NCBI RefSeq assembly: GCF_900109225.1
Contig: NZ_FNZK01000014.1
Location: forward strand, 1 to 64,000
Direction of reading: 5' to 3'
DNA length: 64,000 bases
Source of the DNA: Propionispira arboris
GTDB lineage: Bacteria > Bacillota > Negativicutes > Selenomonadales > Selenomonadaceae
Made by a program: the position numbers and the translations under genes. The first letter of the stretch is position 1. The number at the start of each line of letters is the position of its first letter. The notes below the pieces were generated by a model. That model worked only from the letters and a program-made list of their open reading frames with translations, had not been told where the DNA came from and searched no databases. This document shows, piece after piece, positions 1 through 64,000 of the stretch.

Positions 1-178
1 AAGAATCCAATTTTGGTTGTTCGGTTACGCGTTTTGCTTTAGGGAATGGTTGATTGAAATCTTCGATTGCCAAATACTTGCGCACCGTTTTGCGATCACA
101 AGAAAAGGTTTTTGCAATTTGTGAAATATTGAGACCTTCCTCAAAGAACGCTTTTCTGATATAATCAATTTGGGTCAT
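1..178 (-). CDS. IS21 family transposase IstA, N-terminal part
   Basis: Fifty-nine codons are visible, starting at ATG 178-176 on the minus strand with a GGAGG site nine bases upstream. The protein opens MTQIDYIRKAFFEEGLNISQ and continues with a helix-turn-helix reading IAKTFSCDRKTVRKYL, the classic N-terminal DNA-binding segment of IstA transposases. The DDE catalytic domain and the partner ATPase IstB would lie left of the window. Nothing visible shows damage, so the element could be intact. Family assignment rests on the N-terminal motif only. Confidence 0.75.
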   Translation of the reverse strand, partial: MTQIDYIRKAFFEEGLNISQIAKTFSCDRKTVRKYLAIEDFNQPFPKAKRVTEQPKLDS

Positions 179-341
179 TGTGAGCATCCTCCAGTCCTCC
201 CCCGTTAGTGTTTTGTCACCTAATAAGGGTAGGTTATTTGGTTCTTGTTCGCAATGGCTTTTTGCATTTTTGAGGAATTCTGTTTTGCATAAGTGGGGAT
301 TTTTATTTGCAACTTTGTCCTATTTCATTATGCCATAAACA
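1..341 (-). mobile_element. End of an IS21-like insertion sequence (partial)
   Basis: The window opens inside an insertion sequence that runs off the left edge. The start of an IstA-type transposase lies on the minus strand, with about 160 bases of non-coding DNA between its start and the presumed outer end. On the minus strand the presumed terminus begins TGTTTATGGC near base 341, and TGT is usual for IS21-family ends. Partly similar stretches (tttgcat followed by G-rich or T-rich sequence) recur near 264 and 285, as expected of the repeated transposase sites inside IS21 ends. The exact border is inferred because the other end and the target duplication are outside the window. Confidence 0.6.
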
Positions 342-459
342 GAAAAGCCTCTAAGGGGGTAAATTTTTTAATAAAAGTATTGGCGTACTGCTGATACTTT
401 TTTGTATATAATAATCATGAACGTGCCATGTAATGTAACTAATACATAGGGGTGATTTC

Positions 460-687
460 GTGGACAAAAAGCCTAATCGTTTGATAAAGGAAAAGAGCCC
501 GTATCTTCTCCAACATGCCTATAATCCAGTAGATTGGTATCCTTGGTGCGATGAAGCATTTGAAAAAACAAAGCGAGAAAATAAGCCAGTGTTCTTTAGT
601 AGTGGATATTCGTGCTGCCATTGATGCCATGTTATGGAACAATGATCAATCGATGACTTTGACATAGTTAAAAAGGTGGGGGTGTAG
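460..687 (+). pseudogene. Remnant of a DUF255 / thioredoxin-domain (YyaL-like) protein
   Basis: From GTG 460 the frame reads [20 protein letters not shown], then [20 protein letters not shown], the highly conserved N-terminus of DUF255 (YyaL/spermatogenesis-associated 20) proteins. The family's CHWCHVME motif appears as CCH-stop-CHVME, with TGA (622-624) in place of the Trp codon TGG. A second in-frame TGA follows at 643 and similarity fades by the TAG at 685. Intact members are about 600-700 residues, so more than 85 percent is missing. This is a decayed gene next to an insertion sequence. Selenocysteine readthrough is unlikely because of the second stop and the truncation. Confidence 0.8.
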
Positions 688-991
688 GGCCACGGCTCGC
701 CTCTACCATGTAAATTCAATTTTTACAATAATAGACAAATAACCTTTTTTTGACGTTTAATATTAGACAGGAAGCGAAGTATCATTGGTAACGGCGAAAA
801 ATGGTTGTAATAAAAGCTGAAAATAGAGAAGCGACGGCATTCCTGCAAAATATTTTAACAATTTGCAGGAATTTTGTATTTATATGTAAAAACTAATAAC
901 TGTGAAATGTATAAGTCTAGCAAACTCAACAAAACAGTCCCGGTGAGTCATATATCAGGTGTGACAATACAAGACCAGAGAGGAATCGGAA
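688..991. other. Intergenic stretch without a recognisable gene
   Basis: About 300 bases between the DUF255 remnant and the CPBP protease. I see an imperfect GTAGGGC/GCCTCTAC stem near 684-712 and a strong hairpin at 839-872, but no open frame with a ribosome site. Confidence 0.5.
839..872 (+). terminator. Rho-independent terminator
   Basis: Perfect 11-base arms (ATTCCTGCAAA and TTTGCAGGAAT) enclose a 12-base loop and run into TTTGTATTT. It probably ended the transcript of a gene now lost or decayed on its left. Confidence 0.75.
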
Positions 992-1666
992 TTGAAATTT
1001 GTAGAAATAAGTAATCGGTACAGTCTCTTAAAGCATATTGTTTTCTTTTATATGACTTGGGCGTTTTCAGAAATTGTTCTTTTTCCTTTGTTGAAAATGA
1101 AGGGAGTCATTTTCAGTGATGTGTTTGACCCAATTTGGAAAATAACGGTCTGGCTATTGCCAGTTATTGCTATATTGAAGGCTGAAAAAACTCCGATATT
1201 TGCATATTTAAAGCTGAATTCCAGTAAAAATGCGGCCATATTATGGAGCACATTGGGTATTAGCTTTATTGCAAGCTATAATATCCTTATGCATATTCTA
1301 TTTTATTCCAGTCTGGTATTTTCTCCGTGGCTTACTTTTACACAGTGGTTGAATACAGTATTTATGGCTGGATTAGTTGAAGAAACATTATTTCGGGGAT
1401 ATTTCTTGCAAAAAATAAAGGCGAGATTTTCCTTTTGGAAAGCAAATTTGTTCGTGAGCTTCTTGTTCGTAAGTATTCATTTTCCTATTTGGTATATGAA
1501 TGCCGATAAAATTGCACATACTGTGGTCGCTTGGTCACAGCTGAGCACGTTTATTTTTGGCTTTTCACTCTTACAGGGGTGGTTGTTTCGAAAATCAAAT
1601 TCCTTATGGCCGTGTATTATGATGCATATGATGAATAATTTTATGGCATTAGCGCTCGTTGGATAA
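992..1666 (+). CDS. CPBP family intramembrane metalloprotease
   Basis: A 224-residue membrane protein with about six hydrophobic segments. It carries the three CPBP (Abi/CAAX protease) signatures: EExxxR at residues 130-135 (EETLFR), FxxxH at 159-163 (FVSIH), and HxxxN at 212-216 (HMMNN). In the family these Glu, His and Asn residues sit inside the membrane and form the metal-dependent catalytic site. Bacterial members mature peptides, confer bacteriocin immunity or have unknown substrates. The start is TTG 992, chosen because GAGGA lies just upstream and no ATG fits the frame better. No bacteriocin gene is visible nearby, so its substrate is unknown. Confidence 0.85.
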   Translation: MKFVEISNRYSLLKHIVFFYMTWAFSEIVLFPLLKMKGVIFSDVFDPIWKITVWLLPVIAILKAEKTPIFAYLKLNSSKNAAILWSTLGISFIASYNILMHILFYSSLVFSPWLTFTQWLNTVFMAGLVEETLFRGYFLQKIKARFSFWKANLFVSFLFVSIHFPIWYMNADKIAHTVVAWSQLSTFIFGFSLLQGWLFRKSNSLWPCIMMHMMNNFMALALVG

Positions 1667-1773
1667 AAAAGAAAAAAAATTTGGTTCGAGAAAAAGCAGG
1701 TTATTTTTATCTTGCAATCACGAGATGAAAGCTTTTAAATTATACGGTAGTTGAATATTTTTGAATACATTTA

Positions 1774-2010
1774 AAAATGTAAGTTTTGCTGATTTTTATG
1801 TCGACATCAAGAATTCTTGTAACGCTTGAAGTATGGGACTGTTCGGTTTTTGTAAGAAAATGCACGGCAATCGATACGAAAAGAAGTGACGAAATGGAAG
1901 ATGTTTGGCAAATAGATAAAATCCGTTGGAATAAACAAAATTTACTATATCGTAAGATTTTTATAAGGCGACTGAATGGCTAGATAGTATAGCTCCAGCC
2001 GTCTATTTTT
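1774..2010 (+). repeat. Direct repeat copy A with terminator-like 3' hairpin
   Basis: Two blocks match copy B at 2803-2976. Block 1 (about 1774-1872) contains TGTCGACATCAAGAA, CTTGTAACGCTTGAAGTATG and AAAATGCACGGCAAT. Block 2 (about 1950-2010) contains AGATTTTTATAAGGCGACTG and CAGCCGTCTATTTTT. The insert between the blocks is about 78 bases here and about 15 in copy B. Block 2 folds as a stem, GGCGACTG (1967-1974) with CAGCCGTC (1996-2003), followed by TATTTTT, so the element ends like an intrinsic terminator. An open frame of 65 codons crosses it but is not kept in copy B, so I treat the element as non-coding. Weaker similarity continues about 80 bases upstream in both copies. Confidence 0.8.
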
Positions 2011-2099
2011 GCGTTGTGGGGAAATGCATGTAAATTTATGATTGTTGATACAGGTGGTAGTTTCGCAAATTTGTAATTCAGAAAAGGAGGCGGGGCAGT

Positions 2100-2648
2100 A
2101 TGATACATTTGACACATTTGGATTTAAAAGAAGTATGTGTTTTAAATTATGATACAAAAGAAGACAATAGGGGGATTGGTTATCGACTTTTTTCCAAAAG
2201 ACAATTAGAAGAAGTTGGCATTTATACGGAATTTGTTGAAGAAATTTTAAATTGTCCTTCAAAAAAAGGAACATTATATGGAATTCATTTTCAAAATCAT
2301 CCCAGAGTGCAAAACAAACTGTTATTCTGTATTAAAGGACGTGGGTTTGACTTTGCAGTAGATTTAAGACGAAATTCAGCTACTTATAAAAAGTGGGTTT
2401 CTGTCGAATTATCGGCTCAAAACCGAAAGCAAATATATATCCCCGCAGGCTTTGGACACGCTTTTCTATCTTTAGAGGATGAGACTCAAGTTGTGATGCA
2501 AATTGATAATTATTTTGATGCAGCGTTATCACGAACGGTCACATATGCAGATCGTGACCTTAATATCGCGTTTAATATTTTAAACCCCATTCTTTCGGAA
2601 GGGGATAAAAATGCACCAACATTAATGAATTCTGATTGTAATTTATAA
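2100..2648 (+). CDS. dTDP-4-dehydrorhamnose 3,5-epimerase-like protein (RmlC cupin), divergent
   Basis: A 182-residue cupin of RmlC size, preceded by AGGAGG. RmlC enzymes convert dTDP-4-keto-6-deoxyglucose to the 4-keto-rhamnose form. Recognisable family landmarks are YGIHFQ (60-65, catalytic His 63), DLRRNSATYKKW (88-99), IPAGFGHAF (114-122) and a C-terminal segment resembling the usual DPDLGIEW. The normally invariant Arg before G-I-H is Tyr here, and the N-terminal RGFF-type motif is RGIGYR, so substrate or activity may differ. No other dTDP-rhamnose gene is nearby. The gene stands alone between two direct repeats, which suggests it was duplicated or transferred as a unit. Confidence 0.7.
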   Translation: MIHLTHLDLKEVCVLNYDTKEDNRGIGYRLFSKRQLEEVGIYTEFVEEILNCPSKKGTLYGIHFQNHPRVQNKLLFCIKGRGFDFAVDLRRNSATYKKWVSVELSAQNRKQIYIPAGFGHAFLSLEDETQVVMQIDNYFDAALSRTVTYADRDLNIAFNILNPILSEGDKNAPTLMNSDCNL

Positions 2649-2802
2649 GTAAATAATAAGGCGCTAGTGTTTTAATATATGCAACCTTTGTTATATAATA
2701 TTATTCGTGAAAAAGGTTAAATGGTATTTTTTTCTTGTGCTCACTTGAAAACATAGGACAAAAGATTTATAATTGTGTAAAATTAATTTTTTAAATAAAT
2801 AT

Positions 2803-2976
2803 AAAATGTAAGTTTTGTTGATTTTATGTCGACATCAAGAACTCTTGTAACGCTTGAAGTATGGAACTGTTTGATTTTTGTAAGAAAATGCACGGCAATT
2901 GAGATGTTTATCACATCGTTAGATTTTTATAAGGCGACTGAACCGCTAACTAATATGGTTTCAGCCGTCTATTTTT
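2803..2976 (+). repeat. Direct repeat copy B with terminator-like 3' hairpin
   Basis: Second copy of the element at 1774-2010, in the same orientation and about 1.03 kb further on, just downstream of the epimerase gene. Block 1 differs by a few substitutions and one T less. Block 2 keeps the GGCGACTG/CAGCCGTC stem (2933-2940 and 2962-2969) and TATTTTT tail, while the distal part of the hairpin differs in sequence but still pairs. It lacks most of the insert seen in copy A. Confidence 0.8.
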
Positions 2977-3048
2977 ACGCTGTAAAAAATGTAAATATAT
3001 AGAAAAAGACGACAAAAAACATCCCCATGGTTTTCTAGAAAAAGGTAG

Positions 3049-3219
3049 GTTGAAAATGCGAAAAATGTATATGATTATTTGATTGGTTGGTGTGGTAATG
3101 ATGATCGGGTCGATAACCGCTTTTATAAAGCGCAGTCTCGTATCCCTGAGATCGAAGAGGGTACTTCGCCAACGCATTTGATTTTTAAGGATTATGCGAA
3201 ATACATTCAGTATATCTAA
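3049..3219 (+). pseudogene. Unrecognised protein-coding remnant
   Basis: An open frame of 56 codons follows a TAG at 3046 and ends in TAA at 3217. It reads VENAKNVYDYLIGWCGNDDR and ends with PEIEEGTSPTHLIFKDYAKY-IQYI, which looks like real protein in composition. There is no ATG and no ribosome site, so it is probably the 3' end of a gene whose front is gone. I do not recognise the family. It lies between repeat copy B and a terminator, consistent with a rearranged region. Confidence 0.35.
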
Positions 3220-3296
3220 ATGCAAGTTTTTTAGATTCTTTTAGCGGCTAAAAAAGTCGCAGGGAGTCGAATCATGGTTGTATAAAAAGATTGAAT

Positions 3297-3335
3297 AAAA
3301 CCATCTCTATGCATATAATAGGTAGAGATGGTTTT
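3297..3335 (+). terminator. Terminator hairpin abutting the kinase start
   Basis: Perfect 12-base arms AAAACCATCTCT and AGAGATGGTTTT with a 15-base loop, followed by GTTTTT. It ends only about 14 bases before the ribosome site of the sensor kinase. It either closes the decayed upstream transcript or acts as an attenuator for the kinase operon. The sequence does not decide. Confidence 0.8.
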
Positions 3336-3358
3336 GTTTTTCTGAAATGAGGTGCAGC

Positions 3359-5164
3359 TTGAATAAATTTAAAAATTTGACGAATTGGCTGCATGCTAAG
3401 GTTGCACAGAAAATGTTATATTCGTTGAAATCAACAATTCTGAGTTTTTACATACCGATTATTATTTTATTTATCTTTATGACAGGTACGATTTCATATT
3501 GGCTGGCAGCGCAGCAAATTGAGGACAATGCATATAGTAATGTGCAGACGATTGTTTTTCAAACAGGAAATTATCTGGATAACCGCTTTGCTGATGTCCT
3601 GCAACAGCTGATAGAACTTTCCAATGATCCGGATGTGTTGTCTGTGATCAATAAGGACCCTAAGGATATCAGCCCGGAGGATTACATACGAGTGCAGTCT
3701 CATGTTAATACGATTCGATCACTGAATGGGACGATGATTGATTCGATTTATCTTAACTTTCATAATAATAAGTTTATTTTTTTCCGTGGTGATGATCCAA
3801 ATATTGTAACCCCTTTTAGCTATAAACAATATCGGGATCAATATAAAGACAATCCTTATGATATATATTGGCGCAATTCGAATCCGTCAGATGCAAATCG
3901 AGAAGAAAATGTAAGCCTTTTCAAACTTTTTGGCCGTGGCAATGCAAAGATCAATGGAATTATTTTATTTAGTTTCCGGCATGATTTTTTTGAAAAAGTT
4001 TTTAGTCGCTCCTTACTAAGTAAAAGTGGTTATTTAGTATTAATCAATAAGGAGGGAATCTTGACTTTCAAAAAAACGGACAGTGCTTATCAAATGACGC
4101 CGGATGTAATTCAAAATTTGCAGCAAACGAAAGAAAAATCCGGAAGAATTGAATTTAAAAATACGCAAGGAGAAAATCTGGTAGCTATTTATGAGACGAT
4201 TCCCAGTAATCAGTGGAAATTAGCGGCTGTTTTTACGCAGGCTGAGATACTGGATAATGTGAAATATATCAAATATATTACAGTATTCATTATTATTTTG
4301 TTGATTCTTATTGCGGTGGGGTTGACGAATATACTGGCTGGTTATATTACAAAACCGATTTCTTTATTAGCGGATCATATGAAGAGCATAAAAGGTGATA
4401 ATCTTGAATTTGTTTCGAGTATCCATTCCATTAATGAAATTGGTGTACTGGATCAAGGGGTTCAGGATTTGGTGCAGCGGGTTAAAGTTTTGCTGGAGCA
4501 GATTAAAGCGGAACAGGAAAGTAAACGACAGTTAGAATTTTCGGTGATGCAGACACAGATTCATCCGCATTTTTTATATAATACACTTTATTCGATTCAA
4601 GGATTATGCGATATGGGGTTAACTAAAGATGCAAGTGCTATGGTAACGGCTTTGGCGAATTTCTTTCGCAGTAGTATCAGTTGCGGCAAAGAAATTATTA
4701 CGGTTGAAGAAGAGCTATCGCATATTCGCAATTATTTATTTATTCAAGAGATGCGTTATGGTGATGTTTTTTCTTATGAAATTAATGTAGATTCGAAGCT
4801 TTTTCCTTATAGCATTGTCAAATTAACGTTGCAGCCTTTGGTGGAAAATGCCATTTATCATGGTATTAAACAGAAACGCGGTATTGGCTGGATTAAGGTT
4901 ACTGGGTATACCAAGGATGGCTTCTTGTATTTTGAGGTAGAGGATAATGGCTTGGGTATGACACCAGAACGATTGGCAGAAGTACGGGCCGGGCTGACAG
5001 ATAAAACATTAGGGCGCATTAAAATGGGTTTGGGTGTTCGTAGTGTACATGAAAGAATACAGCTTTATTATGGAACCAATGCTGGTCTTAAAATAGACAG
5101 TGAGTTAAATATAGGGACTGTGATGACGGTTATGATTCCTATGGAAAGATTGGAGGATACGTAA
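3359..5164 (+). CDS. Sensor histidine kinase, YesM/LytS type
   Basis: About 601 residues. Order: membrane segment around residues 25-45, an extracytoplasmic sensor region to about 260 (Cache-like), a second membrane segment around 265-320, HAMP, then a His_kinase domain with QIHPHFLYNTLYSIQG (His near 401) and an HATPase domain with LVENAIYHGI and VEDNGLGM. HPHFLYN is typical of YesM-type kinases, which pair with AraC-type regulators and often sense sugars. I favour TTG 3359 over ATG 3347, because GAGG lies six bases before the TTG whereas the ATG sits directly behind a terminator without a ribosome site. The regulator starts one base after the stop. Its position before the pectin genes suggests it senses pectic oligosaccharides, by analogy with Bacillus YesM. 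Confidence 0.85.
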   Translation: MNKFKNLTNWLHAKVAQKMLYSLKSTILSFYIPIIILFIFMTGTISYWLAAQQIEDNAYSNVQTIVFQTGNYLDNRFADVLQQLIELSNDPDVLSVINKDPKDISPEDYIRVQSHVNTIRSLNGTMIDSIYLNFHNNKFIFFRGDDPNIVTPFSYKQYRDQYKDNPYDIYWRNSNPSDANREENVSLFKLFGRGNAKINGIILFSFRHDFFEKVFSRSLLSKSGYLVLINKEGILTFKKTDSAYQMTPDVIQNLQQTKEKSGRIEFKNTQGENLVAIYETIPSNQWKLAAVFTQAEILDNVKYIKYITVFIIILLILIAVGLTNILAGYITKPISLLADHMKSIKGDNLEFVSSIHSINEIGVLDQGVQDLVQRVKVLLEQIKAEQESKRQLEFSVMQTQIHPHFLYNTLYSIQGLCDMGLTKDASAMVTALANFFRSSISCGKEIITVEEELSHIRNYLFIQEMRYGDVFSYEINVDSKLFPYSIVKLTLQPLVENAIYHGIKQKRGIGWIKVTGYTKDGFLYFEVEDNGLGMTPERLAEVRAGLTDKTLGRIKMGLGVRSVHERIQLYYGTNAGLKIDSELNIGTVMTVMIPMERLEDT

Positions 5165-5165
5165 A

Positions 5166-6602
5166 ATGCATAGGATTTTGATTATTGATGATGATCGCAT
5201 TATTCGCCGTGGGCTGGCAAAAATTATTCCCTGGGAACAGTATGGTTTTCAGCTTGTTGGTGAAGCGGCTGATGGCGAGCAAGGATTAAATTTGATTGAA
5301 ACAGAATATCCGACCATTGTGATATCGGATATTAAGATGCCGTTTATGGATGGTTTGGAATTGGCGCAAATTGTTAAGGAACGGTATCCACTCATTAAAT
5401 TGATACTTTTGACGGGGTATACGGATTTTAGTTATGCGCAGCAAGCTGTAAAAGCGCATGTTTTTGATTATTTGTTAAAACCGGTCGACAAGGAAAATTT
5501 ATTAGAAAAAGTACGAAATGCGGCGAGTGAATGGGATGCTGAAAATCGTGTGCAGCAAAAAATAAATGCCGCCAATCCATTTTTCCGTCGTGAATTTTTA
5601 AAAAAATTAATGGATGGAAATGGCGAGGAAACAGAGCTTCGGCAGGATGCAATGTCATTAGGCATCGATTTAACGGGACAGACGTTTATTGCTTTTTTAA
5701 TTAAGATTGATGAATATCATCAAGATTCTATGGAAATGGCAGATTTTATCGAACGGCAGAAAGCTTTCAAGTTTTGTGTGGTAAATATGTGCGAAGAAGT
5801 CACGCACAGCCAGCGAACCGGAGGTGTGGTTGAACTCGACCAGGACGAACTGGTGCTGCTGTATTCTAGTAATGAGACAGTGCAATTGGCAGAGGAAAAT
5901 GGTCGCTACTTAGTGGAACAAATACAAAAGATGGTACATAGATATTTAAAAACGACCGTAACCATTGTTTTGGGTGGTGTCCATCAAGGAATCTTGGGTT
6001 TGCGGTTATCTTACCAAGAAGCACGGTCGCTCCTTGATTTTCGGCATTTTATTGGTAAAGATAAGATATATTCTTTATCTGATATTAAACTGTCTTCCCA
6101 GCAGGCTGTGAGTTTGCAGACGGAAGATAAGGTGAATGAACTTGTTCACGATGTAAAGCTCGGGTTAGCGCAGGATGCATTCATGGCCATTGATGATTTA
6201 GAACATGTGATGATTCAGGAAAAGCAAATGTCACTCTATCATGTTCGTCTTTTATCGGTGTGGCTCGTCATCTCTCTGTTTCGCGGCAGTGCGGAATGGG
6301 CATCCGATTGGGAACATGTGCAGCGCAAAAACATGTCTTTGTACTATATCCGGATTAACGAAATGCAGACAATTCGTGAAATTTTCAACCTCATTCGTTC
6401 GGTGGTTGGTGATTTGGCTGAATTTATGGCTGGTAAACGGGAAAGCCATCGAGGCGGAGTCATTGGTGAGGCTGTGAAATATATGGAAAAACATTATGTA
6501 AAGCAGGGACTTTCCTTGCAGGATGTGGCTAGTCATATCCATATTAATCCAGTTTATTTAAGTACATTATTCAAACAAGAAAAAAAAAATTACCTTTTCT
6601 GA
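5166..6602 (+). CDS. YesN-like response regulator, frameshifted in its DNA-binding domain
   Basis: Cognate of the kinase, starting one base after its stop. Residues 1-120 are a receiver domain (DDD at 8-10, phospho-acceptor Asp 55 in ISDIKMP, Lys in LLKPVD). A long middle region typical of YesN follows, then an AraC-type helix-turn-helix from about residue 430 (YMEKHYVKQGLSLQDVASHI). The frame ends at 6602 just after a run of ten A's (6580-6589). With nine A's the frame would continue KKITFSDFLLQVRMQKAMEL to a stop at 6771, giving a complete protein of about 534 residues. As written, the second helix-turn-helix is lost. This can be a sequencing or assembly error, a true mutation, or a slippage-controlled switch. 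Confidence 0.85.
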   Translation: MHRILIIDDDRIIRRGLAKIIPWEQYGFQLVGEAADGEQGLNLIETEYPTIVISDIKMPFMDGLELAQIVKERYPLIKLILLTGYTDFSYAQQAVKAHVFDYLLKPVDKENLLEKVRNAASEWDAENRVQQKINAANPFFRREFLKKLMDGNGEETELRQDAMSLGIDLTGQTFIAFLIKIDEYHQDSMEMADFIERQKAFKFCVVNMCEEVTHSQRTGGVVELDQDELVLLYSSNETVQLAEENGRYLVEQIQKMVHRYLKTTVTIVLGGVHQGILGLRLSYQEARSLLDFRHFIGKDKIYSLSDIKLSSQQAVSLQTEDKVNELVHDVKLGLAQDAFMAIDDLEHVMIQEKQMSLYHVRLLSVWLVISLFRGSAEWASDWEHVQRKNMSLYYIRINEMQTIREIFNLIRSVVGDLAEFMAGKRESHRGGVIGEAVKYMEKHYVKQGLSLQDVASHIHINPVYLSTLFKQEKKNYLF

Positions 6603-6771
6603 TTTTTTATTGCAGGTGCGTATGCAAAAAGCAATGGAGCTTTTGCGTAACCAAGATATGAAATGTTATGAAGTAGCGGATATGGTCGGCTATAATACAC
6701 CAGAATATTTTAGTGTATGTTTCAAGAAACATACCGGTCTTTCTCCCATTGAGTTTAAAAACAGGTTGTAA
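6577..6771 (+). other. Out-of-frame C-terminal end of the YesN-like regulator
   Basis: Read in the frame one base behind that of the regulator, this segment encodes ITFSDFLLQVRMQKAMELLR followed by NQDMKCYEVADMVGYNTPEY and FSVCFKKHTGLSPIEFKNRL. That is the second helix-turn-helix and signature end of AraC/XylS regulators. It is intact, so only a single-base change in the A tract separates it from the 5166 frame. It has no start of its own. Confidence 0.9.
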
Positions 6772-6796
6772 AGCAATTTATGCTTTACAACCTGTT
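6760..6796 (+). terminator. Terminator of the kinase-regulator operon
   Basis: Perfect 16-base arms (AACAGGTTGTAAAGCA and its complement) around a 5-base loop, then a T run. The left arm overlaps the last codons of the restored regulator frame, which supports 6771 as the native end of the gene. Confidence 0.9.
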
Positions 6797-7307
6797 TTTG
6801 TATCATATCATAAATTTTTGTTATCATAGTAAGAGGAACTATTAACAATTATCACAATATTTCAAATTAAACTACAATATCTAAAGAAAGTGCAGAGTTA
6901 TCTTAATATTTTGAATTCCTTAAAAACATACGTAGAACTATAATGAAATAAATGCTGGTGATGATATATATTAAAAATCCTAGAGTTGCAGCATGCGTCA
7001 TACAGTGTTCAATACAATTTTGGGCGGGAGGAGAGAAAAAATGTTAATTTTTCCTGGATAGGGATCGGTGATTATACATGTACTTATTTTTTTTATCTAA
7101 AGGTTAACCGGTTTACGTTATCGTAATACAAAACTGGATTCATTTTTAACTGCTGGCAAAAATAGGCCAGAAAATACTATGATTTTGGGTGGTGTTCGTT
7201 TTTATACATACGCAGTGTTGTGGACTATTCTGCGAATTGTTTGTGCCTATTAAACTAATTTAAAAATTTGTGATTAAGGAAAATAAGAATATAAGGGGAT
7301 AGAAAAA
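6797..7307 (+). other. Long untranslated region before the SLH porin gene
   Basis: About 510 bases without a supported gene. There is a GGAGGAGAG site before a six-codon frame (ATG 7041), a LacI-type palindrome at 7105-7115 and a short CTGGC/GCCAG stem near 7153-7170. The rest is AT-rich. A long leader is plausible for a highly expressed outer-membrane protein gene, but no known riboswitch is recognised. Confidence 0.45.
7105..7115. promoter_or_regulatory. Candidate LacI/CcpA-family operator
   Basis: The sequence GGTTAACCGGTTTACG holds the palindrome AACCGGTT (7106-7113) and matches the core WAANCGNTNW of catabolite-responsive elements, though not the outer bases. It lies about 195 bases before the porin start. 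Binding by a LacI-family pectin regulator or CcpA is inference. Confidence 0.35.
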
Positions 7308-8696
7308 ATGAAAAAGAAATTGGCGATGAGTTTAGCATTCTGTATTGCTTTTGGGATGGAAAGTGCTGTATTTGCAGCAACGGATAATCCATTTGCTACC
7401 GTTCCCATGCAGCATTGGTCTTATCAAACAGTAGCGGAGCTCGTTCATGATGGTTTAATTGATGGGTATAAAGATGGAGATTTTAATAAAGATCGCCCGC
7501 TGACTCGTTATGAAATGGCAGTTATGACAGCCAAAGCAATGTCAAATGTAAAAAAAGCCGATTCGGCAATGCAAACACAGATTACGCAGATGGAAATGGA
7601 ATTTAAAGATGAATTAACGGATATGCATGTTCGGATACCAGGGGGTACACCGCCCGCACCAGTCGTTGCGGCTCCGGCTGCGCCCAAAACAGATGGTCTT
7701 AAATGGAACGGAAATATCAGAGTGCGTTACGATCATAAAACAGATCATAACAATGCCAAAGGTGACACGACGGGTACAGGTGTCAAAGACTCATCCTATT
7801 ATTATGAATTGACAGGGACTACACCGATTGGCGGCGGTTGGAATGGACTGGTTCGTTTCTTAGGCGCACGCGATCGTGACGGACAGGATCGCGGTGGTCA
7901 GGAAAATACAAACGGGCAGTTTGATATGTCACGACTCTACATCTATGGTCCAGTTGGTAACGGTACATTAAAAGTTGGGCGTGATAAAGCCGGAGCCATC
8001 AATGGGATGGTCATGAATGAATATTATACAGGTGCCGTTTATAGCTTTGGTAATAAGGCCAAAGTCAATGTAACGTATGGTAAACCGGATTATAACTCGA
8101 CAACACGTAATACAACTGGCGAAACGGTAAGCAAAGATGATCGCGGGATTAATGAAAGCTATATAAATCCAAAAAATGTTGGCATCAATTACGTTCAATT
8201 GGATGTAACCTATCCACTGGATGAAAAAACAAATCTTTATGCGGGTCTATGGCATACAATGGCCGATAACAAAAACTATAAAGATCCAAAAGGGAATGCA
8301 GTTGCCAGTTATGAAGATACGAATATTTGGGAACTTGCCTTTGATCATGATATTGCGAAAAATCTGAATTTTGGAGCAGATTATGCAAAGTCAGATCGAG
8401 ATGATCAAAATACAGCCTATAATTTCTCTTTGGCATATCGTACAGCAGATAAAAAAATAGCGCATTCCTGGTCGACGGAAATCGATTATGTCCATTTGGA
8501 AGATCAAGCGTATATCAAATCAACCTTTGATATTAAGGATAACAAAGTTGGACGTCAAGGCTGGCAGTTTATCTATAAATATGTTCCAACCAAAAATATC
8601 CTTTGGACAACTCGCTGGCTGCAGAGTAAGGATTTGACGGGAACCGATAAAACGAGCGAAAAATGGTTGCGTTCGCAAGTTGAATTTTTCTTCTAA
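7308..8696 (+). CDS. SLH-domain outer-membrane porin (OmpM type)
   Basis: A 462-residue exported protein. Residues 1-23 form a signal peptide (cleavage near VFA-A). One SLH domain follows (about 27-80, with HWSYQTVAELVHDGLIDGYK and RPLTRYEMAVMTAK), then a short coiled linker (MQTQITQMEMEFKDELTDM), a Pro/Ala-rich hinge and a C-terminal beta-barrel (about 125-462) with alternating aromatic strands ending in Phe. In Negativicutes such proteins tether the outer membrane to peptidoglycan through SLH and form pores. Its position directly before an exported GH28, with a 48-base gap and no terminator, suggests a pore for pectic oligosaccharides rather than a housekeeping OmpM. That specificity is inferred from context. 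Confidence 0.9.
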   Translation: MKKKLAMSLAFCIAFGMESAVFAATDNPFATVPMQHWSYQTVAELVHDGLIDGYKDGDFNKDRPLTRYEMAVMTAKAMSNVKKADSAMQTQITQMEMEFKDELTDMHVRIPGGTPPAPVVAAPAAPKTDGLKWNGNIRVRYDHKTDHNNAKGDTTGTGVKDSSYYYELTGTTPIGGGWNGLVRFLGARDRDGQDRGGQENTNGQFDMSRLYIYGPVGNGTLKVGRDKAGAINGMVMNEYYTGAVYSFGNKAKVNVTYGKPDYNSTTRNTTGETVSKDDRGINESYINPKNVGINYVQLDVTYPLDEKTNLYAGLWHTMADNKNYKDPKGNAVASYEDTNIWELAFDHDIAKNLNFGADYAKSDRDDQNTAYNFSLAYRTADKKIAHSWSTEIDYVHLEDQAYIKSTFDIKDNKVGRQGWQFIYKYVPTKNILWTTRWLQSKDLTGTDKTSEKWLRSQVEFFF

Positions 8697-8744
8697 GCAA
8701 TTGCTTGAGGCAAGTTGAAAAGATCGTGAAGGAGCGAATTAGGA

Positions 8745-10490
8745 ATGAAAAAATATGTCAGACAAATCGTATTGATTATGGTATTAGGGCTATTAATGAG
8801 TTCCGTGACATTTGCTGCAAGCCTTGCAGTACCACAAAATTTAAAGGTTCCGGCCTTAGCTGTTGATGAGCAGAGCATTATTTTGGTTTGGGAAAAAACG
8901 GAAGACCAAACTGCTATTGTGGATTATCACATATATATGAATAATAAGCTGCTAGGTAATGTCCAATCGGATAAGAGCTCGGCAGCGAAGCCAAGTATAG
9001 ATAAATTTTATACGGAAAATGCAAAAGCGCAGGCAATACTGAAACATTCCTATATTGTGACAGGGCTGAAACCTGCTACGGAATATAAATTTACGGTGCG
9101 TGCTGTCGATGCAAAAGGGACTGAATCAGCCGACAGTAATATAGTGAAACAAAAAACGACAGCTGTTCCGACCATATTTAATATTGAGTCGTATGGGGCT
9201 GTTGGTGATGGTACAACGCTGAATACCAAGGCTATTCAAAAAACAATTGATGCTTGTACACCCGGGGCGAAAGTGCTGGTTCCGGCTGGGGTGTTTAAAA
9301 CGGGCGGGATTTGGCTTAAAAGTAATATGACATTGGAAGTGACCAAAGGGGCAACGTTACTTGGCTCTGAAAATGCGCAAGACTATACGTATCATTATAA
9401 ACTTTACCCATATTCTAGCGACGAACGATTTTTCGCTTTAATCAATGCCGGACCAACGAGCAAAGAACCCGTTGTTGAAAAAATTCGTATTGTTGGTGAA
9501 GGAACAATCGATGGAAATGGCTGGAAAAAGAATGCAGATCAAACAGCTTATTTATATGCAAAAAATAAAACAGATAAGGCTGGTGTAATGGATCCGAATC
9601 ATGTGCTGAATATCGGAATTTTGGCCAAAGCACAGGTAGAAGCTTTAATGAAAGATGGACAAACGTTTAAATCTTCGTATCCAAGACGGTCAAGTTTGAT
9701 TCTATTACGTGGTGTAAAACAGGTTTATTATGGCGGCATTCACGTGATCAATCCGGCAAATCATACCTTAGTGAATGTTAAGTGTGATGATGTAACCATT
9801 AACGATGTTACGTTCCGTACGTTTGACTGCAATAATGGTGATGGAATTGAGTTTACGCATGGCAATGGCTTGACTGTAATCAATAATTATTTTGATACAG
9901 GCGATGACTGTGTTAACTTTGCCGCAGGGCTTGGCAGCTTAGGGCAAAAAGATCCTTCAACGAAAAACATCTGGATCTTCAATAATTATTTCAACCATGG
10001 ACATGGCGCAGTTGTAACTGGCAGTCATACGGCAGCCTGGATTGAAAATATTTTGGCGGAAGATAATGTAATTGAAAATACAGACATTGGTTTTCGAGCT
10101 AAGACAGCACCTCAAATTGGCGGTGGTGCCAGAAATATCATTTTCCGTGATAATGCCATGAAAAATATCAGATTGCAGGCCTTTATCTTTACGTCTGGAT
10201 ATTCTGATCCGAATGCGGTTGTAGAATATCCAAAGGCGAAGACACCAGGTCAATTCAAAAACATCAGAATTGAAAATTGTACGATTGATGGAGCTGGCGG
10301 AGCCGCCATTGAAGTGCAGGGACTGGAAAATGCATTCCATGAAAATTTGATTTTCTCAAATTTACTCTTTAAAAACACCAAACCGATGCAGTTGAATTAT
10401 TTAAAAAATGCAAGTTTTGAAAATATTGTTTTCGAAGAAACGAAACCAATCAAAAATGATAAAAAGAAGAAAATAGAAGCTGAAAAATAA
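8745..10490 (+). CDS. Exported glycoside hydrolase family 28 (polygalacturonase/rhamnogalacturonase-like) with FN3 domain
   Basis: 581 residues: signal peptide 1-25 (cleavage near TFA-A), a fibronectin type III domain (about 30-137), then a right-handed beta-helix starting FNIESYGAVGDGTTLNTKAI. GH28 landmarks are present: NNGDGIEF (first catalytic Asp region), GDDC near 385-389, HGHG near 416-419 and FRAKT (the Arg-x-Lys motif). GH28 enzymes hydrolyse alpha-1,4-galacturonide links in pectin, and exo-acting members often carry an N-terminal FN3. In a diderm it would act in the periplasm on oligomers that enter through the adjacent porin. Exo versus endo action, and homogalacturonan versus rhamnogalacturonan, cannot be told from sequence. 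Confidence 0.9.
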   Translation: MKKYVRQIVLIMVLGLLMSSVTFAASLAVPQNLKVPALAVDEQSIILVWEKTEDQTAIVDYHIYMNNKLLGNVQSDKSSAAKPSIDKFYTENAKAQAILKHSYIVTGLKPATEYKFTVRAVDAKGTESADSNIVKQKTTAVPTIFNIESYGAVGDGTTLNTKAIQKTIDACTPGAKVLVPAGVFKTGGIWLKSNMTLEVTKGATLLGSENAQDYTYHYKLYPYSSDERFFALINAGPTSKEPVVEKIRIVGEGTIDGNGWKKNADQTAYLYAKNKTDKAGVMDPNHVLNIGILAKAQVEALMKDGQTFKSSYPRRSSLILLRGVKQVYYGGIHVINPANHTLVNVKCDDVTINDVTFRTFDCNNGDGIEFTHGNGLTVINNYFDTGDDCVNFAAGLGSLGQKDPSTKNIWIFNNYFNHGHGAVVTGSHTAAWIENILAEDNVIENTDIGFRAKTAPQIGGGARNIIFRDNAMKNIRLQAFIFTSGYSDPNAVVEYPKAKTPGQFKNIRIENCTIDGAGGAAIEVQGLENAFHENLIFSNLLFKNTKPMQLNYLKNASFENIVFEETKPIKNDKKKKIEAEK

Positions 10491-10530
10491 GTATGGAATT
10501 CTATTTTGAAAGAAAGGAGGTGGTTTATAG

Positions 10531-11172
10531 ATGGAGACAATTAAACAATGGAAAAACATCTGTAAAGCCAAAACAATCGTTGCTGTTTTAAATAAAAAAC
10601 ATTTTCAAGCTTCGTATGTATTAAATCTTGCCGAAGCAAAAGAAAAATTAGTATCGATGATTGATGATGGAGCTAGTGTGGCTCTTGGTGGTTCAACTAC
10701 TTTAAGTGATATGGGGATTGTAGACGTTTTAAGAAATGGGAATTATGCTTTTTTTGATCGGTATCAAAATCTTCCTTTTGATCCTGATATTGTAGAAATT
10801 CATCGTAAATCACTTACTGCTGATTTTTTGTTGACTGGAACGAATGCAATTACGAAACAGGGTGAGCTTGTCAATACGGATTGCACGGGCAATCGTGTTG
10901 CGCCGATGATTTTTGGTCCGAAAAATGTCATTATTGTTGCCGGGGTTAATAAAATTGTTGAGAATTTGGAAGATGCTTTTAAACGGATCAGAGAGATTGC
11001 ACCGATGAATTCGAAGCGGATTAAACATGAAACACCTTGTGTGGAGACTGGGTATTGTGTAGATTGTGATTGCAAGAAAAGGATATGTAACTTTACAACG
11101 ATTATCCATAATGGAATTAAGTTTGAAGGACGTATCAAAATTATTATCATAGCGGATGAAGCAGGCTATTAA
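10531..11172 (+). CDS. LUD-domain protein (LutC/YkgG-like), stand-alone
   Basis: A 213-residue protein beginning METIKQWKNICKAKTIVAVL with GASVALGGSTTLSDMGI and LLTGTNAITKQGELVNTDCT, the conserved core of LUD (lactate utilisation, DUF162) proteins. The C-terminus carries a cysteine cluster (ETPCVETGYCVDCDCKKRIC) found in the stand-alone branch, which may bind a metal or cluster. AGGAGG lies upstream of ATG 10531. It sits between GH28 and GH105 in the same orientation with short gaps, so it is probably co-transcribed with the pectin genes. LutA/LutB partners are absent here. Its role in sugar acid metabolism is unknown. Confidence 0.8.
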   Translation: METIKQWKNICKAKTIVAVLNKKHFQASYVLNLAEAKEKLVSMIDDGASVALGGSTTLSDMGIVDVLRNGNYAFFDRYQNLPFDPDIVEIHRKSLTADFLLTGTNAITKQGELVNTDCTGNRVAPMIFGPKNVIIVAGVNKIVENLEDAFKRIREIAPMNSKRIKHETPCVETGYCVDCDCKKRICNFTTIIHNGIKFEGRIKIIIIADEAGY

Positions 11173-11208
11173 ATTAGATTATTTATGAAAAGGTTATGAG
11201 GTGGCAAA

Positions 11209-12294
11209 ATGAAAAATTATGCAAAGTGGATGGCAGATTCAATTATAGCAAGAAATACAAATTTAACAGATCATTGGGGCTATGAATATGGGTTGACACT
11301 CGATGGCATTGCCAAAGTATGGCAGCAATGTGGTGAGGAAAAGTATTTAAATTTCATTATAAAAACAATGGATCATTTTATTCAGGATGATGGTACAATC
11401 ACTGGCTATCGCTTAGACGAATATAATATTGATCATTTAAATAACGGCAAAATCTTAATAACTTTGTATCAAGAAACCGGTGAAAAAAAATATAAAGCAG
11501 CCTTGCAAAATCTTAGAAAACAAATTGATAGACATCCACGGACGAGTGAAGGTGTTTTCTGGCATAAAGAAATGTATCCACATCAGATTTGGTTAGATGG
11601 ACTTTACATGGGAGCTGCTTTTTATGCGGCTTATAGTAAAGCCTTTGATGATCGTGCGGCTTTTGATGACATTGCCAAACAGTTTATCATTGCTGAAAAA
11701 AATCTGAAGGATGCAAAAACAGGACTTTTATATCATGCTTGGGATGAAATGAAACAGCAAGAATGGGCTGATAAAAACACGGGGTTGTCACCACATTTTT
11801 GGGGCAGAGCAATGGGCTGGTATGTTATGGCTCTTGCTGATACGCTGGAACTTTTCCCTGAAGATAATGAACATCGCAGTCAGTTAATTCAAATCTTTAA
11901 TGATTGTATTCAGGCACTTTTGAAAGTGCAAGATAAAAAATCTCACGTGTGGTACCAGATTCTTGATGAAGGCGACCGTCCGGGAAATTATCTTGAATCA
12001 TCCGGCTCTTCGATGATGGTGTATGCACTGCTTAAAGGTGTGAGACTCGGTTATTTACCAATTGGTTTAAAAGAAACAGCAGAGGCTTCCTATGACGGGT
12101 TAGTCAAGGAATTCATTTTAGAAACGAAAGCAGGGCTGATTAATTTGAATAAAGTTTGCTCGGTAGCTGGGTTAGGCGGCAAAGAAAAACGGGATGGAAC
12201 CTTCGCCTATTATATGAGTGAACCCATTGTCAGCAATGAACCGAAAGGTTTAGGACCATTTGTTTTGGCCGCGGCAGAACGAGAAATACTCTAA
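11209..12294 (+). CDS. Glycoside hydrolase family 105, unsaturated rhamnogalacturonyl/glucuronyl hydrolase (YteR/YesR-like)
   Basis: 361 residues with no signal peptide, so cytoplasmic. The alpha/alpha-barrel landmarks of GH105 are visible: W-G-YEYGLTLDGIAKVWQQ near the start, HQIWLDGLYMGAAFYA with the catalytic Asp, HFWGRAMGWYVMALAD, and SSGSSMMVYALLKGVRLGYL near the end. These enzymes hydrate and cleave the 4,5-unsaturated uronic acid left at the non-reducing end by pectin or rhamnogalacturonan lyases. It starts 36 bases after the LUD gene with GAGGTG upstream. Its presence implies that unsaturated oligomers reach the cytoplasm, probably through the GPH transporter next door, so a lyase should exist elsewhere in the genome. 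Confidence 0.9.
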   Translation: MKNYAKWMADSIIARNTNLTDHWGYEYGLTLDGIAKVWQQCGEEKYLNFIIKTMDHFIQDDGTITGYRLDEYNIDHLNNGKILITLYQETGEKKYKAALQNLRKQIDRHPRTSEGVFWHKEMYPHQIWLDGLYMGAAFYAAYSKAFDDRAAFDDIAKQFIIAEKNLKDAKTGLLYHAWDEMKQQEWADKNTGLSPHFWGRAMGWYVMALADTLELFPEDNEHRSQLIQIFNDCIQALLKVQDKKSHVWYQILDEGDRPGNYLESSGSSMMVYALLKGVRLGYLPIGLKETAEASYDGLVKEFILETKAGLINLNKVCSVAGLGGKEKRDGTFAYYMSEPIVSNEPKGLGPFVLAAAEREIL

Positions 12295-12326
12295 CGGCAA
12301 AAATGCAATCGTAGAATGTAGAGAAC

Positions 12327-12460
12327 GCATTAAAAAAATTACATTCAGTCTATCAGTCTGCCAGGAATTGGGTATAGGGCATCGTTTGCTTCTTAGGTAA
12401 CGCCACTCAACCCTATACCCAATTTCTGACGATTGCCATATACAATATTTAATACAACTT
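12327..12460. repeat. Intergenic hairpin repeat, long copy
   Basis: This element recurs in shortened form at 27193-27280. Shared blocks are GCATTAAA, AAATTACAT, the 18-mer AGTCTATCAGTCTGCCAG and TGACGATTGCCATATA. Between the last two, this copy has a hairpin with perfect 14-base arms, AATTGGGTATAGGG (12366-12379) and CCCTATACCCAATT (12411-12424), around a 31-base loop. There is no T run, so it is not a standard terminator. It lies between GH105 and the transporter gene and could shape their relative expression. It looks like a mobile or REP-like non-coding element. Confidence 0.75.
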
Positions 12461-12492
12461 ATATATTATAAAATTTTAGGGGAGAGAAAAAT

Positions 12493-14019
12493 ATGAAAAC
12501 GAGAAAAGTCACATGGTGGAACGTAGTCGGTTATGCTTGTTTGAACTTTCTTGGCGGTGGTACGCAGGCATTGTCATCGGCATTCTTAATGTTGTTTTAT
12601 ACAGCCGCTTGTGGTATCAGCCCGATACAGGCAGGTCTGATCTTTACAATTGCCCGCCTTCTTGATGCAGTGGGAAATCCAGTCATGGGTTATATCAGTG
12701 ATAACTTTGGCCGGACACGGCTTGGCAAAAAATTCGGCAGACGGCATTTCTTTATTATGCTGGGGATTCCTGGTGTTCTCATCACGTATCCGCTACTCTG
12801 GCTTTCGGGTCAGACGTTCACATTCTATTTAATTGCCAATATACTCTATGAAATGGTCTTTACAATGGTAATCGTTCCGGGACCAACACTTCCTGCTGAA
12901 ATGACACAAATCGCTTCTGAAAAAACGAAGCTTGTGTCGGCAAAACAGTACTGCGGTACATTTGCCAGCACGATAGCACTTCTTTTCCCCGCAGCTTTTT
13001 TTCAGTATTTTGGTGAAGGCTCGGTGGATGCTTATTTCTATACTGGCTTGTCCTATGCATTCATTACAGCTCTTTCACTCGTTGCTGTGTACTTTCTTAC
13101 ATTTGAAAGAGCTCCTGAAGATATCGTTTATGCTGAAAAGATGGGGAGTATCCATCATGTTCTTATTAAGATGATCAATGATATCTTTGCTAGTATGAAA
13201 ATCAGGGCATTTCGTATCCATTCAGGTATGATGCTTTTAATTGGTATTTATAAAAATCTTGCAGCCGGTGTATTTACGTACTATGTAATTTATGCACTGA
13301 TGCTGTCAAAGAGTGCAACGTCCGTTATTACAAGTTTTGCAACGCTGATTTCCTTTATCGCCCTAGCCGTATTTATTGCACTATGCTATAAATATGGTGG
13401 CCCTGCTGCATTTAAGGTTGTTGGTGTTATTGTAACGGTGTCTTTGGTTGGCTACTTTATTCTCTTCCAGGGGAAGATCGGTATGGAAGAAAACATGGTT
13501 ATCGTATGGCTTACTATTTTGGCAATTGTCAACAATGTTGGTAAAGCTGGCGCAGATTATATTCCTGTCTTTCAGCTTCCGTTCATGGCAGATATTGACG
13601 AAGCTGTAACAATGGAAAGACGCGAAGGCATCTTCACGGGAGTAAATGGTCTTCTATCTAAAGTAGCATCTGCAGCAGAAGGCTTTTTGCTTGGTGTTGG
13701 TCTTGCTTACTTTGGTTTTGAAAAAGGTGCTGGTGCTCAAACGGCAAGTGCGATTGACGGTATCCTTGTTATGACGATTGTGGTTCCAATTGTTCTCTGC
13801 GTGGTGATCTGGTTTATTTCTCGTAATCTCAAACTCACAAAAGAAACGCATAAGCTTCTTGTTGATGAAGTTCATAGAATTAAAGACGGTGGCAGCATGG
13901 CTGATGTAACACCAGAAACAAAAGCAGCCGTTGAGGATTTGACTGGCTGGAAATATGAAAATTGTTTTGGTCACAATGATCTGCTTTATCATGAAAAGAA
14001 AAAAGAAATTATCGCTTAA
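12493..14019 (+). CDS. GPH family (MFS) sugar-cation symporter
   Basis: 508 residues with about twelve membrane segments. The N-terminus VTWWNVVGYACLNFLGGGTQ and the loop ARLLDAVGNPVMGYISD-NFGRTRLGKKFGRRHFF are hallmarks of the glycoside-pentoside-hexuronide:cation symporter family. A ribosome site GGGGAGAG precedes ATG 12493. Relatives in pectin loci import oligogalacturonides or unsaturated rhamnogalacturonan disaccharides, and the adjacent GH105 fits that cargo. The C-terminal tail of about 50 residues is cytoplasmic and hydrophilic. Substrate is inferred from neighbours. Confidence 0.88.
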   Translation: MKTRKVTWWNVVGYACLNFLGGGTQALSSAFLMLFYTAACGISPIQAGLIFTIARLLDAVGNPVMGYISDNFGRTRLGKKFGRRHFFIMLGIPGVLITYPLLWLSGQTFTFYLIANILYEMVFTMVIVPGPTLPAEMTQIASEKTKLVSAKQYCGTFASTIALLFPAAFFQYFGEGSVDAYFYTGLSYAFITALSLVAVYFLTFERAPEDIVYAEKMGSIHHVLIKMINDIFASMKIRAFRIHSGMMLLIGIYKNLAAGVFTYYVIYALMLSKSATSVITSFATLISFIALAVFIALCYKYGGPAAFKVVGVIVTVSLVGYFILFQGKIGMEENMVIVWLTILAIVNNVGKAGADYIPVFQLPFMADIDEAVTMERREGIFTGVNGLLSKVASAAEGFLLGVGLAYFGFEKGAGAQTASAIDGILVMTIVVPIVLCVVIWFISRNLKLTKETHKLLVDEVHRIKDGGSMADVTPETKAAVEDLTGWKYENCFGHNDLLYHEKKKEIIA

Positions 14020-14192
14020 AACAGAGCAAGCAATCGCTAAAACCCAACAGGCGTAGTTTGAATTGTTATCCTTTATTGTGTAGTATTTGTCTGTACATTT
14101 CATACAAAATATGGTACATTAATAGGCAGATAGAGCAGTAACGGAAATATTTCGAATCAACATATTGTTCATCTTTTCAATAGAGCAATATG

Positions 14193-14206
14193 TGAAACCG
14201 TTTTTA
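14193..14206 (+). promoter_or_regulatory. Candidate catabolite-responsive element (cre)
   Basis: TGAAACCGTTTTTA matches the cre consensus TGWAANCGNTNWCA at 13 of 14 positions. It lies upstream of the sugar-binding protein gene and directly before a terminator hairpin. A CcpA-type regulator is expected in Firmicutes but is not in this window. Confidence 0.45.
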
Positions 14207-14213
14207 CGCCCAT

Positions 14214-14245
14214 AAAATCCGCTGCAGTTTTTTGCAGCGGATTTT
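14214..14245 (+). terminator. Rho-independent terminator
   Basis: Arms AAAATCCGCTGCA and TGCAGCGGATTTT with a short T-rich loop. It separates the symporter transcript from the binding-protein gene. Confidence 0.85.
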
Positions 14246-14355
14246 TGATGGTCTGATGGATATAGCTAAGTTATGGATTCGATTTTGTCGAATTTTTTAA
14301 AAAGTCAAAATAGTGCGTGTACTTTATAGTATCGTGCGAAGGAGCGGCAATCACT

Positions 14356-15696
14356 ATGTTTAATAAAGTTTTCTGGAGTTTATTATTTGCAGGTGTATTG
14401 TTTGGTATCATGGCAACGGCGTTTCATTTCGCAAGAGATGATACAGTGATGAAACAGCCGTTTAAAGCAGTAGAAAAAGTGAATGTTGTTTTTTGGGATG
14501 AAAATGCTGGTCCGGATCGAACCCCTTATTACAAAAAATTAATTCAAGAGTTTGAAGAACAAAATCCGACAATCCATATTGAGTATGTTGGCTTGCCGAA
14601 ACAGACTGCTAAACAAAAAATCGATAGCGCAATTGCATCGAATGATCTTCCGGATGTATGCGGTGTCCAAACGAGCTGGCTGGCGGACTTTACGTCACAA
14701 AAAGTTTTACTGGACTTGGACCCTTTATTTGCACAATGGGATGAAAAAGACAGACTATCACCGGCGATTATTGAATCGAATCGTGAGATGGTACTGGATA
14801 AAAAATTATATCAGCTGCCAAATACGATGAGCATGGAGATCTTATGGTATCGCCCGGATTGGTTTGCGAAAAAGCAAGTCAAAGTTCCCGATACTTGGGA
14901 TGAGTTTTTCTCTGCAGTAGAAAAATTGACGGATAAAGACCAGCAGCGTTATGGCTTTTCGATTCGTGGCGGTAACGGCGCATCAATACAATTATTGCGG
15001 ATGATGTTTGCTTATTCCGGCTTTACGGATTTTTTTGATGAAAACGGGAAGTGCCGCATCAATGATCCAAAACATGTTGAGTTTGTAAAAAAATATTTAG
15101 CACTTTATCAAAAATTTACACCAATCAGCGATGTGACAAATGGTTATCGCGAAATGATCGCTGCCTTTGATACTGGAAGTGTGGCTATGGTGCAGCATAA
15201 TATTGGATCATATTCACAACATCAAAAATTTTTAAAACCGGAGGAATATGCACCGCTGCCTCTGCCGAAAGCCACGAATGGTGATTTTATTCAAGAGGGC
15301 GGCAATATTGACGGGTATTCTATTTTTAATACAAGCAAACATCCAAAAGAAGCCTGGCTGTTCATAAGCTTTTTGTGTTCGCAAAAAAGTCAAAGCTATT
15401 GGAATAAAAGTATTGGGCAAATTCCAACGCATATGGATTCATTACAAGAACCATGGGCGCAGGAATTACCGCATATGCAGTTAGCTTTGCGGATGTTTTC
15501 AAACCCAAATTTAAAATTTTATCAACCGCCAATGTATTTACCGGATTATCGATCTATGCTGGATCAGACTGGGGATCAGGGGATTCAAGCAGTTATGATT
15601 GGCAAAAAATCAGTAGAAGAGTTTCTGAATGAATGGGCCTTGACCTTTGAACGATCAAAACAAAGATATGATCTGTATGTACGGAGTAAAAAGTAA
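14356..15696 (+). CDS. Extracellular sugar-binding protein, family 1 (ABC-type), orphan
   Basis: About 446 residues. The start ATG 14356 has GAAGGAG eleven bases upstream; a longer GTG 14317 frame lacks a ribosome site. An N-terminal hydrophobic helix (FWSLLFAGVLFGIMATAF) has no lipobox Cys, so the protein is either secreted or held by an uncleaved anchor. The mature part is a family 1 solute-binding protein: VVFWDENAGPDRTPYYKKLI, EEQNPTIHIEYV, then LPDVCGVQTSWLADFTSQK, and later GGNIDGYSIFNTSKHPKEAW. Such proteins deliver oligosaccharides to ABC permeases, but no permease or ATPase gene is near. It may use permeases encoded elsewhere or serve a sensory role with the YesM-like kinase (inference). 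Confidence 0.85.
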   Translation: MFNKVFWSLLFAGVLFGIMATAFHFARDDTVMKQPFKAVEKVNVVFWDENAGPDRTPYYKKLIQEFEEQNPTIHIEYVGLPKQTAKQKIDSAIASNDLPDVCGVQTSWLADFTSQKVLLDLDPLFAQWDEKDRLSPAIIESNREMVLDKKLYQLPNTMSMEILWYRPDWFAKKQVKVPDTWDEFFSAVEKLTDKDQQRYGFSIRGGNGASIQLLRMMFAYSGFTDFFDENGKCRINDPKHVEFVKKYLALYQKFTPISDVTNGYREMIAAFDTGSVAMVQHNIGSYSQHQKFLKPEEYAPLPLPKATNGDFIQEGGNIDGYSIFNTSKHPKEAWLFISFLCSQKSQSYWNKSIGQIPTHMDSLQEPWAQELPHMQLALRMFSNPNLKFYQPPMYLPDYRSMLDQTGDQGIQAVMIGKKSVEEFLNEWALTFERSKQRYDLYVRSKK

Positions 15697-15724
15697 AACC
15701 TGGTCTGTAATTCGATCAGGTTTT
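15695..15724 (+). terminator. Terminator after the binding-protein gene
   Basis: AAAACCTG and CAGGTTTT arms around a 14-base loop, then more T's. The left arm begins within the stop codon. Confidence 0.75.
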
Positions 15725-15768
15725 TATTTTAAATTTTCTCGTTTTTGATAAAATTTATATAATTTTAG

Positions 15769-15798
15769 TTGACAAACATATTCAAAACGTACTATCAT
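15769..15798 (+). promoter_or_regulatory. Sigma-70 type promoter of guaB
   Basis: TTGACA at 15769-15774, an 18-base spacer and TATCAT at 15793-15798, about 90 bases before the TTG start. Confidence 0.65.
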
Positions 15799-15888
15799 AT
15801 ATAACAATATCTATAGAAGTTTGCTTTTAGCAGTAAAAGAAATTTCTTGTTGCAACTACAGAATTTTGAAAGAAAAGAAGGGGTTAAT

Positions 15889-17394
15889 TTGGCATTTTAT
15901 TTTAGTGAAGCATCTCATACGTTTGGTGAATATTTACTGGTTCCGGGTTATTCTTCGGCAGACTGCGTTCCAGCGAATGTTTCATTGGCAACACCGTTGG
16001 TAAAATTCAAAAAAGGTGAAAAACCTAAAATCACAATGAATATTCCAATGACCTCTGCTATTATGCAGGCAGTTTCCGACGATAAGATGGCGATTGCATT
16101 GGCCAAAGAGGGCGGTGTTTCCTTTATTTATGGTTCACAGTCCATTGCAGAGGAAGCGGCGATGGTTGCTCGTGTTAAAACTTATAAATCTGGTTTTGTA
16201 AACAGTGATTCGAATATTAAGCCAACGACGACACTGGCTGAAATTTTGGCACTGAAAGATTCTACTGGTCATTCCACCATGGCAGTTACTGAGGATGGTA
16301 CGCCGACCGGAAAACTTCTTGGTATCGTAACCAGCCGTGATTATCGTGTTACACGAATGACAGAAGATACAAAGGCAGAAGTCTTTATGACACCTTTTTC
16401 AAAATTGGTTCATGCGGATGCACACACGACTTTGCCAGAAGCCAATGATTTGATTTGGAAACATAAACTTAATATGCTTCCTTTAATTGATAAAAATCAG
16501 CGTTTGCGCTATATGGTTTTTAGAAAAGATTATACAGATAATAAAGAAAATGAATTAGAAATTATTGATGATAAAAAACGCTATATTGTTGGAGCCGGAA
16601 TCAATACGCGTGACTATGCAGAACGCGTTCCAGCGCTTTTAAGAGCAGGAGCGGATGTACTATGTATTGATTCATCGGAAGGCTTCTCAGAATGGCAGAG
16701 AACTACGCTGCAATACATTCATGAAACATTTGGCGAAGATGTTAAAGTGGGTGCTGGCAATGTTGTCGATCGGGCTGGTTTTAGATTTTTGGCAGAAGCC
16801 GGAGCTGATTTTATCAAGGTTGGTATTGGCGGCGGGTCTATTTGTATTACGCGTGAAACCAAAGGCATTGGCCGTGGACAGGCTACGGCATTGATTGATG
16901 TTATAAAGGCCCGTGATGAATATTATGAAGAAACCGGAGTTTATATCCCTGTTTGTTCGGATGGTGGGATCGTTCATGATTTTCATATGACCTTAGCACT
17001 TGCTATGGGAGCTGATTTCATGATGCTTGGTCGCTATTTTTCGCGTTTCGATGAAAGTCCTACCGATAAAGTACGAATCAATGGAACGTATCTCAAAGAG
17101 TATTGGGGTGAAGGTTCCAATCGAGCTAGAAATTGGCAGCGTTATGATTTAGGGGGAGATAAGAAACTTTCTTTCGAAGAGGGTGTTGATTCTTATGTAC
17201 CTTATGCCGGATCGCTGAAAGATAATATTAATATTACACTCAGCAAACTTCGTTCGACGATGTGCAATTGCGGCGCACTCACGCTGCCAAACTTTAGACG
17301 GGATGCGAAACTTACGTTGGTGTCATCAACTAGTATTGTTGAGGGCGGTTCGCATGACGTTATTTTAAAAGATAAATTTTCATCAAGAGATTAA
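15889..17394 (+). CDS. guaB: IMP dehydrogenase
   Basis: About 501 residues from TTG 15889, which has AAGAAGGGG eight bases upstream. It oxidises IMP to XMP with NAD, the committed step to GMP. The barrel carries [20 protein letters not shown], the active-site loop [20 protein letters not shown] with the catalytic Cys, SDGGIVHD, and the flap region after [15 protein letters not shown] pair occupies about residues 95-210 ([15 protein letters not shown] type and [20 protein letters not shown]). It belongs to the IMPDH branch that opens [20 protein letters not shown] and has a longer C-terminus than the B. subtilis form. It is monocistronic between a promoter and a terminator. Confidence 0.9.
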
Positions 17395-17400
17395 CCCTTT

Positions 17401-17423
17401 AGAGGTGCGGATTCCGCACCTCT
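17401..17423 (+). terminator. guaB terminator
   Basis: Perfect arms AGAGGTGCGGA and TCCGCACCTCT with a one-base loop as written, followed by TTTAATTTT. Confidence 0.9.
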
Positions 17424-17469
17424 TTAATTTTGTCCATAATCGTTATGGTCGAAACAAAATGTCTTTTGA

Positions 17470-17498
17470 TTGTGTTTGCTAAATAGATAAATTATAAT
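17470..17498 (+). promoter_or_regulatory. Promoter of the mannitol operon
   Basis: TTGTGT (17470-17475), 17-base spacer, TATAAT (17493-17498), about 90 bases before mtlR. Confidence 0.6.
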
Positions 17499-17586
17499 GA
17501 GTTTAACTTAATTAAGGATTCGCAGCAAGCAAAATCGAATTGCTTGATCGGGCTTCTAAGTGATCATAGGAGGCTGAAACATAAAT

Positions 17587-19713
17587 ATGAAAATAAGTTC
17601 AAGAGCAAAAGCAATTTTAGCTAAAGTCTGTCAGGAAACATCCTATATAACGATTGCCGCGATTGCGAAAGAACTGGATGTAAGTGCCAAGACAATTGTA
17701 CGTGAACTGCCTGAAGTCGAAACGGTACTAAAACGGTATGGTCTTGAACTCGATAAAAAAACAGGTGCGGGTATCGGTGTTCATGGGAATATGACTGCTT
17801 GTACACAAGTGCTGCAGCTTTTGGATGAATCCAGGGATGAACATACTTATTCACCGCTTGAAAGACAAACTGTTATTATTAGTAAATTATTACAAAATCA
17901 AGCACCTGTTAAATTATTTGAGTTTGCTTCTATTTTAAAAGTAACCGAAGGAACCATTAGCAATGATCTTGATAAATTAGAACCTTGGTTTATCGAACAT
18001 GCCTTGGTACTGGTTCGTAAGCCGGGGCTGGGTGTTTACGTTGAAGGTGAAGAAAATGATATTCGGAAGGCCATTGTCCATTATATTTATGAGAATATCA
18101 AAGAAGATCAGCTTTTAGATCTTGTCCATGATAATCTAGTTGAAAATCCAGCAGTTAAAACGGCTTCCTTAAAAGAAACGCAGAATTATCTACTGGATCT
18201 TGTCGATGTTAATGTCATACACAAGCTTGAAAAAGCGGTTCGCGATGTTGAAACGCAAATGAAGTATCAATTGTCGGATAATGCTTTTGTTGGCTTGATT
18301 GTCCATTTGGCTTTAGCTGTACAACGACTTAGAAAAAGTGAAAAAATAGAAATAAATAAAGACTTCCTCAATGAATTACAAGAAAAAAAAGAATTTTCTG
18401 TCGCAAGAAAAATCAGTGAAAAAATTGCTGACTTGTTTGCTATTGCTGTACCCGATACGGAAATTGGCTATATTACGATGCATTTATTAGGGGCTCGGAA
18501 CCGGTACAGCAGTCACGGTGCATCCATGAATGTTGTGGATAATTTTCACTTGGTGAAGTTGGCAAAATCCATGATGCGGATCGCCCAGCAGGAAACAGGG
18601 AAAGCCTTGCTTCAAAATGAAAAGCTTTTAGTTGGTCTTGTGAATCATTTAGGACCTTCGATCAGTCGGCTGAAAATGAAAATGGATATTCGCAATCCCC
18701 TGCTGGAAGATATGCAGAAACATTATCCAGAACTTTTAGAAATCAGCCGTAAATGTGTGAAAGATTTAGAGCATGAACTGGATCTGGTTTTGCCTGAATC
18801 TGAGCTTGCTTATATTGCTATGCATTTGGGGGCAGCAATTGAAGATAGTGATCAACTTTCTAAGATTGAACACCGAATCCTTATTGCTTGCCCCACGGGA
18901 ATGGGAACATCGCGCATGTTAGCGAGTCGGATTCAAAAAGAATACGCTAATCTTAAAGTCGTTGATGTGATTTCAGCACTTCATGTGAACAATCTATACA
19001 TCAATCAAGTACAAGCGGAATTTGTTGTTTCAACGGTTCCTATACCAAATTGTATGCTGCCAGTTGTTGTTGTTAATTCACTACTCAATGAAGTGGACAA
19101 AGAAAAAATCAATAAGCAGATTGTCGTTTTAGGGGAAACTATTTTAAAACAGGCAGCAAAGATGCCGGCTCCATATGATTTTAAAACCCATTTAATGCAA
19201 CTTAATGAATACAGTCGGGCGATTGTTGATCTTTTGGATTCTTTCTTTTTTGCTGAGGACAAAGAAGCATCGACGATTATGGAACTTTGTGAAAATATTG
19301 GCAAGCTGGTTGACCGTGATGCGGCAAAACAAAAAGATATAATGGCTGCTTTGTTGAATCGTGAAGAATATGGTGGCACGGTAATTCGCGGCAATAAGAT
19401 GATTTTATTGCATTGTCGCAGTGCAGCTATTTCGCATTTAACATTTGGTATTATTCATTTAAATCAATATGAAGTCCAAACTGAATTCGAAACGAAAATA
19501 GAACAAATTAAAACAGCGATTGTCATGCTGGCACCTCAAAATGCGCATAAATACAGTCTGGAAACGATTGGTTATATATCAACGATTTTACTCGAACGCT
19601 GGGGTCTGATTGAGTTATTGCATGAAGGCGATCAAAAACTTATTTATCTTGAGTTAGTAAAAATATTTAAAGAATTTTATCAAAAAAAATATAAAATATT
19701 ATTGGAGGGTTAG
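17587..19713 (+). CDS. mtlR: Mannitol operon transcriptional activator MtlR (PRD/PTS-regulated)
   Basis: 708 residues in the usual MtlR order: N-terminal helix-turn-helix (about 1-65, ISSRAKAILAKVCQETSYIT then ELDVSAKTIVRELPEVE), a second HTH around 100-150, two PTS regulation domains (about 180-400, with conserved His in IVHLALAVQRLR, YITMHLLGA and YIAMHLGAAI), an EIIB-like domain with ILIACPTGMGTSRMLASR (Cys near 435) and an EIIA-like domain at the end. PTS phosphorylation of PRD His and the EIIB Cys tunes its activity on the mtl promoter. It is followed after two bases by mtlA, so regulator and transporter are made together. Confidence 0.92.
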   Translation: MKISSRAKAILAKVCQETSYITIAAIAKELDVSAKTIVRELPEVETVLKRYGLELDKKTGAGIGVHGNMTACTQVLQLLDESRDEHTYSPLERQTVIISKLLQNQAPVKLFEFASILKVTEGTISNDLDKLEPWFIEHALVLVRKPGLGVYVEGEENDIRKAIVHYIYENIKEDQLLDLVHDNLVENPAVKTASLKETQNYLLDLVDVNVIHKLEKAVRDVETQMKYQLSDNAFVGLIVHLALAVQRLRKSEKIEINKDFLNELQEKKEFSVARKISEKIADLFAIAVPDTEIGYITMHLLGARNRYSSHGASMNVVDNFHLVKLAKSMMRIAQQETGKALLQNEKLLVGLVNHLGPSISRLKMKMDIRNPLLEDMQKHYPELLEISRKCVKDLEHELDLVLPESELAYIAMHLGAAIEDSDQLSKIEHRILIACPTGMGTSRMLASRIQKEYANLKVVDVISALHVNNLYINQVQAEFVVSTVPIPNCMLPVVVVNSLLNEVDKEKINKQIVVLGETILKQAAKMPAPYDFKTHLMQLNEYSRAIVDLLDSFFFAEDKEASTIMELCENIGKLVDRDAAKQKDIMAALLNREEYGGTVIRGNKMILLHCRSAAISHLTFGIIHLNQYEVQTEFETKIEQIKTAIVMLAPQNAHKYSLETIGYISTILLERWGLIELLHEGDQKLIYLELVKIFKEFYQKKYKILLEG

Positions 19714-19715
19714 AC

Positions 19716-21605
19716 ATGAACGAAAATACTTCGAATGGAAACATCCAGGTCAAAATCCAAAAATTCGGTCGTTTCTTAAGCGGCATGGTTATGCCGAATA
19801 TCGGAGCTTTCATTGCTTGGGGGCTTATTACGGCATTATTCATCCCGACTGGCTGGCTGCCAAATGAAGGTCTGGCTAAATTAGTTGGTCCGATGATTAC
19901 ATTTTTATTGCCACTTTTGATTGGTTATACTGGTGGTAAAGCAGTTGCTGGGACACGCGGCGGGGTACTTGGTGCAATTGCAACAAGCGGTGTCATCATT
20001 GGGGCAGATATCCCAATGTTTATTGGTGCGATGATTATGGGGCCGCTGGCTGGCTGGGTCATTAAGAAATTTGATCAGATTGTTGAAGGATCTGTTCCAG
20101 TTGGTTTTGAAATGCTAGTCAATAATTTTTCGGCTGGTATTATCGGTGGTATTTTAGCGATTATTGCCTATACTGGCGTTGGTCCGGTTGTGCTGGCCTT
20201 AAACAGCGTTATACGATCTGGTGTTGATATCATCGTCACAGCTGGTATGCTGCCAATCGCTTCTTTGTTTATTGAACCAGGTAAGATTTTATTTTTGAAT
20301 AATGCGATGAATCATGGTATCTTGAGTCCAATTGGAATTCAGCAGGCACAGGAAACAGGTAAATCTATTTTCTTCTTGCTTGAACCAAACCCGGGTCCGG
20401 GTCTTGGTCTGTTACTTGCTTATTGGGTATTTGCGAAAGGGATGGCAAAAGATTCAGCTCCTGGTGCTATTATCATTCATTTCCTCGGTGGTATCCATGA
20501 AATTTACTTCCCGTATGTATTGATGAATCCAATTCTGTTGCTTGCAGTTATCGCTGGTGGCATGAGTGGTGTCTTCACATTTGTTCTTCTTGGCGGCGGT
20601 CTTGTTGCAACTCCGGCTCCAGGCAGTATTTTTGCAATCTTGGCACTTACGCCAAAAGGTGTTTATTTTGCCAATATTGCTGGTGTAGTCGTTTCTACGG
20701 TTGTATCTTTCCTTGTAGCATCTGTTTTTGTAAAACGCTCGGCGAATCAAATGGATGATAGTGAACTTGAAGCTGCAAAAGGTGCTGTAAGTGAATTAAA
20801 AGGTAATAAAAATACTTCAGGTACAGTTGTGGCTGGCAGTGCTTTGAAAAAAATCATTTATGCTTGTGATGCCGGGATGGGATCAAGTGCAATGGGGGCC
20901 AGTGCTTTAAAAAACAAACTAAAGAAAGCTGGCTATACACATGTTTCGATTACAAATTGTGCGATTGAAGATATTCCAGCTGATGCACAAATTGTCGTTA
21001 CGCATGAAAAACTGTCGGCGCGAGTGCAGGCGAAAGTACCGCAGGCAGAACATATATTTGTAAAAGATTTCATTCAAAATCAAGTCTATGATATTATTTC
21101 TGCAAGACTGGCCGGTCTTGAAAAAATAGCAGCAGACGTAAATAATACGTCTGATACAGTGATTCAAGATCAAAATTTATTGACGAAAAATAATATCAAA
21201 GTTGGACTTACGAGTGTTACAAAGGCAGAAGCAATCCGCATGGCGGGGCGTATGCTTGTTGATAGCGGCTATGCAGAAGAACCTTATGTGGAAGCTATGA
21301 TTGAACGTGAACAAGACATCAGCACCTATATTGGTCGTGGTATTGCTATCCCGCATGGTGTATCATCGGCAAAAAATGCGATTAAAAAATCGGGCTTGGT
21401 TGTGCTTCAGTTCCCTGACGGCATTGACTTTGGTGAAGAAACTGCCTATTTGATTGTTGGGATTGCTGGTAAAGATAATGAACATTTGGCGATTTTGGCA
21501 AATATTGCTACAGCGCTTGATGAATATGAGTCTAAAGTAAAAGAACTCTATACAACGAAAGATAAAGATCTGATTTACAAGTTATTTACCAATACGAATG
21601 CATAA
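19716..21605 (+). CDS. mtlA: Mannitol-specific PTS enzyme EIICBA
   Basis: 629 residues with all three domains fused, as in Escherichia coli MtlA. EIIC spans about 1-345 (FGRFLSGMVMPNIGAFIAWG and the substrate-site GGIHEIYFPYVLMNP). EIIB spans about 375-465 with IIYACDAGMGSSAMGAS (phospho-Cys near 384). EIIA spans about 485-629 with GIAIPHGV (phospho-His near 546). It imports mannitol as mannitol-1-phosphate. Many Firmicutes encode EIIA separately (mtlF); here it is fused, so the cluster needs no mtlF. GAGGG precedes ATG 19716. Confidence 0.95.
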   Translation: MNENTSNGNIQVKIQKFGRFLSGMVMPNIGAFIAWGLITALFIPTGWLPNEGLAKLVGPMITFLLPLLIGYTGGKAVAGTRGGVLGAIATSGVIIGADIPMFIGAMIMGPLAGWVIKKFDQIVEGSVPVGFEMLVNNFSAGIIGGILAIIAYTGVGPVVLALNSVIRSGVDIIVTAGMLPIASLFIEPGKILFLNNAMNHGILSPIGIQQAQETGKSIFFLLEPNPGPGLGLLLAYWVFAKGMAKDSAPGAIIIHFLGGIHEIYFPYVLMNPILLLAVIAGGMSGVFTFVLLGGGLVATPAPGSIFAILALTPKGVYFANIAGVVVSTVVSFLVASVFVKRSANQMDDSELEAAKGAVSELKGNKNTSGTVVAGSALKKIIYACDAGMGSSAMGASALKNKLKKAGYTHVSITNCAIEDIPADAQIVVTHEKLSARVQAKVPQAEHIFVKDFIQNQVYDIISARLAGLEKIAADVNNTSDTVIQDQNLLTKNNIKVGLTSVTKAEAIRMAGRMLVDSGYAEEPYVEAMIEREQDISTYIGRGIAIPHGVSSAKNAIKKSGLVVLQFPDGIDFGEETAYLIVGIAGKDNEHLAILANIATALDEYESKVKELYTTKDKDLIYKLFTNTNA

Positions 21606-21621
21606 ATAGGAATAAAAATCG

Positions 21622-21661
21622 CCGGAGCTTGTAAAATGGTACTATATTTTGCAAGCTCTGG
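21622..21661 (+). terminator. Hairpin between mtlA and mtlD
   Basis: Sixteen-base arms with two G-U pairs (CCGGAGCTTGTAAAAT at 21622-21637, ATTTTGCAAGCTCTGG at 21646-21661). No T run follows, so it may stabilise or attenuate the transcript rather than end it. Confidence 0.55.
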
Positions 21662-21713
21662 TGCTATGATACAATAAGCATATTATTGTTAAAAAATTAG
21701 GGGGCATATATTT

Positions 21714-22874
21714 ATGAAAGCAGTACATTTTGGTGCAGGTAATATCGGGAGAGGCTTTATTGGCGAATTGCTCCATGATTCTGGATTTGAGATTACGTTT
21801 GTTGAAGTTGGTCAGGAAATTGTTGATCGTATAAACGCTACGCATACGTATGATCTTTATATTATTAATCGAAATTACGAAAAGAAAACGATCGATAAGG
21901 TAAAGGCTTATTCACCGATTACACAGGAAAAAGAAATTATTGCGGCAATTGTGGAAGCGGATATTATTACCACTTCAGTTTGGGCAGACAATCTGCCTAA
22001 AATTGCCAATACAATGGCGCGTGGACTAAAGGCGCGTTTAGCTGCCGGTAAAAGCAGAGTGAATATCATGGCGTGCGAAAATGCATTTTTTGCTACGAAT
22101 ATCTTGAAAAAAGCTTTATTAAATTGTACAGAAGGCATGACAGAAGATGAAATGACGAAAATTGGCGGTTTTGCCAACGTTTCGGTGGACCGAATTGCAC
22201 TGCATTCAATTAAAGATGGTGTAAGCGTGCCGGAAATTGACGAAGCGTTTGAACTTGTCATTGAAAAAAATAAGTTGGTTGATCCGTCAGCAGAGCCAAT
22301 CAAAGGGGCAGATTATGCAGATAATCTTGATATGTATTTAGAAAGAAAATTGTATATGGTAAACAGCGGTCATGCGGCGTCTGCTTATCTTGGTCAGCTT
22401 TATGGCTGTGCAACTGTGCAAGAAGCTTTGGCAAATCCGGTGATTTTAGAAGAAGCTGTCGGTACGATGAAAGAAGCAGCTAAGGTTCTTGTGAAAAAAT
22501 TTGGTTTTAAAGAAGCAGATTTACAATATTTTATTGATAAAAACATTAAGCGTTTTACATTCCCTGCGCTTAAAGATGAAGTGCTTCGTGTGGGCCGTGC
22601 ACCTATTCGTAAACTTGCGGAACAGGATCGCCTTGTAGGTCCGGCTAAACAAGCCGAAGCCTATGGCTATGAATATAAGCATCTTGCGAAAGCCATTGCT
22701 GCCGCATTTTTATTCGTCAATCTGGATGATGATCAGGCCATTGAAGTTCAGGACTTTGTTAAACAAAATGGCATTGAGAAAGCAATTACCCATTATACCA
22801 ATATTCAGGCGGATACTGAATTATTTAAAGTAATTTTGTCAAATTACAATAATTTACTTCATGTAAAAAAATAA
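21714..22874 (+). CDS. mtlD: Mannitol-1-phosphate 5-dehydrogenase
   Basis: 386 residues, the standard MtlD length. It oxidises mannitol-1-phosphate to fructose-6-phosphate with NAD. The N-terminal Rossmann motif KAVHFGAGNIGRGFIGELLH is exact for the family, and NMYLERKLYMVNSGHAA-type sequence (here NLDMYLERKLYMVNSGHAAS) gives the catalytic Lys/Asn/His set of long-chain mannitol dehydrogenases. GGGGGC precedes ATG 21714. It completes the mannitol pathway begun by mtlR and mtlA. Confidence 0.95.
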   Translation: MKAVHFGAGNIGRGFIGELLHDSGFEITFVEVGQEIVDRINATHTYDLYIINRNYEKKTIDKVKAYSPITQEKEIIAAIVEADIITTSVWADNLPKIANTMARGLKARLAAGKSRVNIMACENAFFATNILKKALLNCTEGMTEDEMTKIGGFANVSVDRIALHSIKDGVSVPEIDEAFELVIEKNKLVDPSAEPIKGADYADNLDMYLERKLYMVNSGHAASAYLGQLYGCATVQEALANPVILEEAVGTMKEAAKVLVKKFGFKEADLQYFIDKNIKRFTFPALKDEVLRVGRAPIRKLAEQDRLVGPAKQAEAYGYEYKHLAKAIAAAFLFVNLDDDQAIEVQDFVKQNGIEKAITHYTNIQADTELFKVILSNYNNLLHVKK

Positions 22875-22891
22875 GAACCTTTATAAAGTGC

Positions 22892-22937
22892 AAAAGAGCA
22901 GCCTTGAAATCTGTTGGGATTTTCAAGCTGCTCTTTT
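22892..22937 (+). terminator. Terminator of the mtl operon
   Basis: Arms AAAAGAGCAGC-C-TTGAAA and TTTCAAGCTGCTCTTTT with one bulged C, followed by TATTTTG. Confidence 0.88.
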
Positions 22938-22997
22938 TATTTTGTATAAAAATTTTATTAGACCATATATTATAGTTTGAGTATCAAAGTCTGAATC

Positions 22998-24344
22998 TTA
23001 CTCGAATTCACGCGAGTACATATAACAACGATTGCGGCCGTGATTCTTAGCCTCATATAAAGCAACATCAGCAGCATGATAAAGTTCTTCAAAGGTTTGT
23101 CCATCTTTCTTATAAATAGCGATACCAATGCTGCAAGAAAATTTTTGATTAAAGGCTTCAATAAATTTTCGTCGAAACAGCTTACCTAAGTGCTGTGATC
23201 TTTCCAGGGGCATCTCATCGGATGGGATATCGCGCATGAAGACTACGAATTCATCCCCGCCAAAGCGTCCAATGATATCGTCATACCGAAATGTCATACT
23301 CAGTTTTTTTGCGAGGCTGACTAATACGGAATCACCAAACTGATGTCCCAAGACATCGTTGACTTGTTTGAAATAATCAATATCAATAATAATAAAAGCA
23401 TGTTGCTGCTGGCTGTCTTTTTTTAAGGTAGACATAATCAAATATTCGGCCGCCTGACGATTGTACAGTCCAGTAAGCCCATCCCGTTCTGACTTATAGG
23501 TTAAGGCATCAATCTGCAGTTTTTGTTTATGAATATTGTGTAAAAGCCCTGTATAACAAAATGGCTTTTGCATGTCATTATAAATCCAGGTTCCTCTTAA
23601 TTCAAACCAGCGATATATCGTTTTTGGGGGGCCTTTCAGGCGTAGTGTCAAATTGTCAGGGGAAAGTTTATCCATCAAGACTTTATCGATTTTTTCGAGA
23701 TCAGCCGGGTGGATTGAACTTTTTTTGTAAAGTGAGGTAGAATATGAGTTTATTTGCACTTTTTTATTTTTTTTCCCTTCAGGGGTATCGATATTATAAT
23801 TTAACGTTAATACATCATGAGGAATATTATATTCAAAAATGATATCTTCGGTGCATTCCAAAATAATGCGATAACGTGCTTGAACAAGTTTTAAAAGACT
23901 CTGTGCTTTGATAAATGCCAACTTATCTTTTTTAGATTGTTGAGTTGTCGCGAGAGAAAAATGAATCACATCAATCAAATAGCTGTTGTCATGCAATCGC
24001 AAGGTTGCGGTTATATTCCATTTTTGATAGGGGCAGCAGCCTGTATCTGGTTCATTTTGATTCACTAAAATAATCGAAACTATAAGGTCAACGGATTGGT
24101 TGGGGGTTAGCTTGGCATGAAATGTATGGATTCGATAAGAAGGTGCTATTGTATTTTGTTCGGCTTCATTTTCCAAGTAGACTATAAAATCAGCTTTTGT
24201 AATAAAATGGGTTGGTAAATCGGGTTTATATATATAGGCATTTGTAGCGAGTAGTTGAAGAATTTTAGTTGTATTTCGATTAACATAACATGAATCAAGG
24301 AAATCCGTCAGTACTTTTTTTGCGGCCTTCAAATTTTTATCCAT
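22998..24344 (-). CDS. Diguanylate cyclase with NTF2/SnoaL-like and PAS-like N-terminus
   Basis: 448 residues, soluble. The C-terminal third is a GGDEF domain (RDGLTGLYNRQAAEYLI, IIDIDYFKQVNDVLGHQFGD, active site GRFGGDEFVVF). An RxxD inhibitory site (RYDD) sits five residues before GGDEF, so product inhibition by c-di-GMP is expected. The middle part (about 160-290) looks like a PAS fold. The first 145 residues (KVLTDFLDSCYVNRNTTKIL, then a region with TFHAKLTP and WNITATLRL) resemble an NTF2/SnoaL-type cone domain. It makes c-di-GMP in response to an unknown ligand. No signal peptide or membrane segment is seen. Confidence 0.88.
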   Translation of the reverse strand: MDKNLKAAKKVLTDFLDSCYVNRNTTKILQLLATNAYIYKPDLPTHFITKADFIVYLENEAEQNTIAPSYRIHTFHAKLTPNQSVDLIVSIILVNQNEPDTGCCPYQKWNITATLRLHDNSYLIDVIHFSLATTQQSKKDKLAFIKAQSLLKLVQARYRIILECTEDIIFEYNIPHDVLTLNYNIDTPEGKKNKKVQINSYSTSLYKKSSIHPADLEKIDKVLMDKLSPDNLTLRLKGPPKTIYRWFELRGTWIYNDMQKPFCYTGLLHNIHKQKLQIDALTYKSERDGLTGLYNRQAAEYLIMSTLKKDSQQQHAFIIIDIDYFKQVNDVLGHQFGDSVLVSLAKKLSMTFRYDDIIGRFGGDEFVVFMRDIPSDEMPLERSQHLGKLFRRKFIEAFNQKFSCSIGIAIYKKDGQTFEELYHAADVALYEAKNHGRNRCYMYSREFE

Positions 24345-24678
24345 TTATGTAATCCCCCAATTTTTAGCTGTCGTGTGATCAGTAACTGGTTCTATCTACA
24401 TTTTATTAAGCTGGAACAGCAATGTCAAATAATAAAAATTTTTTATTTGTAAATTTTTATTCTTCAAATTTGAATTTTAATACTATTGCTGTATTTTGCC
24501 TTAGCGGATTACCTGATTTCCAGGTAAATGTATTGAAACATTAACAAGGATAGCAAAAAGGAATGAAATAGATTACTTTTTTGTATTTCCTTTTTTTGTG
24601 AATTAGGTATAAAATAAAAATAAAACAATTTTCAGATTATTTGTAAATGAAAATAAAATGCGGAGAGGGGAATATTAG
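24345..24678 (+). other. Intergenic region with a TTACCTG/CAGGTAA palindrome
   Basis: The 330 bases between divergent genes are AT-rich. At 24509-24527 TTACCTG and CAGGTAA flank ATTTC, which could be a small hairpin or an operator for the thioesterase/OadB unit. A run TATAAAATAAAAATAAAAC near 24609 may contain the promoter. No gene is seen. Confidence 0.4.
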
Positions 24679-25107
24679 ATGTTTGATTTAAGAGATATAC
24701 TTTCAGTAGGACAAAATGCGATGATTCGCCAAGTGGTGCAAAAATCAGATACGGCTAGTAACTATACAAAAGAATTAAATGAATTATTAGCAACGCCGGC
24801 TTGTGTGGGAATGGCAATTAAAGCTTCTGTAGAAACCATCGATCAATATTTGCCAGAGGGGTTTATCAGTATAGGATATTCAACTGAATTTACGCATACA
24901 GCAACAACGAGTTTAGGCATGACAATCACCATCAAAGTAACAATTATTGAAATCGAAGATCATGAAGTGGTTTTGCAAATAAAAGCATGGGATGAACAAG
25001 GTGAGGTAGGTCATGGGATTCATAAGCGGATTGTTGTGAATCAGGAAGCGTTGCTAAAAAAAGCTCGGCAGCGGACAAGATTTTTAACGAATCGTAAATT
25101 AGTATAA
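24679..25107 (+). CDS. Hot-dog thioesterase of the fluoroacetyl-CoA thioesterase (FlK) type
   Basis: 142 residues. The residues that form the FlK catalytic set line up here: Thr 39 in LLATPACV, Glu 52 in SVETIDQYL and His 73 in STEFTHTATT. Most relatives outside Streptomyces are of unknown substrate and act on small acyl-CoA thioesters. It is followed 13 bases after its stop by a small membrane protein gene and then an OadB-like gene, all in one direction. This context suggests hydrolysis of a CoA thioester linked to a decarboxylation step, which is inference. Confidence 0.8.
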   Translation: MFDLRDILSVGQNAMIRQVVQKSDTASNYTKELNELLATPACVGMAIKASVETIDQYLPEGFISIGYSTEFTHTATTSLGMTITIKVTIIEIEDHEVVLQIKAWDEQGEVGHGIHKRIVVNQEALLKKARQRTRFLTNRKLV

Positions 25108-25120
25108 GGGGGTTAAAATA

Positions 25121-25270
25121 ATGAATTTACCAGATACGCTGCAAGGCGCTATTGCATTAAGTGTAATTGATTTTTTCCTGAGTTTCATTTTTATTGCCGC
25201 TATAGGCGGGGTATTAGCCCTGTTTCCCTGGTTAAATCATTTGGGTGAAATTAAAGAGGATAAATATTGA
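25121..25270 (+). CDS. Small membrane protein, OadG/MmdD-like position
   Basis: A 49-residue protein from ATG 25121 (AAGGGGG seven bases upstream). It reads MNLPDTLQGAIALSVIDFFL then one hydrophobic helix (SFIFIAAIGGVLALFPWL) and a charged tail ending GEIKEDKY. Sodium-pump decarboxylases have a small one-helix gamma subunit (OadG) that joins alpha to beta, and this gene lies just before an OadB-like beta subunit. It lacks the Pro/Ala-rich linker and His-rich tail of classic OadG, so it is a possible gamma analogue only. Confidence 0.65.
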   Translation: MNLPDTLQGAIALSVIDFFLSFIFIAAIGGVLALFPWLNHLGEIKEDKY

Positions 25271-25310
25271 TTATCCAAGGATATCAGAAAACTAGTTTGG
25301 AGGAATAAAC

Positions 25311-26444
25311 ATGTATGAGCAGTTAATGGGATTGTTGTCTGATTTAGTTCAGCAGACTGGTTTAATGCAAATTTGGTGGGGCAATATCGTAATGATTATC
25401 GTGGGCGGTATTTTACTATTTTTAGGAATTGTAAAAAAATATGAACCATTTCTATTGGTAGGGATAGGTTTGGCTTGTATTGTTGCAAATGTTCCGGGAT
25501 CGGATTTAGTAAAACCGGGCGGATTATTTTATTACGCATATCAAGGTGTAGAACTTCTTATACTTCCTCCTTTGATTTTTTTAGGAATTGGAGCTATGAC
25601 AGATTTTGGTCCGATGATTGCAAATCCAAGCTTGGTTATCTTAGGTGCAGCGGCACATTTAGGGATTTTTGTAGCACTGATTGGTGCGAAATTACTAGGA
25701 TTTACGTTAGCGGAAGCCGGAGCCATTGGAATTATCGGCGGTGCAGACGGTCCTATGGCCATTTATGTCACGATGAAATTAGCACCGCATTTATTGCCGC
25801 AGATTTCGGTGGCAGCGTATTCTTATATGGCACTTATGCCATTGATACAGCCGCCAATTATGCGCTTTCTTACAACGAAAGAAGAGCGGAATATTATCAT
25901 GGAACAACCAAGATATGTTTCCAGACTGGAAAAGATTGTTTTTCCTATTGTAATCGCTATTATTGTTAACTTGTTTTTACCACCGGTGGCACCGCTTATT
26001 ACTATGCTGATGCTGGGCAATTTATTGAAAGAATGTTTGGTTGTGGATCGTTTGGCAGAAACCGCTGCCAATACATTGCTCAATATCGTTACCTTGATTT
26101 TGACGGTAGCAATTGGTTCTACGATGCAGGCCGATACCTTTTTGAACTTCAAGACATTGGTCATTATTTTACTCGGACTGCTTGCTTTTGCTTTTGGTAC
26201 AGCATCGGGGGTTATCGGCGCAAGGATTATGAATAAAATCAGTGGTGGTAAAATTAATCCGCTGATTGGTTCAGCTGGTATTGCTTCAGTGCCGATTGCG
26301 GCACGTGTTTCTCATATGGTTGGTTTGCAAGAAAATCGAGCGAATTTCTTGATTATGCATGCCATGGGACCAAATTTAGCGGGCGTGTTTGGGACAGCGA
26401 TTTCTGGCGGTATTATGCTGGCACTTTTGGGGGTACTGGATTAA
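25311..26444 (+). CDS. Sodium ion-translocating decarboxylase beta subunit (OadB/GcdB/MmdB family)
   Basis: 377 residues, highly hydrophobic. It shows the family's signature segments: ILPPLIFLGIGAMTDFGPMI, AIGIIGGADGPMAIYVTMKL with the Asp of the first ion site, and NPLIGSAGIASVPIAARVSH with the Ser/Arg of the second. In oxaloacetate, glutaconyl-CoA and methylmalonyl-CoA decarboxylases this subunit couples decarboxylation of carboxybiotin to sodium export. No carboxyltransferase alpha subunit or biotin carrier is in the window, so it must work with partners encoded elsewhere. AGGAGG-type site (TTGGAGGA) precedes ATG 25311. Confidence 0.92.
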   Translation: MYEQLMGLLSDLVQQTGLMQIWWGNIVMIIVGGILLFLGIVKKYEPFLLVGIGLACIVANVPGSDLVKPGGLFYYAYQGVELLILPPLIFLGIGAMTDFGPMIANPSLVILGAAAHLGIFVALIGAKLLGFTLAEAGAIGIIGGADGPMAIYVTMKLAPHLLPQISVAAYSYMALMPLIQPPIMRFLTTKEERNIIMEQPRYVSRLEKIVFPIVIAIIVNLFLPPVAPLITMLMLGNLLKECLVVDRLAETAANTLLNIVTLILTVAIGSTMQADTFLNFKTLVIILLGLLAFAFGTASGVIGARIMNKISGGKINPLIGSAGIASVPIAARVSHMVGLQENRANFLIMHAMGPNLAGVFGTAISGGIMLALLGVLD

Positions 26445-26560
26445 ACGGCTGCCTCAAAATACAAAAAAATACAATATTCATGTGATAAAGTATTGTAAAT
26501 TTATGCAATCAGTGATATATTGAAAAATAAAATAAGTAGTAAATGAATCAGGTAAGCAAA

Positions 26561-26611
26561 GAAGCTTATTTAAGTTGTACGTATGATTTTCATATGGCTT
26601 AAATAAGTTTC
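26561..26611 (+). terminator. Terminator after the OadB-like gene
   Basis: GAAGCTTATTTAAG pairs with CTTAAATAAGTTTC (one mismatch), then TTTTTC. Confidence 0.75.
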
Positions 26612-26689
26612 TTTTTCATTATGATAGATGCTTACAGGCTTTATATCATAAAAATAAATCGAGCAGGGTAATTAGAGGAGGAAAATAAT

Positions 26690-27052
26690 ATGTGTACGAT
26701 TCATAAAATTGAAATCATTACTCGTCCAGAAAAACTGGAAGATTTGAAAGAAGCTTTAAATAAGATTGAAGTTACAGGGATGACGGTGAGCAATGTCTAT
26801 GGTTGCGGATTATCCAAAGGTCATAAAGAGGTATATCGTGGAACCGCTGTAGAGGTTACGCTGCATCCGAAGGTGAAAGTTGAGATTGTCGTGTGTGAAG
26901 TTCCGCCAGCTAGTGTTATTGAAGTAGTAAAACAGGTTTGCTGCACGGGTCATATTGGTGATGGAAAGATTTTTGTTTATAAAGTAGAAAATGCGGTGAA
27001 GATTCGTACAGGCGAAGAAGGCCGTGATGCAATTGTCGATAATCATATTTAA
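26690..27052 (+). CDS. P-II family regulatory protein, atypical
   Basis: 120 residues with the P-II fold: IHKIEIITRPEKLEDLKEAL, TVSNVYGCGLSKGHKEVYRG (T-loop), TGHIGDGKIFVYKVENAVKI-RTGEEG. P-II proteins read ATP/ADP and 2-oxoglutarate and control nitrogen-related partners. Aligned to E. coli GlnB, Gln 39 (Mg-ATP-2-oxoglutarate site) is Ser 42, Tyr 51 (uridylylation site) is Val 54, and Arg 101 is Lys. It also has five Cys (2, 39, 69, 84, 85). No amtB, glnA or nif gene is adjacent. So it is a P-II relative that probably does not sense nitrogen in the usual way. AGAGGAGG precedes ATG 26690. Confidence 0.85.
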   Translation: MCTIHKIEIITRPEKLEDLKEALNKIEVTGMTVSNVYGCGLSKGHKEVYRGTAVEVTLHPKVKVEIVVCEVPPASVIEVVKQVCCTGHIGDGKIFVYKVENAVKIRTGEEGRDAIVDNHI

Positions 27053-27079
27053 ATTTAACAGGTCATATTTATAAAATAG

Positions 27080-27120
27080 ACACAGAGGTTGTAATAATTA
27101 TATTGTTATGGTCTCTGTGT
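27080..27120 (+). terminator. Terminator after the P-II gene
   Basis: ACACAGAG and CTCTGTGT arms with a 25-base AT-rich loop, then TCTTTTTTG. Confidence 0.75.
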
Positions 27121-27192
27121 TCTTTTTTGTTATAAAAACTGATTATTCAAACATTTTAGCTCATATTATATTAAATATGGTAAGATATATAT

Positions 27193-27280
27193 GCATTAAA
27201 GAAATTACATCTAGTCTATCAGTCTGCCAGAAGTGGGATATAGGAATGACGATTGCCATATAGAATAGTTACGAAACTTA
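27193..27280. repeat. Intergenic hairpin repeat, short copy
   Basis: Second copy of the element at 12327-12460. It keeps GCATTAAA, AAATTACAT, AGTCTATCAGTCTGCCAG and TGACGATTGCCATATA, but the 14-base hairpin arms and loop are reduced to AAGTGGGATATAGGA. It lies upstream of hcp in the same orientation. Confidence 0.75.
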
Positions 27281-27310
27281 ATATAGCTGCACTCTTTTGA
27301 TAAATAAAAG

Positions 27311-27340
27311 ATAAATGTGTTGCAATAGCAACATATTTAT
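27311..27340. promoter_or_regulatory. hcp: Palindromic operator, candidate HcpR/CRP-FNR-type site before hcp
   Basis: A 30-base inverted repeat with 13 of 15 positions symmetric: core TGTTGC-AATA-GCAACA, flanked by ATAAATG and TATTTAT. It lies 112 bases before the hcp start. Anaerobes often place a CRP/FNR-family palindrome (HcpR) before hcp for nitric oxide response. The match is by position and symmetry, and no such regulator gene is in the window. Confidence 0.55.
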
Positions 27341-27451
27341 CCAACAGAATCCATTACAATCATAGTATGACTTGGATACGCAATAGGTATTCCCACTGAT
27401 TTGCCTACGCAGATCCGTGTAAAATAAAAAATATATTTGGAGGTATGACAA

Positions 27452-29101
27452 ATGGAAAATGCTATGTTTTGTTATCAATGTCAAGAAACGGCAGGGTGCT
27501 CAGGCTGTACTAAAATTGGTGTATGCGGGAAAAAAGCGGAAGTTTCTAATATTCAGGATTTGCTGCGTTATGTAACGATTGGGCTTTCGGAGGTGACAAT
27601 GGCTTTAAGGCAGGAAGGTAAAGTAGTGGATGCTGCTGTAAATCATGTTGTGTCTTCAAATTTGTTTACAACCATTACGAATGCAAATTTTGATGATGCT
27701 GTGATTTCTGCATGCGTAAAAGAAACGATGGCTCTCAATAAAAATTTGGCAGCTCAGTTGAGTGAAATACACAATTTGTCAGATGCGGCTACTTGGCAGA
27801 GCAACAGTCATGAGGAAATGGCTGAAAAAGCAAAAACAGTTGGTGTTTTAGCCACAACGAATGAAGATATTCGCAGTCTGCGTGAGTTAATTGTTTATGG
27901 CTTAAAAGGAATTGCGGCTTATCTGAAACATGCGAATGTCCTTGGTTTTGAAAAGGAAGAAATTGATATATTTTTACAAGAAGCACTTACTAAAATTCAT
28001 GATGATCGTTTATCGGTAGATGAACTCATTGCCTTGACGATGGAAACGGGTAAATTTGGCGTTGCGGGTATGGCAGTGTTAAATGAAGCAAATACGACTA
28101 CTTATGGCGATCCGGAAATTACGAAAGTTGATATTGGTGTTGGTGATAAGCCAGGCATTTTAATATCAGGGCATGATTTAAAAGATCTTGAAATGTTATT
28201 GCAACAGACCGAAAATCAAGGTGTGGATGTTTATACACATTCTGAAATGCTGCCGGCACATTATTATCCAGCTTTTAAAAAGTATAAACATTTTGTCGGG
28301 AATTATGGTAATGCATGGTGGAAACAAAAAGAAGAATTTGAAAGTTTTAACGGACCGATTCTCATGACAACGAACTGCATTGTTCCACCTAAAGACAGTT
28401 ATAAAGATCGTATTTATACAACAGGAGCCGCTGGATTTCCTGGCTGCACACATATTGCTGGTGGGATTGGTGAGGCAAAAGATTTTTCGGCGATCATAAA
28501 GCAGGCGAAAGGCTGCGCAGCACCAAAACAAATCGAAACTGGTTCGATTGTTGGTGGATTTGCGTACAATCAAGTCATTGCTTTGGCTGATAAAGTAGTT
28601 GCAGCTGTAAAGTCCGGTGCAATCAAAAAATTTGTAGTAATGGCTGGTTGCGATGGTCGGATGAAATCAAGAGATTATTACGCTGAATTTGCTAAAGCTT
28701 TGCCACAGGATACAGTTATCCTGACGGCCGGGTGTGCAAAATACAGATATAATAAATTGGAGTTAGGTGATATTGGCGGAATACCCCGTGTGTTAGATGC
28801 TGGACAATGTAATGATTCATATTCTTTGGCATTGATTGCGCTGAAATTGAAAGAAGTTTTTGGTCTTGATGATATAAATGATTTGCCAATCATTTATAAT
28901 ATTGCTTGGTATGAACAAAAGGCAGTTATTGTACTATTGGCACTCTTATCCTTAGGGGTAAAAAATATTCATCTTGGGCCAACACTTCCGGCATTCTTAT
29001 CGCCGACTGTTGTGGATGTTTTGGTTAAAAATTTTGGCATTGCTGGTATTGGTACAGTAGAAGAAGATATAAAACTGTTTTTTGCTGAACAATCTGCTTA
29101 A
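27452..29101 (+). CDS. hcp: Hydroxylamine reductase (hybrid-cluster protein)
   Basis: 549 residues. The N-terminal cluster ligands are [21 protein letters not shown]: Cys 7, 10, 19 and 25 in CX2CX8CX5C spacing, as in strict anaerobes. Later ligands of the hybrid Fe-S-O cluster are visible in [39 protein letters not shown] and [14 protein letters not shown]. The protein reduces nitric oxide or hydroxylamine and protects anaerobes from nitrosative stress. TTGGAGG precedes ATG 27452. It is monocistronic, with a palindromic operator upstream and a terminator downstream. No Hcr reductase partner is adjacent. Confidence 0.95.
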
Positions 29102-29105
29102 TTGA

Positions 29106-29140
29106 AAAACGAGCCCTCATTTTTAATGGGGGCTCGTTTT
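29106..29140 (+). terminator. hcp terminator (also reads for the convergent gene)
   Basis: AAAACGAGCCCTCAT and ATGGGGGCTCGTTTT, then a T run. It sits between convergent genes. Confidence 0.88.
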
Positions 29141-29141
29141 T

Positions 29142-29651
29142 TTATTTAAGCAGTGCTTGCTGCCAGACAGGCAGGAGCTTTTCTAAAGTCCAGCGTGCAT
29201 TTGCGGGGCTGGTAGATGGTAACGTCATGGTTTTGATATGCAAATCATCCAATAAGGTTTTGTAGTGTTTTTTAAAGAGTCGGCAGGCTGCTGCACCATT
29301 AAAACACACCTTGTGAATTTGTGGATATTCTTTGAAAAAAGTGGGAAAATCATTGGGTATTTCTTCTTTTATCGCTGTATCAAGGCTGCCATCACGTTGG
29401 CAAAGATCCAGTGAATCCCAAAGGGCAATATGATTCCTTAGCAGCATGGCTAAAGAATCTTTGTAGCTAACCTGCGGCTCTTGTGCAAGGATCACTGATA
29501 GAAGCGGCCAAAAACGATTTTGCTTATGGGCATAATATTGTTGCATAGCAAGTGATCGAACCCCAGGCATAGAGCCGAGAATTAAAATTGTTGAATCATG
29601 ATTGACAGAGGGCGGAAAACCACTGCAATTCATCATCTTATATAACCTCAC
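29142..29651 (-). CDS. DNA-deoxyinosine glycosylase (family 6 uracil-DNA glycosylase superfamily)
   Basis: 169 residues. Motifs ILGSMPGVRSLAMQQYYAHK followed by QNRFWPLLSVIL and LPSTSPANARWTLEKLLPVW fit the hypoxanthine/deoxyinosine glycosylases of the UDG superfamily, which excise deaminated adenine from DNA. The G-SMPG motif and YYAHKQNRFW are the usual active-site region. A short N-terminal extension (MRLYKMMNCSGF) is present, and internal Met 6 or 7 could be the true start. It is convergent with hcp and has no obvious partner gene. Confidence 0.85.
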   Translation of the reverse strand: MRLYKMMNCSGFPPSVNHDSTILILGSMPGVRSLAMQQYYAHKQNRFWPLLSVILAQEPQVSYKDSLAMLLRNHIALWDSLDLCQRDGSLDTAIKEEIPNDFPTFFKEYPQIHKVCFNGAAACRLFKKHYKTLLDDLHIKTMTLPSTSPANARWTLEKLLPVWQQALLK

Positions 29652-29902
29652 GATATAATGGATTTTATGCTAACTATAGCAAAATTTTGGCTTAAGGTAA
29701 ATATGCTATTGGAAATTTACCGGAAAAAAGTTAATGAATCAATTTTTCAGCGGATTTTCAAGATCCGTATATATACTATGCATATACTTTTGTTTACCTT
29801 CGCGGCATGTTACAGCTAAATTGAAAAAGTATAGTATCTAAAGTGAAATATGCGGTATAATTTATGAAGTAGAAGTTTATCAAGCGAAGGAGTTTGGTGT
29901 AG

Positions 29903-30574
29903 ATGCGTGTTTTATTGGCAGAGGATGATAAAAGATTAGGTAATTTGATCAAATATATGCTGGAACAAAATAAAATTACTGTAGAGTGGGTTGTCAGCGG
30001 TGATATGGCTTATGAATATGCAGTTTATGATGAATATGACATTTTAATTTTAGACTGGATGATGCCGACTGAAAGTGGTATCAGTGTTTGTCGGCGTCTG
30101 CGTGTGGCTGGTTACGAAAAAGCAATTTTAATTTTAACAGCGCGAGATGCGGTAGAAGATCGGGTAGCTGGTCTGGATGCGGGTGCAGATGATTATTTGG
30201 TGAAACCGTTTGAATTTGAGGAATTACTGGCGAGACTGCGAGCTCTTGGGCGTCGTACCAATCAGAAAATTCAGCAGGAAATTTTGCGAATTGGTCAATT
30301 TACGTTGAATAGAACAGCTAAGGTGCTTAGTAAAAATGAACAAGAAATCCAACTATCACCGCGAGAATTTCAGATTTTTGATTTGTTGGCTCAAAATCTG
30401 GGACTGGTTGTGCCGCGAGATGTTATTTTGGATCGGATTTGGGGATTGGAATCCGAGGTCAGCTCCAATAATATTGATTCATATGTTAAGCTTTTACGTA
30501 AAAAACTGGATCTGGGTGAAGATAAAACGATGATTCATACGATTCGTGGTGTGGGGTATAAACTGGAAGTTTAG
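29903..30574 (+). CDS. OmpR/PhoB-family response regulator
   Basis: 223 residues: receiver domain (EDD at 7-9, Asp near 51 in ILDWMMP, Thr in ILTAR, Lys in LVKPF) and a C-terminal winged helix (LSPREFQIFDLLAQN, NNIDSYVKLLRKKLD, IHTIRGVGYKLEV). AAGGAG precedes ATG 29903. The partner kinase begins six bases after its stop. A GTATAT...ATATAC inverted repeat near 29767-29785 upstream could be an autoregulatory site, which is speculation. Confidence 0.92.
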   Translation: MRVLLAEDDKRLGNLIKYMLEQNKITVEWVVSGDMAYEYAVYDEYDILILDWMMPTESGISVCRRLRVAGYEKAILILTARDAVEDRVAGLDAGADDYLVKPFEFEELLARLRALGRRTNQKIQQEILRIGQFTLNRTAKVLSKNEQEIQLSPREFQIFDLLAQNLGLVVPRDVILDRIWGLESEVSSNNIDSYVKLLRKKLDLGEDKTMIHTIRGVGYKLEV

Positions 30575-30580
30575 GGGGAT

Positions 30581-31873
30581 ATGTCTTTGAATATGTTTGG
30601 TCAAACCAGACGAAGATTGACTATGTTTTATTCACTTATGATGTTTTTCTTTCTACTTCTCTTAGTGTTTGGAATGCATGAGAGTATGGAATGGTCTATT
30701 ACTTCCGAACAGGAACGTGAGGTTTTAGATACGACGGAAGATGTTTTAAATGAAGAAATTATTTTGTTGCAGCGTCATGGCTCTTTAGAAGATGATAGTG
30801 AAGACTACAAAGCCAGTAATGGGAATCTCTATTTTTATGCTTTTGATAATCATGGGAAACTGATCAATTATTCCCGTGCAGTACCGGTTCTTGAACCGCT
30901 TATTTTGGAAGCGATTCAAAAGTGGAATGTTCCTGATAATCAGATCATGGAATTTACTAATACGCATAATTTTAAATATGAATATAAAGTGTTGATGGCG
31001 GCCAAACCGATTGTTATTGATGGTGAAAACAGAGGCATGGTTTATGTAGGAAAAGATGTTGCATCTGTATACAATGGATTACGTAAAGCAACTTTGATTT
31101 TGGGATTGCTCTCGCTTTTAGCATTTATTGTGGCAAATTTTGCCGGACACATTATGGCGGGGAAAGCTATTATACCTTTAAAGGAGGCCTATGAACGGCA
31201 ACGGCAGTTTGCGGCAGATGCCTCACATGAATTAAGGACACCACTTAGTGTGGTGATGGCATCCGTAGATGTTCTAGGAAATGATGCATCAATTGCTTCT
31301 CCTTTTTTACAACAGGTGATTGTAGATATGCGTGATGAAGTTAAAAAGATGACAAAATTAGTAAGTGATTTGCTTTTGGTTGCTCGTAGTGAAAATCAAA
31401 CCTTTAAGCTGGTGACTGAAAAATTTGATTTGATAGAAGCCATACATGAAATCGTTCGTAAAATGCAGCCACTCGCAGACGAAAAACATATTAACTTGTT
31501 TTTTGTAAAACAGGAATCTGTTATCATTCGTGCCGATATACAGCGAATTAAGCAGCTTTTGATTATCTTGATTGATAACGCACTGAAATATACTCCCGGT
31601 AATGGTGTTGTTACCGTAAAAGTTGATGGGGAATTTGAAAAAAATAAAATTCGTATTATGGTTCGAGATACAGGGATTGGTATTTCTTTGACGGATCAAC
31701 ATAAAGTTTTCGATCGATTTTATCGTGTCGATCGAGCCCGGTCAAGGGATTCAGGCGGGAATGGACTAGGGTTAGCCATTGCCCGTGATATTGTAAATCT
31801 GCATGATGGAGAACTTTATATTGAAAGTAAAATTGGTGAAGGGGCTGCTTTTATCGTTGAATTGAAAAAATAA
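30581..31873 (+). CDS. Membrane sensor histidine kinase
   Basis: 430 residues, co-transcribed with the OmpR-type regulator. Two membrane segments (about 12-32 and 168-190) enclose an extracytoplasmic sensor of about 135 residues. The HAMP region is very short or degenerate. The HisKA box is FAADASHELRTPLSVVMASV and the ATPase domain carries LIDNALKYTP, VRDTGIGI, VFDRFYRVDRARSRDSGGNG-LGLAI. The signal sensed is unknown; the sensor region has no recognisable domain. The alternative start choices (TTG near 30587) would shift it by two codons. Confidence 0.9.
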   Translation: MSLNMFGQTRRRLTMFYSLMMFFFLLLLVFGMHESMEWSITSEQEREVLDTTEDVLNEEIILLQRHGSLEDDSEDYKASNGNLYFYAFDNHGKLINYSRAVPVLEPLILEAIQKWNVPDNQIMEFTNTHNFKYEYKVLMAAKPIVIDGENRGMVYVGKDVASVYNGLRKATLILGLLSLLAFIVANFAGHIMAGKAIIPLKEAYERQRQFAADASHELRTPLSVVMASVDVLGNDASIASPFLQQVIVDMRDEVKKMTKLVSDLLLVARSENQTFKLVTEKFDLIEAIHEIVRKMQPLADEKHINLFFVKQESVIIRADIQRIKQLLIILIDNALKYTPGNGVVTVKVDGEFEKNKIRIMVRDTGIGISLTDQHKVFDRFYRVDRARSRDSGGNGLGLAIARDIVNLHDGELYIESKIGEGAAFIVELKK

Positions 31874-31897
31874 AAACAACAGAACTAGACAAACGGG

Positions 31898-31949
31898 AAA
31901 TAGATCTTATAGGACAGACACTGAAACGTGTCGCCTATAGGGTCTATTT
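31898..31949 (+). terminator. Terminator of the two-component operon
   Basis: Long hairpin: AAATAGATCTTATAGG with CCTATAGGGTCTATTT (several G-U pairs) plus an inner GACAC/GTGTC stem, then TATTTTG. Confidence 0.8.
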
Positions 31950-32151
31950 TATTTTGTGTATCAGATAAAGAGAAAAGTGCCAACAATTTGCTGATATATA
32001 TTTTTTTATATCCGATACAAAACAACATTTGTTTCATTCTGAAATACTATATTTTCTATAACGGTGAACTAATAGGAAAAATAATCAAAATATTGTATAG
32101 TTATACTATGTACTATTTTAATAATAAAAATTTGTGAGGATTGATTGAATT

Positions 32152-33360
32152 ATGATTTTATCAAAAAAAGGATTAGGAATTAAGCCATCACCGACTTTAG
32201 AAATTGATACATTGGCGAAAAAAATGAAAAAGCAAGGTATTGATGTAGTAAGTTTTGGTGCAGGGGAACCCGATTTTGATACACCAGATTATATAAAAAA
32301 AGCAGCTATTGAAGCCATTCAAAGTGGATTTACCAAATATACTCCGGCCTCAGGCACTTTGGAATTAAAACAGGTGATTTGTAACAAACTCAAGAAAGAT
32401 AACGATTTGGAGTATGTACCAGCCAATATAGTGGTAAGTAATGGTGCAAAACATTCGTTGCTTAATGCATTCCAAGCGATCTGTAACCCTGGTGATGAAA
32501 TCATTTTATTTTCGCCTTATTGGGTCAGTTATCCGGAAATTATAAAATTAGCCGGAGCTATTCCTGTAATTGTCAATATGGATGCAAAAAATAATTTTAA
32601 AATGCATGTAAAACAGATTCAAGCACAGATTACAGACAAAACAAAAGCCATATTGATCAACAGCCCAAATAATCCCAGCGGTCAGGTTTATGAAAGAGCT
32701 GATTTGGAAAAAATTGCGACATTGGCGATTGAACATGATTTATTTATTATATCCGATGAAATCTATGAAAAATTCCTCTATGAAGATTATACACATGTTA
32801 GCATTGCTTCACTTAATGAAAAAATTAAAAATAATACCATTTTAGTGAATGGGGTATCAAAAACATATGCTATGACAGGTTGGCGTATCGGTTATACTGC
32901 ATCAAATACTGCGGTAGCAAAAATTATGTCGAATATTCAAAGTCATGAAACAGCAAATCCCAATTCAATTGCTCAAAAAGCCGCGGAAGCTGCTATTAGT
33001 GGCGATCAATCGCTAATTCATGAAATGATTACACAGTTTGTCAGCAGACGAAACTATATTGTTGAGAGAATCCAATCAATCCAGTATTTATCTTGTATTG
33101 TTCCAAATGGAGCTTTTTACCTTATGGTGAATATTTCACAACTTATAGGCAAGAGTATAGATGGTATTACGATTCTTAATGCAGATGTATTTGCAAAAGC
33201 AATGCTTGAAAAAGTAAATGTTGCAGTGGTTCCTTGTACTGGATTTGGTGTGACGGGGTATATTCGACTTTCTTACGCTATTAAATTAGAAAATATTAAA
33301 ATCGGGCTGGACCGAATCGAAGCTTTTTTGCAGAAAGTAGATGACAATGAAATAGTGTAG
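32152..33360 (+). CDS. Class I pyridoxal-phosphate aminotransferase (aspartate aminotransferase-like)
   Basis: 402 residues. It belongs to the AspB (Iy) branch: SFGAGEPDFDTPDYIKKAAI, TKYTPASGTLELKQVI, SPYWVSYPE, NSPNNPSGQVY, ISDEIYEKFLY, the PLP lysine in VNGVSKTYAMTGWRIGY, and IRLSYA near the C-terminus with the substrate Arg. Members use aspartate or related amino acids with 2-oxoglutarate, and some act on prephenate. The gene is alone, with convergent mcp beyond a shared terminator. ATG 32152 is preceded by GAGGATTG. Confidence 0.9.
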   Translation: MILSKKGLGIKPSPTLEIDTLAKKMKKQGIDVVSFGAGEPDFDTPDYIKKAAIEAIQSGFTKYTPASGTLELKQVICNKLKKDNDLEYVPANIVVSNGAKHSLLNAFQAICNPGDEIILFSPYWVSYPEIIKLAGAIPVIVNMDAKNNFKMHVKQIQAQITDKTKAILINSPNNPSGQVYERADLEKIATLAIEHDLFIISDEIYEKFLYEDYTHVSIASLNEKIKNNTILVNGVSKTYAMTGWRIGYTASNTAVAKIMSNIQSHETANPNSIAQKAAEAAISGDQSLIHEMITQFVSRRNYIVERIQSIQYLSCIVPNGAFYLMVNISQLIGKSIDGITILNADVFAKAMLEKVNVAVVPCTGFGVTGYIRLSYAIKLENIKIGLDRIEAFLQKVDDNEIV

Positions 33361-33369
33361 AATATATTT

Positions 33370-33420
33370 ACGAAACACAGAAGTCCCTGGTTCAAAGAAC
33401 CGGGGACTTCTGTGTTTCGT
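33370..33420. terminator. Bidirectional terminator
   Basis: A 24-base inverted repeat (ACGAAACACAGAAGTCCC plus TGGTTC, three-base loop, complement) with one mismatch, between convergent genes. Confidence 0.9.
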
Positions 33421-33429
33421 AATTGAAAA

Positions 33430-35451
33430 TTATACTTTGAATTTCGATACTTCGGATTGTAAATCACTAGCGAGGGTGGCGAGGTTTTGGCTGGCGGAAG
33501 CAATTTCCTGCATCGAGGCAGATTGTTCTTCTGTTGCAGCGGAAACAGATTGTGCATCATCTGAATTTTTCGTGCTGATTTGATCGATATCTTGAATGGA
33601 TGAGAGCATGGTTGCATTGCCTGCAGCCATGGTTTCAATAGCCTTTGAAACATCAATAATTTCATGTGACAGCGTTTCAATGGCAATAACAATACTTTTA
33701 AAGACTTCATCCGCAGATTTTACAGTATCAATACCAAGCTGCACATTTTTTGAGCCATCACGACTGGCTTCAACTGCTTGACTCATGCCAAATTGGTTTT
33801 TCTTAACAAGTTCAGCAATTTGTTTAGAAGACCGTTCCGATTCTTCTGCTAATTTTCGTACTTCTTCAGCGACAACCGCAAATCCATGTCCGGCATCACC
33901 AGCTCGAGCTGCCTCAATCGCTGCATTGAGAGCGAGTAAGTTGGTTTGACCGGCTATATTGGAAATGAGTTCAACGATGTTGCCAATTTCATCTGAACCT
34001 TTGGCAAGATCCTCGATGGCGGTTTCAATTGTTTTTGTGCCAAGGGTAATTTGCTGCATTTGCTCAACGACTTTTGCAATTGAATTTCGTCCCGTTTCAG
34101 CCTGCAAAGTTGTTGTTTTAGCATTATCTGCTATTTTTTGCGTTTTTTGCGTTAAGGCATCGGTATTTGTTGAAATGTTTTCTGATATACCTCGAATTTT
34201 TTTTGAAGAGGACGACTGTGTTTCCACGCCGGCTGCGATGTCAGTGATAGAGATAGCAACTTGATTTGCAGCTTCTGAAGATTGGTGGGCACTGGCGGTT
34301 AATTCTTGACTCGAAGCTGCGACTTGTTCTGTTTGTGATTGTACTTTTTTCAGTAGTGCTCGTAGTGTTTGGCGCATTGTATTAAACCCTTGTGCGAGCT
34401 GGCCGATTTCATCATGGCTGTTGATCGTTAAATCATTTTGCCTGAGATCACCGGAATTTAAAATATTACATTCATCGCGAATGGCCTCAATTGGTGCAGC
34501 GATGCATTTGGCAAAATAAAATATGACAAAGACAGCCAACACAATAGCTAGCAAAGAGACAATGGTCATAATTTTGAAGAGGTGATCAGCAGCGCCCTCT
34601 ACTTCAGAACGCGGTGCTGCTGAAATAACGGCCCAAGTACGACCATCTAGTTCGATAGGAGTAATGACAGCTATATTTTCAATACCATTTGTATTTTGGT
34701 AATCAATGGATGTTTGCTGATTTGTCTCCATAGCTTTTTTGAAACCGGCACACAGGCGATCATCCAGTTGACCACCGCCTTCAATATCTTTTTTTGTTAG
34801 ATCCAGTTTGCCAACATATTCTGGCCGTTGGCTGTAGCCGATGACAATGCCGGAACTATCCGCTAAATAAGCATAACCAGTATCAAAAAAGGAAACCTTT
34901 TCCACCAGTTTGGAAAGACTGTCAAGATTTAGCGAGGCCATGACGAAACCAACCAGAGTTCCATTTTCAAAAACAGGGCGAGTCATCATCGTCATGAGCT
35001 TTCCTGTCGATTCGCCTAAAAATGGTGCCGCAATATAAGGTTTTTGTGTTTGTTTTGGTATTTTGATATAATCACGGTCACCACGATTCAAATGTTTGCC
35101 ATCATCACGAATGGCCTGACCATTAATATCTGTATAAAAATATTGAGCCACATTACTTGTGGTGGCTTTTGGTGTTGTTAATAGAACTTGACGAGTGGCA
35201 TCATCCCCGTGAATGAGGTACTGATTTTTGGCGAGATCATCCAGGCGAATTATTGGTTCAGACATCTCGTTTTTGATATCGGCAGCAATTTGATCACCGA
35301 GGCTGCGGGCGATTTTATCAGCATCATTTAAAAGAGCAGTATGCGCTAGATAATAACTAATAGATGATAAAATGATGAAACTCAGAATAAATAATGGTAA
35401 CAAAATAATAAGAAATTTTGTTCGTACATTTTTCATTTGCAAAAAGTTCAC
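33430..35451 (-). CDS. Methyl-accepting chemotaxis protein (dCache-type)
   Basis: 673 residues. First membrane helix at about 10-32, a large periplasmic dCache domain (about 35-290, with [40 protein letters not shown] and [16 protein letters not shown]), second membrane helix at about 295-318, HAMP, then the signalling hairpin with tip [20 protein letters not shown] and upstream [20 protein letters not shown]. dCache receptors of this type bind amino acids, polyamines or organic acids. Promoter-distal cre-like site at 35533-35546. A motile lifestyle agrees with motA at the right edge. Confidence 0.93.
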
Positions 35452-35532
35452 TCCTCATAAATTTAATTTTAGGTGATGTTACAAAATCAGGAAATAAAGC
35501 TTACTTAATTATATCGTATAGTAACGTGAAAT

Positions 35533-35546
35533 GTTAAGCGCTTTCA
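35533..35546 (-). promoter_or_regulatory. Candidate cre site upstream of the chemoreceptor gene
   Basis: GTTAAGCGCTTTCA matches the cre consensus at 12 of 14 positions, including the full WAANCGNTNWCA part, about 85 bases upstream of the chemoreceptor start. It is also near the divergent clpB promoter. Confidence 0.4.
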
Positions 35547-35562
35547 TTCTTTTATCATCATT

Positions 35563-35597
35563 AGTCAAAAGGTCAAAAAAAGTTTGACTTTTTGACC
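35563..35597. promoter_or_regulatory. CtsR-like heptad operator overlapping the clpB promoter
   Basis: Four CtsR-type heptads in mirror arrangement: AGTCAAA (35563-35569), GGTCAAA (35571-35577), TTTGACT (35583-35589) and TTTGACC (35591-35597). The known CtsR operator is two direct (A/G)GTCAAA heptads spaced by three bases; here direct pairs are spaced by one base and mirrored. The array covers the -35 element. Confidence 0.65.
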
Positions 35598-35611
35598 TTT
35601 TGCTGTATAAT
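35584..35611 (+). promoter_or_regulatory. clpB: clpB promoter
   Basis: TTGACT (35584-35589), 16-base spacer, TATAAT (35606-35611). The -35 lies inside the heptad array, so bound repressor would block polymerase. Confidence 0.7.
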
Positions 35612-35684
35612 GAGAATCAAAGAGGATACTAGACATCCAGGTAATTTTATGAGAGCAAAAAGAAATAGATCGCAGGGGGGAATT

Positions 35685-38264
35685 ATGATGGGGGAAGAAA
35701 AATATACACAAAAGGTTATGGCGGCAATGCAAACAGCTCAGCAAGCCGCAGCTCTGCATTATCATCAAGAAATAACGACAGCACATTTTTTATTAGCGCT
35801 TGCGAAAGAGCCGGAAGGGTTATTGAATACGATTTTTCAGGAATGCAATACGGATTTGGTTATGATGAAAACTCGCTTGGAGCAAGCTTTAAAGAAAATT
35901 CCAAGTGTCAAAGGACAAGATCGGCTTAGCATGAATACAGCTATGGTTCGGGTTTTGGGAAAAGCTGAAAAACTTGCCGAAGAAATGAAAGATGATTACG
36001 TTAGTACGGAACATATCTTATTGGCGATTGTTGATGATGGTGATAGTCAGGTTGTCGATATTTGTCGTGAATTTGGTTTGAGCCGGAGTAAAATCAAGGC
36101 GATTATTAAAACAAATCGAAAACAAAATGTTACCAGTGATAATCCTGAAGAAGGCTATAAATCCTTAGAAAAATATGGACGTGATCTTACGGAAGCGGCA
36201 CGTCAGGGGAAATTAGATCCCGTCATCGGTCGTGATGAAGAAATTCGGCGGACCATTGAAATATTGTCACGGCGGACTAAAAACAATCCAGTGTTAATTG
36301 GTGAACCAGGTGTTGGTAAAACTGCAATTGTTGAGGGGCTGGCACGAAGGATTATTGCTGGCGATGTACCGGAGTCTCTTAAAAATAAAAAATTATATTC
36401 TTTGGATTTAGGGTCGATGGTTGCAGGATCAAAATTCAGAGGTGAATTTGAAGAACGTTTAAAAGCCGTACTTAATGAAATTGCAAAATCAGAAGGGCAG
36501 ATTCTGCTCTTTATTGATGAACTTCATACCGTTGTAGGTGCTGGAGCGGCAGAGGGCGCAATGGATGCAGGCAATATATTGAAACCGATGCTGGCTCGTG
36601 GTGATCTAAGGTGTATTGGTGCGACAACACTTAATGAATATCGAAAATATATTGAAAAAGATGCTGCTTTAGAACGTCGTTTTCAACCGGTTATGGTGAA
36701 ACAGCCAACGGTGGAAGATACGATTTCTATTTTACGTGGGTTAAAAGAACGGTATGAAGTGCATCACGGGGTAAGAATTCGTGATAATGCACTTGTTTCA
36801 GCCGCTGTTTTGTCTGACCGTTATATTTCTGATCGTTTTTTACCAGATAAGGCTATTGATTTAGTGGATGAGGCGGCTGCAAAACTTAGAACAGAAATTG
36901 AATCCATGCCAGGCCCGCTTGATGAAGTAAGCCGGAAAATCATGCAATTGGAAATTGAAGAACAGGCTTTAAAGAAAGAAACGGATACGGCTTCGAAAGA
37001 AAAGCTGGAAAAGATTGTTTCAGAAAAAAATAGTTTACAGATTCAGGCAGATACGTTAAAGGCACAGTGGGAAACGGAAAAACAGGCGATTTTACGCGTG
37101 CGCGGGGTAAAAAAAGAAATTGAAAGTATCAATAAAGAAATGGAAACGGCCGAACGATCCTATGATCTTAATAAATTATCGGAATTGAAATATGGGACAT
37201 TGCCAAAATTGCAAAAACAGCTTCAAGAAGAAGAAACAGTTTTGGCAGAAAAAGACAATGGGTCACGCCTCTTGAAGGAAGAAGTCGGCGAGGAAGATAT
37301 TGCTAAGGTAGTAAGTCGTTGGACCGGGATTCCTGTAACGAAGATGCTAACTGGTGAACGCGAAAAATTAATTCATCTAGAAGATATTTTACATGAACGT
37401 GTTATTGGACAGGATGAAGCTGTGCGTGTGGTCAGCGAAGCCATTATTCGTGCCAGAGCTGGTATCAAAGATCCGAATCGGCCGATTGGTTCCTTTATTT
37501 TTTTAGGACCGACGGGGGTTGGTAAGACAGAACTTGCTAAAACTCTGGCGGAAGCTTTGTTTGATGATGAACGTAATATCATTCGTCTTGATATGAGTGA
37601 ATATATGGAAAAACATTCGGTTGCCAGATTGATTGGTGCGCCTCCGGGCTATGTTGGCTATGATGAAGGCGGACAACTTACAGAAGCGGTGAGACGACGT
37701 CCATATAGCGTTATTTTACTCGATGAAGTCGAAAAAGCCCATCAGGATGTCTTTAATGTCTTGCTGCAAATTTTGGATGATGGTCGTTTGACGGATGGCA
37801 AGGGACGAGTTGTCAATTTCAAAAATACTGTAATCATAATGACATCAAATCTTGGTTCTCACGAAATTTTGAATCAGGAAAACTTTGCCGAAGCAGAAAA
37901 AGCGGTTCGTGATATCGTAAAAGATTACTTCCGTCCCGAATTTTTAAATCGTGTGGATGATATCATTGTTTTTAAAGGCTTGGCAAGAAATCAGGTAAAA
38001 TCCATTGCTGCAATTTTACTGGGAAGTCTTGATAAACGGTTGGAACGTCAAGTAAGCATTAATATCAAGTGGAATGATGATGTATTGGCATTTTTAGTAG
38101 AACGCGGCTTTGATGCGAACTATGGTGCCAGACCATTACGCAGATTATTGTCACAGACGGTTGAAACGGCTTTAAGTAAAGAAATCATAAAAGGTGAAAT
38201 CAAAGAAGGCGATACTGTCCAAATTGCTGTTTGTGATGGGACGTTGACCTTTACCACAATTTAA
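35685..38264 (+). CDS. clpB: ClpB protein disaggregase
   Basis: 859 residues from ATG 35685 (AGGGGGG upstream); a longer TTG frame from 35592 would start inside the promoter. Order: N-domain (1-145), AAA-1 with GEPGVGKT near 206 and [11 protein letters not shown], the M-domain coiled coil (about 400-530), AAA-2 with GPTGVGKT near 608 and [10 protein letters not shown], then the D2 small domain. ClpB has no ClpP-binding IGF loop and works with DnaK to rescue aggregates. The CtsR-like operator upstream indicates heat-shock control. No other heat-shock gene is adjacent. Confidence 0.96.
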
Positions 38265-38277
38265 GAAAATACTTTAT

Positions 38278-38325
38278 AAAAAGATAGAAGCCCTCAGCTT
38301 TTGTGCCGAGGGCTTCTATCTTTTT
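38278..38325. terminator. Bidirectional terminator between clpB and the PTS genes
   Basis: AAAAAGATAGAAGCCCTC with GAGGGCTTCTATCTTTTTT. Confidence 0.92.
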
Positions 38326-38337
38326 TATAGAGAGGAG

Positions 38338-39159
38338 TTAAGCAAATAAGCCTACTGCGTAGCCAGCAATACCAATTACAAACAAACCTAAGATAATGAC
38401 AAGTGGATTCATTCCTCTTTTGAGGAGATACATGCAGATGAATGTCATCAAAAGAGGAACGATACTAGGCATCAAACTATCAAGTACTGTTTGAATAGTA
38501 GTTATAACTTGTTTACCATCGCTGGCAGTATAGGTAGATAGAACGAATGGCATATTTACGGTGGTCCATTTAGCAACAAGCGCACCCATAACAAGTAGAC
38601 CCAAAACAGAAGAACCTTCCGTTAAATATCTAAGTTTATTACCACCCATATCTGTAACGAGCTGTGTGCCTTTGGAATAACCATACATAACGCCATACCA
38701 ATTTGTGGCTAAACGGATTACGTTAAAAGCGATAAAGAAAACGAGTGGCCCGAGCAGACTCCCTGTAAGTGCAATACCAGCTCCGAGCGCTGCGAGTACG
38801 GGACGAAGTGTACCCCAAAAAATAGGATCACCAACACCAGCAAGCGGTCCGATTAAACCGATTTTAACCCCGCTAATAGCGCCTTCGCTAATGTCGGCAC
38901 CATTTGCTTTTTGCTCTTCCATCGCAGCGATAATTCCCATAATGGGGGTGGCGAGAAATGGCTGGGTATTGAAAAATTCAAGATGACGTTTTAAGGCAGA
39001 TTTTAATTCTTCGCCTTGATATAGTTTTTTTAAGGCAGGAATCATCGAAACACAAAATCCGATGGCCTGCATTCTTTCAAAGTTGAAAGACCCTAAGAGA
39101 AAGTTAGAACGAATAAATATAGAAACTAAATCACTTTTAGTTAATTTTTTTTCAGCCAT
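38338..39159 (-). CDS. Mannose/fructose/sorbose-family PTS component IID
   Basis: 273 residues with the IID landmarks RSNFLLGSFNFERMQAIGFC, FFNTQPFLATPIMGIIAAME, and GPLAGVGDPIFWGTLRPVLA, plus hydrophobic C-terminal helices. IID and IIC together form the membrane channel of mannose-type PTS. Last gene of a minus-strand operon IIB-IIC-IID. Confidence 0.93.
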   Translation of the reverse strand: MAEKKLTKSDLVSIFIRSNFLLGSFNFERMQAIGFCVSMIPALKKLYQGEELKSALKRHLEFFNTQPFLATPIMGIIAAMEEQKANGADISEGAISGVKIGLIGPLAGVGDPIFWGTLRPVLAALGAGIALTGSLLGPLVFFIAFNVIRLATNWYGVMYGYSKGTQLVTDMGGNKLRYLTEGSSVLGLLVMGALVAKWTTVNMPFVLSTYTASDGKQVITTIQTVLDSLMPSIVPLLMTFICMYLLKRGMNPLVIILGLFVIGIAGYAVGLFA

Positions 39160-39179
39160 GATAGATCCTCCTTAAATAA

Positions 39180-39977
39180 TTACATTAAATCTGAGTCGTC
39201 GATATTGTCGATCGAATTTCCTGATCCACCAGCGGCACTGGCATTTAGTTCACGTGCCAGTGATTTTACATGGAAATAAGCACATATTAAACCAACAGCG
39301 CCAAAGCCGATTAAATTGATATTTGTAAAAACGGCTAATAAGAAACCTAAAAAGAAAAATGGCATCAACGATTTAGCATTCATCATATTGATAACCATTG
39401 CATATCCGACTACAACGATAAAACCACCAGATACTTGCAATCCACGCGTGATTACTTCAGGAATCGATGCCAAAAGTGCATTGACTGTATCCGTTCCTGC
39501 TACCATACCAACGAGTGCAGCCGGTACAGCAACGCGGATACCTTGCAGTAATAGTCCAAGAAAATGGCACATTTCGATACCGCGGGTACTGCCTTCAGCT
39601 GCGTATTTATCAGCAAGATGTTGGAAAAACACCGTAATGGTTCGAACAAAAATGGTTAATACCTGACCTGCTGCTGCGAGTGGGATGGCAACAGCAATAC
39701 CGGCACCAATTGATTGATGACCAATAATGACAAGAATTGCTGATATGACACTAGCTAATGCTGCATCAGGAGCCATTGCGGCACCGACATTCATCCAGCC
39801 AAGAGCTAACATTTCCAGAGTACCACCTAAAATAATACCAGTTGTTATATCACCTAAAACTAATCCGACTAATGTGCAAGATATGAGTGGACGATGGAAT
39901 TGAGCTTCATCTAAAACACTTCCCATGCCGGAAATTCCTGCAACGATGACTAATAAAATCAATTGTATAGTTGTCAT
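39180..39977 (-). CDS. Mannose/fructose/sorbose-family PTS component IIC
   Basis: 265 residues, hydrophobic, opening TIQLILLVIVAGISGMGSVL and containing GLVLGDITTGIILGGTLEML and GAAMAPDAALASVISAIL, the ManY/AgaC-type IIC signature. It starts 39 bases after the IIB stop and ends 20 bases before IID. Substrate (mannose, fructose, sorbose, N-acetylgalactosamine) cannot be told from this subunit. Confidence 0.93.
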   Translation of the reverse strand: MTTIQLILLVIVAGISGMGSVLDEAQFHRPLISCTLVGLVLGDITTGIILGGTLEMLALGWMNVGAAMAPDAALASVISAILVIIGHQSIGAGIAVAIPLAAAGQVLTIFVRTITVFFQHLADKYAAEGSTRGIEMCHFLGLLLQGIRVAVPAALVGMVAGTDTVNALLASIPEVITRGLQVSGGFIVVVGYAMVINMMNAKSLMPFFFLGFLLAVFTNINLIGFGAVGLICAYFHVKSLARELNASAAGGSGNSIDNIDDSDLM

Positions 39978-40016
39978 AGATTATGATCTCCTTTATATTA
40001 AAAATTTAAAATGTAA

Positions 40017-40508
40017 TTAAATAAGACCTTTTCCTTTTAGGGCGGCCATTACATCGCCTTTTGATTCGTTGGCAAGTTTGCGCAGATCGAGTTCAATGCC
40101 AAGCTCATGTAATTTTACCAGAGCTTTTACATCTTCTGGACCAACGGCAACGGCACTGGAGATTAGAGTGGTACCTTCTTTAAAACACATGCCGCCTAAA
40201 TTAATCGATTTGAAAGGGATACCGCCTTCTAAAGCCCTTAATGCATCTGTTGGATTCGTGAAGAGAAAAAGCGTTTTAAAACTGTCATATTTAGGGTTAT
40301 TATAGGCTTCGACAGCTTTGTCGACAGGAACGACATAGGCTTTGACACCTGGCGGTGCTACTTGTAATAAGAGTTGTTTGCGCATAGTATCCTTGGCGAC
40401 TTCGTCACTGCAACACATGATCCTGTTGCAGCCGGATACTTTTGTCCAAACTGTGGCGACTTGACCGTGGATCAGGCGATCATCGATTCTTGCAAAACTG
40501 ATTTCCAT
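40017..40508 (-). CDS. Mannose/fructose/sorbose-family PTS component IIB
   Basis: 163 residues. ISFARIDDRLIHGQVATVWT contains the phospho-accepting His 14 of the mannose-family IIB. Conserved KIN-type GGM segment (KSINLGGMCFKEGTTLIS) is present. It takes phosphate from IIA and passes it to the sugar. AAAGGAG precedes the start. First gene of the operon, behind a sigma-54 promoter. No IIA domain is fused or encoded in the operon. Confidence 0.93.
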   Translation of the reverse strand: MEISFARIDDRLIHGQVATVWTKVSGCNRIMCCSDEVAKDTMRKQLLLQVAPPGVKAYVVPVDKAVEAYNNPKYDSFKTLFLFTNPTDALRALEGGIPFKSINLGGMCFKEGTTLISSAVAVGPEDVKALVKLHELGIELDLRKLANESKGDVMAALKGKGLI

Positions 40509-40644
40509 ATTAAATCGACTCCTTTAGATTAACGTTGAAGCTTGTCAAAAATTTTTATCGGCATAATTTTGAACGAGTTTGATTGATAATGACGAATTGC
40601 CTTGCCGATGAAATAAAAAAACAAAACTTATACATACAATAAAA

Positions 40645-40660
40645 TGCAAGTGCTGTGCCA
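40645..40660 (-). promoter_or_regulatory. Sigma-54 (RpoN) promoter of the PTS operon
   Basis: On the minus strand the sequence is TGGCACAGCACTTGCA, an exact match to the -24/-12 consensus TGGCACRNNNNTTGCW with GG and GC ten bases apart. It lies about 137 bases upstream of the IIB start. Mannose-family PTS operons (levDEFG, mpt) are classically sigma-54 controlled by LevR-type activators. Confidence 0.88.
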
Positions 40661-40782
40661 AGACAGTGTATTGAGTATACGATAAATATACACATAATAT
40701 TCAATATCCTTTCGCTTACAGTAGTGAAGTTAAAGAAAACGTCATAAAAAATAAAAATAAAAAAATACACTGATGTCTTTTA

Positions 40783-40851
40783 ATAATACAGTAGAGACGG
40801 ATTATAGGCTTAGTTATAGTAATATAATACATATTTATCGAAAATAATACA
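40783..40851. promoter_or_regulatory. Three phased ATAATACA repeats, candidate activator sites
   Basis: Exact ATAATACA occurs at 40783-40790, 40824-40831 and 40844-40851. Spacing is 41 and 20 bases, close to four and two helical turns, so all face one side. They lie about 125-190 bases upstream of the sigma-54 core, the usual place for enhancer-binding proteins. Confidence 0.5.
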
Positions 40852-41231
40852 CTTTTAAAGAAAGAAAGGCTGTTTAGTGATTTTTGTTGAAATTATCAGA
40901 AAAAATACCAATGAATAAAAATTCATTAAAAATAAGAAAATTGATGAAATAATCAAACAATCATTAATGTAAGAGGTTTACTCTGTTTTGTGCTTAGGAT
41001 GATTGACTTTATAAAATTTAAAAAAGAATAAGTATGTGCGATTTCTTTGCATTTAAGAAATTATTTACTGTATTAAAATCGGTCAAAATCAATTAAAGTT
41101 AGTCAATTTTACAATATTTACAAAATAAATAAAAACTAAGTTACTTAAATATTTTAAGAAAATAGGTTAAATTCTTTTCAAACTAGATAGGTGTCATTAA
41201 TATATTTGATATTAAGCTATGTAAAAAGATA

Positions 41232-41261
41232 TTGTTAAGCTGAAAAAAAACATGGTACAAT
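41232..41261 (+). promoter_or_regulatory. Promoter of the acyl-CoA thioesterase gene
   Basis: TTGTTA (41232-41237), 18-base spacer, TACAAT (41256-41261). Confidence 0.55.
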
Positions 41262-41340
41262 ACAATAAATAACAGCATGTATAGGTTATTCATATGATAA
41301 AATGAATTGATGATACGATTTGAAATTAGGAGGACAAACA

Positions 41341-41859
41341 ATGACGAGTCAAAGTTTAAACAATAAAATTATTATTAGTGAAGTTATGATGCCAAGCCAG
41401 GCAAATGTGGCGGGCAATGTTCATGGTGGAGAAATCATGAAAATGATGGATTCGTCGGCTTATGCTGCGGCAAGAAGATATTCAAGATCGAATGTAGTGA
41501 CGGCACGGGTCGACGAACTTGAATTTCATTTGCCAATTTTGATTGGCGATCTTGTTGTATGTACGGCGCAGATTGTTTTTGTTGGACATAGTTCGATGGA
41601 AGTAGCTGTTAATGTAGAGGTAGAAGATCTTGAACATGAAGGTAAACCACAACGTGCTTTATCGGCATATTTTACAATGGTTGCGCTTGATCGCAATGCA
41701 AAACCCAGATCAGTGCCGCCTTTGGTCTTAGATACGGAAGAAACCAAAAATGCATTTGAAGAAGGTAAACGCCGTTATGAAGAACATAAGGCGAAAAAAA
41801 AGCAGCAGATGTTAGATGCAAAAGCAGCTAGAGCGGCGCGCGAAGCAAAAAGTAAATAA
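41341..41859 (+). CDS. Acyl-CoA thioesterase, hot-dog fold (YciA/BFIT-like)
   Basis: About 172 residues from ATG 41341, chosen for the AGGAGG site seven bases upstream. The core reads MMPSQANVAGNVHGGEIMKM-MDSSAYAAARRYSRSNVVT, with N-x-x-G-N-V-HGG typical of cytosolic long-chain acyl-CoA hydrolases (Asn/Asp and HGG active-site region). The last 40 residues are a Lys/Ala-rich, probably helical tail. It hydrolyses acyl-CoA to free acid and CoA. It is monocistronic and its physiological role is not indicated by neighbours. Confidence 0.88.
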   Translation: MTSQSLNNKIIISEVMMPSQANVAGNVHGGEIMKMMDSSAYAAARRYSRSNVVTARVDELEFHLPILIGDLVVCTAQIVFVGHSSMEVAVNVEVEDLEHEGKPQRALSAYFTMVALDRNAKPRSVPPLVLDTEETKNAFEEGKRRYEEHKAKKKQQMLDAKAARAAREAKSK

Positions 41860-41913
41860 GTTTCTATAATAAGTTGTGTCCAGGCTGTTTAAAATATTTA
41901 ATGCAACTTATAT

Positions 41914-41962
41914 AAAAATAAGCAGATTTATATATTTTTGTATATGAATCTGCTTATTTTTA
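41914..41962 (+). terminator. Terminator after the thioesterase gene
   Basis: AAAATAAGCAGATTTATATA with TATATGAATCTGCTTATTTT, then TT. Confidence 0.85.
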
Positions 41963-42001
41963 ATTAATGTGTTTACAGTATTGATTAAAAACAAAAAATA
42001 C

Positions 42002-42030
42002 TTGTCAATATTGTTACGGTGTGTTATTCT
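42002..42030 (+). promoter_or_regulatory. Promoter of the leuA T-box transcript
   Basis: TTGTCA (42002-42007), 17-base spacer, TATTCT (42025-42030). Confidence 0.65.
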
Positions 42031-42049
42031 GTAGAAGATATATGACACA

Positions 42050-42325
42050 TACGTTGCAGAGGAATAGTAAAATTCATGGAAAGCTGCAGAGACCTGTTGT
42101 TTGGTGTAAAACAGGGCGGAAATGAATTCGAACTCACCTTGAAGTAGCTCGCTGAAATGAAAAAAGTAAGTTGAGACGGGGCCTGTCCGTTACAATAGGA
42201 GGATATAAGGCTTGTAAGAGTCCGTATCTGTTAGAGTGCATACTTGATTTGAGTATGAATTAGAGTGGTAACACGTAAGCATAGTCTTTCGTCTCTTAAT
42301 AGAGATGAGGGGCTTTTTTGTTGTC
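42050..42325 (+). ncRNA. Leucine-specific T-box leader
   Basis: A T-box riboswitch that measures uncharged tRNA-Leu. Stem I begins near GAGGAATAGTAAA. The specifier context GAA-CTC-ACC-TTGA gives codon CTC (42133-42135), leucine. The T-box AGAGTGGTAACACG (about 42262-42275) carries the TGGT that pairs with the tRNA 3' end. The terminator pairs AGTCTTTCGTCTCT with AGAGATGAGGGGCT and ends in TTTTTT. It sits directly before leuA, so leucine starvation should raise leuA expression. Confidence 0.9.
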
Positions 42326-42353
42326 TAAAACACGATGGGAAGGGAATTTTAAT

Positions 42354-44024
42354 ATGAAAAATTATAGCAAATACCAAAAAGGTTATTTTATGCCACCGAA
42401 GGTAGATATGAGTTGGGCACAAAAAGAGTATGTAGAAAAAGCACCAATTTGGTGCAGTGTTGATTTGCGAGATGGCAATCAGGCGTTAATCATTCCAATG
42501 AGTCTGGATGAAAAAGTTGAATTCTTTAAAATGTTGGTTAAAATCGGTTTTAAAGAAATTGAAGTTGGTTTTCCAGCTGCCTCAGAAACGGAATATGATT
42601 TTTTGCGTAAATTGGTGGAAGAGGATTTGATTCCAGAGGATGTAACGATTCAGGTGTTAACGCAGGCCAGAGAACATATTATCAACAAAACCTTTGAGGC
42701 TTTAGCTGGTGTAAAAAAAGCGATTGTTCATGTTTATAATTCGACATCTGTCGCGCAGCGTGAACAGGTATTTAAAAAATCAAAAACTGAAATCAAACAA
42801 ATTGCTGTGGAAGGTGCTAAACTTTTAAAAACGCTTACTGAAAAAGCAGGGGCTGATTATCAGTTTGAATATTCACCAGAGAGCTTTACGGGAACTGAAA
42901 TTGAATTTGCCTTAGAAGTCTGCAATGCGGTGATTGATGTATGGCAGCCAACACCGGATAAAAAAGTGATTATGAATCTGCCGGTTACTGTTGCAATGTC
43001 GATGCCGCATGTATATGCGGCACAAATCGCGTATATGTCACAGAATATGAAGTGCAGAGACAGCGTGGTGATTTCGCTGCATCCGCATAATGATCGCGGC
43101 TGTGGTGTAGCGGATTCAGAAATGGGATTATTGGCGGGGGCAGATCGGATTGAAGGGACTTTATTTGGCAACGGTGAACGAACCGGCAATGCGGACATCA
43201 TCACCATTGCGATGAATATGTTTGCGCTGGGCGTAGATCCGAAACTTGATTTTTCCAATATGCCAGAGCTGATTGAACTATATGAACGGGTGACTAGAAT
43301 GCAGGTTTATGCCCGCCAGCCTTATTCAGGTGAACTTGTATTTGCTGCGTTTTCGGGATCGCATCAGGATGCGATCGCGAAAGGGATGAATTGGCGTAAA
43401 ACAGAAGATAGCAAGCATTGGACAGTACCTTATCTTTTGATTGATCCCAATGATGTTGGTCGTGAATATGATGGTGATGTGATCCGTATCAACAGCCAAT
43501 CCGGCAAAGGGGGCGTTGGCTATCTGATGGAACAAAAATATGGTCTTGATATGCCAAAGAAAATGCGGGAGAACTTCAGTTATCGTGTGAAAAGTGTATC
43601 GGATCATAAACACCAAGAATTGCTGCCAGATGATTTGTACAGTATTTTCCGTGATGAATATGTAAATGTTGAGACTAAGATAAAACTGATTGACTTTATT
43701 TTAAAAAAAGAACCGGATGGTTCACGAAAAGGAGCCGTTCATCTTGAAGTAGATCGTAAAGAGGTAGTTTGTGAAGCGGTCGGTAATGGACGTCTTGATG
43801 CAGTAAGCAACGCCGTACAGGGCTATCTTGGCATACAATATTCGCATTTGACCTATAGTGAACATGCTCTTGAGATCGGTTCAACATCAAGAGCCATGGC
43901 TTATATCAGCATAACAGGAGACGATGGAAAAGTGATATGGGGTGCTGGTATGGATACCGATATTATTACGGCATCGGTAAAGGCTTTATTTAGTGCAATT
44001 AATCGGATGATTGCCGTTAAGTAA
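42354..44024 (+). CDS. leuA: 2-isopropylmalate synthase
   Basis: About 556 residues from ATG 42354 (GAAGGGAA upstream); a longer TTG frame begins in the T-box terminator. It is the long LeuA form, as in actinobacteria and yeast: KAPIWCSVDLRDGNQALIIP, SLHPHNDRGCGVADSEMGLL, GNGERTGNADIITIAMN, and a C-terminal regulatory LeuA dimer domain (from about 425) for leucine feedback. It condenses 2-oxoisovalerate with acetyl-CoA, the first step of leucine synthesis. The rest of the leucine pathway is not adjacent. Confidence 0.94.
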   Translation: MKNYSKYQKGYFMPPKVDMSWAQKEYVEKAPIWCSVDLRDGNQALIIPMSLDEKVEFFKMLVKIGFKEIEVGFPAASETEYDFLRKLVEEDLIPEDVTIQVLTQAREHIINKTFEALAGVKKAIVHVYNSTSVAQREQVFKKSKTEIKQIAVEGAKLLKTLTEKAGADYQFEYSPESFTGTEIEFALEVCNAVIDVWQPTPDKKVIMNLPVTVAMSMPHVYAAQIAYMSQNMKCRDSVVISLHPHNDRGCGVADSEMGLLAGADRIEGTLFGNGERTGNADIITIAMNMFALGVDPKLDFSNMPELIELYERVTRMQVYARQPYSGELVFAAFSGSHQDAIAKGMNWRKTEDSKHWTVPYLLIDPNDVGREYDGDVIRINSQSGKGGVGYLMEQKYGLDMPKKMRENFSYRVKSVSDHKHQELLPDDLYSIFRDEYVNVETKIKLIDFILKKEPDGSRKGAVHLEVDRKEVVCEAVGNGRLDAVSNAVQGYLGIQYSHLTYSEHALEIGSTSRAMAYISITGDDGKVIWGAGMDTDIITASVKALFSAINRMIAVK

Positions 44025-44072
44025 AAGAAGGCACATGGCTGAATTGAAAAATCAGCCATGTGCCTTCTTTAC
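44024..44072 (+). terminator. leuA terminator
   Basis: AAAGAAGGCACATGGCTGA with TCAGCCATGTGCCTTCTTT around a short loop. Confidence 0.9.
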
Positions 44073-44101
44073 AGCTTTACAATTTTTTCTGAAAAATAGT
44101 G

Positions 44102-44130
44102 TTGACAGATTAGAGAATGTACGTTATTAT
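44102..44130 (+). promoter_or_regulatory. Promoter of the trp operon
   Basis: TTGACA (44102-44107), exact 17-base spacer, TATTAT (44125-44130), just before the T-box leader. Confidence 0.8.
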
Positions 44131-44154
44131 AGTATTAATTTCAAATTGAGTGTA

Positions 44155-44432
44155 AAACATTGAACAGGAAATAGTAAATATACATACTTTTGTCCAGCGA
44201 GTCGGCGGCCGGGAAACCGGAGGTGTAATGGTCGATCTGAAGCGTATATTGAATGGTCCTGTGAGTGTCCACCGAAAACTAGTGGTAGTGAGTAGGCTGG
44301 AACGGTTGCCACCGTTATTGGGCTAGGGTATCGGACTTTTGGTCTCGTACTTGAACAGAGAGAATGCTGTTTTTACGTAGGGTGGCAGACGAAACCATTT
44401 CGTCCCTTAGAGGGGTGGAGTGGATTTTTTTA
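44155..44432 (+). ncRNA. Tryptophan-specific T-box leader, first module
   Basis: Complete T-box. Stem I starts near GAACAGGAAATAGTAAATA and contains GCGAGTCGGCGGCCGGG. The specifier context GAA-TGG-TCC-TGTGAGT gives TGG (44254-44256), tryptophan. The T-box is AGGGTGGCAGACG (44379-44391). The competing terminator pairs CCATTTCGTCCCTT with GGGGTGGAGTGG and ends in a T run at 44425-44431. It senses uncharged tRNA-Trp. Confidence 0.9.
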
Positions 44433-44444
44433 TTTCCTGGCAAT

Positions 44445-44540
44445 AAAACAGTATTTTGAATCAGGGTGGTACAGCGAAAACCATTTCGCCCCTTACATAT
44501 GAATACGTATGTGAGGGTGCGGAATGGTTTATTTTTTTAC
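44445..44540 (+). ncRNA. Second T-box antiterminator/terminator module of the trp leader
   Basis: Immediately after the first terminator comes another T-box, AGGGTGGTACAGCG (44463-44476), with a stronger terminator: AAACCATTTCGCCCC-CTTACATA paired with TATGTGAG-GGTGCGGAATGGTTT, then TTTTTTT (44532-44538). There is no room for a second Stem I (about 30 bases lie between). So it is a duplicated decision module that must be read by the same or a second tRNA without its own specifier. Confidence 0.85.
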
Positions 44541-44583
44541 TGATAAATATTGTAAATTTAAATAGAAGGTGGAGTGGTCTTTT

Positions 44584-45609
44584 ATGTTGAAACCGTATTT
44601 GAATCAGGTGATTGCGGGGAAAGATTTGTCTAAAGAACAAGCTGCAGCAGCGATGGAAGTTATCATGAGTGGCGAGGCTGGTGATGCGCAGATTGGATCT
44701 TTTTTGACAGCACTAAAGATGAAGGGCGAGGCGATTGATGAGATCGCTGGTTTTGCCAAAACGCTTATTGTACATGCAGATCAAGTGCAGCATACAAAAC
44801 CAGTAATTTGTAATTGCGGGACTGGCGGCGATACAAAAAATACCTTTAATGTATCTACTGCCGTAGCATTTGTTCTTGCCGGGGCAGGTGTTACTGTAGC
44901 CAAACATGGTAATCGAAGTGTATCAAGTTCTTGCGGTAGTGCGGATGTACTTGCAGCTTTGGGGGTAAGCATCGATCAGCCAGCTCAAAAAGTCAGTGAT
45001 GAAATAGAGCAGATCGGCATTGGTTTTTTATTTGCGCCGGCACTGAATAAGGCCATGGCATATGTTGCGAAAGCTCGTAAAGAACTGGGGTTTCGGACTG
45101 TATTTAATTTATTGGGACCTATTATAAATCCGGCTCATTTAGATTATCAGCTTGTGGGTGTTTATGATGCCGCCTTAACTGAAAAGATTGCTGAAGTGTT
45201 AAAGCATGTTGGTGTGAAACAGGCGATGGTAATTCATAGTGGTGAAGGTATGGATGAAATATCGACACACGAAAAAACGAAAGTTAGTGAATTAAAAAAT
45301 GGCAAGGTGACGACGTATTATATCGATCCGCAGGTGTATGGTTTTAGCAGCGGCACGATTTATGAATATCAGGGCGGTTTGCCAAAGGAAAATGCTGCTA
45401 TTTTATTATCTATATTACAAGGCGAGCAGGGAGCAAAACGTGATATCGTTTTAATCAATGCTGCCGCAGGTCTTTATATAGCCAATCAGGCTGTTTCACT
45501 TGCAGCTGGGTTAGAACTGGCAAAAACAACGATTGATTCGGGGGCTGCTTTGGCAAAGCTTACTGAATTGATTGAAATAAGTAATGAAGGAGTTCGTGCA
45601 ATCGGATGA
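44584..45609 (+). CDS. trpD: Anthranilate phosphoribosyltransferase
   Basis: About 341 residues from ATG 44584 (AAGGTGGAG upstream). Motifs: CNCGTGGDTKNTFNVSTAVA (phosphoribosyl pyrophosphate site), KHGNRSVSSSCGSADVLAAL and FNLLGPIINPAHLDYQLVGV. It joins anthranilate and PRPP. First gene of the trp operon, which is unusual since trpE normally leads. Its stop overlaps the trpF start (ATGA). Confidence 0.95.
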   Translation: MLKPYLNQVIAGKDLSKEQAAAAMEVIMSGEAGDAQIGSFLTALKMKGEAIDEIAGFAKTLIVHADQVQHTKPVICNCGTGGDTKNTFNVSTAVAFVLAGAGVTVAKHGNRSVSSSCGSADVLAALGVSIDQPAQKVSDEIEQIGIGFLFAPALNKAMAYVAKARKELGFRTVFNLLGPIINPAHLDYQLVGVYDAALTEKIAEVLKHVGVKQAMVIHSGEGMDEISTHEKTKVSELKNGKVTTYYIDPQVYGFSSGTIYEYQGGLPKENAAILLSILQGEQGAKRDIVLINAAAGLYIANQAVSLAAGLELAKTTIDSGAALAKLTELIEISNEGVRAIG

Positions 45610-46226
45610 TCGTTAAGATATGCGGCATACAGAATTTGGCTATGGCGCTTACTGTAGAGAAATGTGGAGCGGAAATGATGGGGTTCGTTTTTGCCCCCAG
45701 CCGCCGTTCTATTGATCCGGCAGCTGCGGCAAAGATAAGCCAGCGAGTTCAGTCCATAAAGAAAGTTGGTGTATTTGTCAATGAAGAAATTGCAGTGGTC
45801 AATGCAATCGCTGCGCGCTGCGATTTGGACTATGTTCAGCTCCATGGCAGTGAGTCACCGGATTATTGTAGATTTATCAATCGACCAGTCATTAAAGCAT
45901 TTCCATTTTCAGATACATTTTCAGCGGATCTGGTGAATGTCTATCCAGTTGAACTCATTTTAATTGATAGCTGGGAAAAAGGGCTGTCTGGCGGTACTGG
46001 AAAAAAATTTGACTGGGAAAAGGCCAGAAGCTTATTAAATAAAATCGAAAAACCTTTTTTATTAGCGGGTGGACTGACTTGTGAAAATATACAAGAAGCG
46101 GTAGATAAATTAAACCCCTATGGTTTGGATGTATCGGGTGGTGTTGAGGAAAACGGTATAAAATCAATTTTAAAAATTGAAGCCTTTGTGAAAGAGGCAA
46201 AAAAAGTGGAACGGAGGATGGTTTGA
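45606..46226 (+). CDS. trpF: Phosphoribosylanthranilate isomerase
   Basis: 206 residues: VKICGIQNLAMALTVEKCGA with the catalytic Cys, GFVFAPSRRSIDP, LDYVQLHGSESPDYC, and LAGGLTCENIQEAVDKLNPY-GLDVSGGVE. Isomerises PRA to CdRP. It overlaps trpD by four bases and trpC by one (TGATG), so translation is probably coupled. Confidence 0.94.
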   Translation: MIVKICGIQNLAMALTVEKCGAEMMGFVFAPSRRSIDPAAAAKISQRVQSIKKVGVFVNEEIAVVNAIAARCDLDYVQLHGSESPDYCRFINRPVIKAFPFSDTFSADLVNVYPVELILIDSWEKGLSGGTGKKFDWEKARSLLNKIEKPFLLAGGLTCENIQEAVDKLNPYGLDVSGGVEENGIKSILKIEAFVKEAKKVERRMV

Positions 46227-47032
46227 TGGCTGATATATTAGATGAAATTGTTGCCAAGAAAAAAGAAATTGTCGAGGCAGAGAAACAGAATGTATCACTG
46301 CATGAACTGAAACAGCAGATTACACCAGGTCATTTTCTTTTATCACGGGCGATGCGTCAAAAGGACTGGAGCTTAATTGCTGAATGTAAATTGCAATCAC
46401 CGGCAAAAGGCAGGCTGTGCAGCGATTATTCGGTCGTGGATTTGGCTAAAATTTATGCTGAAAATGGTGCGACGGTCCTTTCGGTGCATACAGATCCTCA
46501 TTTTTTAGGAAAGAATGAAGATATTGCCAAAGTAAAAGCAGTCGTTACTCTGCCTGTATTGCGGAAAGACTTCATCATTGATGAGTATCAGATTTATCAG
46601 GCTCGTCAACTTGGTGCGGATGGCGTGTTGCTGATTGCCAGAATTTTGACGCCAGCGCAGCTTAAGGAATATGTTTATACGGCCTGGAGTCTGGGGCTCG
46701 ATGCATTAGTTGAAGTACATGATGAAGCAGATATCAAAGCTGCCCAAGCTACGCCGGCTGAACTTATTGGTATTAATAATCGAAACTTGAAGAATTTTAC
46801 AACGGATATTCAAAATACAATTGATTTAATGCAGTATTGTGATCCAGCAAGGGTTTTAATTAGTGAAAGCGGTATTCATGGAGCAGAGGACATGAATCGG
46901 TTAAAAGCGGTTGGTATAAGAGGCGTTCTCGTTGGCGAGAGCCTGGTTAGAGCGGAAAGTATTGCAGAGAAAACTCAAGAATTAGCTTGCCGAGATGTTT
47001 TGACTTCAAAGGAAAAAAGAGAAACAGCATGA
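46226..47032 (+). CDS. trpC: Indole-3-glycerol phosphate synthase
   Basis: About 268 residues from ATG 46226 (GGAGG upstream). Motifs: SLIAECKLQSPAKGRLCSDY (family consensus ...AEiKk-SPSkG), VLRKDFIIDEYQIYQARQLG, IGINNRNLKNFTTD and LISESGIHGAEDMNRL. Closes CdRP to indole-3-glycerol phosphate. The active-site Lys of the E-x-K-x-x-SPSKG motif is retained as ECKLQSPAKG. Confidence 0.93.
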   Translation: MADILDEIVAKKKEIVEAEKQNVSLHELKQQITPGHFLLSRAMRQKDWSLIAECKLQSPAKGRLCSDYSVVDLAKIYAENGATVLSVHTDPHFLGKNEDIAKVKAVVTLPVLRKDFIIDEYQIYQARQLGADGVLLIARILTPAQLKEYVYTAWSLGLDALVEVHDEADIKAAQATPAELIGINNRNLKNFTTDIQNTIDLMQYCDPARVLISESGIHGAEDMNRLKAVGIRGVLVGESLVRAESIAEKTQELACRDVLTSKEKRETA

Positions 47033-47054
47033 TAAATAATAGGGGGAATATATT

Positions 47055-48242
47055 ATGACAGTAGAAAAAGTTGGCCGTTTTGGCGCTTATGGCGGACAGT
47101 ATGTACCGGAGACCGTGATGCCAGTTCTTATGGAATTGCAGGCAGCCTATGATAAATATAAAACAGATCCCGAGTTTCAAGCCGAGTTTCATCGTTATCT
47201 TAAAGACTATGCCGGTCGTCCAACGATGCTCTATTATGCGGATCGTTTGACAAAACATTATGGTAAGGCAAAAATTTATTTAAAACGGGAGGATTTACTG
47301 CATACAGGGGCTCATAAGATAAACAATGCATTAGGACAGGCTTTACTGGCTATGCGTATGGGGAAAAAACGTATTGTTGCTGAAACAGGAGCTGGGCAGC
47401 ATGGTGTAGCTTGTGCTACGGTAGCTGCTTTGTTTGGACTCGAATGTCATGTATTTATGGGTGAACTGGATATGGAACGGCAAAAGCTTAACGTGTTTCG
47501 GATGCGCCTTTTAGGGAGTAAAGTAATTCCAGTCACAAGCGGAACCGGTACGCTCAAAGATGCAACCAGTGAAGCAATTCGATATTGGGCAGCCAATATT
47601 ACGGATACGCATTACATCATTGGTTCTGTTGTTGGTCCACATCCTTATCCAACGGTGGTACGTGATTTTCAATCCGTGATTGGTAAAGAAATTAAAGAAC
47701 AGATCAAAGAAACGGTTGATGGAAAAGTAGATTATTTGTTGGCTTGTGTTGGCGGCGGCAGCAATGCTATGGGGACTTTTTATGATTTTAAAGATGAAAA
47801 AGCTACTGTAAAAATCGGTGTGGAAGCGGCTGGCCGAAGTGATGTCGATGGTGAGCATGCCAAATCGTTGACGTTGGGACGACCGGGTGTCCTCCATGGG
47901 GCTTACAGTTATTTGCTACAAGATGATGATGGGCAGGTTATTGAAGCATATTCGATTTCAGCGGGTTTGGATTATCCTGGAGTTGGACCGGAACATTCCT
48001 ATTTTAAAGATGCAGGTATCGTTCAATATGTATCGGTAAGTGATGTACAGGCACTGAATGCTTTTAAACTGCTAGCTAAAACAGAAGGTATTATTCCGGC
48101 AATTGAAAGTTCACATGCGTTGGCTTATCTGGAAACTTTGATGCCAATAACGACAGCGGATCAAACGGTAGTTATCTGTTTATCAGGTCGTGGCGATAAA
48201 GATGTTCAGATGGTAGCAAATGTATTAGGGGAGGAAATTTAA
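47055..48242 (+). CDS. trpB: Tryptophan synthase beta chain
   Basis: 395 residues. [23 protein letters not shown] lysine in [40 protein letters not shown], and [15 protein letters not shown] for the phosphate cup. It makes tryptophan from indole and serine. AGGGGG precedes ATG 47055. trpA follows with no gap. Confidence 0.97.
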
Positions 48243-49034
48243 ATGACACGTTTAGATGATACATTACAAACCTTGAAAGCAAAAGGGAAAAAAGGGTTGT
48301 TTATCTATATTACGGCCGGAGCACCTGATTTTGCCACAACGATCGCAGCAGTCAAAGCAGCAGAGCAAGCAGGAGCTGATGTAATTGAACTGGGGATCGC
48401 TTTTTCAGATCCAATCGCAGATGGGCCAGTTATTCAAAAAGCAGCAACAATAGCCATTCAGAATGGTGCAACGACAAAAAAAGTATTGGATATGGTAAAA
48501 ACAATTCGTAGTTTTACGCAGATTCCGTTGATCGGTATGGGCTATATCAATACGATGCTTAATTTTGGTGTTGAAAAATTTATTCAGGAATTTAAAGCTG
48601 CAGGACTCGATGGTATGATCATTCCCGATATGCCACATGAGGAGTCAGCGGATATAGCACAAATCTGTAAAGACAATGCATTTCATTTGATTGAATTTGT
48701 AACACCAAATACAATTCAGACCCGGATTCAAGAGATTTGCACCAGTGCGAATGGATTTATCTATTGCGTCTCCGTTAATGGCGTTACGGGAGTTCGAAAA
48801 ATTGATTATAAGCCAATCAATGATGTCGTGCAGCTAGTAAAGAAGGAAACTATAGTTCCACTTGCAGTTGGCTTTGGTATCGGCACACCAGCCGCAGCTC
48901 TGGAAGCGAGTGAATATGCAGATCATGTTATTGTCGGCAGTGCTGTTGTAAAACTGATTTTAGAGAAAAATGTGGCAGGTGCAGGTGAGCTGATCCAAAG
49001 TATTCGTCAAGCACTTGATAAAGGGGGCGTCTAA
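48243..49034 (+). CDS. trpA: Tryptophan synthase alpha chain
   Basis: 263 residues: FIYITAGAPDFATTIAAVKA, VIELGIAFSDPIADGPVIQK (catalytic Glu and Asp region), GLDGMIIPDMPHEES, FIYCVSVNGVTGVR and VGFGIGTPAAA. Splits indole-3-glycerol phosphate to indole. Its ATG follows the trpB TAA directly. Confidence 0.95.
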   Translation: MTRLDDTLQTLKAKGKKGLFIYITAGAPDFATTIAAVKAAEQAGADVIELGIAFSDPIADGPVIQKAATIAIQNGATTKKVLDMVKTIRSFTQIPLIGMGYINTMLNFGVEKFIQEFKAAGLDGMIIPDMPHEESADIAQICKDNAFHLIEFVTPNTIQTRIQEICTSANGFIYCVSVNGVTGVRKIDYKPINDVVQLVKKETIVPLAVGFGIGTPAAALEASEYADHVIVGSAVVKLILEKNVAGAGELIQSIRQALDKGGV

Positions 49035-50534
49035 ATGCATATATCACCAAGTTTGGAAGAATTTATTGAGTCCACGAAAACTGCAAATGTGATTGCCATC
49101 ACCGCTGAGATATCAACGGATCTTGATACGCCAGTATCAATTTATTATAAGCTTGTTGGAGATGATCAGGGCTTTATTCTTGAGAGTGTAGCCGCGGCAC
49201 AGAAATTTGGTCGATTTTCTTTTATTGGTGCTGAGCCATTTGCGCAGGTGAAGACGTATAAGAATCATACGCGGGTGTTAGAAAATAAAAAAGAAATTAT
49301 TGTGACCGGAAATCCGGTTCAAGCAATGAAGACTTATTTAGAAAAATTTAATACAGCGGCTGATAATATTTTATTGCCGCTTTTAAATGGTGGAGCAATC
49401 GGCTATTTGAATTATGAATCCGTTGGAACGTTTGATCGAGTTCGTGGTCTTAATATTGATGAGGCTAAACTTTTGGGGCAGTTTATGATTTGCCGTGTTC
49501 TGGTTATTATGGATCACCTTAAAAATACAGCTAAACTGGTTTATTTAGCAGAAGTTAATGAAAATGATGATGCGGCATTTATATATAATGAAGGAATTTG
49601 TAAGATGGAATCCGTAAAAAATACATTAAAAGCAGCGGTCAACGATCATTCCGTCAAAAAAAATACTGTAAAAGATCATAAAAAAATTGATTTTTTACAA
49701 GATTTTGGCAAGGTAGATCAAGTGTTTTTAGAGAAGATCCGGATTGCTAAAGAACATATTGCCGCCGGTGATATTTTTCAGATCGTGTTATCGGAACAGT
49801 TTCGTTGTAATATAACAAAACCAGCCTTTCATTTTTATCGTCGGCTTCGTCAGATCAATCCATCCCCTTATATGTTTTATCTGAATTTTGGTGAGATAAA
49901 ACTGGTAGGGTCTTCACCGGAAATGCTGGTAAAAATAAGTGGCGATCAAGTTTTTACGTATCCGATTGCTGGTGCTCGTCCGCGTGGTATCGATGCACAA
50001 ACAGATGCGGCACTGGCTGCAGAACTTCGGTGTGATACCAAAGAGTGTGCCGAACATGCAATGCTGGTGGACTTAGCGCGAAATGATATAGGCAGGATTA
50101 GTAAGCCGGGAACGGTGAAAGTTACAAAACTTATGGAAGTTGAAAAATTTTCCCATGTCATGCATATGGTCTCTGAAGTGTGTGGTCAGGTGAAACAGGG
50201 TAGTCATTCAATGGATGTACTGGGGGCATGTTTCCCGGCGGGGACATTAAGCGGGGCACCAAAAATCAGAGCGATGGAAATTATTAATGAACTTGAAACA
50301 GTCGAAAGAAATGCCTATGGCGGAACTGTCGGCTATATTGATTTTAATGGCAATATGGATATGTGCATTACGATTCGCACCATCCGTATTGAGGGCGATG
50401 AAGCTATTGTTCAGGCCGGGGCTGGTATCGTTGCTGACTCCATTGCCGAAAAAGAATATAAGGAAATTTTGCAAAAGGCCAAGGCTATGTTTCAAACCAT
50501 TGAGGAGGTTGAAGATGATGATTTTATTGATTGA
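49035..50534 (+). CDS. trpE: Anthranilate synthase component I
   Basis: 499 residues. The N-terminal region contains IYYKLVGDDQGFILESVAAA (the LLES-type feedback element for tryptophan). The chorismate-binding domain has AAGDIFQIVLSEQF, NPSPYMFYLNFGEIKLVGSS-PE, PIAGARPRG, VDLARNDIGRISKPGTVKV and FPAGTLSGAPKIRAMEII. With TrpG it makes anthranilate from chorismate and glutamine. Unusually it sits at the operon's end, after trpA. Confidence 0.95.
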   Translation: MHISPSLEEFIESTKTANVIAITAEISTDLDTPVSIYYKLVGDDQGFILESVAAAQKFGRFSFIGAEPFAQVKTYKNHTRVLENKKEIIVTGNPVQAMKTYLEKFNTAADNILLPLLNGGAIGYLNYESVGTFDRVRGLNIDEAKLLGQFMICRVLVIMDHLKNTAKLVYLAEVNENDDAAFIYNEGICKMESVKNTLKAAVNDHSVKKNTVKDHKKIDFLQDFGKVDQVFLEKIRIAKEHIAAGDIFQIVLSEQFRCNITKPAFHFYRRLRQINPSPYMFYLNFGEIKLVGSSPEMLVKISGDQVFTYPIAGARPRGIDAQTDAALAAELRCDTKECAEHAMLVDLARNDIGRISKPGTVKVTKLMEVEKFSHVMHMVSEVCGQVKQGSHSMDVLGACFPAGTLSGAPKIRAMEIINELETVERNAYGGTVGYIDFNGNMDMCITIRTIRIEGDEAIVQAGAGIVADSIAEKEYKEILQKAKAMFQTIEEVEDDDFID

Positions 50535-51087
50535 CAATTATGATTCTTTTACGTATAACGTTTACCAGATGCTCGCCGAGCTCGGCGCGGATGTTGATGT
50601 TGTTCGAAATGATAAAATCAGTATCGCAGAAATCGAGTCAAAGAACTATGAAGCAATTGTTATTTCACCAGGACCGGGGACTCCCGATGAAGCGGGCATT
50701 AGCAAAGCGGCAATTCAGTATTTTGCTGGGAAAAAACCGATTTTTGGTATATGCTTGGGTCATCAAGCAATTGGGGAAGTATTTGGGGCGGCGGTTACGC
50801 GGGCACCACAGCCAATTCATGGCAAGGTCTCAACTTTGATTCATAGCGGTTTTGACATGTATAAAGATTTACCCCAAAATATGCAAATTGGTCGTTATCA
50901 TTCGCTAATTGTTGAGCGGGATACGTTACCGGAATGTCTGGAAATTACGTCGGAACTTGCCGATGGGATGATTATGGGTATAAAACATAAAATGTATCCA
51001 ATTGAAGGAGTGCAATTTCATCCGGAATCCATATTGACACCAGATGGTCGCCAGATACTAAAGAATTTTCTTCAATCGCTTTCATAA
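50515..51087 (+). CDS. trpG: Anthranilate synthase component II (glutamine amidotransferase)
   Basis: 190 residues from ATG 50515, with GAGGAGG six bases upstream, overlapping the trpE end by 20 bases. Motifs: ILLIDNYDSFTYNVYQMLAE, ISPGPGTPDEAG, catalytic Cys in FGICLGHQAIGEVFGA, and QFHPESILTPDG with His and Glu of the triad. The same family supplies para-aminobenzoate synthase, so TrpG may serve both. Confidence 0.94.
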   Translation: MMILLIDNYDSFTYNVYQMLAELGADVDVVRNDKISIAEIESKNYEAIVISPGPGTPDEAGISKAAIQYFAGKKPIFGICLGHQAIGEVFGAAVTRAPQPIHGKVSTLIHSGFDMYKDLPQNMQIGRYHSLIVERDTLPECLEITSELADGMIMGIKHKMYPIEGVQFHPESILTPDGRQILKNFLQSLS

Positions 51088-51126
51088 AAAAAATCAGGGA
51101 TGCCGCATGGCTTTCCTGATTTTTTT
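51086..51126 (+). terminator. trp operon terminator
   Basis: AAAAAATCAGGGA with TCCTGATTTTTT and a short inner stem, directly after the trpG stop. Confidence 0.85.
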
Positions 51127-51277
51127 ATGTATTTTACTAAGATAATTTAGGCATTTTTGCAGTAAATATGATACAATAGAAAAAGTGCAGTTTTCTGCGA
51201 AATGTGTGACTAAGTAAGTTAAAGATAGAATCATGGCTGAGTTGCTCAGCATGCGTACTTTTAGTTTGGAGGATGTA

Positions 51278-52897
51278 ATGTCAGTAGAAGAATTCAACAA
51301 TGAAATCCAAAAACGCCGCACGTTTGCGATTATTTCGCATCCGGATGCTGGTAAAACAACCTTAACAGAAAAACTCCTATTATACGGGGGTGCAATCCAT
51401 CTTGCCGGATCCATAAAATCTCGTAAAACGCAGCGTCATGCTGTATCGGATTGGATGGAAATTGAAAAACAGCGTGGTATCTCTGTTACATCGAGTGTAT
51501 TGCAGTTTGATTATGATGGCTGCCGTATTAATATTTTAGATACACCGGGGCATCAGGACTTTAGTGAAGATACGTATCGGACTTTGATGGCAGTCGACAG
51601 TGCTGTCATGATTATTGACGTAGCAAAAGGGGTCGAAGCCCAGACGAAAAAACTTTTTAAGGTTTGTAAACAACGTAATATTCCTATTTTTACATTTGTT
51701 AATAAATTGGATCGTTATGGTAAGGAACCGCTGGAATTGATGGAAGAAATTGAATCGGTATTGGGGATTCGTTCTTATCCGATGAATTGGCCGATTGGGA
51801 TTGACGGCAAATATAAAGGTGTATATGATCGGCAGAAAAGACAAATCGAACTTTTTGATGAAGATGCAACGCATGGACAAAAAGAGCGTACTTCTGTTAC
51901 CGGAGACATTACAGATCCGCAAATAGCAGAACTTTTAGGTGTAACGGCGCAGCAGGCTTTGGCAGAAGATATTGAACTTTTGGATACAGCCGGCGAAGCT
52001 TTTGATCTTGATAAAATTGCGCACGGTGAGCTTACACCAATGTTTTTTGGTAGTGCTATGACGAATTTTGGGGTACAAAACTTTCTGGAAGAATATTTAA
52101 AACTGGCACCGCCACCAGCACCAAGAAATTCATCGGCTGGTTTGATTTTACCGGACAATGAAAATTTCTCGGCATTTGTTTTTAAGATTCAGGCAAATAT
52201 GAATCCGGCTCATCGGGATCGTTTGGCTTTTATTCGTATTTGTTCCGGTAAATTTGAACGTGGTATGTCGGTTTATCATCATAAAACAAATAAGATGATA
52301 AAACTTTCCCAGCCGCAGCAGTTTTTAGCGCAGGAACGTCAGATTATTGACGTGGCCTATCCGGGTGATATTGTAGGACTTTTTGATCCAGGTGTATTTG
52401 GTATCGGGGATACCTTATGTGATGCTGGACATAAATTTGATTTTGCTGATTTTCCAGTTTTTCCACCGGAAAAATTTGCCCGTGTCCAAGCGAAAGATAC
52501 AATGAAACGCAAACAGTTTGTCAAAGGGATTACGCAGCTTACGCAGGAAGGTGCCGTGCAGCTCTTTCAACAAGCTGGTGCAGGCATGGAATCGTATATT
52601 GTTGGTACGGTTGGTAATTTGCAATTTGAGGTTTTAGAATATCGTTTAAAAAATGAATATGGTGTGGATATTCTCATGCAGATGCAGCATTATGAAGTCG
52701 CTCGCTGGCTGGTTAACAAAGATGGCAGCGAAGTTACACCGGAATCTTTGCGTGGCACGGATCGTGGTATGTTTGTTTATGATATGAAGCAGCGTCCGGT
52801 ATTATTGGTCAATAATGAATGGGCTTTAGGGTGGATTGTTGATAACAATCCAGATGTAGACCTGTTCCATGTACCACCTGACAAAAAAGAAGCATAA
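51278..52897 (+). CDS. prfC: Peptide chain release factor 3
   Basis: About 539 residues from ATG 51278 (TTGGAGGATGTA upstream); an in-frame ATG at 51233 lacks a site. GTPase motifs: G1 SHPDAGKTTL, G2 RGISVTSSV, G3 DTPGHQDF, G4 NKLDR. The RF3 continuation SIKSRKTQRHAVSDWMEIEK and the C-terminal RF3 domain (QTFLAQERQ-type, FEVLEYRLKNEYGVD) distinguish it from EF-G. It recycles RF1/RF2 after peptide release. Confidence 0.95.
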   Translation: MSVEEFNNEIQKRRTFAIISHPDAGKTTLTEKLLLYGGAIHLAGSIKSRKTQRHAVSDWMEIEKQRGISVTSSVLQFDYDGCRINILDTPGHQDFSEDTYRTLMAVDSAVMIIDVAKGVEAQTKKLFKVCKQRNIPIFTFVNKLDRYGKEPLELMEEIESVLGIRSYPMNWPIGIDGKYKGVYDRQKRQIELFDEDATHGQKERTSVTGDITDPQIAELLGVTAQQALAEDIELLDTAGEAFDLDKIAHGELTPMFFGSAMTNFGVQNFLEEYLKLAPPPAPRNSSAGLILPDNENFSAFVFKIQANMNPAHRDRLAFIRICSGKFERGMSVYHHKTNKMIKLSQPQQFLAQERQIIDVAYPGDIVGLFDPGVFGIGDTLCDAGHKFDFADFPVFPPEKFARVQAKDTMKRKQFVKGITQLTQEGAVQLFQQAGAGMESYIVGTVGNLQFEVLEYRLKNEYGVDILMQMQHYEVARWLVNKDGSEVTPESLRGTDRGMFVYDMKQRPVLLVNNEWALGWIVDNNPDVDLFHVPPDKKEA

Positions 52898-52904
52898 ATA
52901 AAAA

Positions 52905-52926
52905 CAGAGGGTTTAAAAACCCTCTG
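52905..52926. terminator. Bidirectional terminator
   Basis: CAGAGGGTTT and AAACCCTCTG with a two-base loop, flanked by A and T runs, between convergent genes. Confidence 0.85.
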
Positions 52927-53700
52927 CTATTTTTTAAAGTAAATCATTTGCAGCTCGTTGACAATGATCTCTAAATTATTAGGACGAAAATGGATGTTAT
53001 AGCCGATGAATAATGGGGATGTAGCAAAACGCGGCATGATTTTCACACGAATAAGTCCATCAACAAGATAAAAGAATAAATTGTAACTTTTACAGCGTTT
53101 TGTGAAATGGTTCATGAGGTAATCTACGGCAATTTGTATGTAATCAGCAATTTGATCCAATTTGTCATTGGTATCCGGCACGACATTGAATTCGGAAAAA
53201 CCAATGCGCGGATAGGTTGAAATGTTAAATTCAACACCAGCGTGTTTATCAATGGTAATACCAGAGAATTCACGTGGATCAAACATCAGCTGATCATCCA
53301 TGGATTTTAATCCCACAATCTGCATATGCGGATGGCGGATTGTGCCACCCGATAAGGGACCGTGATTTTTGAAAAATAATACAGACTTGTATTTATGCGA
53401 ATCAATCATGTTAAACCAATGTTTTACACCAAAATGGATCAAATCGTGCATGTGTTCTTTGGTATATTCAGGAATATCGGTTTCGCAGGTACTGCTTTCA
53501 ATCAATACAGTTTGATCAGAGTCTTGTAAAACTTTGTACTTATTTTGGATGAGCAGCATTTCACCAGAACAATCAATGACATCGGTGAGGCTTTCACGAT
53601 CACAAAACGGGCAGTCTGCGTCGCGGTTGATGATGTTTTCTGGTTTAGTTAGACCAATGTTGACGTTGAATCCTAAAAGATTGTTTTTCACGGAGGTCAC
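52927..53700 (-). CDS. DUF4931 protein, GalT/HIT-superfamily nucleotidyl transferase-like
   Basis: 257 residues. A CPFC zinc-type pair (Cys 30 and 33) near the N-terminus and GGTIRHPHMQIVG with His 123, His 125 and Gln 127 reproduce the H-x-H-x-Q active site of galactose-1-phosphate uridylyltransferase and HIT proteins. FKNHGPLSGG before it fits the same fold. The family (DUF4931) has no assigned reaction that I know of. It is divergent from the flippase gene, and there is no galactose gene nearby. Confidence 0.78.
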   Translation of the reverse strand: MTSVKNNLLGFNVNIGLTKPENIINRDADCPFCDRESLTDVIDCSGEMLLIQNKYKVLQDSDQTVLIESSTCETDIPEYTKEHMHDLIHFGVKHWFNMIDSHKYKSVLFFKNHGPLSGGTIRHPHMQIVGLKSMDDQLMFDPREFSGITIDKHAGVEFNISTYPRIGFSEFNVVPDTNDKLDQIADYIQIAVDYLMNHFTKRCKSYNLFFYLVDGLIRVKIMPRFATSPLFIGYNIHFRPNNLEIIVNELQMIYFKK

Positions 53701-53869
53701 CTTCTTGATAAATTAGTACTGGAATACTTGTCAGAGAAATGATATAATTTTTTAGTTGTCAAAGCAATAGAATGTTCAGGCGTTTGATTTATTCCTATAG
53801 CTATATTATATATACTTTAAGGGTAAAAAGGAAAGTGAAAGTTTTCTTTAAGGTAGGTGTTATACAATT

Positions 53870-55519
53870 ATTAGTCAGAAAAAGGTAAAAGAGAAAAAAG
53901 AAAATAAAGGTGAGTCTTTCCTTAAAGGAACTTTTATTCTCACGATAGCCGGGATTGTTGTTAAAGTAATCGGGTCTTTAAACTGGATTTTTGTGTCCCG
54001 TGTACTTGGCGGCGAAGGCATTGGTTTGTATCAGATGGCTTTTCCCATTTATTTATTAGCACTTAGTGTCTCGACAGCCGGTGTACCAGTCGCAATTTCG
54101 ATTATAACAGCAGAGCGGGTAGCACTCAAAGATATATTAGGAGCTCGACGAATTTTTCGCGTATCGATGGGTCTCATGCTTTTTACAGGTTTATTTTTTA
54201 GTGTACTGACCTATTTCGGAGCGCAATGGCTTATCGATTGGCATTTTATTCGTGATTCTCGGGCGTACTACTCCGTAGTAGCTTTGGCTCCGGCGATTTT
54301 TTTTGTTACACTTTTAGCAAGTTCACGGGGGTATCTGCAAGGCTGGCAGCGCATGACGCCGACCGCAGTATCGCAGATTGTTGAACAAATTTTTCGTGTT
54401 GTCACCATGATTTTATTTGCCAATTTATTTTTGCCTTGGGGGCTTGAATATGCTGCAGCTGGTGCGAGCTTAGGTGCTTGTGCTGGTGCAATAACCGGTG
54501 TTATTGTTTTGGTATATTATCACTGGAAACTGGAACGTGATATTATTCGTGATTATGGACAGCATTTAGAACCTGTAAATGTGGATGTTAAAAGAATATC
54601 TAGTTTTACAATTATAAAAAGAATTTTTGCATTGGCTCTGCCAGTTTCGGCAGCCAGTGTTATGCTGCCAATTGTATCAAATCTTGATTTGCTGATTGTT
54701 CCGGCAAGACTGGAAATTGCAGGATATAATGTAAATGAAGCTACAGAACTTTTTGGCTATTTAACAGGAATGGCAGTACCGCTCGTTAATTTGGCGACAA
54801 TTCTTACGGCATCCTTAGCGGTCAGTATTGTTCCGGCCATTGCCGAAGCAAAAGCTTTGAAGGATACGGTGCGGTCGTTTAATCAAACTGCCGCAGCTTT
54901 ACGTATCTCTAATTTTATTTGTTTTCCAGCTTTTATCATTGTCCTTATGCTCGATGTGCCGATTTCCTCAATTATTTATAATGCACCAGGGGCCGGGCCA
55001 GCTGTTTGGGTATCTTCATTTAGCATTGTTCTGCTAGGGATACACCAAGTTACAACTGGTGTTTTGCAGGGGCTGGGGCATACTTCGATACCAATGATCA
55101 ATATGGTTTTAGCGGCTGTTGTAAAAGTAATCTTAAATTGGGTTCTTACGGCACAGCCATCACTTGGTATTATGGGAGCAGCATGGGCAACGGTTGCTGA
55201 CATTGGTCTGGCGGCAATCCTTAATTTATATTTTCTGTATAAGTATATTGGCTATAAAATGGAACTTAAACAAGTGTTGAAGACCATTGCTTCAGCTGGT
55301 GTTATGGCAGGAGCGGTTTATTTTTCATATCATTATATTTTGGTTTATACAGCAGCGAATGCGCTGGCAACATTTAGTGCAGTTTTTATTGGCTGCATTG
55401 TATATTTAGTCGTTTTGTTTCTGATGGGTGGTATCAATGAGACGGATATGGAGCGAATACCAGTCATTGGAAATTGCGGTATAAAACTCTTGCGCCGTAT
55501 TGGTGTTTTTAAAGCATAG
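53870..55519 (+). CDS. SpoVB/MurJ-type polysaccharide flippase (MOP superfamily)
   Basis: About 549 residues, with some fourteen hydrophobic segments. The conserved N-terminus, ESFLKGTFILTIAGIVVKVI then GSLNWIFVSRVLGGEGIGLY, is encoded in a frame open from 53852, but this frame has no ATG, GTG or TTG before 53993. A start at GTG 53993 would remove the first membrane helix and the family's opening motif. I therefore propose ATT 53870 (or ATT 53867), with AGGTG 7-10 bases upstream. Relatives flip lipid-linked peptidoglycan or exopolysaccharide precursors. The next gene begins 20 bases after the stop. Confidence 0.8.
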   Translation: MSQKKVKEKKENKGESFLKGTFILTIAGIVVKVIGSLNWIFVSRVLGGEGIGLYQMAFPIYLLALSVSTAGVPVAISIITAERVALKDILGARRIFRVSMGLMLFTGLFFSVLTYFGAQWLIDWHFIRDSRAYYSVVALAPAIFFVTLLASSRGYLQGWQRMTPTAVSQIVEQIFRVVTMILFANLFLPWGLEYAAAGASLGACAGAITGVIVLVYYHWKLERDIIRDYGQHLEPVNVDVKRISSFTIIKRIFALALPVSAASVMLPIVSNLDLLIVPARLEIAGYNVNEATELFGYLTGMAVPLVNLATILTASLAVSIVPAIAEAKALKDTVRSFNQTAAALRISNFICFPAFIIVLMLDVPISSIIYNAPGAGPAVWVSSFSIVLLGIHQVTTGVLQGLGHTSIPMINMVLAAVVKVILNWVLTAQPSLGIMGAAWATVADIGLAAILNLYFLYKYIGYKMELKQVLKTIASAGVMAGAVYFSYHYILVYTAANALATFSAVFIGCIVYLVVLFLMGGINETDMERIPVIGNCGIKLLRRIGVFKA

Positions 55520-55539
55520 TTGTAAAGGTAGGTAGCGAG

Positions 55540-56427
55540 ATGAAAAAACTGATTTTAGTTTATAATCCAATTTCCGGTGATGCAACATTTAAGTATAAAC
55601 TAGATGATATGATTGCAAAATTCCTGCAGCGTGATTGTATCGTAATTCCGTATCGAACGCAGAAAGAAAATTTGCAGCCATTTGGTCATTTTATCCGTAA
55701 TATTGAAGTCGATGGTGTGATTATTGCTGGCGGTGATGGAACTTTGCATGAAATTATCAATATTATGATTCATGAAGGAATTGATTTGCCAATTGGCATT
55801 ATTGCCAGTGGCACATCAAATGACTTTGCTTCTTTTTTGGGAATTGATGTTGATTTAGATGCCTACATTGATACCATTGCCAGTGGGGAGACAATTCCGA
55901 TTGATATCGGGAAGATAGGCACTGGTTATTTCATTAATGTAGCGAGTGCCGGAATGCTAACTTGTGTTGCACATGAAGTAGACCGCCGGCTTAAAAATGC
56001 CTTAGGGAAAATGGCATATTATTTGCGTGGTCTGGGCGAACTTCCTCACTTTAGAGCTTTTCCCATGACAATTCATGCCGATGAGCATGTTTTTTCCGAA
56101 AAAGTATTTTTATTTTTAATTTTGAACAGTGGAACAGTTGGCAGCTTGAAAAATGTTGCTGTGAATGCAAAAGTCAATGACGGGCTGCTCGATCTATTGC
56201 TTGTTAAAAAATGTAAAATTCAAGATCTTATGTCATTAACAGCAGAACTTATGGCAGGGAAAAACATAACAACTCGCAAAAATGTAATCTATCTGCAAGC
56301 GAAAAATATCACAATTGATTGTGCTGTACAATTAGATAGTGATTTAGATGGCGAGCTTGGACCTAGATTACCGTTAACAATTACCACGCTGCCGGGGAAA
56401 ATGAAACTATTTTATACAAAACAATAA
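55540..56427 (+). CDS. Diacylglycerol kinase family lipid kinase (YegS/DagK-like)
   Basis: 295 residues: LILVYNPISGDATFKYKL, IIAGGDGTLHEIINIM with the nucleotide-binding GGDGT, GIIASGTSNDFASFLGI and VNVAS-type beta-sandwich (YFINVASAGMLTCVA). These kinases phosphorylate diacylglycerol or related lipids. Probably co-transcribed with the flippase, so it may recycle lipid released during envelope synthesis (inference). Confidence 0.9.
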   Translation: MKKLILVYNPISGDATFKYKLDDMIAKFLQRDCIVIPYRTQKENLQPFGHFIRNIEVDGVIIAGGDGTLHEIINIMIHEGIDLPIGIIASGTSNDFASFLGIDVDLDAYIDTIASGETIPIDIGKIGTGYFINVASAGMLTCVAHEVDRRLKNALGKMAYYLRGLGELPHFRAFPMTIHADEHVFSEKVFLFLILNSGTVGSLKNVAVNAKVNDGLLDLLLVKKCKIQDLMSLTAELMAGKNITTRKNVIYLQAKNITIDCAVQLDSDLDGELGPRLPLTITTLPGKMKLFYTKQ

Positions 56428-56471
56428 AAAAGAATCAGAAGAGCATTTTAGTGCTTTCTGATTCTTTTTTT
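56426..56471. terminator. Bidirectional terminator
   Basis: AAAAAAGAATCAGAA with TTCTGATTCTTTTTT plus an inner AGCA/TGCT stem, between convergent genes. Confidence 0.88.
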
Positions 56472-56488
56472 ATTTCAAGAGAATGAGA

Positions 56489-57721
56489 TTAAAGATTTCC
56501 TAAATAACTCGTTACAAATTGCTGGGCAACTCGGCCGCTGCGGCCAGAATGTGTCATCTCCCAGCGTAAGGCTTGAATTCTTAAATCTTCTTTATCTAAA
56601 ACTATTTTTTCTTTTTGCAGAAGATGATCAATAATTGCCAGATATTCATCTTGATTTGGTGAAAGAAAATGTATCGTAAGACCAAAACGATCGGAAAGTG
56701 AAATTGTTTCGTTCACGCTGTCAGCTCGATATAATTCATCTTGGGTATCATCGCGGTCCTGCCAATTTTCTTTGATGATATGGCGTCGGTTGGACGTTGC
56801 ATAAATAAGAACGTTGTCAGGTCTGGATTCAACACCACCTTCAATAGCTGATTTTAGATATTTATATTCAATTTCAAATGGTTCAAAAGATAAATCATCT
56901 AAAAAAAGAATGAATTTTTTACTGGCAAGCTGACGAAGCTCTTCCATGATTTTTGGCAGTTCAATTAGCTGGCTTTTGCTGATTTGAATAAGCCGGAGAC
57001 CTTTTTCATAATATGTATTGGCTAGAGCTTTGACAGAGGATGATTTCCCTGTGCCGCGAGCGCCGACGAGCAATACATTGTTTGCCGGTTTGCCCGCAGC
57101 AAAAGCTTCTGTATTTTGAATCAATAAATCTTTCTGATGTTGATATCCAACAAGATCCGTTAACTTTATTGCTTCAAAATGCCGTATGCCAATAAGCTTT
57201 TTTTCCTTGTCCCAATGAAAAGCACGATAGTTTGCAATATCCCCGTAACCATAGGCTTGATAATAATTTAAAAAAGCATTTGTCAGTGCTGTAGGGTTAT
57301 CTGTTTGGTTAATTTCTGCATTTAAGCTGTTGAAAGCGGGTAAATCCGTTTTTTTTGTTGGAATATAATTATCAAGCATGTTTGTATGGAATAGAGTGCT
57401 TGGTAAAATATGAAATATTTCATAAAAAAGTTCCATGTCATGAAAAAATGCCTGGTGAAGGCTTTCACCAATTTTCCCGTTCGATTTTTCTGTCATCTGA
57501 GCTGCTGTGTTTTGTCCCTGAGCGAGCAGATGAATGAAGTAAGAACGGAGTAAATTGCCTGATAAACCAAGAGCTTCCGCCTGGTCGATCAGCGCAGCAG
57601 CGAGCTTGTGCTGCTCTGCAGTTTGTTGCGGGTTCGCAATTGCTTCGAGAAAAATTTTTATTGTTTTGTCGTTTAATATATCGCGGCAAATTAGTAATTC
57701 TTGTAAATTTGGTGTATGCAT
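56489..57721 (-). CDS. DUF815 AAA-type ATPase
   Basis: About 410 residues from ATG 57721-57719, with AGGAGG 13 bases upstream; a longer frame would translate through that site. An N-terminal helical region (about 1-190) precedes the ATPase: NVLLVGARGTGKSSSVKALA (Walker A), KFILFLDDLSFEPFE (Walker B), YATSNRRHIIKENW (sensor 1) and SLSDRFGLTIHF. DUF815 proteins are widespread in Firmicutes and cyanobacteria with no assigned substrate. It has no operon partner here. Confidence 0.85.
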   Translation of the reverse strand: MHTPNLQELLICRDILNDKTIKIFLEAIANPQQTAEQHKLAAALIDQAEALGLSGNLLRSYFIHLLAQGQNTAAQMTEKSNGKIGESLHQAFFHDMELFYEIFHILPSTLFHTNMLDNYIPTKKTDLPAFNSLNAEINQTDNPTALTNAFLNYYQAYGYGDIANYRAFHWDKEKKLIGIRHFEAIKLTDLVGYQHQKDLLIQNTEAFAAGKPANNVLLVGARGTGKSSSVKALANTYYEKGLRLIQISKSQLIELPKIMEELRQLASKKFILFLDDLSFEPFEIEYKYLKSAIEGGVESRPDNVLIYATSNRRHIIKENWQDRDDTQDELYRADSVNETISLSDRFGLTIHFLSPNQDEYLAIIDHLLQKEKIVLDKEDLRIQALRWEMTHSGRSGRVAQQFVTSYLGNL

Positions 57722-57846
57722 AAGAAGTAAATGTCCTCCTGAAAAATATTCTATCTTTAATATTAGCTGAATCAAGACGGAAAGTAAATACAAAATTTGT
57801 AATACGGATCTTTAGACTGTAATCGAAAACAACTGATTTTGGCTAT

Positions 57847-57880
57847 AAAAAATGCCGACTCTGGTGAGCCGGCATTTTTT
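57847..57880. terminator. Terminator after dapL
   Basis: AAAAAATGCCG and CGGCATTTTTT with an internal CTC/GAG pair. Confidence 0.85.
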
Positions 57881-57889
57881 ATAGAAGTC

Positions 57890-59125
57890 TTAGAATTTTA
57901 ATTTTGTTTTGATGCGTTCAATGGCACGCTTCGTATTTTCTTTATTACCAAAAGAGGTGAGGCGGAAATATCCTTCGCCTGATGGACCAAAACCTGCACC
58001 TGGTGTACCAACAATATTGACTTCATGCAGAAGTTTATCAAAGAAATCCCATGAAGGCATATTGTTTGGAGTTTTGAGCCAGATGTAAGGGGCATTAACA
58101 CCACCAAAAGCTTGAATGCCGGCTGCTTGCAGGCCCTCACGGATGATTTTTGCATTTGCCATATAATAATTGATGGTCTCTTTGATTTGGGCTTGTCCTT
58201 CTACTGAATAAACAGCTTCAGCACCACGTTGAATGATATAGGCTGTACCATTAAATTTTGTTGTATGGCGACGGTTCCATAATTTATTAAAATCATGTTT
58301 GCTGCCATCTTGAGAACGGCCGGTTACTGTTTTTGGAATGACCGTGTAGCCACAGCGTGTTCCGGTGAATCCCGCTGTTTTAGAGAAGGAACGAAATTCA
58401 ATTGCAACTTCTTTGGCACCTTCAATTTCATAAATAGAACGAGGCACATCTTCTTCCGTAATATAAGCTGCATATGCTGCATCAAATAATATAATGGATT
58501 CATTTTTGCGGGCGTAATTGACCCACTCGGTTAATGCTTCACGTGAAAGAGTTGTGCCAGTTGGATTGTTTGGACAACATAAATAAATCATATCTACTCT
58601 GTTTTTTGGCAGTTCTGGGGTGAAGTTGTTTTCAGCCGTACATGGCATATACGTTACTTTTTCAAAGGTGCCATTTTCGGTTAAAATTCCGGTGCGACCA
58701 GCCATGATGTTTGTATCGAGGTAAACCGGATATACAGGGTCTGTAATGGCAACGATGTTATTTGTGCCAAAAATTTCTTGAATGTTACCACAATCACTTT
58801 TCGAACCATCGCTGACAAAAATTTCATCCTTGCCAATCGTGATACCGCGTTTTGTATAATTTGTTTCAATGATTTTTTCAATTAAAAAATCATATCCTTG
58901 TTCTGGGCCATAACCGCGAAATGTTTCCTGCTTTGCTAATTCGTCAACTGCAGTATGCATTGCTTGAATGCAGGCAGCTGGGAGCGGTTGTGTAACATCG
59001 CCAATACCAAGGCGGATAATGTCCGCGGTTGGATTTTCGTCTTTAAAGCTTGTTACACGACGAGCAATTTCTGCAAATAGATAACTGCCGGGCAGTTTTA
59101 AATAGTTTTCATTAATAAAAGCCAT
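57890..59125 (-). CDS. dapL: LL-diaminopimelate aminotransferase
   Basis: 411 residues, the DapL length. [20 protein letters not shown] at the N-terminus, [61 protein letters not shown] lysine in [20 protein letters not shown] and FRLTSFG. It converts tetrahydrodipicolinate directly to LL-diaminopimelate for lysine and peptidoglycan. GAGGACC precedes the start. Monocistronic. Confidence 0.95.
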
Positions 59126-59638
59126 ATAGTGTGGTCCTCCTGTTTGATCGATGAAAATTTATATTTTGAATTAAAACTTAAACTAGAATAATTATACAAT
59201 AAATTTTTAACAACGGATATAGGTGGTTTGAATTTTATTGTTTGAGATTATGTTTAGATGCGAAATTGGGAATTTATATAAATAACGAACTACTATAGAT
59301 GATACACATATATATAAATAATAGTTATAGTTTATTGGGTTATGAATATGCTGTTTTTTAATTTTTTTTGTGAAAAACGCCGTAATTTCATCAGTTTAGC
59401 GCGATTATGCACAAAAACGATAAATTTCGCTTTCAATAATAAAATTTTATAATAACTATTGATTATACTTCGCAAGTATACTATAATAAATGTTGAAGAA
59501 TTGATTGTACATAATATTTATATTGTTCAGACAATTAAAGCCTATCAGGTAATTGTATTGAAGTATAGATAAAAGGCATTATGTATAGTTTTTCACAAGT
59601 ACTTATTATTGTACAAAATTTGAAAGGGTGTAGTCTTA
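59126..59638. other. Intergenic region between dapL and the Dcu carrier gene
   Basis: About 510 very AT-rich bases. GAAAGGG lies before ATG 59639. I see no gene, strong hairpin or recognisable riboswitch; promoter candidates are too many to choose among. Confidence 0.4.
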
Positions 59639-60982
59639 ATGGAACTTATTTTAGGATTTTTAGTTCTACTTTCGTGTTTGATTATTGGAGTTAGGCATGG
59701 TGGGATCGGTCTTGCTGCAATCAGTGGCGTTGGTCTTCTTATTTTTACCTTTGTTTTTGGATACAAACCAGGAAATCCACCAATCGATGTTATGCTGACC
59801 ATCATGGCAGTTGTAACGTGTGCTGGATTTTTGCAAACATCAGGCGGGTTAACAGTGATGTTAAAATATGCCGAAAAATTATTGCGTAGTAATCCAAAGT
59901 ATGTTACAATTCTAGCCCCGATTACCACGTGGTTTTTAACAGTTCTCTGTGGTACAGGGCATGTTGTTTATACGATGTTTCCGATTATCTATGATATAGC
60001 AATTAAACAAAATATTCGTCCAGAACGTCCGATGGCAGTAGCGTCCATTGCTTCACAGATGGGAATTTGCGCATCACCGGCATCTGTGGCAATTGTTTCT
60101 ATTGTTGCTTTTATGGCGATGCATGGACATAACTATAGTATTGTTCAGATCCTTTCGATTGCAATTCCGGCAACTTTTTCTGGTGTGGTTTTTGCTGCAC
60201 TTTGGAGTCTTCGTCGTGGTAAAGATCTTGATAAAGATGAAGATTTTCAAAAACTTATTTCTGACCCGAAACAAAAAGAATATGTGTATGGTGATACAGA
60301 AAGCTTAATTGATAAAGAATTACCAACGACATACTATCGGGCGATGTTTATTTTTCTTGCAGGTATCGTAGTCATTGCTATTTTTGGTAGTTTTCCGGAT
60401 CTTGTACCGCATTTTTCAGCTGCGGCAGGGAAACCGCCTAAAGCTTTATCTATGACTGTTATGATTCAGATGTTGATGCTTACGGTTGCAGCACTGATCC
60501 TTTTGACTTGTGATGTAAAAGCAAAAGACGTTGGTAATGGTTCGGTATTTCGTGCCGGCATGGTTGCACTTATTTCTGTTTATGGCGTGGCCTGGATGGC
60601 AGATACTTTTTTTGATAATCATATCACATTGTTAAAAGAATTTTTGGGGCAAACGGTAACTGCATATCCATGGGCTTATGCACTTGTCGCATTTTTTACG
60701 TCGAAGCTGGTTAATTCGCAGGCTGCGGCTATTGCAATTGTTGTTCCAATGGCTCTAAATGTTGGGGTTGATCCAGTGATTATCCTTTCATTCATTTCAG
60801 CTTGTTATGGGTATTTCTTTTTACCGACATATCCATCCGATCTTGCTTGTATTGGTTTCGACCGTTCAGGTACAACTAAAATAGGTAAATATGTTATTAA
60901 TCACAGCTTTATTATCCCAGGATTCATTGGGGTTATTTCGGGATGCTGCGTTGGGTATGTGCTTGCCCATACAATTCTGTAA
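59639..60982 (+). CDS. Anaerobic C4-dicarboxylate carrier (DcuA/DcuB family)
   Basis: 447 residues, about ten or more membrane segments. GVRHGGIGLAAISGVGLLIF, GYKPGNPPIDVMLTIMAV, AEKLLRSNPKYVTILAPITT, GTGHVVYTMFPIIYDIA and ASQMGICASPASVAIVSIV are the Dcu signature segments. In anaerobes Dcu proteins exchange fumarate, malate or aspartate for succinate. Given an OadB-type sodium pump and Negativicute propionate metabolism, succinate or fumarate exchange is plausible. Single gene with its own terminator. Confidence 0.92.
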   Translation: MELILGFLVLLSCLIIGVRHGGIGLAAISGVGLLIFTFVFGYKPGNPPIDVMLTIMAVVTCAGFLQTSGGLTVMLKYAEKLLRSNPKYVTILAPITTWFLTVLCGTGHVVYTMFPIIYDIAIKQNIRPERPMAVASIASQMGICASPASVAIVSIVAFMAMHGHNYSIVQILSIAIPATFSGVVFAALWSLRRGKDLDKDEDFQKLISDPKQKEYVYGDTESLIDKELPTTYYRAMFIFLAGIVVIAIFGSFPDLVPHFSAAAGKPPKALSMTVMIQMLMLTVAALILLTCDVKAKDVGNGSVFRAGMVALISVYGVAWMADTFFDNHITLLKEFLGQTVTAYPWAYALVAFFTSKLVNSQAAAIAIVVPMALNVGVDPVIILSFISACYGYFFLPTYPSDLACIGFDRSGTTKIGKYVINHSFIIPGFIGVISGCCVGYVLAHTIL

Positions 60983-61021
60983 TTAAACAATTTTGACGCA
61001 AGGACCTTTGAGCGTTCCATA

Positions 61022-61069
61022 GAAAAAACCTGTTACTACAAGTGTTTGCTTGCCGTAACAGGTTTTTTC
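61022..61069 (+). terminator. Terminator after the Dcu gene
   Basis: GAAAAAACCTGTTAC with GTAACAGGTTTTTTC. Confidence 0.9.
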
Positions 61070-61154
61070 ATATTTTGAACCCTTTATCTAAATAGAGCGG
61101 GCATGGTATAATAAAAAATATGTGAAAAATCAAAGCGATGCGTAGGAGGATTTT

Positions 61155-62405
61155 GTGGTGCAAAAATATATAGGATGGATGATGGCTGCTATTGTATCAA
61201 TCATGGTTTTGCTGCCAGGAATGGTTTTGGCTAAATCAGAGGCTAAGACAATTTCGTTAGATGATAATCAGTCTAAAAAGCTAGTGCTGCAGCAGAAACC
61301 AACAATGGGGAGTGATACCAGTACAGCTGTTGGCACTGCTAAAATTAATCTTGTTTGGCAGCCTACCTTTGAAGCAGTCAATAACTTGGCCTCACTAGAT
61401 AAAGTGCCCGGCATGAATGTTATAGCACCATCGTGGTTTGCGATTGTTGGTACAAATGGATTTATTAAAAATTGTGCAGATGAAAATTATGTTGCCAATG
61501 CCCATGCAAAAGGATATAAAGTTTGGGCGTTAATTACTAATAGTTTTGATCCGGATTTAACGAGTGCCGTTTTACATGATCCGAAAGCACGTCAATATGT
61601 AGTAAACCAGTTGCAGTTTTTTATCGAAAAATATAATTTAGATGGTATCAATCTTGATTTCGAAAATATTTATGACGAGGATAAAGATGCGTTGACAATT
61701 TTTGTTCGAGAAATTAAAATTGCACTGGAACAAACTGGTACAATTGTGTCAATGGATATTACAGTACCTTCGGAAACCTCGCGCTGGTCAACTTGTTATA
61801 ATCGGCAGGCATTAGGTGAGACAGTTGATTATGTGATGCTTATGGCGTACGATGAACATTGGCGAACTTCCCCCGTTAGCGGATCCGTGGCTTCGATTGG
61901 CTGGGTTGAAACTGGTATAATAAATACATTAAAAAGTGTTCCGGCGCATAAACTGATTTTAGGGATACCTTTTTATATGCGTCAATGGGAAGAAAACAAT
62001 GGTAAAGTTACGGCAAAAACTCTTACGATGGATGCAGCTGAAAAACTAATTCGTGAGAAACAACTGCAACCGCAATGGATGGCTGATCAGGGACAATATT
62101 ATTTTGAATATGAAGAAGATGGTAGATTATATCGTGTTTGGCAGGAAGATGCCCGTTCGATTGCGCTCAAAGTGGGGCTTGCCGATAAATATCAGCTGCC
62201 TGGTGTGGCAGCCTGGCGAAAAGGGTTTGAAAAGCCGGAAATTTGGGATGTTATTGATAAGTCATTGAATGTGAAACCTATAATGCAGGGAAAAAACGTG
62301 CTAACCGATCCCACGGTTGATTCGCTGCATATGAATCGAAATGATAAAAAACAATCGAGTGCTCAGATCAATCAAGGTGTAAAGAAAAAAGTATACACAC
62401 AATAA
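61155..62405 (+). CDS. Exported glycoside hydrolase family 18 (YaaH/YdhD-like)
   Basis: 416 residues with a signal peptide (about 1-26, cleavage near VLA-K). The GH18 barrel opens NLVWQPTFEAVNNLASLDKV, the catalytic DxxDxDxE motif is DGINLDFE, and YVMLMAYDEHW and WRKGFEKPEIWDVI complete the fold. YaaH-type enzymes are N-acetylglucosaminidases acting on peptidoglycan. It lacks the LysM domains usual at the N-terminus of YaaH; residues 30-60 are a linker. Two GTG starts (61155, 61158) are possible behind AGGAGGA; the second has better spacing. Confidence 0.88.
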   Translation: MVQKYIGWMMAAIVSIMVLLPGMVLAKSEAKTISLDDNQSKKLVLQQKPTMGSDTSTAVGTAKINLVWQPTFEAVNNLASLDKVPGMNVIAPSWFAIVGTNGFIKNCADENYVANAHAKGYKVWALITNSFDPDLTSAVLHDPKARQYVVNQLQFFIEKYNLDGINLDFENIYDEDKDALTIFVREIKIALEQTGTIVSMDITVPSETSRWSTCYNRQALGETVDYVMLMAYDEHWRTSPVSGSVASIGWVETGIINTLKSVPAHKLILGIPFYMRQWEENNGKVTAKTLTMDAAEKLIREKQLQPQWMADQGQYYFEYEEDGRLYRVWQEDARSIALKVGLADKYQLPGVAAWRKGFEKPEIWDVIDKSLNVKPIMQGKNVLTDPTVDSLHMNRNDKKQSSAQINQGVKKKVYTQ

Positions 62406-62456
62406 AAAAATGACAGCTGTTCAATATATTTTTGTATTGAACAGCTGTCATTTTTA
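62404..62456. terminator. Bidirectional terminator
   Basis: AAAAATGACAGCTGTTCAATA with TATTGAACAGCTGTCATTTTT (outer halves), between convergent genes. Confidence 0.9.
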
Positions 62457-62458
62457 TT

Positions 62459-63355
62459 CTATTTTTGGATATTTCCTTTTTGCAGACTCAAAGTTCCTTT
62501 ACAAAAATCAATGAAGGATTGAGCAGCTTTAGAAATATAACGATCTTTTTTCCAAGCAAGGCCAACATCAACAAAAATTGGCTCTTCCAGCGGAAGGGCT
62601 TTAATGCCAGGTGTATCTTCGGCAATAAAATCCAATAGATAGGCAAGTCCGACATCGCTGGCAACCAGACCTTTAATCGTTTCAATTTGATTTGATTCTA
62701 AAACGATATTTGGCGTGATATTAGCACTTTTTAGTTTTTGTAAAACTAAATGACGTAAATAGGATCCTTCTTTTAGCATAATGAGGTCAATATCATTCAT
62801 ATCTGAGATATTGATTGACTCTTTGCTGGCGAGTTCATGATGTTCAGGTACACATGCCAAAATTTGATTCGTAGACATTGGAAGAAGTTGTAAATTTTGC
62901 GAAGCACCACTAATGATAACAATTCCAAAATCGAGTTCATCACGTTCTAATTGTTCGCGAATCGCCATGGAGCCTTCTTCATATAAATAAATATCAAGAT
63001 GTGAATAGCGACGCTGGAAACTCGAAAATATTTTAGGGAAAAGATAAGACCCTATCATGGAAGGAATACCAATTTTAATAGTACCTTTCTGTAATTGCTT
63101 ATAATCGTTGACCTCAAGCACAGCATCTTGAATATTGCGTAAAGCAAGTTCAATACGATTTAAGAATACAGCACCTTCAGGTGTTAAGGATAGTTGCTTT
63201 TGGCTGCGATCGAAAAGTTGAATACCCAATTCAGCTTCAAGTTTTTTTATTGCTACGGTAATATTTGGTTGTGATACACGGAGTCTTTCAGCCGCACGGG
63301 TAATGTTTTTTAAACGGCTGGCCATTTGAAAATATTCTAATTGTCGTAATTCCAT
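62459..63355 (-). CDS. LysR family transcriptional regulator
   Basis: 298 residues. The N-terminal winged helix reads MELRQLEYFQMASRLKNITR then AAERLRVSQPNITVAIKKLE. The C-terminal effector domain follows from about residue 90 (GTIKIGIPSMIGSYLFPKIF). LysR regulators usually act on a divergent neighbour, but here the next gene to the right is motA, about 500 bases away and on the plus strand. The effector is unknown. Confidence 0.92.
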   Translation of the reverse strand: MELRQLEYFQMASRLKNITRAAERLRVSQPNITVAIKKLEAELGIQLFDRSQKQLSLTPEGAVFLNRIELALRNIQDAVLEVNDYKQLQKGTIKIGIPSMIGSYLFPKIFSSFQRRYSHLDIYLYEEGSMAIREQLERDELDFGIVIISGASQNLQLLPMSTNQILACVPEHHELASKESINISDMNDIDLIMLKEGSYLRHLVLQKLKSANITPNIVLESNQIETIKGLVASDVGLAYLLDFIAEDTPGIKALPLEEPIFVDVGLAWKKDRYISKAAQSFIDFCKGTLSLQKGNIQK

Positions 63356-63854
63356 TTTTTCTCTCCATATTCATAGAATTTAGATGATTTAAATTGTAAT
63401 GATAAATTGAAGTTATCTAAATATTATTATATCATATTTGGGAAGAATAATAAGACATTATATCTAAAATTTATTATTTTATAAATCATATCTTGTTAAA
63501 ACACACAAAATCATTCTTTTCGTCAAGGCATTTTTTCTTAAATATTTTATTTGCATAAATGATATTAATATAGTAACATACTATTGATAAAAAATAAATA
63601 TCGTTGATTTTTTAAAATAAATTTAACTTTTTGGTAAATATTCCGATATAAATAACAGGGATATATTAACAGATTGTCAAAGAGAAAATAAATGAAGATA
63701 ATAATCACAATATTAGATAGGATTTTTCTGTTTTCTTGTGGAATATTATGTATTAGTTTAGATAAACTGATTTTACTCCCTTCGGGGTTCAGGTAAACAT
63801 TTATGAGTATTCAATGATGAAATTTAGTGGTACGTGAAAAAGGAGGACTTTCTT
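63356..63854. other. AT-rich region between the LysR gene and motA
   Basis: About 500 bases. It includes a 34-codon frame at 63692-63796 and a small CCCTTCGGGG hairpin near 63778-63787. No clear sigma-28 promoter for motA is seen. Confidence 0.4.
63692..63796 (+). CDS. Short hydrophobic open frame, possible AmaP-like remnant
   Basis: Thirty-four codons: MKIIITILDRIFLFSCGILC then ISLDKLILLPSGFR and stop. The opening I-x-DRI-x-LF and hydrophobic stretch faintly resemble the first helix of AmaP (alkaline-shock membrane anchor) proteins. There is only a weak ribosome site. It may be a decayed end or a chance frame. Confidence 0.2.
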   Translation: MKIIITILDRIFLFSCGILCISLDKLILLPSGFR

Positions 63855-64000
63855 TTGGAAAAGTCAACATTATTCGGTCTATTATTAGGGTTTATTTCAG
63901 TCTTTGTGGGAATGGTTCTGAAAGGTGCTCCGATTTCTTCACTTAATAACCCGGCAGCGTTTTTGATTATTATCGGAGGAACTTTTTCTTGCCTTTTGAC
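63855..64000 (+). CDS. motA: Flagellar motor protein MotA (N-terminal part)
   Basis: Runs off the right edge. TTG 63855 has AGGAGG nine bases upstream. The 48 visible residues read MEKSTLFGLLLGFISVFVGM, VLKGAPISSLNNPAAFLIII and GGTFSCLL, matching the first two membrane helices of MotA/PomA stators with the NPAAFLIIIGGT motif. MotA with MotB conducts ions to drive the flagellum. The presence of the chemoreceptor at 33-35 kb agrees with motility. Confidence 0.88.
   Translation, partial: MEKSTLFGLLLGFISVFVGMVLKGAPISSLNNPAAFLIIIGGTFSCLL

Follow-up and report, generated by a model that had tools for sequence, protein, structure and literature searches.

A tryptophan operon leader of Propionispira arboris with one Stem I, two serial antiterminator/terminator modules and a predicted Stem III split by the first of them

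T-box riboswitches comprise a Stem I carrying the specifier, a Stem II, a Stem IIA/B and an antiterminator with a T-box bulge followed by a terminator, all of which are found in the leader described here; it departs from this plan in that its Stem III appears to be split by a complete antiterminator/terminator module, and in that an extra hairpin precedes Stem III. T-boxes with duplicated terminator-antiterminator elements were reportedly described as a structural class by Vitreschak, Mironov, Lyubetsky and Gelfand in 2008 (RNA 14:717), a class that resembles the present leader in having one Stem I and two terminator-antiterminator units. An earlier sequence-only reading of this DNA had held that tandem T-boxes usually duplicate Stem I or the whole leader, which was an overstatement, since duplicates confined to the terminator-antiterminator part reportedly belong to this class. 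Complete tandem T-boxes of trp operons in Bacillota also place serial terminators on a trp operon and are expected to respond more sharply (PMC12452182), but each of their units has a sensor domain, whereas the leader described here repeats neither Stem I nor Stem II. Pseudo-cooperative tandem riboswitches (PMC9481103) likewise set several expression platforms in series for one gene, each with an aptamer of its own, as compared to one sensor for two platforms here. Full-text searches returned no description of a shared Stem III within the literature that they covered; this feature therefore appears to be undescribed, whereas the duplication of terminator-antiterminator elements had reportedly been described before.

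Leader anatomy and the two modules

The window analysed here is a 64,000-nucleotide stretch of P. arboris DNA, and the leader features and operon described below lie on its + strand. The leader RNA of the trp operon spans 44151-44538 and contains a single Stem I and two antiterminator/terminator modules. A promoter-like site for the operon, TTGACA-17-TATTAT (44102-44130, 11/12 matches), places a predicted transcription start near 44137, both by consensus match only. Downstream of the leader are seven genes assigned by Pfam, trpD-trpF-trpC-trpB-trpA-trpE-trpG (44584-51087), of which trpD is the first (44584-45609). The trpE and trpG genes stand at the end of the operon and not at its start, with overlapping reading frames (49035-51087). 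Upstream of the leader, leuA (42351-44024) is itself preceded by a complete single T-box of 128.5 bits (42045-42299) with CUC (Leu) at the specifier position. Because leuA is followed by a strong terminator-like hairpin (44033-44067, between leuA and the trp leader), the trp operon is apparently transcribed from its own promoter.

Against the Rfam T-box model RF00230 the whole leader scores 91.2 bits (E = 1e-20) over the full model length, the curated cut-off being 93, and the alignment treats the first module as an insertion. The same alignment assigns the sole Stem I region to 44151-44266, with approximate limits, and the specifier TGG to 44254-44256; its context in the sequence (GAA-TGG-TCC, GAA-UGG-UCC in the RNA) is canonical in the Rfam alignment, and as a Trp codon it agrees with the tryptophan operon that it would regulate. 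Stem II and Stem IIA/B follow at 44267-44317 (ACGGTTGCCACCGTTA, Rfam alignment). The extra hairpin, GGGTATCGGA...TCTCGTACTT (44325-44351), lies between Stem IIA/B and Stem III, where the Rfam alignment has an insertion, and shows two-sided changes at 5/9 pairs (RNAalifold, 12 leaders). In relatives it reads GGGUAUCGGA...UCCCGUACC; it is kept across trp leaders of the class, the Negativicutes, and lies outside the Rfam T-box model.

The first T-box starts at A44379 (GGGTGGCAGACG) and opens antiterminator 1 (44379-44407), which reads AGGG / T-box bulge TGGC(AGA) / CGAAA-CCA-TTTCG / CCCT. Folding places terminator 1 at 44395-44431, where a 13-bp stem (44395-44423) is followed by a T-run to 44431, with an energy of -15.7 kcal/mol. 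The second T-box starts at A44463 (GGGTGGTACAGCG) and opens antiterminator 2 (44463-44493, from sequence and Rfam), AGGG / T-box bulge TGGT(ACA) / GCGAAA...TTTCGC / CCCT, which overlaps terminator 2 (44478-44538, from folding; stem 44478-44530, then a T-run to 44538), at -35.0 kcal/mol. In both modules the antiterminator and the terminator are mutually exclusive, as judged by sequence and folding, and module 2 folds with z = -5.9 to -6.9 as compared to shuffles. MiRNA-like Rfam matches at 44478-44530 were dismissed, as they are the stem of terminator 2. Only 31 nt separate the T-run of terminator 1 from the second T-box, and neither a second Stem I nor a second specifier is found between the modules. 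The picture drawn by the sequence-only reading, of a complete first T-box with a TGG specifier followed at once by a second T-box with a stronger terminator, some 30 bases apart and so without a second specifier domain, is thus borne out.

As each unit of a complete tandem has its own Stem I, the leader is not one of these; in the window and in 52 further leaders, a single specifier domain is followed by two terminator-antiterminator units. The genome yielded 19 T-boxes, and two intact modules were seen in none of them but the trp leader. We consider it probable that only part of the T-box is duplicated in this leader, serial modules following one Stem I/Stem II unit, that module 1 lies inside the Stem III of module 2, and that a single tRNA is checked twice.

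The genome has two tRNA-Trp genes, each ending in G-CCA (discriminator G73). The UGGC of module 1 is complementary to the GCCA of tRNA-Trp throughout, and the UGGU of module 2 makes one G.U pair with G73. The idea that UGGU might mark a different tRNA was dropped, many relatives carrying UGGU or UGGC in either module. A second molecule of tRNA could nonetheless be imagined to bind module 2 without a Stem I, given that complete tandem T-boxes reportedly need two tRNAs (PMC12452182); the absence of a second specifier and the description of Stem I as obligate (PMC7583486) make the action of two tRNAs here extremely improbable.

A predicted Stem III around the first module

Side-by-side reading of the leaders first revealed a complementarity between the stretch running from the purine string to T-box 1 and the stretch just 5' of T-box 2. 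In the window, the purine-rich string ACAGAG (44355-44360, from sequence) stands immediately 5' of a candidate Stem III arm, AGAATGCTGTTTT (44361-44373), which can form 13 pairs with a 3' arm, AAAACAGTATTTT (44445-44457), itself followed by the linker GAATCA before T-box 2. Paired, AGAAUGCUGUUUU and AAAACAGUAUUUU make a 13 bp helix that encloses module 1. AAUCA is an example of a similar linker found by eye in some single T-boxes of the same genome. The stretch before T-box 2 does lack a Stem I, as had been claimed for it, yet it is not featureless, since it contains the 3' arm of this long-range Stem III. A local Stem III hairpin belonging to module 2 was also considered and rejected, the option in the window being weak (-1.3 kcal/mol for the stretch alone); true local copies of Stem III precede module 2 in only a few relatives, most clearly in L028.

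Across 35 leaders, the two arms of the same species pair with a mean of -13.8 kcal/mol as compared to -7.6 kcal/mol for permuted partners (z = -11.7; 0/20,000). When each family or genus is represented by a single leader (n = 19), the corresponding values are -13.3 and -6.8 kcal/mol (z = -9.1; 0/20,000). Control pairings reach -6.0 kcal/mol with shuffled arms and -6.4 kcal/mol with the stretch 3' of terminator 2. Pairing is weak in a few leaders (L023, L044, L053 and L128). In 76% of own pairs vs 25% of swapped pairs, the helix stops 5-7 nt 5' of the GGG in T-box 2. The minimum-energy structure contains the helix in 21/21 folded leaders, and the best structure lacking it is 7 to 19 kcal/mol less stable. 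Within one genus, where the alignment is unambiguous, 98.6% of cells are paired and two-sided changes occur at 4/8 pairs; the covariation score is 0.503 vs 0.237 when shuffled (0/500), and every slid register is worse. In a sister species, 98% identical to the window, two changes in the 5' arm convert G.U pairs to A-U pairs.

The RF00230 score is 82.6 bits when module 1 alone is supplied and rises to that of the whole leader when module 2 is used and module 1 becomes an insert in Stem III. In the window's family, module 1 is mostly without a local Stem III and without the canonical AA flank, both of which are present in module 2 with the long-range helix; modelled in this way, the split Stem III is predicted to give module 2 a canonical geometry that includes the purine string. 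In other families, such as the Sporomusa group, a local and a distal 3' arm are both available to a single 5' arm, and an antiterminator follows each. It had been proposed that one Stem I serves two serial decision points, and this is upheld by anatomy and conservation; the accompanying view of module 2 as a bare antiterminator is not, since the covarying long-range helix adds a Stem III and a purine string.

We also weighed whether module 2 might mainly be a back-up terminator that cuts leak-through in tryptophan excess, where antitermination would take place merely because the tRNA is already present, and where no functional hand-over of Stem III would occur. The far greater strength of terminator 2 as compared to terminator 1 would suit such a role, but a back-up terminator needs neither the full T-box bulge and antiterminator of module 2 nor the compensatory changes that hold the long-range Stem III, and we regard this explanation as unlikely.

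A further alternative is that the arm complementarity is a passive relic, the duplicated 3' arm being complementary to the 5' arm by descent and without function. The duplicated unit seemingly consists of the 3' arm, antiterminator and terminator, which would give an initial complementarity by itself, and a recent case with near-identical repeats is seen in Paenibacillus alvei. Module 2 is, however, 76% identical across families vs 71% to module 1 of the same genome, and the nearest neighbour is of the same module type in 29/40 cases; because module 2 copies resemble each other more than they resemble module 1 of their own genome, the duplication is for the most part ancient, and from their sequences the arms appear to have diverged together since. 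Moreover, in 34/35 leaders the best local fold of the upstream stretch is weaker than the distal helix. A functionless relic is, on this evidence, very improbable, and we retain the reading of a partially duplicated T-box with a Stem III that closes around module 1.

Conservation in the class and occurrence in other T-boxes

A search at the DNA level through 60 relatives and 300 genomes of the class recovered trp leaders in many of them. Two closely spaced modules are present in 53/94 classified leaders; in 10 of these 53 the first T-box reads GAGUGGC, a type of degenerate first module that simple-motif finding missed and that was then read by eye. The remainder carry a single module (30/94, including some relatives from the same family as the window), a partial duplication of larger size, 145-231 nt (4/94) or complete tandem T-boxes (7/94, spaced 302-321 nt in some relatives). 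Since some relatives of the same family have one module only, two modules are not essential; with close modules in 53/94 leaders, the two-module layout is nevertheless a common state of the class. Such conservation, and the E-value of the Rfam match, put the leader well outside what chance would give. By this comparison the layout is no remnant, and the refuting outcome named in the sequence-only reading, an unfolded remnant not kept in relatives, fails. Within the class is found the range of states expected of duplication followed by reduction, with complete tandems at one end, the compact form at the other, and between them a duplicate that has a Stem III of its own (L028).

Several leaders bear on the state of module 1. 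In one genus (L041, L083, L110, L119, L129, L134 and L107) the first-module UGGC is kept, with UGGU in one leader, and helix A1 reads CGAG/CUCG, or a variant, in place of AGGG/CCCU, the antiterminator still being possible. The genome also holds a second Trp T-box (L019; G000:C36:82462-82763), which is weak at 55.7 bits and has a variant second T-box, AGGCUGG. Its minimum-energy fold lacks the split Stem III, and a short ORF downstream of it matches chorismate mutase type II.

Alternatively, the true switch could be module 2 together with the split Stem III, module 1 being an inserted, degenerating attenuator with poor tRNA sensing. Local Stem III is often missing at module 1 in the window's family, its bulge can deviate (UGGCAGA, UGGCUG, GAGUGGC), two leaders have lost module 1 while Stem III still closes around the gap (L040 and L127), and L019 apparently carries a decayed first module. 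Against this, UGG and the terminator are kept wherever module 1 persists, including 10/10 of the GAGUGGC-type leaders, and module 1 has a good local Stem III in other families. We judge a degenerating first module to be improbable, and continue to favour two modules that both take part in sensing; it is uncertain how well module 1 of the window, with no proper Stem III formed locally, can turn away charged tRNA.

One genome per species was scanned for the pattern. The scan gave many chance matches in GC-rich genomes and repeats, and was filtered by the presence of two terminators, which left at least 37 two-terminator cases among the matches listed. The genes below these cases, named by eye from protein starts, include serC, sodium symporters, ilvD, trpE, an amino acid ABC transporter and others. 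For the 16 tandem modules among the matches listed, with trp leaders of the class and serC left out, own arms pair at -10.9 vs -6.6 kcal/mol (z = -6.2; 0/20,000). For serC leaders, 756/20,000 permutations were as good, their sequences being alike, so that permutation has little power. Judged from these sequences, T-boxes upstream of transporter genes, ilvD, trpE and other genes appear to follow the rule of a shared 5' arm as well, in bacteria ranging from Clostridia to Chloroflexi.

Two close T-box modules were seen in serC leaders of Phascolarctobacterium, Dialister, Megasphaera and relatives (L144, L147, L148, L158, L164, L179, L182, L205 and L213). In Paenibacillus alvei (L154, around 4429-4700), three near-identical antiterminator/terminator modules stand behind one Stem III 5' arm, and the next long ORF after this leader resembles a transporter of the sodium:neurotransmitter symporter family.

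A possible double check of one tRNA

We propose that polymerase would first make Stem I, which would capture tRNA-Trp. At module 1, the GCCA end of an uncharged tRNA would pair with UGGC and so block terminator 1. Once polymerase had passed module 1, the newly made arm at 44445-44457 would pair with 44361-44373, and closure of this long Stem III would loop out module 1 and bring the purine string beside antiterminator 2; the role of this string in T-boxes is taken from PMC7583486. The 3' end of the tRNA, still held on the same Stem I, would then meet a second check, at UGGU, ahead of terminator 2. Elsewhere in the class, in families where the same 5' arm has two possible 3' arms, a strand exchange may transfer Stem III from the first module to the second. 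We propose serial checking of a single tRNA together with such a hand-over because antiterminator 2 would be incomplete without a Stem III and a purine string, and the long-range helix would supply both. The expected outcome is an AND gate, in which leak-through would be the product of the two terminators, and a tRNA found charged at either check would shut the operon; the response may thereby be sharpened.

More tentatively, and with somewhat less than even confidence, we suggest that the interrogation of one Stem I-bound tRNA twice, as the Stem III 5' arm and purine string pass from one 3' arm to the next, may be a strand-exchange switch and a serial proofreading of charging that recurs in bacteria, on trp, transporter, ilvD and other leaders.

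Taken together, this analysis turns a second T-box without a sensor into a testable structural rule, by which the duplicated unit would consist of the Stem III 3' arm, antiterminator and terminator, with the 5' arm shared. The leader illustrates how several terminators in series may be governed by a single sensor RNA; the arrangement suggests a form of proofreading of tRNA charging. The split layout also suggests why such leaders can drop under the Rfam cut-off, and be missed or taken as single T-boxes. As a layout, it would offer a compact design for steeper tRNA-responsive switches.
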